DNA of 21,425 nt. Source: an uncultured Mucispirillum sp. (GTDB lineage: Bacteria > Chrysiogenota > Deferribacteres > Deferribacterales > Mucispirillaceae). Below the pieces are notes generated by a model. It saw only the letters and a list, made by a program, of their open reading frames with translations. It was not told the origin of the DNA and ran no database searches. Below, piece after piece: positions 1 through 21,425 of the stretch. The position numbers and the translations under genes were made by a program. The DNA is taken from positions 1 through 21,425 of the forward strand of contig CAMEZN010000001.1 in assembly GCA_945947845.1 (NCBI GenBank), given 5' to 3'. Numbering within the stretch: the first letter of the stretch is position 1; each line of letters starts with the position of its first letter.

Positions 1-10
1 TAATGCCATG

Positions 11-445
11 TTATGCCCCTATAAGTTTGTATTTAAAAAAAGAAAAAATTCTATGTAACAGCCTGTAAAACTTTTCTTTAAAAGTGTTTTTTCTTTTTTT
101 AGTTGGTATTCCAAATAGATTAAAGTTGCCTGAAATTCTTTCTTGTTTTAGATAAGTTGCTAATACTCTTCTAAATTCTGGGCTTTTCTTTTGGTTAGAA
201 ACCATACCTATTAAATAAAAGCCTTCTTTTGTAAAATATCTTTTAAAGTATTTTTGATGTTTTACCTGAACTTTAATAAGTGCGGTATATCCCTCTAAAA
301 GCTCTTTATTTCTGTTATAAATGCGAAGTATTGCTTTAGCAGGTTCTTTATAGTCTAGATAAATGCCAATATCTTCAGCACTAATATATTTTTCATTATT
401 GTAAATAATGAATTTATCTTCATTAATTAAGTTTAATTCATTCAT
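11..445 (-). CDS. BRO-N domain antirepressor-like protein
   Basis: A 144-aa protein with the features of the BRO family N-terminal domain: a short strand pair (FIIYNNEKYISAEDIG), then a YKEPAKAILRIYNRNKELLEGYT segment seen around BRO-N DNA-binding folds, and a C-terminal FTKEGFYLIGMVSNQKKSPEFRR stretch. Known members act as phage antirepressors or DNA-binding regulators. It lacks the second (KilA-C or ANT) domain of many antirepressors and ends in a short basic tail. Its ATG overlaps the stop of the HTH gene upstream (TAATG) and follows a GGAG ribosome site, so the two are translationally coupled. The lone BRO-N could antagonise the XRE repressor encoded divergently; that is inference. Confidence 0.75.
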   Translation of the reverse strand: MNELNLINEDKFIIYNNEKYISAEDIGIYLDYKEPAKAILRIYNRNKELLEGYTALIKVQVKHQKYFKRYFTKEGFYLIGMVSNQKKSPEFRRVLATYLKQERISGNFNLFGIPTKKRKNTFKEKFYRLLHRIFSFFKYKLIGA

Positions 446-672
446 TATAATACTCCTTCTAACATTTGTTTTACTTCAGCAACACTTTTAAAAGTTGGTG
501 TAAATTCATACCCTGTAAGTTTTGTAATGGCTTGCTCAACTCGTTTGCTTCTAGTTTTTCCTGAAATTACATTAATAATTAAAGGATTTGATACACCTAA
601 TGCTTTTGCAATAGATTGGGTAGAGATTTGCTTTTCTCTTAATATTTTGTAGATTTCTTCTTTTTGTGTCAT
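445..672 (-). CDS. Small HTH regulator (Ner/Cro-like)
   Basis: A 75-aa DNA-binding protein with a helix-turn-helix at about residues 14-35 (STQSIAKALGVSNPLIINVI). It is the first gene of the leftward operon, the usual place of a Cro- or Ner-type early regulator that counters the repressor. I chose the ATG at 672 rather than the one at 684 because GGGGGTC lies between the two, at correct distance from the inner start, and MTQKEE is a more natural N-terminus. It overlaps the BRO-N gene downstream by TAATG. Ner is the Mu analogue by position, but the sequence is too short and divergent to assign the family with certainty. Confidence 0.7.
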   Translation of the reverse strand: MTQKEEIYKILREKQISTQSIAKALGVSNPLIINVISGKTRSKRVEQAITKLTGYEFTPTFKSVAEVKQMLEGVL

Positions 673-762
673 AATGACCCCCATTAATAATATTTTTTAC
701 TTTACATAGATTAAAATAATTATTAAAATAATTACATATAATGAACATTAATAATTATTTTT

Positions 763-782
763 ATACTAACAAATGTTAGTAT
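763..782. promoter_or_regulatory. Repressor operator O1
   Basis: An inverted repeat with 8-bp arms (ATACTAAC / GTTAGTAT) around AAAT. An almost identical copy (19 of 20 positions, opposite orientation) lies at 828-847. The two flank a TATAAT at 794-799 in the divergent region between the HTH and XRE genes. Sites of this form at such a place are typical phage operators. Confidence 0.8.
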
Positions 783-827
783 TTAATAATAAATATAATA
801 GTTACTTTTGTAATTGTCAAGAGCAAA

Positions 828-847
828 ATAATAACATTTGTTAGTAT
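828..847. promoter_or_regulatory. Repressor operator O2
   Basis: Second copy of the operator, read on the minus strand, differing from O1 at one position in an outer arm. It ends 19 bases before the XRE repressor start codon, between the candidate -10 at 794-799 and the GAGG ribosome site at 856-859, so binding here could autoregulate the repressor. A weaker related palindrome, TAATGAACATTA, lies at 739-750 on the leftward side. Confidence 0.75.
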
Positions 848-866
848 TTTTGATTGAGGTTAATAA

Positions 867-1235
867 ATGACTTTAATTGATAGATTTAAAATGATAAGAA
901 ATACACTAGGTTTAACTCAAAAAGAGTTTGGAAAAGCACTTAATAAAACATATATTATGATACAAAATTATGAAAAAGGTAGAAGAAATATTACTGATGG
1001 AATATTATTAAACTTACAAGACATATTTAATGTAAATATAGAGTGGATGAGAACAGGTGAAGGCTCAATGTTTTTATCAGATAGTGATAAAAAGGCAGAT
1101 AGTGGGGTTGTAAATATAGCACCTGCTTATGATTTACCAGAAAGGTTTTTACAGCTTGCAGGTAAACTAAAAAAAAGTGATATTGCAAAAGTAGAAGGCT
1201 ATATGCAGGCAATAGTTGATAGTTATAAAAAATAA
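867..1235 (+). CDS. XRE-family prophage repressor
   Basis: A 122-aa protein with an N-terminal XRE helix-turn-helix (about residues 4-60: LGLTQKEFGKAL, then IMIQNYEKGRRNI). The part after it (NIEWMRTGEGSMF) is the usual end of this domain in phage repressors. There is no LexA/CI-type peptidase domain: residues 75-122 form only a short helical C-terminus, so self-cleavage on DNA damage is not expected and another inducer, perhaps the BRO-N protein, is likely. A GAGG ribosome site lies 7 bases before the ATG. It is divergent from the HTH/BRO operon and has operators upstream, which supports the role as master repressor. Confidence 0.85.
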   Translation: MTLIDRFKMIRNTLGLTQKEFGKALNKTYIMIQNYEKGRRNITDGILLNLQDIFNVNIEWMRTGEGSMFLSDSDKKADSGVVNIAPAYDLPERFLQLAGKLKKSDIAKVEGYMQAIVDSYKK

Positions 1236-1296
1236 AGATATGCAAAAATTATCAAGTTAGAATTTGATAATAAATAATAAAAAAAGGAGATTTATT

Positions 1297-1629
1297 ATGG
1301 CAATGATACCATGCAAAGAATGTGGAAAAGAAGTAAGCAGTAAGGCTTTTAAATGCCCTAACTGTGGAGCAAGATTAAGAAAAGCAAAAAGAGGTTTTTT
1401 TGGAAAAATATTTAAATGGTCTTTTGTGCTTTTTAATTTACTTATGTTTTTATGGGTGATTTATATTGTTGTTTTTTATGGTGATGGGGTTGCTTCAACA
1501 AATGATGGTATGGAGCAAGCTGCTAATGTAGTTGCAGGCACAATTTGGCTTAGTGGAAGTATAACTACATGGGTTATAGTTGATGTGATATTAGGAATAT
1601 TTGTATTATTAACTAGACCAAAAGAATAA
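1297..1629 (+). CDS. Zinc-ribbon two-TM membrane protein
   Basis: A 110-aa protein. An N-terminal zinc ribbon has Cys6, Cys9, Cys20 and Cys23 (CKEC ... CPNC), followed by a basic linker and two hydrophobic segments (about 34-56 and 78-104) ending at TRPKE. I use the ATG at 1297, preceded by AAGGAG with a good gap, not the upstream in-frame ATG at 1264 that lacks a ribosome site. Such small ribbon-plus-membrane proteins are common prophage cargo but have no fixed function. Placed after the repressor and before a terminator, it is probably expressed in the lysogen; a role in excluding other phages is possible but unproven. Confidence 0.7.
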   Translation: MAMIPCKECGKEVSSKAFKCPNCGARLRKAKRGFFGKIFKWSFVLFNLLMFLWVIYIVVFYGDGVASTNDGMEQAANVVAGTIWLSGSITTWVIVDVILGIFVLLTRPKE

Positions 1630-1694
1630 AGTATATAAATTAAAAATAATATATACTTTTTGATTAAATATACAGGGCTTTCGCCCTGTATATT
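1630..1694 (+). terminator. Terminator pair after the repressor operon
   Basis: Two hairpins in series. The first pairs AGTATAT (1630-1636) with ATATACT (1651-1657) and is followed by TTTTT. The second pairs about 12 bases either side of the loop TTTC (AATATACAGGGC at 1667-1678 with 1683-1694) but has no clear T-run. They would end the repressor/zinc-ribbon transcript. A third weak hairpin (AAAATGAT / ATCATTTT) lies at 1707-1734. Confidence 0.6.
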
Positions 1695-1832
1695 AAAGAG
1701 AAAATTAAAATGATGAATAAAAAGTTATCATTTTAAAGATTGTATAATAAAAAAATATGAATAGCAAGGAATAAATAATCATAAGCAGCATGTGCTGATA
1801 GAATTATAAAAAGAAAAAGGAGCGAGGAAAAG

Positions 1833-2657
1833 ATGAGCAAAATAAAAAATGTATACTTTGCACATATTACTAATGAAACAGGTGACGAAACAGGTAACAT
1901 AATAATAGACACAATTAATACAGGGAATATACAGGATAATTTTTTAGAAATTCAAGGTTCTAGATATTTCTCAAGAATTTATGTTAGAAATAATACTAAT
2001 TTTATTAAATTTTATAAGTTACGAGATGATGCACCTATGATTTTATATAACGATGGTGCGGATCATGAGTTAGAAATAAATTCAGGGGATATTGCTGAAA
2101 TCACTTATTTTTTAATATTTGGTCAATATATAGCTATATTACGAACAGGATATAGTCCAAATATTTCTAATTTTTTACCATATATAAGACAGTTATATGT
2201 AAATAAATATCATACAACTATTTTAGATGAACATTTAAAGAATAGTATAGTAGAATTATATGATAATGAAGTAATTAACGCCTTACACTCTTTATCTTTA
2301 AAAAAATTTAATATTCAGATAGGATTAATACAAGATGTAGTTATTGATGATGAAATTGATGCATATTTCAGAGATGATATACGGAGGGCTGTAAATGATG
2401 AGATGTTCTCTATAAGTTTTGGTATGGAGGCTTCGAGTAATCTTTCTAACAGCATAAAAAATTCTATTATTAGATTAATACCTTTTTTGAGAAAAGGAGA
2501 GGTAATTATGCTTGATAATAATGAAAAAATAAAGTATAATCTTATAAATCATAAAATCAAATATGAACATAGATTAGTAAATAATGAAACTGTTAATCTA
2601 AACTATGATGATATACTATTTGCTGCTAAAGAATGGTTTATTGATAACATGGTATAA
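1833..2657 (+). CDS. RexA-like superinfection exclusion protein (distant)
   Basis: A 274-aa soluble protein without signal or membrane segment. Lambda RexA is about the same length (279 aa), and from memory several blocks line up: an early FLEIQGSRYFSRIYV against RexA HHLQVGSNYLYIHKI; YFLIFGQYIAILRTGYSPN against FLFVEGDTIGFARTVFGPT; and a C-terminal EHRLVNNETVNLNYDDI against EHYLSEKGHLSAPLNKV. RexA is the intracellular sensor that activates the RexB channel when another phage infects. The next gene is a four-TM protein, and the pair lies downstream of the repressor as in lambda. AAAGGAG precedes the start. Identity is low, so this is a structural-pattern call; an unrelated two-gene defence pair is the alternative. 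Confidence 0.55.
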   Translation: MSKIKNVYFAHITNETGDETGNIIIDTINTGNIQDNFLEIQGSRYFSRIYVRNNTNFIKFYKLRDDAPMILYNDGADHELEINSGDIAEITYFLIFGQYIAILRTGYSPNISNFLPYIRQLYVNKYHTTILDEHLKNSIVELYDNEVINALHSLSLKKFNIQIGLIQDVVIDDEIDAYFRDDIRRAVNDEMFSISFGMEASSNLSNSIKNSIIRLIPFLRKGEVIMLDNNEKIKYNLINHKIKYEHRLVNNETVNLNYDDILFAAKEWFIDNMV

Positions 2658-2667
2658 GGATATGGAT

Positions 2668-3177
2668 ATGGCAACTGATAACACAAAAACTAATAAAGAA
2701 AAAAATAAAACACATAAAAAGGTAGTTAAGAGATTTGCTGGATATATTTTATCTTCATTGATAATAACTGGCTCATTTGTTTATTTGTTTATATTGTTAG
2801 AAAGCAAGACTAATATCTCGCCTGATTTTGAAGAAATGCGAAAAAATCTTTTTAGTATAGCTGTTACTTTTTCTGTTGGTATACTAGGTTTTTTAATTAC
2901 TGCATTAGCAATAATAGTATCATTTTTTGATAATCAAATAATGCAAAAGTTTAATCAAACAGAAGGACTTGATAATTTAATAACTACTTTTAAGTATGCT
3001 TTTGCAAGTCTTTTTTTTACAATTATTATGTTAATTACATCTACAATTACAGAGAAATATACTTATATGTTTGTATCAATAATTTTATTTTGTTTGCTTT
3101 TTAACATTCAATCTGTTTATAGATGTATAAATGTTATATTTATCATTATTAAAAATACTGCTAAAAAACCTCAATAG
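2668..3177 (+). CDS. RexB-like four-TM membrane protein
   Basis: A 169-aa protein with a basic, Lys-rich cytoplasmic N-terminus (1-23) and four hydrophobic segments at about 25-44, 62-86, 108-127 and 132-160. Lambda RexB (144 aa) is also a four-TM inner-membrane protein, and the GILGFLITALAIIV helix resembles its TMIAILIAALTFLIG helix by eye. The AAGGA ribosome site overlaps the stop codon of the preceding gene and fits the ATG at 2668 (7-base gap) better than that at 2662. The gene pair is thus coupled. If the RexA-like call is right, this would be the ion channel that depolarises the infected cell; otherwise it is an unassigned membrane partner. Confidence 0.55.
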   Translation: MATDNTKTNKEKNKTHKKVVKRFAGYILSSLIITGSFVYLFILLESKTNISPDFEEMRKNLFSIAVTFSVGILGFLITALAIIVSFFDNQIMQKFNQTEGLDNLITTFKYAFASLFFTIIMLITSTITEKYTYMFVSIILFCLLFNIQSVYRCINVIFIIIKNTAKKPQ

Positions 3178-3232
3178 TTTTCTTATTAATTTCTTCAAAT
3201 ATTTTTGATATTTTTTATTCTATACCCTTTTC

Positions 3233-3290
3233 TATAATAAATATTAATAATACCCTTTATCTGTAATTACCCTATTTAAACATATATAAT
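3233..3290 (+). promoter_or_regulatory. Late promoter repeat R, copy 1
   Basis: One of four related sites. It has an AT-rich box AAATATTAATAATA, then TTATCTGTA, and a TATAAT at 3285-3290. The CTG of the middle box is 24 bases before the TATAAT, the same as in copies 3 and 4. There is no TTGACA-like -35. Transcription from about 3297 would enter structured element F3 and then the endolysin gene. Confidence 0.65.
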
Positions 3291-3302
3291 CAGCTTATGA
3301 AA

Positions 3303-3427
3303 AATGGTATCGCCTTTTTATTTTATACTGTGTTGTTTAAAATTTAGCTTGGTCATTTACTTATTTATGTAAACTTCCATCGCTAAATTTTAAGCCGCCT
3401 TGTCTAAAATAAAATTTTAATACCATT
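3303..3427 (-). repeat. Structured element F, copy 3 (minus strand)
   Basis: A 125-nt nested hairpin between the rexB-like gene and the endolysin. Helices: AATGGTAT (3303) with ATACCATT (3420); TTTTATTTTA (3316) with TAAAATAAAA (3405); TTAAAATTTAGC (3337) with GCTAAATTTTAA (3382); TTTAC (3356) with GTAAA (3369). Read on the minus strand it shares TTAGACAAG, GGAAGTTTACA, GTAAATGA and AGTATAAAATAAAAAG with the two plus-strand copies (4892-5010, 14446-14566). The helix arms differ from those copies but stay complementary. Function unknown. It forms the leader of the endolysin transcript if promoter R1 is used. Confidence 0.8.
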
Positions 3428-3446
3428 CAAGTAAGGAGTTGATTAT

Positions 3447-3815
3447 ATGCCAAAATTATCTGCAAAAAGTCAAGCAAAATTAAATACCTGCCATAGCGAC
3501 TTAATAAGGTTAATAGAAGCTGTAGCAGAGACTGAGAAATGTGCTGTTATATGTGGCTTCCGTGGCAGGTATGAACAGGAACAAGCATACCGCGAAGGAA
3601 AAAGCAAAGCTAAGTTCGGACAATCAAAACATAATCTAAAACCTAGTATGGCATGCGATATAGTGCCGCTGCCACTTGACTGGGACAATATTCCTGCATT
3701 TGAAAGGCTTGGTGAAAAAATTATGGCAAAAGCAAAAGAGCTGGGAATAAATATATGCTGGGGAAGAGATTTTACAAATTTAAAAGATTATCCGCATTTT
3801 GAACTTATAGGGTGA
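3447..3815 (+). CDS. Endolysin, L-alanyl-D-glutamate-type peptidase (M15)
   Basis: A 122-aa zinc peptidase of the VanY/M15C family used by phages to cut the peptide stem of peptidoglycan. The expected motifs are in order: GFRGRYEQEQAYREGKSK (37-54), the zinc-ligand segment SKHNLKPSMACDIVP with His62 and Asp71, a tryptophan before the last loop, and DYPHFEL with the third ligand His117. The length equals a single-domain endolysin, with no separate wall-binding domain. There is no signal peptide, so a holin is needed; none is obvious beside it. AAGGAG precedes the ATG. Its stop codon lies inside the first hairpin of structured element S, and the spanin genes follow. Confidence 0.9.
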   Translation: MPKLSAKSQAKLNTCHSDLIRLIEAVAETEKCAVICGFRGRYEQEQAYREGKSKAKFGQSKHNLKPSMACDIVPLPLDWDNIPAFERLGEKIMAKAKELGINICWGRDFTNLKDYPHFELIG

Positions 3816-3918
3816 GCAGGCTCCCCCTATACTACCCCCACAATGCAAAAGTAATAAAATTCACCATTTTATTACTTTCAGCAGAATAAAATTTTGGATA
3901 CACGCTCCAAAATTTTAT
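3810..3918 (+). repeat. Structured element S, copy 1
   Basis: Three hairpins. S0 is GGGTGAG, loop CAGG, CTCCCCC (3810-3827) and includes the endolysin stop. After a pyrimidine-rich run and AATGCAAAA, stem 1 is 13 perfect pairs (3848-3860 with 3866-3878) closed by loop TCACC. Stem 2 is 13 perfect pairs (3886-3898 with 3906-3918) closed by TACACGC. A conserved TATTAATG box follows. Three further copies with different stems and the same loops are at 7722, 14329 and 19441. Confidence 0.85.
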
Positions 3919-3953
3919 AACAGGTATTAATGGCGGATAAAGGAATTATTAAG

Positions 3954-4664
3954 ATGAATATTACACAATTAAGTAAATATGTAATTATTTTTCTTTTTAC
4001 AGTTTTAGTTGTGCTTTCTGTGCTGCTTAGCATTTATGCAGCACAAAACAAGCAGCTTATGCAAGAAAATACAAGACTTACTGAAATGGTAGAGTTAAGA
4101 GATGCTGCTATTACTGAAATAGATAAAAATATTGCAGCATTGCAGCAGCAGGTATTGGAAGCTGAAAGTATATGTAATGAAAGATTAAAAGCAAGAGAGA
4201 ATTTATTGACATTTTTAAGTATTGAGCCTGCTTATGATGTTGGTAAAAATGGGATTTTTTTCCCGCAACTTCCAGCCTGTGCTGTTTCTGATTCCTCCCT
4301 GTTCGGTCGGGAAACAGGCAGCCGTCGCTGGGAAACGCTCCCCTCCTTTGATATAAATGCACTAGGCTCAAAAGCTGGGGCGGAAGACCGCACCGCCCCA
4401 GTACAGCCAAAGGTGATAAGTTATGAAAAAAGTAATATTGCTATTAAAAGTAACAACTGGGCGGGGAACTCCAAAGCCGTCCCCCGTCCCAACCACCCCC
4501 GCTTTAAAGGACAAGTTCCGCAGAAGTGTGATTCTGCTACACTTGATTTAAATAATAAGGTGGTGAGTGATGAAGTTATTAGTAAAAATAAAAGTGATTA
4601 TGCTGTTAATAGTATTAACAGTTATTGGGTGCAGTTCACACTCGCAGGTGATAGTAAAAAATAA
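3954..4664 (+). CDS. i-spanin (Rz-like) with inserted palindromes
   Basis: A 236-aa protein. Residues 9-29 form one membrane segment and about 32-75 a coiled coil (NKQLMQENTRLTEMVE, then a repeat ending KARENLL), the plan of an inner-membrane spanin that spans the periplasm. Lambda Rz is 153 aa. The extra length comes from GC-rich palindromic DNA at about 4255-4510, which reads as low-complexity sequence such as SLFGRETGSRRWETLP and SKAGAEDRTAPVQ. AAAGGA before the ATG at 3954 supports this start; the upstream ATG at 3930 belongs to a box conserved in element S. The end overlaps the o-spanin gene in another frame, as in Rz/Rz1. Confidence 0.75.
   Translation: MNITQLSKYVIIFLFTVLVVLSVLLSIYAAQNKQLMQENTRLTEMVELRDAAITEIDKNIAALQQQVLEAESICNERLKARENLLTFLSIEPAYDVGKNGIFFPQLPACAVSDSSLFGRETGSRRWETLPSFDINALGSKAGAEDRTAPVQPKVISYEKSNIAIKSNNWAGNSKAVPRPNHPRFKGQVPQKCDSATLDLNNKVVSDEVISKNKSDYAVNSINSYWVQFTLAGDSKK
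4286..4313 (-). repeat. GC-rich palindromic repeat inside the spanin gene
   Basis: This 28-base block matches the reverse complement of 17103-17130 at 27 of 28 positions. It is the loop of a larger inverted repeat in which CTGTTTC and GAAACAG, and CCAGC and GCTGG, flank it. It is read in frame in the spanin gene as SDSSLFGRET. Related, more diverged copies lie in the 14198-14281 inverted repeat. Confidence 0.8.
4375..4401. repeat. GC-rich hairpin inside the spanin gene
   Basis: CTGGGGCGG and CCGCCCCAG form a perfect nine-pair hairpin with a nine-base loop. A second GC-rich imperfect hairpin (GGGCGGGGA with TCCCCCGTCCC) follows at about 4459-4491. Both contrast sharply with the AT-rich surroundings. 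Confidence 0.75.
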
Positions 4665-4848
4665 ACAGTGTGCTGTGCCTGCACGGGTGGAGTTAAAACA
4701 ACTTGATAATAAAAGCCATATTGGCAGTGAAAAAAATACAGCAATATTGATGCTGAATATTGCTGACTTGGTGGGGTATGTGAAGAGTTTGGAGGCATCT
4801 ATTGAATGTTTTATAGATTCTTCGCCTGATAAATCAGGCTCTGAATGA
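4570..4848 (+). CDS. o-spanin (Rz1-like lipoprotein)
   Basis: A 92-aa outer-membrane lipoprotein precursor. A lysine-containing N-terminus and hydrophobic core lead to the lipobox VIGC, with Cys21 the predicted lipidated residue, leaving a 72-aa mature chain. It starts inside the i-spanin gene in another frame and extends past it, the classic arrangement of the two spanins, which join to fuse inner and outer membranes at lysis. The ATG at 4570 has AAGGTGG six bases upstream; the GTG at 4567 is less likely. The last ten residues (DSSPDKSGSE) and the stop are encoded by a dispersed palindromic repeat, so the original C-terminus was probably replaced. Confidence 0.8.
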   Translation: MKLLVKIKVIMLLIVLTVIGCSSHSQVIVKNKQCAVPARVELKQLDNKSHIGSEKNTAILMLNIADLVGYVKSLEASIECFIDSSPDKSGSE

Positions 4849-4850
4849 CA
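4815..4850 (+). repeat. Dispersed palindromic repeat, copy 1
   Basis: A unit starting AGATTCTTCGCC and ending CTGAATGACA with an inner palindrome (GCCTGAT / ATCAGGC). It supplies the stop codon of the o-spanin gene. Other copies: 7920-7950, 16455-16490, 16883-16912. Confidence 0.8.
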
Positions 4851-4891
4851 AGGTTTTTTAATTATAAATATATAAAATTACAATAAAGATA

Positions 4892-5010
4892 GGTTATAAG
4901 ATTTTTTGATTAGACAAGACAGACGGAAATTTTTATGAAGGAGTTTATAAATAATAAATGACTGAATAAAAATTTGCGGATAACGAAGTATAAGCAAAAA
5001 AGATATAACC
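4892..5010 (+). repeat. Structured element F, copy 1
   Basis: A 119-nt element of four nested helices: P1 GGTTATA (4892) with TATAACC (5004); P2 TTTTTTG (4902) with CAAAAAA (4995); P3 AAATTTTTAT (4927) with ATAAAAATTT (4966); P4 TTTAT with ATAAA. Between P1 and P2 lie AGA and GA on opposite sides. The large internal loop carries TTAGACAAGACAGACGG and GGATAACGAAGTATAA, nearly the same in copy 2. It ends 27 bases before the start of a 33-aa membrane peptide gene. The promoter is not evident. Confidence 0.85.
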
Positions 5011-5036
5011 GACTGAACTCGCAGGAGGTAAAAAAT

Positions 5037-5138
5037 ATGGCAACTTGGGGTTGGATGACTTGTTCATTACTTTTTGGTTTAATGGTTGGCTGGTTTGGTT
5101 GCAAAACAGTAGAATATTTCAAAAATAAGAACAAGTAA
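5037..5138 (+). CDS. 33-residue membrane peptide
   Basis: ATG to TAA gives 33 residues. The start MATWGWMTC leads into one hydrophobic segment (about 7-21, with several Gly and Trp) and then a basic tail VEYFKNKNK. A strong ribosome site, GGAGG, lies eight bases upstream, and a hairpin terminator follows directly, so the gene looks real although short. It lies between spanins and the Mu-like packaging genes, and element F1 forms its leader. It could be a small holin-like or antiholin-like peptide, since no other holin is obvious nearby, or a toxic membrane peptide controlled by the element. No family is recognised. Confidence 0.65.
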   Translation: MATWGWMTCSLLFGLMVGWFGCKTVEYFKNKNK

Positions 5139-5139
5139 G

Positions 5140-5164
5140 AAATGGGGGTAATGCCCCATTTTTT
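5140..5164 (+). terminator. Rho-independent terminator
   Basis: AAATGGGG (5140-5147) pairs with CCCCATTT (5154-5161) around a six-base loop, and the T-run continues to 5164. It directly follows the 33-aa peptide gene and would separate it from the packaging genes. Confidence 0.8.
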
Positions 5165-5192
5165 AAAATAGTTTTAAGTTAAGGAGAAAAAG

Positions 5193-5537
5193 ATGGAAAC
5201 AGAAATTGTGAATGCTGTAGTTAATTCACCAAACACAATAGAAATATTATTAAGAGCTTCTGGTCCTTTATTTGGCTTATTAGTTTTAATTGGTGTTTTT
5301 TATATTGCTCATAAATATATACCGCAGATGATTAGTTCATTTAATAATTTATCATCAGAAGTAAAACTAATGCGTGAAGCATTAACTGCTATTAGTGGGC
5401 GTATAGATGATACAGAAGAAAGCACTACAAATATAACAAAAAGATTAGATGCTATTGAAATGACATTAAAAAAAATAAATGAAGATATAACAGAAATACG
5501 CATAGAAAATAGAGTGAAAGGTAAAGATAATGAATAA
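5193..5537 (+). CDS. Mu gp25-like membrane/coiled-coil protein (DUF2730-like)
   Basis: A 114-aa protein: one membrane segment at about 25-44 (GPLFGLLVLIGVFYIAHKY), then a long coiled coil to the end (heptads from about 50 to 105). In Mu-like phages a protein with this plan (DUF2730) precedes the gp26, gp27 and gp28 genes, and the same order is found here. Its function is unknown; membrane anchoring near lysis genes has led to suggestions of a lysis accessory role. AAGGAG precedes the ATG, and the end overlaps the next gene by eight bases, so it heads a coupled four-gene packaging operon. Confidence 0.65.
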   Translation: METEIVNAVVNSPNTIEILLRASGPLFGLLVLIGVFYIAHKYIPQMISSFNNLSSEVKLMREALTAISGRIDDTEESTTNITKRLDAIEMTLKKINEDITEIRIENRVKGKDNE

Positions 5538-5826
5538 AGAACAGATTGAAGCGATTGAAAATGCTCGCAGGCGTGGTTTAATTTTACAAAACTTAAAACA
5601 AAAATATCCTGATGGTGTTGATTTCATTGTTTTACAAAAAGCTTTAGAAATTCAAGGGCACAGTTTAAGCAAGAGAGAGTTAGCTGCTTTAATAGAGTAT
5701 TTAAATGGCGGAGAATATGTATGCGTTACATATTCACAAAAGTATATACTCGTGGTTACTCTTACAAAAAAAGGGATTGATTTATTAGATAAGTCTATCA
5801 GTGATGTTGGTGTGTTGGTGGACTAA
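5530..5826 (+). CDS. Mu gp26-like winged-helix protein
   Basis: A 98-aa protein predicted to be a winged helix. Helices at about 5-24 and 31-42 (DFIVLQKALEIQG) are followed by a recognition-like helix (SKRELAALIEYLNGG) and a beta hairpin (YVCVTYSQKYILVVTLTKKG) ending in a short helix. This is the pattern of the small ArsR/VpaChn25-like proteins between gp25 and gp27 in Mu-like prophages. Function unknown; DNA binding during packaging is plausible. Its stop overlaps the next start (TAATG). Confidence 0.6.
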   Translation: MNKEQIEAIENARRRGLILQNLKQKYPDGVDFIVLQKALEIQGHSLSKRELAALIEYLNGGEYVCVTYSQKYILVVTLTKKGIDLLDKSISDVGVLVD

Positions 5827-6275
5827 TGTCTAAAACTCAATATTCTAATGAAATCAAAGAACAAGCTTTTTTATTTTGGTATGATACAAGAAATGATAGT
5901 GAAGTTGTGCGTCTTTTGAAAAATCGTGGCTATAATATCACACGCACTACTATTGCAACATGGCGAGTTAAGCTTGATTGGAATACCAGGGCATCTAACA
6001 TTGATGCAAAAAAGCAAGCTGCACAAGATACAACAATATCTTTTGAAGAAACATTATTGCAGGATTTGCAGAAACAAAAAGAAAGATATGATGTATATTT
6101 TGATAACCTGCCAGCAGGCAAAGTGGATAACCAGGCAATGTATGTATATAACCAGTTGTGTGAAAAATTAATAAACCTAAGAAATAAAATTAACCCTAAA
6201 GATAAAAAGAAAAACACAGGGTTAAAACATGAAAATATTGATGAAATTAGAAAAGAAATATTAGGGCTAGATTAA
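5826..6275 (+). CDS. Small terminase subunit (Mu gp27 position)
   Basis: A 149-aa protein. The N-terminal half is a helix-turn-helix (residues about 5-48: EIKEQAFLFWYD, then YNITRTTIATWRVKLDW) of the type that binds packaging sites in small terminases. The C-terminal half is helical and charged, suited to oligomer formation (SFEETLLQDLQKQKERYDVYF). It lies immediately before the large terminase with overlapping stop/start. The sequence resembles DUF1804/terminase-small HTH proteins more than classic DUF3486, so the family name is left open. Confidence 0.7.
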   Translation: MSKTQYSNEIKEQAFLFWYDTRNDSEVVRLLKNRGYNITRTTIATWRVKLDWNTRASNIDAKKQAAQDTTISFEETLLQDLQKQKERYDVYFDNLPAGKVDNQAMYVYNQLCEKLINLRNKINPKDKKKNTGLKHENIDEIRKEILGLD

Positions 6276-7711
6276 TGAAAATAGATAGTGTTCTTTTGCC
6301 ATATCAGAAAAAATGGGTATCAGATACAGCTTCTGTAAAGTTTTATGAAAAAAGCCGGCGTATTGGTGTTACCTGGGCAGAAGCTCTTGATAATGTACTT
6401 ACTGCTTGCAGCAATAAAGGCATGGACGTCTGGTATATTGGATATAATAAGGATATGGCAAAAGAATATATTGATACTTGTGCAGACTGGGCAAAAAAGC
6501 TAAACCAGGCAGTATCAAATATATATAATAATGAATTAGTAGATGAAGACAAAAAGATATTATCATATTCCATAACATTTCATTCAGGCTTTAAAATCAC
6601 TGCCCTTTCAGGACGCCCTTCAAACCTTCGTGGTAAGCAAGGGAAAGCAGTAATAGATGAAGCAGCGTTCCATGATGATTTAAAAGAGACAATGAAAGCT
6701 GCTCTTGCATTTCTTATTTGGGGTGGCAAAGTAGCAGTTATAAGCACCCATTTTGGCGAAGATAATATTTTTAATGAATATATTGAAGATATTAGAAAAG
6801 GCAGACTTAACTATTCATTACATAGAACTACTTTTGATGATGCTATTAATGATGGTCTTTATGAAAGAGTCAGAGAAATAACAAAAATGAAGACTGCAAA
6901 AGATGAATGGATAGCCTCAATATATGCAGACTATGGCGAAAGCTCTGATGAAGAGTTACGCTGCATACCATCAAAAAGTGGTGGTGCTTATTTTACATCA
7001 TTCTTAGTTGAAAGCTGCATGCAGGCAGACATACCAATAGTAAGATTAAACTTATCTGATGATTTTATGCAGAAATCAGAATATACAAAAGCATCATATA
7101 TTGATGACTTTTTAAGTGATGAAATTAACCCATTATTAAAGAATCTAAACATAAATAACAGGCACTTCATTGGTGAAGACTTTGCACGCAGCAGTGACCT
7201 TTCTGTGTTTTGGATATTATCTGAAAATAAGGATTTAACATTATCTACACCTTTTATTGTAGAACTTAGAAATGCCCCACATAAAGTGCAGGAGCAGATT
7301 GCCCATTATATAATAGACCGCCTGCCCCGCTTTAATGGAGGCGGATTTGATGCCCGTGGCAATGGAGAGTATTTAGCTGAAAGCTGCACAGAAAGGTATG
7401 GCGAAGATTTGATAATATCAGTTAAAGCAAGTGAAAGTTTTTATTTAAATGCTTTTCCAAAATTAAAAGCAGCATTAGAAGATAAAACTATAACTCTTCC
7501 AAAATCAGCAGATATTTTAGCAGATTTTAGAAGTGTAAAGGTCGTGAAAGGTGTGCCAAAGATAGTTGAGAGAGTAAACGAAAAAGACAGCCATTTAAAA
7601 AGACATGGGGACAGCGTGATTGCATGTTTGCTGGGAGTATATGCTAGGGGTGAACTTGGTGATAATGAGCAAATAGATTATGAAAAAATAAATGAGATAT
7701 GGGGAATATAA
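6275..7711 (+). CDS. Terminase large subunit (Mu gp28-like)
   Basis: A 478-aa DNA-packaging motor. The ATPase half has a variant Walker A (KSRRIGVTWAEA, 26-37), a Walker B (KAVIDEAAF, 124-132) and the coupling motif STHF (157-160). The nuclease half has the three acidic positions expected of an RNase H fold: Asp302 in GEDFARSSD, Asp359 in GGFDARGNGEY and Asp446 in RHGDSVIA. The FluMu gp28 group of transposable phages has this layout, and its location after gp25-gp27-like genes fits. It starts at an overlapping TAATG. The downstream portal belongs to a different, non-Mu head module, so a module junction lies just after this gene. Confidence 0.9.
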   Translation: MKIDSVLLPYQKKWVSDTASVKFYEKSRRIGVTWAEALDNVLTACSNKGMDVWYIGYNKDMAKEYIDTCADWAKKLNQAVSNIYNNELVDEDKKILSYSITFHSGFKITALSGRPSNLRGKQGKAVIDEAAFHDDLKETMKAALAFLIWGGKVAVISTHFGEDNIFNEYIEDIRKGRLNYSLHRTTFDDAINDGLYERVREITKMKTAKDEWIASIYADYGESSDEELRCIPSKSGGAYFTSFLVESCMQADIPIVRLNLSDDFMQKSEYTKASYIDDFLSDEINPLLKNLNINNRHFIGEDFARSSDLSVFWILSENKDLTLSTPFIVELRNAPHKVQEQIAHYIIDRLPRFNGGGFDARGNGEYLAESCTERYGEDLIISVKASESFYLNAFPKLKAALEDKTITLPKSADILADFRSVKVVKGVPKIVERVNEKDSHLKRHGDSVIACLLGVYARGELGDNEQIDYEKINEIWGI

Positions 7712-7721
7712 TATTTAGAAC

Positions 7722-7826
7722 GGGGACAGGTCCCCTTTCTACCTTTCCCCTAATGCAAAATTTTTATATTCACCATATAAAAATTTCATAGGGATAAAAA
7801 TACCGATACACGCTCGTTATTTTTAT
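7722..7826 (+). repeat. Structured element S, copy 2
   Basis: S0 is GGGGA, loop CAGG, TCCCC (7722-7735). After TTTCCCCTAATGCAAAA, stem 1 has 12 perfect pairs (7758-7769 with 7775-7786) and loop TCACC; stem 2 has 13 positions with one mismatch (7794-7806 with 7814-7826) and loop TACACGC, identical to copy 1. TATAATCACTATTAATGAAGG follows in part, before the portal gene. It fills most of the gap between terminase and portal. Confidence 0.85.
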
Positions 7827-7875
7827 AATCACTATTAATGAAGGAAAAATAATTATTAATATATTAGGAGTCAAA

Positions 7876-9849
7876 ATGAGCATATTAGATATATTTAGAA
7901 GTGAAAAAAGAAAGGTAGCAGATTCTTCGGGTGATACTCTCAGAATGACAAATAGCGGTGGTGTTAATTATATTGATAGCTCTGCTTATGAAAGCGAAAA
8001 TATTAATTTATCACAAATAGCACCAATTAGAACTTTTGATAATATGCCTGCTGAATTATCTAATATTGCTTATAAAAACTATTCCAGCTGGCAGAATTAT
8101 GCTGCATCAGTTGGTATGAATAACTCATTGCAGCAGTATTCAAATCATATATTAAACAGGCTAAGCTATCAAGAATGTGCAAACCTTGCAACAGATAGTA
8201 TGATTAGTAAAGCAATAGATGTTATTGTAAGAGAAATATTTAAAAGTGGTGGCAAATGGGAAGCTGCTCATCTTGATATAGATAATTTTGAAATGGTTTT
8301 AAATTCTCTCAGGTTTTATGAAAAAATAGCTTTAGCAGTGCAAAGAGCTTTAGAATACGGCGGAGCATTTATTTATATCAATACTGATGATACTAATTTA
8401 AGCCTGCCACTATATATTAATGAAAAAACAGCAAGTACAAACAAAATCACAGGGCTTACTGTGATTGAGCCATGGCAAGCAGCTCCAGTGCAGGTCAATA
8501 CATTTAATCCTTTAAAAAATAATTATATGCAGCCTGATTTATGGTGGGTGTTAGGTGCTGGAAGCACAGTTCATAAAACAAGGCTTATACCAATAGTATT
8601 TTATTCTGTGCCTGATTTAATAAAGCCACTTTATAACTACCTAGGGCTTCCTCTTTCCTTTTATATGAAGAACTATGTATCTAATGCTGATACTGTAAGG
8701 CAGAGCATAAGTGATTTAGTTTTAAGATTTAGAACAAAAATTATTAAAACCACTGCTCAAAAGATAGCGGACCCACAGACACAGGCAAGAGTAAAGTATA
8801 TGAATGCTACAAGTAATAACCTTGCTACTCTGCTGCTTGCTAAAGATGAAGAATGGATTGAAACTGTTACAAGTTTATCTGGCATGGATAACCTGCTATC
8901 ACAAATGTATGAACTTATGACAGCATCCACTCGTGGCATACCTGTAACAAAATTATTAGGGCTTTCTCCTCGTGGCTTTAATGCTACTGGTGAATATGAT
9001 GAAAATAATTTTTATGATGTTATAGATGGGTATGCAAGCAGCGTAGTAATACCAGCGATGGAGAAAGTAGCAGAATATATATTATGCTTTAAAGCTGGTG
9101 TGCTGGATGAACCAAAATATACATTTAACCCTAGAAAACAAATAAAACAAAAAGAGCAGGCAGAGATAAATAACTTAAAAGCTGATTATGTTTCAAAGCT
9201 TATTATGAGTGGCGTGGTTACAGGTAAAGATGCAATAAGAGCAATTAGTGAAGATAATTTTAAATTTGATTGGATAGATTTAGAAGATTACAACTCACCA
9301 GAAAATCCAGAGATTGAAAAAGAAATATTAAATCAGTGGATGGATACCTGTGTAATGGATAAAAAAGATGCAAACAGCATGGAGCATGACCCAGAAACTG
9401 GGCAGTTTACAGGTAATGGTGGTGGAAGTGAGAGTAATAAGGATGATAACATTGAAAGTGAAAAGACAGAGTATGGTGAAGCTTTTACACAATTTAAAGG
9501 CAAACCAAAACAGGCAATAGAACATTTATTAAAAGTTCGCAGGGGTTATGTGCCAGGAGCATTCCATAGAGATGATATTGGCGATATAGATTTAGTATGG
9601 GGAAATAAGCATTATGGACTTAAGCATATTGAAAAACATAGACATAAAAAAGGACAGGATTTTAATAAGTTGGTGGAAGAGATAACTGATGTAATAGAAA
9701 ATGGTAAAATGATAGATGATGAATGGGACGAAAATATCAAAGTGATAGTGGATGAAACTAAAAAGATTTTAATAAAGCTTACTTGGGATGATGATAAAGT
9801 GGAAAATAAAAATAGAAACTGGTTGTTTAATGGATACTTTAAATATTAG
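7876..9849 (+). CDS. Portal protein fused to a predicted ribonuclease toxin domain
   Basis: A 657-aa protein. Residues about 50-490 match the DUF1073 portal family (the group also named after Acb1): an early SYQECANLATDSMISKAIDVI helix, an ALEYGGAFIYINTDD segment, and the late TRGIPVTKLLGLSPRGFNATGE hallmark. A Gly/Ser/acidic linker follows, opened by MEHDPETGQFTGNGGG (about 502-517). Residues about 535-657 resemble the PBECR/DUF3519 barnase-EndoU-ColicinE5-RelE-like nucleases: FKGKPKQAIEHLLKV, GDIDLVWG (569-576), GLKHIEKHRH, and a C-terminal NWLFNGYFK. The N-terminus reads through a dispersed repeat (ADSSGDTLRMTNS). AGGAG precedes the ATG. Some portals of this family carry Acb1 at the same end. 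The nuclease may be injected cargo or interbacterial toxin; this is inferred. Confidence 0.75.
   Translation: MSILDIFRSEKRKVADSSGDTLRMTNSGGVNYIDSSAYESENINLSQIAPIRTFDNMPAELSNIAYKNYSSWQNYAASVGMNNSLQQYSNHILNRLSYQECANLATDSMISKAIDVIVREIFKSGGKWEAAHLDIDNFEMVLNSLRFYEKIALAVQRALEYGGAFIYINTDDTNLSLPLYINEKTASTNKITGLTVIEPWQAAPVQVNTFNPLKNNYMQPDLWWVLGAGSTVHKTRLIPIVFYSVPDLIKPLYNYLGLPLSFYMKNYVSNADTVRQSISDLVLRFRTKIIKTTAQKIADPQTQARVKYMNATSNNLATLLLAKDEEWIETVTSLSGMDNLLSQMYELMTASTRGIPVTKLLGLSPRGFNATGEYDENNFYDVIDGYASSVVIPAMEKVAEYILCFKAGVLDEPKYTFNPRKQIKQKEQAEINNLKADYVSKLIMSGVVTGKDAIRAISEDNFKFDWIDLEDYNSPENPEIEKEILNQWMDTCVMDKKDANSMEHDPETGQFTGNGGGSESNKDDNIESEKTEYGEAFTQFKGKPKQAIEHLLKVRRGYVPGAFHRDDIGDIDLVWGNKHYGLKHIEKHRHKKGQDFNKLVEEITDVIENGKMIDDEWDENIKVIVDETKKILIKLTWDDDKVENKNRNWLFNGYFKY
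7920..7950 (+). repeat. Dispersed palindromic repeat, copy 2, in portal N-terminus
   Basis: AGATTCTTCGGG to CAGAATGACA, the same unit as at 4815 and 16883, here read in frame near codons 15-25 of the portal gene without introducing a stop. Confidence 0.75.
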
Positions 9850-9957
9850 CTGTAAGGGACATCTCCCACCAACCATTTCTTGATGCTTACGCTTGTTGTG
9901 GTCATTATGCCCCACTATATAAGTGTGATAATATCCCAACAAGCCCCTACAGCTTAT
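9848..9957. other. Structured region H after the portal-toxin gene
   Basis: The first part of a 416-base gene-free stretch (9850-10265). AGCTGTA (9849) pairs with TACAGCT near 9950, closing about 108 bases. Inside, GCTTGTTG pairs with CAACAAGC, then ATTAT with ATAAT and CACT with AGTG, plus a small GGGA/TCCC hairpin at the 5' side. GC content is higher than in the surroundings. No copy elsewhere in the window. It could be a 3' processing or terminator structure, a regulatory RNA or an insertion remnant. Confidence 0.5.
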
Positions 9958-10003
9958 AAGTATAATATACTAACTAATTAAAAATTAATCAAGTAAAATA
10001 ATA

Positions 10004-10136
10004 AGAGAAGTATTTTAAATTAAAAATGCTTCTCTCATAAATTTAATAATACCCTAAAATCGCTGTTTATAAACGTTCATTTTTAATTGTTTGGGGCTGT
10101 TATATACAATTTATCAGATTAGATATAAAAAGCCCC
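10004..10136. terminator. Two hairpins in the 9850-10265 gap
   Basis: AGAGAAGTATTTT (10004-10016) pairs over 13 positions (one G-T) with AAAATGCTTCTCT ending at 10035. A second hairpin pairs GGGGCT (10093) with AGCCCC (10131), extended inward by TTATAT with ATATAA. Neither has a long T-run. They probably end the transcript from the portal gene before promoter R2. Confidence 0.5.
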
Positions 10137-10202
10137 TTAAAATCAAAATTTTAAAATATAGATTTTCCATTATAAACTCATTAAAAAATACTAAGTAGTT
10201 AT

Positions 10203-10257
10203 TTAATAAATATTAATAATATTCCTTATCTGTATATACTATCCAACCTAATATAGT
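10203..10257 (+). promoter_or_regulatory. Late promoter repeat R, copy 2
   Basis: TAATAAATATTAATAATATT, then CCTTATCTGTATATACTATCC in part, then TATAGT at 10252-10257. Its box-to-TATA spacing is 22, two less than in the other copies. The MuF gene begins nine bases after the TATAGT, so the transcript would be almost leaderless. Confidence 0.65.
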
Positions 10258-10265
10258 ATCAAACT

Positions 10266-11327
10266 ATGGAATTAAAAGAACTGCAAGATAAACTCAACAG
10301 AAAACATGTAAAAGTAAAAATGCCAAAAATCAGAGCTGAAGCTTATGCTGCTGCATATGCTAAAATGTTAAAAGATTTTACAGATGATGTTGTAGAAAAT
10401 TTTAGCAGTTTAGTTATGGCTATTTTTGAAGCAACAAAAATAGATACTGCTGAACTTGTTTCTGATAATGAAAGCAGTATTGTAATAGATGCTGCTGGTG
10501 ATTTTGAGTTCTGGGATAAATTTTTAGAAGATAATAAAAAAGAAATAAGAAAAAATGCAGGGAAAAAAGGCAGAGAAGCAAACCCATGGAAAGAAATGCT
10601 AAAAATAATAGGAGCAGAAATTACTGCAAAATATCCAAGCAATAAAAAAGAGCCTGTTGATTTTACATCTACACTATCATCACTCTTTGATTACTACTCT
10701 GCAAAAGCTGAACTTTTAACTAAAAACTGGAGTAATGAAGAGCTAAGTAATTTATATAGATATGTTTATGGCAGCTATAAAAAAGAGTTCCCTAACCTTT
10801 CTATCTCGGGCGAGTATTATGAAAGAATAATGCAAGCAGTAGTAAGTGAAAATTTAGCATTAATAAAAAGCATACCTGAACATGTTTTAAAAGATATGCA
10901 GATAACATTATCACAAGGCATTATCTCTGGTAATCAAAAAGAATTAATAAAAAGTTTAAAAAGAATAAAAGGTGTTAATAAAGATAGAGCTGTATTTATT
11001 GCTCGTGACCAGATGCACAAAGCAGCTGAAAGTTTTAAACAAGTTCAAAATGTAGCACTGGGTATTGAATACTATGAGTGGCTGACTGCTGATGATGAAA
11101 GAGTTTCAGATGGAATTGGCGGACATAAACAAAATAATCATAGAATTTTTAAATATAGCAGCAATGAAGCAATCATTAATTATAGCTCCAAAAGAGGTAT
11201 GTATTATGGAAAACCAGGAGACAGACCGAACTGCCGCTGTATTGCTGTTGGTGTGATACCTGATACAAACGAAGAAATAAAAAAAAGTCCAGATGGTTAT
11301 GGTTATATATTAGTTAAGAAAAAATAA
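10266..11327 (+). CDS. MuF-like minor head protein
   Basis: A 353-aa minor capsid (head morphogenesis) protein. The helical N-terminal two thirds ends in a domain of the MuF/SPP1 gp7 family (about 225-335): KDRAVFIARDQMHKAAE, YYEWLTADDERVSD, a His-rich stretch, GKPGDRPNCRCIAVGV with the Cys pair near 323 and 325. Such proteins bind the portal and are thought to enter the host with DNA. Many carry C-terminal toxins; here none is present, the toxin being on the portal instead. The start has no ribosome site, and TATAGT of promoter R2 lies nine bases upstream; leaderless translation is likely. Confidence 0.8.
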   Translation: MELKELQDKLNRKHVKVKMPKIRAEAYAAAYAKMLKDFTDDVVENFSSLVMAIFEATKIDTAELVSDNESSIVIDAAGDFEFWDKFLEDNKKEIRKNAGKKGREANPWKEMLKIIGAEITAKYPSNKKEPVDFTSTLSSLFDYYSAKAELLTKNWSNEELSNLYRYVYGSYKKEFPNLSISGEYYERIMQAVVSENLALIKSIPEHVLKDMQITLSQGIISGNQKELIKSLKRIKGVNKDRAVFIARDQMHKAAESFKQVQNVALGIEYYEWLTADDERVSDGIGGHKQNNHRIFKYSSNEAIINYSSKRGMYYGKPGDRPNCRCIAVGVIPDTNEEIKKSPDGYGYILVKKK

Positions 11328-11336
11328 GGATAATAT

Positions 11337-12626
11337 ATGAAAAAAATAACATTAGATACAAAGAGTAATAGATATTTTGATGAAAACGGCTTTTTAGTGA
11401 TTAAAGATAATAAAATTGCAAAGGCTGGAGTGTTTGACTATCTGGGCAGAGAGATTAGCGATGAACTGCAAGACAGAGAAATATATAAAGTGTGCCGACC
11501 TTGGGCAGAACTTGAAAAGACGGCGAAGGACTTTGAAGGTATGCCAGTTAAACTTGGTCATGAATGGGTAGAACCTGAAAAAAGAGATTTAAAAGTGGGT
11601 GCAATTTCTGGTGAAGTGAGATTGGAAGAGCCTTATTTGATTGCAGACATAAAAATATATGACAAAGATGCAATAGAAGCTATCACTGGAAGAAATATTG
11701 TGGAGCTCTCACCTGGTTACACTGCTAAATATGCAGCAGAAAGTGGTGAGTATGCTGGTGAGCAATATGATTTTATGCAGCAAGATATTAAATATAACCA
11801 TTTAGCGATAGTTGAAAATGGAAGAAGCGGAAAAGATGTAAAAATTAATGATGAAAACTCTATAAAACAAGGAGAAATAAATATGAAAAAAAGATTTATG
11901 AGAAATGCGTTGGGTGCATTATCTTATGTTAAAAAAACATATGATGAATGCATCACAAGCAAAACAGATGATGTTGATAAGCGTGAGCTTATCAGAGATA
12001 TTGTGGCGATTGCTGTAAAGCCTGATACCGATTTTGAAGGTGGTGAAGAAGAAAAATTTAAAACAATTTTAAAAAAGGCAGAGGAGCTTGGATATGAGCC
12101 ATCAGATGTAAACGATGGCGATATGGCAGATGCTGATGATGAAGACAAAAAATCATTAGATAGTGACATGGAAACTATGCGAGAAGCATATAAAAGTTTT
12201 TCATCTCTTTTTGATAAGTATTTAAGTCAAGAAATGAAAGAGCCTGAGCATGCTGAAGATGATGATGTTGAAGACAAGAAAGATGATACAAAACAAGTAT
12301 CAGATTCTTATCCTAGCATTAGTAAAAAAACGATGGATGCAGAAATTAGTAAGGCTATTTTAAATGAAAGAAAACGTACTCAAGATGCAATAGCTGCATA
12401 CCAAGATGTGGAACGCTTTACCGGTTCATTTAACATGACAGGTTTAAGTGCGGACGAAATTTATCAGTATGCTTATGAAGTCTTAACTGGTGATAAAGTA
12501 AGAGTTAGTGATGCTAAACCTAGTTTTAAAGCATATATCAAGGCAGTAGATAAATCACAACCTACTTATGATGCAGCTCCATATTCAAGTGCAGTAAAAA
12601 ATAATTTAAGTAACTTTGTAAAATAA
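11337..12626 (+). CDS. DUF2213 prohead protease with C-terminal scaffold
   Basis: A 429-aa protein of the DUF2213 type found with DUF1073 portals and DUF2184 capsids. Residues about 1-170 form the protease: GMPVKLGHEWVEP with His75, LKVGAISGEVRLEEPYLIADI, and IVELSPGYTAKY with Ser125, the likely catalytic pair, then HLAIVENGRSG. From about 183 the chain is highly charged and helical, with an acidic stretch (DGDMADADDEDKKSLDSD) as in scaffold proteins. A strong internal ribosome site and ATG begin the scaffold part separately. It would cleave and assemble the prohead with the two following genes. AAGGA precedes the start. Confidence 0.75.
   Translation: MKKITLDTKSNRYFDENGFLVIKDNKIAKAGVFDYLGREISDELQDREIYKVCRPWAELEKTAKDFEGMPVKLGHEWVEPEKRDLKVGAISGEVRLEEPYLIADIKIYDKDAIEAITGRNIVELSPGYTAKYAAESGEYAGEQYDFMQQDIKYNHLAIVENGRSGKDVKINDENSIKQGEINMKKRFMRNALGALSYVKKTYDECITSKTDDVDKRELIRDIVAIAVKPDTDFEGGEEEKFKTILKKAEELGYEPSDVNDGDMADADDEDKKSLDSDMETMREAYKSFSSLFDKYLSQEMKEPEHAEDDDVEDKKDDTKQVSDSYPSISKKTMDAEISKAILNERKRTQDAIAAYQDVERFTGSFNMTGLSADEIYQYAYEVLTGDKVRVSDAKPSFKAYIKAVDKSQPTYDAAPYSSAVKNNLSNFVK
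11883..12626 (+). CDS. Nested in-frame scaffold protein (internal start)
   Basis: Codon 183 of the protease gene is an ATG preceded by AAGGAG at 11869-11874, eight bases away, as good as any start in the window. It is in frame and opens MKKRFMRNALGAL, a natural N-terminus, giving a 247-aa scaffold that would share the C-terminus of the protease. Nested protease/scaffold genes are known from lambda C/Nu3 and relatives. The prediction is that the free scaffold is made in excess over the protease form. Confidence 0.7.
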   Translation: MKKRFMRNALGALSYVKKTYDECITSKTDDVDKRELIRDIVAIAVKPDTDFEGGEEEKFKTILKKAEELGYEPSDVNDGDMADADDEDKKSLDSDMETMREAYKSFSSLFDKYLSQEMKEPEHAEDDDVEDKKDDTKQVSDSYPSISKKTMDAEISKAILNERKRTQDAIAAYQDVERFTGSFNMTGLSADEIYQYAYEVLTGDKVRVSDAKPSFKAYIKAVDKSQPTYDAAPYSSAVKNNLSNFVK

Positions 12627-12636
12627 GGAGAAAATT

Positions 12637-13104
12637 ATGGGATTTCAAAGAGAAATTAAAGCAACAATGGGGGTAGCATGTCCTGGGGATATTGTAGAAG
12701 CTATAAATACTCATTCGTTGATGCAGCAAATGGTAACAGAAGATAATAAATGTAAAGTCGGCAGTTTTGTTCGTAAAGGAACAAAAGTTGATGGCTGTAT
12801 AAATGCCGCTGGTACAAGTGGAGTTATTGGAATCATTGTAAATGATAAATATTACAATGGTGCTGATGAGGGCGTAACACTCCCAGCTGGTACGCCTGTT
12901 ACTGTTGCAGTATTTGGAGTTATTGCTGTTACTAATACATCTACAGCAGCAGCAACATTTCAAGATAAAGTTTACATTAAAGAAAGTGATGGCACATTAG
13001 TATTTGCATCAGCTACAGCATCAGGGACTGTTGGCAATACAGATACCGGCTGGAATGTTAAACAAGGCTGCAAGCCTGGCGAAATCGCCTTTGTGGTAAG
13101 ATAG
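12637..13104 (+). CDS. Head decoration/cement protein
   Basis: A 155-aa beta-rich protein (repeated VKVGSFVRKGT, GVIGIIVNDKYY, GVTLPAGTPVTVAVFGVIAV, FQDKVYIKESDGT). Its size, sequence character and location between protease/scaffold and major capsid fit a DUF2190-like capsid stabilising protein. GGAG precedes the ATG, and the next gene follows nine bases after the stop. Confidence 0.7.
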   Translation: MGFQREIKATMGVACPGDIVEAINTHSLMQQMVTEDNKCKVGSFVRKGTKVDGCINAAGTSGVIGIIVNDKYYNGADEGVTLPAGTPVTVAVFGVIAVTNTSTAAATFQDKVYIKESDGTLVFASATASGTVGNTDTGWNVKQGCKPGEIAFVVR

Positions 13105-13113
13105 GAGAAAATA

Positions 13114-14166
13114 ATGAGTAGAACAATCATTACACAAAATGAATTAAAGCAGTATCAAGCTGCTGGTATTTTTAATGGTATAAAAACTATGGATGGCGGG
13201 TTTGGTGGACTTACCACTCCAAATGTTAATATGCCTGCGGGTATTCTTACACAATTATCACAACATATAGTTTCGATTATTACTAGAAAAAGAACCGCAG
13301 ATGAAGTAATTGGCAGGAGAATGAAGCTGCTGGATTTTGAACAGCAAGATTTTTTAATGCCACTTATTGAAGGTAAAGGAGAAACATCAGATTATTCTGA
13401 TGTAGGTAATGCTCCAATAGTTGGTATGAACCCAACATATATCTATACAGGGCATAAAAGATTTTCTGTAAATGTAGTGAATGGCAGTTTAAAAAATGCT
13501 CAGCTTGCACAAGCTCGTATAAATGGTGAAGCATATAATATGAGCACTGGGCTTGAAAGACTTGCAATAACATTTAATGATATTGCATTTACTGGTGTGC
13601 CAGGAATCCCAGAGGGTTCAAAATATCCTATTTATGGAGTTTTAAATAACCCTGATTTGCCAGCTTATCAAGCAGCAGAAACTACAACAGCGGATGCAAC
13701 ATTTGAGAAATTTTATAAAGATGTTGTAGGTTTGATTGAGGAAGTTATATCCAGAGCTCAAGGGCATGTTTCACCTAATAGTAAGATGGTTCTTGCAATA
13801 TCTAACAGAAGAAATGGCTTATTATCATTAATAAATCAGATAGGTAATAAATCTATTAAAGCAGCTATTGCAGAAAGCTATCCTAATTTAACATGGGTAC
13901 TTGCTCCAGAGCTTGATGGAGCATATACTGGCGGACTTGATGTAATGTATTTACGTGCTGAAAGTTTAGATGAAACAGAAGTTAAAGAGAAAGGTTTAGA
14001 AACAGATTCTCTTGTTGATAGTGCTATCTTAGGCTTTTCAGAATTAGCTCGTGCAGGAGCTGTTGAAGTACATTCTAACTATACATTACAAACAATATCT
14101 TCTGGCTCTCTGGGTACAATTATTCCAAAACCTTATATGTTTGGAAGAAGATATTTTGCAAGTTAA
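13114..14166 (+). CDS. Major capsid protein (DUF2184-like)
   Basis: A 350-aa protein in the major capsid position. It has the DUF2184 features: an N-terminal arm, ITRKRTADEVIGRRMKLLDFEQQDFLMPLIE, a G-rich segment with YSDVGNAPIVGMNPTY, and a beta-rich domain with NDIAFTGVPGIPEG and LTWVLAPELDGAY. The end EVHSNYTLQTISSGSLGTI leads to a short tail. Length is as in that HK97-fold family. It has a strong GGAG ribosome site. A large inverted repeat and element S follow directly, which might stabilise or end this abundant message. Confidence 0.8.
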   Translation: MSRTIITQNELKQYQAAGIFNGIKTMDGGFGGLTTPNVNMPAGILTQLSQHIVSIITRKRTADEVIGRRMKLLDFEQQDFLMPLIEGKGETSDYSDVGNAPIVGMNPTYIYTGHKRFSVNVVNGSLKNAQLAQARINGEAYNMSTGLERLAITFNDIAFTGVPGIPEGSKYPIYGVLNNPDLPAYQAAETTTADATFEKFYKDVVGLIEEVISRAQGHVSPNSKMVLAISNRRNGLLSLINQIGNKSIKAAIAESYPNLTWVLAPELDGAYTGGLDVMYLRAESLDETEVKEKGLETDSLVDSAILGFSELARAGAVEVHSNYTLQTISSGSLGTIIPKPYMFGRRYFAS

Positions 14167-14320
14167 GAAAGGGGAGCGATTTTTGCGACGCGAGCATTTC
14201 CCGACGAATAGGAAGGAAGTAGAAATGCGAAGCTGGAACCCAGCCAGATTTTCTATTTCTTCCTTATTCAGTCAGGAAAATCTGTCCTCACAAAAAACGT
14301 TCGCCCCTTTCTTACTTTCC
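14165..14320 (+). repeat. Long inverted repeat with diverged palindromic repeats
   Basis: AAGAAAGGGG just after the capsid stop pairs with CCCCTTTCTT before 14320, taking the place of the short S0 hairpin of the other S copies. Inside lies a second imperfect inverted repeat in which 14198-14228 (TTTCCCGACGAATAGGAAGG) pairs with about 14251-14281, both diverged relatives of the repeat at 17103. The gap 14167-14590 holds this, element S copy 3 and element F copy 2, and no gene. Confidence 0.7.
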
Positions 14321-14328
14321 CCTAATGC

Positions 14329-14400
14329 AAAACTTACCAAGCTCACCGCTTGATAAGTTTTAGCAGAATAAAAATCACGATACAAGCTCGTGATTTTTAT
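14329..14400 (+). repeat. Structured element S, copy 3
   Basis: After CCCCTAATGCAAAA, stem 1 pairs 14 positions (14329-14342 with 14348-14361, one mismatch) around loop TCACC. Stem 2 pairs 13 perfect positions (14368-14380 with 14388-14400) around TACAAGC. GCAGAATAAAA between them is shared with copy 1. TATAAT follows at the 3' side. Confidence 0.85.
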
Positions 14401-14445
14401 AATAGAATTATTTATAAATAAAAAATAAATTAATCAGCAGATGTA

Positions 14446-14566
14446 GACAATAAGATTTTTATTTTAGACGAGACAGACGGCTTTTTTAAAAACGGAGTTT
14501 ACAATGTTAGTAAATGAGTATTTTAAAAAAGACGGATAACAAAGTATAAAATAAAAAGATATTGTC
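14446..14566 (+). repeat. Structured element F, copy 2
   Basis: Same plan as copy 1 with changed but complementary arms: P1 GACAATA with TATTGTC (14446, 14560); P2 TTTTTAT with ATAAAAA (14456, 14551); P3 CTTTTTTAAAA with TTTTAAAAAAG (14481, 14521); P4 TTTAC with GTAAA. Constant loops: AGA/GA, TTAGACGAGACAGACGG, GGAGTTTACAA, GTAAATGA and GGATAACAAAGTATAA. It lies 24 bases before the next start codon and 45 bases after element S copy 3. Confidence 0.85.
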
Positions 14567-14590
14567 GGTTACTATGTAAGGAGAAATTAT

Positions 14591-15034
14591 ATGCCAGCAA
14601 TTATATTTAAAGCACCAAGCTGTTACTTAAAAACAACAGACAAAGGGAAATTTTTATTAAAAGGTAACTATGAAATCAATATTATAGATGAAGCAACTTT
14701 AAAAGATTTAAAACAATGCAATCCAGAATTTGATGTGTGGGTTCAAAAAGGCTTTTTAACAATCAATGAGAAAGAAGATAATGTTAAAGCAGATGGTCTT
14801 TTAATGCAGGAAAAACAAGCTGAACAAAAATTAAAAGATGCTGAAAAGCAGGCAAAAGAAATTATTGATGCAGCTTATGAAGAAGCTGAAAAAATAAAAA
14901 AAGAAGCAGCAAGCATTACTGTAACAAGCCAGCAAGGCGAAGCAGCACCAGCAGAGCAGCAAGCGGCACAACCAGCTGAACAACAGCAGCAGGAACAACC
15001 ACAAACAGAAGAAAAAAGTGGTAAAAAGAAATAA
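14591..15034 (+). CDS. Unassigned head-region protein with Gln/Ala-rich tail
   Basis: A 147-aa protein I do not recognise. Residues 1-60 look folded (IIFKAPSCYLKTTDKGKF, ending DVWVQKGFLTI), 60-105 form a charged coiled coil (KQAEQKLKDAEKQAKEIIDAAYEEAEK), and 110-147 are disordered and rich in Gln, Ala, Pro and Glu, ending in a lysine cluster. It sits between the capsid and the head-tail connector, where DUF2184-type phages often have a small unassigned structural gene. AAGGAG precedes the start. Its leader consists of element F copy 2. Confidence 0.6.
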   Translation: MPAIIFKAPSCYLKTTDKGKFLLKGNYEINIIDEATLKDLKQCNPEFDVWVQKGFLTINEKEDNVKADGLLMQEKQAEQKLKDAEKQAKEIIDAAYEEAEKIKKEAASITVTSQQGEAAPAEQQAAQPAEQQQQEQPQTEEKSGKKK

Positions 15035-15058
15035 CTATAACAAGGTAAATACACTAAG

Positions 15059-15439
15059 ATGACAAGCGAAGAATTTAAATTATATTTTTTAAAAAGGTTT
15101 CCAAAGTTTGAAATAGTGCAAGATAAGATTGATACATATTATAATCAATCATTATGCAGATTTCCAGTATTGAAAATAGATAACTGTTATAATACTGATG
15201 CTGCATGTTTAGCAGTAGCTCATTATTTAGTAGTTTATGAGATGCCAGAAGATGCTACTGCAGGCAGCAGCGGCAATGGTGGTGGTATAATCAACTCTGC
15301 ATCTGTGGGTGATGTATCTGTTGGTATGCAGGCAAAGCCTATAAATGATATGTTTGAAGATTTTATGGCTTCAACTGTATATGGAAGAGACTTTTTAGCA
15401 TGGCTTGCCAGCGTTGGTGGTATTACCTTGATAAATTAA
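15059..15439 (+). CDS. Head-tail connector (DUF4054-like)
   Basis: A 126-aa protein with the DUF4054 pattern: an N-terminal FKLYFLKRFPKF helix, a YNTDAACLAVAHYLVVYEM helix, a Gly/Ser-rich loop leading to SASVGDVSVGMQ, and the end FMASTVYGRDFLAWLASVGG. Family members form the adaptor ring below the portal. The ribosome site (AAGG, some bases upstream) is weak. It follows the unassigned head gene by 24 bases. Confidence 0.75.
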   Translation: MTSEEFKLYFLKRFPKFEIVQDKIDTYYNQSLCRFPVLKIDNCYNTDAACLAVAHYLVVYEMPEDATAGSSGNGGGIINSASVGDVSVGMQAKPINDMFEDFMASTVYGRDFLAWLASVGGITLIN

Positions 15440-15454
15440 AAAAAGGAGAAAAAT

Positions 15455-15847
15455 ATGGATAGTATCTTAAGTATTATACTAGCAATATTAATTGTAGTAT
15501 TTTGTATTGGTGGGTGCATGTATGGGTATCCAAAATATCAAGTTTATAAGAGTGATTTAGCTGGTCAAGCACAATTAAAAGAAGCTGAATCTAATCGTAA
15601 AATTATTATATTAGAAGCTGAAGCACAAAAAGAAAGTGCTGCTCTTTTAGCAGAAGTTGAAGTAACCATGGCAAAAGGTGTAGCAGAAGCAAATAAGATA
15701 ATTGGTAACTCGTTAAAAAATAATGAATCATACCTGCGGTGGCTTTGGATAAGTAATATGAAAGAAACAAGTAATGATGTGATTTATATACCAACAGAGG
15801 CAGGATTACCAATACTTGAAGCTGGCAAACGAGAGAAACGAGAATAA
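15455..15847 (+). CDS. Membrane protein with prohibitin/SPFH-like C-terminal part
   Basis: A 130-aa protein with one N-terminal membrane segment (about 5-27) and a long helix rich in Ala and Glu (GQAQLKEAESNRKIIILEAEAQKESAALLAE), then AKGVAEANKIIGNSL, YLRWLWISNM and VIYIPTEAGLPILEA. The helix and the end resemble the C-terminal part of prohibitin/stomatin-like proteins, which phages sometimes carry without the SPFH core. Function unknown; it may be a membrane protein made late. GGAG precedes the ATG, and a strong terminator follows, so it ends a transcription unit amid head-tail genes. Confidence 0.6.
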   Translation: MDSILSIILAILIVVFCIGGCMYGYPKYQVYKSDLAGQAQLKEAESNRKIIILEAEAQKESAALLAEVEVTMAKGVAEANKIIGNSLKNNESYLRWLWISNMKETSNDVIYIPTEAGLPILEAGKREKRE

Positions 15848-15860
15848 ATAATTTATTATA

Positions 15861-15890
15861 AAAGCCTTTCTTTTGAAAGGCTTTCTTTTT
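15861..15890 (+). terminator. Rho-independent terminator
   Basis: AAAGCCTTTC (15861-15870) and GAAAGGCTTT (15875-15884) are perfectly complementary around TTTT, followed by CTTTTT. It lies between the prohibitin-like gene and the next head-tail gene. Confidence 0.85.
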
Positions 15891-15913
15891 ATATTTAAAA
15901 AGGTTTTAAGATT

Positions 15914-16369
15914 ATGGATATTAATACAAACACTCCAAAAGTAAATAAAAATGATTTATTAGATGCTATGCTGCAAAAGCTGAAATTGCAGTTTGGCACT
16001 GTTGAGGTAGGTTTTTTTAAAGGTACACATACTTACCCTAATGGTAAAGATGTAACTACTGTGGCAAGAGATAATGACCAAGGCACAAAAAGAATACCTG
16101 AGCGACCTTTTATGATACCAGCAGGAAATAAAGCAGCTAACAAAACTATAAATATTACAGTTGGGAGTATTGCAGGCGGCATGGATGAAAGCCAGGCATT
16201 ATCAAAAGCTGGTGAACTTTTTGTTGGATTTATTCAAAAAGAAATAACTAATCTTAAAGAACCACCTAATGCAGAATCTACTATACTCAAAAAAGGTTCA
16301 TCAAATCCGCTTATTGATACGGGTGATATGCGAAAAAGTGTAAAATGGAAATTAAGACCGCCAAAATAA
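15914..16369 (+). CDS. HK97 gp10-like neck/head-closure protein
   Basis: A 151-aa protein with motifs common in myophage neck or minor tail proteins: VEVGFFKGTHTYPNGKDVTTVARDN, GTKRIPERPFMIPA, and the C-terminal PPNAESTILKKGSSNPLIDTGDMRKSVKW, the hallmark of the HK97 gp10-like group that caps the head and accepts the tail. The ribosome site is weak (AAGG about 10 bases away). It is 24 bases after the terminator; read-through or an unseen promoter would be needed. Confidence 0.7.
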   Translation: MDINTNTPKVNKNDLLDAMLQKLKLQFGTVEVGFFKGTHTYPNGKDVTTVARDNDQGTKRIPERPFMIPAGNKAANKTINITVGSIAGGMDESQALSKAGELFVGFIQKEITNLKEPPNAESTILKKGSSNPLIDTGDMRKSVKWKLRPPK

Positions 16370-16380
16370 TACTACCACTA

Positions 16381-16438
16381 TATAATAAATATTAATAATA
16401 TACCTTAACTGTATCTATCTATTCCAATTATCTATAAT
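16381..16438 (+). promoter_or_regulatory. Late promoter repeat R, copy 3
   Basis: TATAATAAATATTAATAATA, CTTAACTGTATCTATCTATT and TATAAT at 16433-16438, with the CTG 24 bases before. Starts the unit for 16506-20600 genes. The leader between it and the GTG start holds a dispersed palindromic repeat (16455-16490). Confidence 0.7.
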
Positions 16439-16454
16439 CAGTTTATGAATTATT

Positions 16455-16490
16455 AGATACTTCGGGGCTGAAAGCCCACTCAGTATGACA
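16455..16490 (+). repeat. Dispersed palindromic repeat, copy 3
   Basis: AGATACTTCGGGGCTGAAAG to CAGTATGACA, with GGGCT pairing to AGCCC inside. It lies in the leader between promoter R3 and the following gene. Confidence 0.75.
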
Positions 16491-16505
16491 TAAGCGAGGG
16501 TAATT

Positions 16506-16910
16506 GTGAATCTGTTAAATTCAGCATTAAGTGTTATTTCTGGTATTCAAAAAACAGTTACAACAAAAATATATAATAAGAAATCAGTTATTAATAATGG
16601 TATAGCTGATTTTGAAATAACAGAAATAGAAGCACGGGTGCATGCTCAACCACTAACTATGAAAGAGCTGGAGACATTCGGGACTTTAGAAAAATCATCT
16701 ACCCTTTTAAAGTTTTATATTATGGGGGATAAGGCAGAAATAGTTGATTTCTTTAAAAATAAAGATGCATCAAACTCTATTATTATTTGGGATAATGATG
16801 AGTATTCTATATATGGCAAAATAGAGTGGCAAAATGATTCCTGGATAAAAGTCTATGGGATAAAAAATTTAACAAACAAAAGAGATTCTTCGCCTGAAGG
16901 CTCAGAATGA
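16506..16910 (+). CDS. Tail-completion/collar-type protein
   Basis: A 134-aa protein with a GTG start preceded by GAGGG. It is a mixed alpha/beta chain (FEITEIEARVHAQPLTMKELETFG, LLKFYIMGDKAEIVDF, SIIIWDNDEYSIYGKIEW) found in the myophage position between the gp10-like neck protein and the tail terminator; a collar or tail-completion role is inferred from order. The last residues (DSSPEGSE) and the stop codon come from a dispersed palindromic repeat, which also ends the o-spanin gene. Confidence 0.6.
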   Translation: MNLLNSALSVISGIQKTVTTKIYNKKSVINNGIADFEITEIEARVHAQPLTMKELETFGTLEKSSTLLKFYIMGDKAEIVDFFKNKDASNSIIIWDNDEYSIYGKIEWQNDSWIKVYGIKNLTNKRDSSPEGSE

Positions 16911-16912
16911 CA
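16883..16912 (+). repeat. Dispersed palindromic repeat, copy 4
   Basis: AGATTCTTCGCCTGAAGG and CTCAGAATGACA: the GCCTGAAGGC core is a palindrome. It codes the C-terminus and stop of the 16506 gene. Confidence 0.8.
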
Positions 16913-16923
16913 AAGGAATATTT

Positions 16924-17556
16924 ATGAATGAAATGATTAAATCAATATATGAAGCTGTGGCAGATATAGTTACACCATTTAAAACTTTATATCCATATCA
17001 AGATATAGAGGCAGATGTTGATAATGGTGTTGTTACTTTTGCACCAGTGAAAATTACTAACTTAACACTTGCTGGCGAGCGTTTTTTGCAAGGACTGCCA
17101 AATTCCCGACCGAATAGGGAGGAATCAGAATTTGCACAGGCTGGAGAAGAGCTACAGGCTGATGGAAGTTTGTTAGTAGATAGTGTTGCTAGAATATGCT
17201 TTCAAGTAGATATTTATAAAAGTATTAGCTGGAATGATAAAGATATATCTGCTTTTGATATGGCAGAAAAATTACAGATATATTTAAAAAGTTCGCAGGC
17301 AAGAGATGTATTTTTTAATAATTATAAATATGAGCTTATGCCTGTATGGTCTGATATAACTTTTCAAGCAGATTTTAATACATACAAAAAATGGGTGCAG
17401 ATAGCACAGTTTGAGATGTTTATAACAAAAATGAGTTCTGTAATACTAACAGATACACCATTGAAAAATATTAAAATAGAGATAAGCGAAGTTGGGACCT
17501 TAAAGGATAATACAGCTTATAATAGTATGATGAATAAATTTTTAAAAACAAATTAA
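16924..17556 (+). CDS. Tail terminator/neck protein (LIC_12616-like)
   Basis: A 210-aa protein with the plan of the LIC_12616 group in DUF3383 myophages: an N-terminal NEMIKSIYEAVADIV helix, RICFQVDIYKSISWNDKDISAFDMAEKLQIYL, and a later ARDVFFNNYKYELMPVWSD and KWVQIAQFEMFIT strand pair. It likely closes the tail tube or joins it to the neck. Residues 60-69 (around PNSRPNREESEF) are encoded by a palindromic repeat that matches one in the spanin gene, so this loop tolerates insertion. AAAGGA precedes the ATG. The sheath gene follows with a good ribosome site. Confidence 0.65.
   Translation: MNEMIKSIYEAVADIVTPFKTLYPYQDIEADVDNGVVTFAPVKITNLTLAGERFLQGLPNSRPNREESEFAQAGEELQADGSLLVDSVARICFQVDIYKSISWNDKDISAFDMAEKLQIYLKSSQARDVFFNNYKYELMPVWSDITFQADFNTYKKWVQIAQFEMFITKMSSVILTDTPLKNIKIEISEVGTLKDNTAYNSMMNKFLKTN
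17103..17130 (+). repeat. Palindromic repeat inserted in the tail terminator gene
   Basis: TTCCCGACCGAATAGGGAGG onward, 28 bases, matching the reverse complement of 4286-4313 at 27 positions. Read in frame; no stop introduced. Confidence 0.8.
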
Positions 17557-17572
17557 AAAATAGGAGAAAGAT

Positions 17573-19435
17573 ATGGCAAAACCAGATACAGTGATACCCT
17601 TTTCAAAGTTTGTAAACATAACCACATCAGGCAGCAGCTCTGCATTTACATTTAACAGATTAAATGCACTTGCAATAACAACGCCACAAATACCTATGCA
17701 GCAGATAGTTGAAGTAACATCGCTTGAAAGTGTGGCATCGCTTTATGGTGCAGTAAATGCAGAATATTCTTATGCTTCAGAATTTTTTGGATATACTTCA
17801 AAAAATGCAACAAAGCCAGAAAAATTTACATTTTATAATAATTACCCAGATGCTCAAAAAGCAGCACTTGTGGGAGCTGCAATATCTATGCTTAATGATA
17901 TTAAAAAAGAAGGCAGTTTAAATTTAACAATAAATGGTGATGAGTATAATTTTGACATTAATTTAGAAAATATATCATCATTTTCTGACGCAGCTGAAAT
18001 AATAAATAGTAACCTGCAAAAAGAAGAAACACCTGCAATACCTGCAAGTTTTAAAGGCTCTGCACCTGCTATTCCTTTTACAGCCAGCATGACAATAGAC
18101 CCATCAGAAATGATAGTGCAGAATAATGAAAGTGAAGCTGTATTTACATATACTGCCTCTATTACATTTGAAACATCAGATAATCTTGATAATATTGTAA
18201 CTAAATTAAATACAACAGAGTTAAGCAATGCAAACCTTGTTTGGAGTAATGATGGTGGAGTATTAAAATTAAGCCAAGTTAGCTACTCATCAGCAAGTAA
18301 CACAATACCTGCAAAAATATTTATAGCAGAGACTGAAATTAAAATTAAATTAGGGCTTGATGAGTTATCAGTAGAAGCAGGTTCGCCAGAAGTGTCAGCA
18401 TTAAACATTGGCTCATGTGAATATTCTACTCTTACAAATGGATTTATTATTCAAGGGGCTGTTGCATCTGCAAGCCAAACTATTAGCTTTGCCACAGGTA
18501 ATATGGCATCAGTTTTAAAACTTTCAGAAACTGACGGCGGATATGTAACAAGTGGCTCAAATGGTGAAAATTTAGCAGAAATGCTCAATCATATTGGACT
18601 GATTAACGGCGATTATGTGAGTATAGCAAGCATTAATAATATAGATACTGCTGATTATGAAACTATTGCATCATGGGTAAATACAAGTGGTGGCAGGTAT
18701 GCTTTTATTGTTATATCAGATGATGCAAGGCTTAAATCAACAAACCAAATTGTATATGAAAACCTTTTTGGGAATGATGGGTTTATACTAATCTATGGCA
18801 GTAATATAAATATGCTTGCTTTTATGCAGGCAGCTATTGCCAGCGTTGATTTTTCAGTGCCAAATGGTATGACTAATTTTAACTTTATAGAAACACCAGA
18901 ATTTATGGATGATGCAATTGGTAAAAGTGAAGAATTAGACGGCATAAATGCAAACCGTGCTAACTGTTGCTATATTATGGGAGGTTATGGGCAAAGCCAG
19001 CCACTTTTTGGTGAAGGTAAAATATTTGGCACAAACTTTAATAATATAGCAAATTATATCGGCAATTCCTGGATAAAAGCTAAAATGGAGATAGCAGGTG
19101 CTAACCTTATGATTAATCAATCATTTATTGCTCTTCGCTCAGGCAGTGGAAAAAGCATGATACTTGCTTTTATGCAGGAAGTGATAAACCTTGCAAAAAC
19201 ATCAGGCATTATTGTAACAGTTGGCACTGGAGAACTTTTAGCTGATGAAAAATCTAAAATAGTATCAGCAACAGGTAACTCTAATGCTATAAACTTAGTA
19301 GAAAGCAATGGCTATTATATAAATGTGCTGCCACTGACTGCTGATGATATAGCAAAAGAACAAATGAGAATACAGTTTATATATACGAAAAATGTGCCAA
19401 CAAATAGGCTGGTGATTCAAGCATTTGTAATATAA
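17573..19435 (+). CDS. Tail sheath protein (DUF3383-like)
   Basis: A 620-aa contractile sheath protein. The N-terminus has IPFSKFVNITTSG, LNALAITTPQIPMQ and FFGYTSKNATKPEKFTFYNN, the C-terminus ARLKSTNQIVYENLF, GMTNFNFIETPEF, NRANCCYIMGGYGQSQPLFGEG and the sheath-like end EQMRIQFIYTKNVPTNRLVIQAFVI. It is longer than the usual sheath of this family as I recall it; the middle (about 165-300) is an Ala/Ser/Pro-rich insertion that likely forms an outer domain. The sheath contracts to drive the tube through the envelope. A GGAG ribosome site lies before the ATG; element S copy 4 follows. Confidence 0.85.
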   Translation: MAKPDTVIPFSKFVNITTSGSSSAFTFNRLNALAITTPQIPMQQIVEVTSLESVASLYGAVNAEYSYASEFFGYTSKNATKPEKFTFYNNYPDAQKAALVGAAISMLNDIKKEGSLNLTINGDEYNFDINLENISSFSDAAEIINSNLQKEETPAIPASFKGSAPAIPFTASMTIDPSEMIVQNNESEAVFTYTASITFETSDNLDNIVTKLNTTELSNANLVWSNDGGVLKLSQVSYSSASNTIPAKIFIAETEIKIKLGLDELSVEAGSPEVSALNIGSCEYSTLTNGFIIQGAVASASQTISFATGNMASVLKLSETDGGYVTSGSNGENLAEMLNHIGLINGDYVSIASINNIDTADYETIASWVNTSGGRYAFIVISDDARLKSTNQIVYENLFGNDGFILIYGSNINMLAFMQAAIASVDFSVPNGMTNFNFIETPEFMDDAIGKSEELDGINANRANCCYIMGGYGQSQPLFGEGKIFGTNFNNIANYIGNSWIKAKMEIAGANLMINQSFIALRSGSGKSMILAFMQEVINLAKTSGIIVTVGTGELLADEKSKIVSATGNSNAINLVESNGYYINVLPLTADDIAKEQMRIQFIYTKNVPTNRLVIQAFVI

Positions 19436-19440
19436 AAACT

Positions 19441-19553
19441 GGAAGGGGGAATACCTTCCCCCTTTCCACCTTCCCCCTAATGCAAAATTTTATTGTTCAC
19501 CACAATAAAATTTCATATGGATAAAAACTCCCGCACATGTCGGTAGTTTTTAT
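19441..19553 (+). repeat. Structured element S, copy 4
   Basis: S0 is GGAAGGGGG with CCCCCTTTCC. After TTCCCCCTAATGCAAAA, stem 1 has 12 perfect pairs (19485-19496 with 19502-19513) and loop TCACC. Stem 2 has 13 positions with one mismatch (19521-19533 with 19541-19553), with a changed loop CACATGT. TATAATTAGTATTAATGAAGG in part follows, before the tube gene. Confidence 0.85.
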
Positions 19554-19611
19554 AATTAGTATTAATGAAGGTGTATAAAACTTAAAATGATTTTAAAAAA
19601 GGAGATATTAT

Positions 19612-20070
19612 ATGTCACAAAATTTTATAGGAACTAATGCTGTAAGTATAGCTGTATCAGTGCTGCCATTATTCCCGGCTGGGGCTGTTGACCATTTTGC
19701 AGATAGTAGTGATGTATGGACTGGTAATGCAACAGAAACATCTGATATGGTGAAAACACCAGATGGCTATACTTATGCTTGGACAAAAAATGCAATAATA
19801 GAAAGAACATTAACTATTGCACCTGCAAGCCCTATTGCTGCTTTACTTGATGCAGCAGTGGCAGCACAGCAAAGTTATGTAGGTGTGGGACCTGAGCCGT
19901 TTCAAGTAACAGTAATTGTAACGCATGCTCATACTGGGCAGGTTGATACTTATGCTGATGGAATAATTGCAAGTGGAGAGCTTGGTATGAAAGTGCAGCA
20001 AGACAGACTTGGAAATAAGCAGTATAGTTTTAAATTTGGCTCTTTTGTTACAACAGGACCGCTCAAATAG
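19612..20070 (+). CDS. Tail tube protein (DUF3277-like)
   Basis: A 152-aa protein with the DUF3277 pattern: N-terminal FIGTNAVSIAVSVLPLFP, a middle TPDGYTYAWTKNAIIERTLTIAPASP, and the end GELGMKVQQDRLGNKQYSFKFGSF. Such proteins stack as rings inside the sheath and form the DNA channel. AAGGAG precedes the ATG. It is followed nine bases later by the assembly chaperone. Confidence 0.85.
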   Translation: MSQNFIGTNAVSIAVSVLPLFPAGAVDHFADSSDVWTGNATETSDMVKTPDGYTYAWTKNAIIERTLTIAPASPIAALLDAAVAAQQSYVGVGPEPFQVTVIVTHAHTGQVDTYADGIIASGELGMKVQQDRLGNKQYSFKFGSFVTTGPLK

Positions 20071-20079
20071 GAGAAAATA

Positions 20080-20442
20080 ATGGAAAAGAAAGTATTTGAA
20101 TTAAGTGATGACAAGACTACTAGACAAGCATATTTTAAAAAAGTAACCATGGAAGATGGCTTAAAAATTATAACAACTGCTGATGGTATGGCTCGTCAGG
20201 AAGAAACAGCTGTTAATAAGTTTGTAAATATTGCAGTTAAATATCTTGTGTTAGTTATTCCAGGAACTGGAACAGAGCAGCATATTAAAAGTTTGGCTGA
20301 GCTGGATGCTATATTTGATAACCCATTTATGAGTATAAAGATTGCAGAAGAATTTGAGAATTACATAGCCCCCTATTTAGAGAGCTTGAACATTTCCAAA
20401 AGCAAAATTATGGAGTTACAAGCTCAAGCTCTTCAAAAATAA
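20080..20442 (+). CDS. Tail assembly chaperone, short form
   Basis: A 120-aa protein between tube and tape measure, the location of tail assembly chaperones. The start MEKKVFELSDDKTTRQAYFKKV is followed by an alpha-helical core (ETAVNKFVNIAVKYLVLVIP and LAELDAIFDNPFMSIKIAEEFENY). It ends at TAA 20440-20442 directly after AAA AAA-like sequence (CTT CAA AAA TAA). Chaperones of this type commonly exist in two forms made by a ribosomal frameshift; the extension below fits. GGAG precedes the start. Confidence 0.8.
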   Translation: MEKKVFELSDDKTTRQAYFKKVTMEDGLKIITTADGMARQEETAVNKFVNIAVKYLVLVIPGTGTEQHIKSLAELDAIFDNPFMSIKIAEEFENYIAPYLESLNISKSKIMELQAQALQK

Positions 20443-20600
20443 ATTATCCATGTAATGCAATAGTCACCACTCTTATATTAAATGGGTTTGGTGACTATGA
20501 TAAAATAATGAATATGAGTTTTGAAAGTGCTGTATATACATATATTACAGTAGCTTTATCAAATATCCAGTTTGAAAAAGAAATAAATAAATCACATTAA
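20080..20600 (+). CDS. Tail assembly chaperone, -1 frameshift product
   Basis: At 20436-20440 five adenines run into the TAA stop. Slipping the AAA codon back one base gives AAA, then ATA AAT TAT CCA and so on to a stop at 20598-20600, adding 53 residues (INYPCNAIVTTLILNGFGD..., ending NIQFEKEINKSH) for a 173-aa protein. The -1 frame has no own start with a ribosome site. A 10-pair hairpin (20460-20469 with 20489-20498) lies downstream. Long/short chaperone pairs made this way occur across tailed phages (lambda gpG/gpGT). Confidence 0.7.
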
Positions 20601-20609
20601 TTTCATTTT

Positions 20610-20640
20610 AGTGGTTATTTCATTTTTGGAAATAACCACT
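20610..20640 (+). terminator. Hairpin before promoter R4
   Basis: AGTGGTTATTTC and GAAATAACCACT are a perfect 12-pair stem around ATTTTTG. No T-run after it. It probably ends or processes the sheath-tube-chaperone transcript. Confidence 0.55.
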
Positions 20641-20658
20641 TCATCTCACACATTAAAA

Positions 20659-20716
20659 TATAATAAAAATTAATAATATGTCTTATCTGTATCTATCTAT
20701 CCTGTATATATATAAT
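20659..20716 (+). promoter_or_regulatory. Late promoter repeat R, copy 4
   Basis: TATAATAAAAATTAATAATA, CTTATCTGTATCTATCTATC and TATAAT at 20711-20716, with CTG 24 bases upstream of it. The tape measure gene starts 33 bases later with an AAGGGGC ribosome site. Confidence 0.7.
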
Positions 20717-20748
20717 CACAATATAAATAATAAAATAAGGGGCTTATT

Positions 20749-21425
20749 ATGGCATTAGGTGATACATTAAAAAATTATACGATAGGCGTAGGTATTAGAG
20801 ATAATAACTTTACTGCTGGGCTCAAAAATATGGGCGGGCAGCTTAAACGTTTTGTGTCCCAAATGGGTATCATGCTTGGTGCAGGCTCGCTTGGTATGGC
20901 TTTTAAAAAGTTTATAGATACAGGCACAGATATTAGTAATTTTTCATCACTTACAGGTATTGCAGAACAGGATATAACAGCTCTTGGTGGAGCATTAGAG
21001 CAATTTGGCGGAAATGTTGATAGTGCTAAAAGCTCGCTACAGGCATTGCAACAAGGATTATCACAAGCCGAATGGGGACAAGGGCAATTATTAGAGACTG
21101 CTGCACTTTATGGAGTAGAACTTTATAACCAGGACGGCTCACTTAAAAATGCTCAAGCATTGCTTATGGGTTTAGCTGATGATTTTCAGCATTTAACAAA
21201 AGCTCAGCAGTTTACGCTGGGCAGTCAATTAGGGCTTGATGAAAGCACAATTTTATTATTACAGCAAGGCAAAACAAACATAAAAGCATTGCTTGAAGAG
21301 CAGCAGAAAATGGGTGTAATGAATGCTGGGCAGGCTCTTGAAGCAAAAAAATTCCACACAGAATGGACTAAATTAAAACAGTCATTAGGTTCGCTTGGAA
21401 GAAGTATAGCAGTTGATATTATGCC
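20749..21425 (+). CDS. Tail tape measure protein (5' part)
   Basis: The first 225 codons of a gene that runs past the window's end. The start MALGDTLKNYTIGVGIRDNNF is followed by a helical, Gly/Ala/Gln-rich chain (GQLKRFVSQMGIMLGAGSLGMAFKKF, then ISNFSSLTGIAEQDITALGGALEQF), typical of tape measures that set tail length. Its position after the chaperone agrees. No terminus or lytic domain is visible. The ATG at 20749 has AAGGGG upstream. Confidence 0.85.
   Translation, partial: MALGDTLKNYTIGVGIRDNNFTAGLKNMGGQLKRFVSQMGIMLGAGSLGMAFKKFIDTGTDISNFSSLTGIAEQDITALGGALEQFGGNVDSAKSSLQALQQGLSQAEWGQGQLLETAALYGVELYNQDGSLKNAQALLMGLADDFQHLTKAQQFTLGSQLGLDESTILLLQQGKTNIKALLEEQQKMGVMNAGQALEAKKFHTEWTKLKQSLGSLGRSIAVDIM

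Follow-up and report, generated by a model that had tools for sequence, protein, structure and literature searches.

The window analysed here, which is the whole of contig G000:C1 (21425 bases) of a 1.93-Mb draft Mucispirillum genome, contains three copies of a structured element that we call element F. The question raised by this locus is what such an element is, and what has been conserved in it. A protein of this assembly taken to be AtpB has 84–97% identity to its six closest relatives, all of them from Mucispirillum records. Judging from its genes, the contig represents a Mu-like prophage: its large terminase subunit is 50% identical to the Escherichia phage PhiKM protein and 45% to the Mu protein, and the PHROGs names obtained among the 10 ORFs scanned were regulator, endolysin, terminase, portal, head morphogenesis, major head and tail sheath. 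The three copies are 119–125 nt in length, have a GC content of 0.26–0.28 and each lie between ORFs. They are given below with the E-values of their matches to R1, a covariance model made from the three window copies.

4892–5010, + strand: copy F1, folded strand +, E 3.3e-21; its layout is P1 (GGTTATA/TATAACC), AGA/GA loop, P2, L2 loop, P3, GA/GA tandem and P4 (GTTTAT/ATAAAT)
14446–14566, + strand: copy F2, P1 GACAATA/TATTGTC, E 2.5e-24; the major head protein gene (13114–14166) lies on one side and an ORF starting at 14591 on the other
3303–3427, − strand: copy F3, folded strand −, E 5.8e-19; its neighbours are an ORF at 2605–3177 and an endolysin-like ORF at 3447–3815

The fold of element F is maintained by compensatory change

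In RNA folding, each window copy gives one long interrupted hairpin, with z-scores of −8.30 (F1), −5.59 (F2) and −8.41 (F3). For each copy none of 200 shuffles was as stable, the stretches folded being a few bases longer than the copies themselves. When the three copies are aligned, both sides change with the pair kept in 16 of 42 predicted pairs. These results confirm the proposal of an earlier note, made from the sequence of the window, that it holds three hairpins of about 120 nt with constant loops and compensating stems. The constancy of the loop sequences stands for F1 and F2. In F3 it does not: this copy has GGAAGTTTACA where the others have GGAGTTTAYA and CAGTATAA where F1 and F2 read AAGTATAA, and its internal loop between P1 and P2 departs from the AGA/GA form.

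The further expectation that a conserved fold would covary in wider homologues is borne out. Among 83 Mucispirillum copies (80 distinct rows), double-sided changes occur at 34 of 40 pairs, and 88.6% of cells pair; column shuffles give 64.1% (0/500 reach the observed level) and slid controls no more than 54.8%. The observed value was reached by none of the 500 shuffles on any of five measures, but these counts lean towards the structure, because the alignment was fitted to the structure derived from the three window copies. A cross-phylum alignment (A6; 35 rows, 34 distinct) has double changes at 36 of 40 pairs, again with 0/500 shuffles. The constant parts of the element are internal, namely (A/T)AGGC at the L2 loop in most copies, AAC opposite L2, and a constant GGAG before P4 and TGA after it, which frame this helix with tandem G-A. 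In 24 copies from genome G049, P1 is very different from copy to copy with its pairing kept; entropy rises to 1.9 bits in P1 columns and 1.6 in P3 columns, and the AGGCGGC and GTACATGAGGA columns are invariant. Conservation in element F thus concerns the fold of a single strand and a small number of loop bases, and not sequence or terminal inverted repeats.

Element F is dispersed in the genus and the phylum

R1, which the earlier note had suggested building, was searched on host genomes and finds further copies. The genome from which the window comes has seven (E up to 1), including the three in the window; the other four are a tandem pair after an aminotransferase-like gene and a tandem pair between atpB-like and atpE-like genes, these genes being named by eye. 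All 10 Mucispirillum genomes carry 4 to 12 copies each (E up to 0.1), in host loci as well as in prophage regions, and the idea of a phage-specific element accordingly does not hold. Several copies have flanks matching the window prophage (loci L045, L052, L053 and L074) and others lie in tandem arrays. We also observed head-to-tail F-like arrays with units 123–127 nt apart and a core variant, GTGTAAATGA, in L169 (G008:C41) and L079 (G006:C49).

A second covariance model, R2, was made from the 83 Mucispirillum copies; the E-values of these models are rough, the calibration having been shortened. Fifty genomes of the phylum (Deferribacterota), some of them incomplete, were scanned, and other phyla were reached through viral, plasmid and E. 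coli collections. R2 matches were found in 16 of the 50 genomes, comprising the 10 of Mucispirillum and six others: G026, G040, G045, G046, G047 (family f6) and G049 (family f4, 37 matches). The remaining 34 have no R2 match at E up to 0.001, under stricter filters that lose weak matches. G044, of genus g12, has no R2 match, unlike its sister genomes; carriers and non-carriers among sister genomes are as expected of a mobile repeat.

Many copies lie at gene ends, and sites are filled or empty

To describe placement we used mechanically called ORFs of at least 70 aa around the 83 Mucispirillum copies and 47 copies from other genera. In 36/83 Mucispirillum and 19/47 other copies, the folded strand has its 3′ end between −19 and +8 nt relative to the stop codon of an opposite-strand gene; a stop codon is equally close to the 5′ end in 0/83 and 3/47. 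Positions 8–30 nt before a same-strand start codon account for 6/83 and 8/47, and positions 9–70 nt from a stop for 4/83 and 8/47; 6/83 Mucispirillum copies are at contig ends, and 31/83 and 12/47 fall in no placement class. Among the copies located at a gene boundary, 36 of 42 from Mucispirillum and 19 of 27 from other genera have their folded strand antisense to the neighbouring gene.

The dinucleotide TA is found within 0–3 nt of both ends in 33 of 80 Mucispirillum copies, compared with 14.6 expected from nearby flanks. It occurs at both ends in 15 of the 24 G049 copies (2.7 expected) and is hardly enriched in g12/g13 (3 of 21; 1.1 expected). The F3 site is filled in the window and empty in the related loci L053 and L074. 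Conversely, the end of a 126-aa ORF of the window (15059–15439) is empty, and the end of what by eye appears to be the same gene (140 aa) is filled in L045 and L047; this comparison agrees with insertion at the stop codon's TA and repetition of TA behind the element. At the F3 site and at L045:18043, both compared as empty/filled pairs, no clear TA duplication was found. The 3′ end of the terminase gene has a repeat of another family, E, in the window and element F in G008 and G002. Since P1 differs between G049 copies, we considered whether it might be derived from the target, and rejected this on the ground that at the F3 site the whole of P1 lies, by eye, inside the insert.

Other repeats accompany element F in the window. 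Family E (3837–3923, 7732–7844, 14319–14405 and 19459–19571) combines variable stems with constant sequences, namely AATGCAAAA, TTCACC or CTCACC, and a GATACACGCTC-like loop; for three of its four copies the start is no more than about 25 nt from a stop codon. A third repeat, also palindromic (CCCGACCGAATAGGGAGG..), is found within open reading frames at 4271–4328 and 17088–17145 and around 7400 in L048. A relative of it, identified by eye, is nested in the F hairpin between the L2 halves at L053:15773–15974 and L049:18690–18907, which recalls the Rickettsia palindromic elements. Lastly, an 80-nt AT-rich sequence (AATAAATATTAATAATA..CTTATCTGTA) is present in four direct copies (3232–3311, 10201–10280, 16380–16459 and 20658–20737; 64–79% identity to the reference). 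All four lie at a prophage gene start or upstream of one, and are possible promoter or regulator sites.

Element F resembles the ERIC repeats of E. coli

The core of the element recalls the two ERIC-PCR primers, which suggested a relation to ERIC. The joined 44-nt ERIC core is matched in 5373 of 5426 E. coli genomes. R2 matches the ERIC copies in all five E. coli loci searched (three distinct sites) at E 4.8e-5 to 1.5e-4; R1, with only the three window copies, misses them. As a blind test, R2 and a wide model made without ERIC (R3), neither of which was trained on ERIC, were run over 200 kb of E. coli K-12 MG1655. R2 identified copies at ahpC–ahpF (45.0 bits, E 1e-6), cusC–cusF (32.4 bits, E 6.3e-4) and pgk–fbaA (29.9 bits, E 2.2e-3), its sole other match up to E 10 being one of 69 nt (22.5 bits, E 0.093). 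R3 found the same three alone, with 47.3, 27.0 and 27.0 bits (E 8.7e-11, 1.1e-4 and 1.1e-4). We name these copies ERIC on the strength of the 44-nt core, because the record table does not annotate any of them as such; the core is exact in the cusC and pgk copies and has three substitutions in the ahpC copy. At the 24 columns in which at least 85% of 23 non-ERIC rows of a chosen set have one base, the three ERICs agree at 22, 18 and 18, compared with 6.4 to 6.5 expected from composition. The match is strong throughout in the ahpC copy alone: in the cusC and pgk copies, two bases of the AGG loop are gapped by R3, and many P3 pairs of the cusC and ybhJ ERICs are broken in the match to R2. Of the K-12 copies, one starts 3 nt downstream of the ahpC stop codon, one 9 nt downstream of that of cusC, and one ends 29 nt upstream of the fbaA start, a placement much like both Mucispirillum placement classes.

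Element F and ERIC (also IRU or RU-1) have in common a length of about 120–127 nt, a single long interrupted hairpin, intergenic location and repetition within the genome. They share the core GGAG-YTTAC..GTAAR-TGA, the loop pieces AAGGC and AACGC, placement at stops or before starts and, in Mucispirillum and G049, TA ends; TA termini with target duplication are listed for ERIC/IRU/RU-1 in Table 1 of PMC2229807. Unlike ERIC, element F is AT-rich, has stem sequences that differ by eye and weak TA ends in g12/g13, and is hosted by Deferribacterota and a Mu-like prophage. PMC10969869 gives ERIC-type repeats for Enterobacteriaceae and Vibrionaceae, and in PMC2759123 Vibrio is the most distant group in which an RU-1f-type sequence was found. 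Our literature searches, mostly aimed at other questions, found no ERIC-type repeats outside the gammaproteobacteria.

Outside the phylum, R2 matches IMG/VR contigs L259 (GC 0.36) and L255 (GC 0.67) and, with 45.3 bits, Halomonas. Repeats on Pseudomonas plasmids have blastn matches to L255 and Halomonas and weak R2 scores (25.5 and 18.3 bits). Two related GC-rich virus contigs, G050 and G051 (L332 and L331), P2-like by ORF reading, carry an ERIC-type core at partly differing gene junctions, and R2 gives there only short core matches near E 0.02. Under the stricter filters of a whole-record R2 scan, a match (E up to 0.1) was obtained for 7 of 10 records, but for neither of the two Pseudomonas plasmids nor for G055, the record to which L255 belongs. 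The pattern AGTGTACN{4,10}GTACATGA occurs at a minimum of 80 IMG/VR loci, and among the 80 listed two match R2 at E up to 0.05. For the pattern GGAGTTTACAN{3,10}GTAAATGAC, one of eight loci (L114) has a strong R2 match, and in the others R2 matches the core or a short stretch only (E 0.66–0.75).

It could be argued that an unrelated palindromic repeat, YPAL-like or another MITE, converged on an ERIC-like core without common descent. Plain sequence search shows no relation, R1 misses ERIC, the P3 fit of the cusC and ybhJ copies is poor and the g12/g13 termini lack the TA ends of ERIC; moreover, stem-loop repeat families are many, with a final set of 92 in PMC2267715. Against convergence, the three K-12 ERICs are the best matches of two ERIC-free models in 200 kb, the core agrees at 18–22 of 24 columns, both placement classes recur in K-12, and intermediate forms are present in Halomonas and in GC-rich virus contigs. 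We therefore regard convergence as unlikely.

The K-12 results, together with the agreement of conserved columns and placements, are the reason for which we file element F as ERIC-related. We do not call it ERIC in the narrow sense, which is defined by a blast match to the 127-bp consensus; F2 has no match in phages or plasmids by plain blastn. The view of the earlier note that these are RNAs of no known class has not been borne out; the element is a dispersed palindromic repeat with a fold and core loops that match E. coli K-12 ERIC. Our main conclusion, to which we attach a probability of roughly 0.75, is that element F belongs, as a divergent member, to the ERIC/IRU/RU-1 group of non-autonomous mobile repeats, and that this palindromic repeat has become distributed over gene ends of Mucispirillum and its Mu-like prophages.

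One strand carries the selected fold

Alignments made with a model lean towards the model's own structure. For the strand test, hairpin arms were aligned with a scoring equal for all mismatches, in a set of 70 sequences of which 50 were from Mucispirillum and only six from G049. Rows outside 105–130 nt, rows at least 92% alike and rows without the anchor motifs were left out, and a mismatch was counted as isolated when it had two Watson–Crick pairs on each side. In these 70 sequences there were 70 isolated A-G mismatches, 24 G-T, 11 A-A, 5 A-C, 5 G-G, 2 T-T and no C-T. The bias is thus marked both for A-G vs C-T (p 1.7e-21) and for G-T vs A-C (p 5.5e-4), and this excess of A-G and G-T on one strand indicates that the fold of that strand is selected. 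The earlier note was also right in that G-A mismatches do occur on the modelled strand.

Model-based counts with redundant rows removed agree in direction with the strand-symmetric test. In Mucispirillum, G-T vs A-C is 56 vs 33 overall (p 0.019), 26 vs 15 near stops (p 0.12) and 4 vs 1 before starts (p 0.38), and in the other genera the corresponding values are 64 vs 24 (p 2.4e-5), 39 vs 12 (p 0.0002) and 10 vs 2 (p 0.039). Further counts of 55 vs 26 and 41 vs 8 rest on model-fitted alignments, and a count of 21 vs 19 that included the L2 loop was replaced by the strand-symmetric one. As a separate observation, the folded strand is the strand of negative GC skew in 15 of 20 loci (L170–L189; G026, G007 and G045), with four against and one tie; this bias may merely reflect gene direction, which is a confounder.

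Strong covariation, and an excess of G-T (G-U) over A-C on one strand, would also be expected of a functional RNA of host and phages, regulatory or stand-alone, with a fold kept because the RNA works in place. In line with this, several Mucispirillum genomes have a copy at the atpB–atpE and aminotransferase sites (genes identified by eye), and ERIC in Yersinia mRNA affects stability, with an orientation-dependent effect on decay, according to PMC2229807 and PMC10969869. The orientation of element F to genes, however, is inconstant, being opposite to both neighbours in 50/83 Mucispirillum copies and the same as both in 13/83. Unrelated copies have flanks in which we see no likeness by eye, related prophages differ in the copies that they carry, and Rfam 15 has no match overlapping the window copies up to E 5 or in nine other F-bearing loci up to E 0.1. 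Since the folded strand is antisense at most gene-boundary copies, there are simpler readings than a cis-acting or stand-alone RNA, which we consider improbable.

That the paired changes result from template switching between the arms of the palindrome (quasipalindrome correction), with the fold itself unselected, is already disfavoured and seems to us very unlikely: palindromes are prone to template switching, and the G049 copies differ much in P1 and are still paired, but such a process is strand-blind, yet the mismatches are strand-biased (A-G 70 vs C-T 0; G-T 24 vs A-C 5) and bases of the unpaired loops rank with the best conserved across the range from Mucispirillum to E. coli.

Comparison with other repeat classes and candidate mobilisers

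Integron attC sites, which have attC boxes, form a folded bottom-strand hairpin just 3′ of a stop codon, as does element F; unlike attC, the P1 ends of element F vary freely. YPAL repeats are close to stop codons. YPAL (RU-2) of Yersinia is described in PMC2229807, like element F, as a palindromic miniature insertion with filled and empty sites, whose targets span or adjoin dyad symmetry; its length of about 168 bp and variable target duplications of 3–26 bp set it apart by description. REP or BIME repeats with RAYT (Y1) transposases are also hairpin-forming and lie between genes, and differ in their size of 20–40 bp (PMC3733652). The intrastrand-triplex repeats of PMC4666352 have a different motif and were rejected.

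A mobiliser common to the carriers was not found among the three Pfam families tested. RVT_1 (PF00078) is present in 0/10 Mucispirillum genomes (57–98% complete), and a group II intron or retron was rejected on this absence from the genus. Y1_Tnp (PF01797) is present in 6/10 Mucispirillum genomes and in G040. It was not found in the five F-rich genomes G049, G026, G045, G046 and G047, and REP/RAYT was rejected for this reason. DDE_3 (PF13358), which we take as the mark of an IS630-type transposase, occurs in 3/50 genomes of the phylum (G017, G024 and G032), all without an F match, and in 0/16 F-bearing genomes, several of which are incomplete. IS630 was rejected as the mobiliser because DDE_3 was not found in F-bearing Deferribacterota. 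An IS630 gene adjoins an F-like repeat on a Pseudomonas plasmid.

Implications for the movement of ERIC-related repeats

Element F is dispersed, occurs at sites that are filled in some loci and empty in others, and has one preferred strand in which the hairpin is kept by compensatory change. For an ERIC-related mobile repeat, we suggest that a trans-acting enzyme recognises the folded strand through its internal loops, probably as single-stranded DNA, and that this candidate enzyme would insert the strand at TA. If the target were the TA of a TAA or TAG stop codon and the element started with A or G, the stop codon would be kept, which would explain the stop-codon positions of the copies. Once inserted, the hairpin would lie in mRNA and, by analogy with ERIC in Yersinia, may change transcript stability. 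The terminal stem of a classical MITE is the transposase-binding repeat. Given that P1 is free in G049 and the internal columns are invariant, it is difficult to see how element F could be recognised through the sequence of its terminal repeats.

A wider proposal, which we put forward tentatively and with the odds somewhat against it, is that ERIC is one branch of a cross-phylum superfamily identified by its folded DNA strand and not by sequence, in which a trans factor would read the tandem G-A and L2 loops, terminal repeats would drift while remaining paired, and phages would carry the elements between hosts. If this were true, the family would represent a structure-addressed mobile element without recognisable transposase ends.

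ERIC repeats are in wide use for fingerprinting. Transposases that would recognise and move them are only hypothesised in PMC2229807. A deeply diverged branch shows what is conserved, so that the question of the ERIC mobiliser becomes testable. Element F also provides a model for finding relatives of ERIC in other phyla, and points to phages as their carriers.
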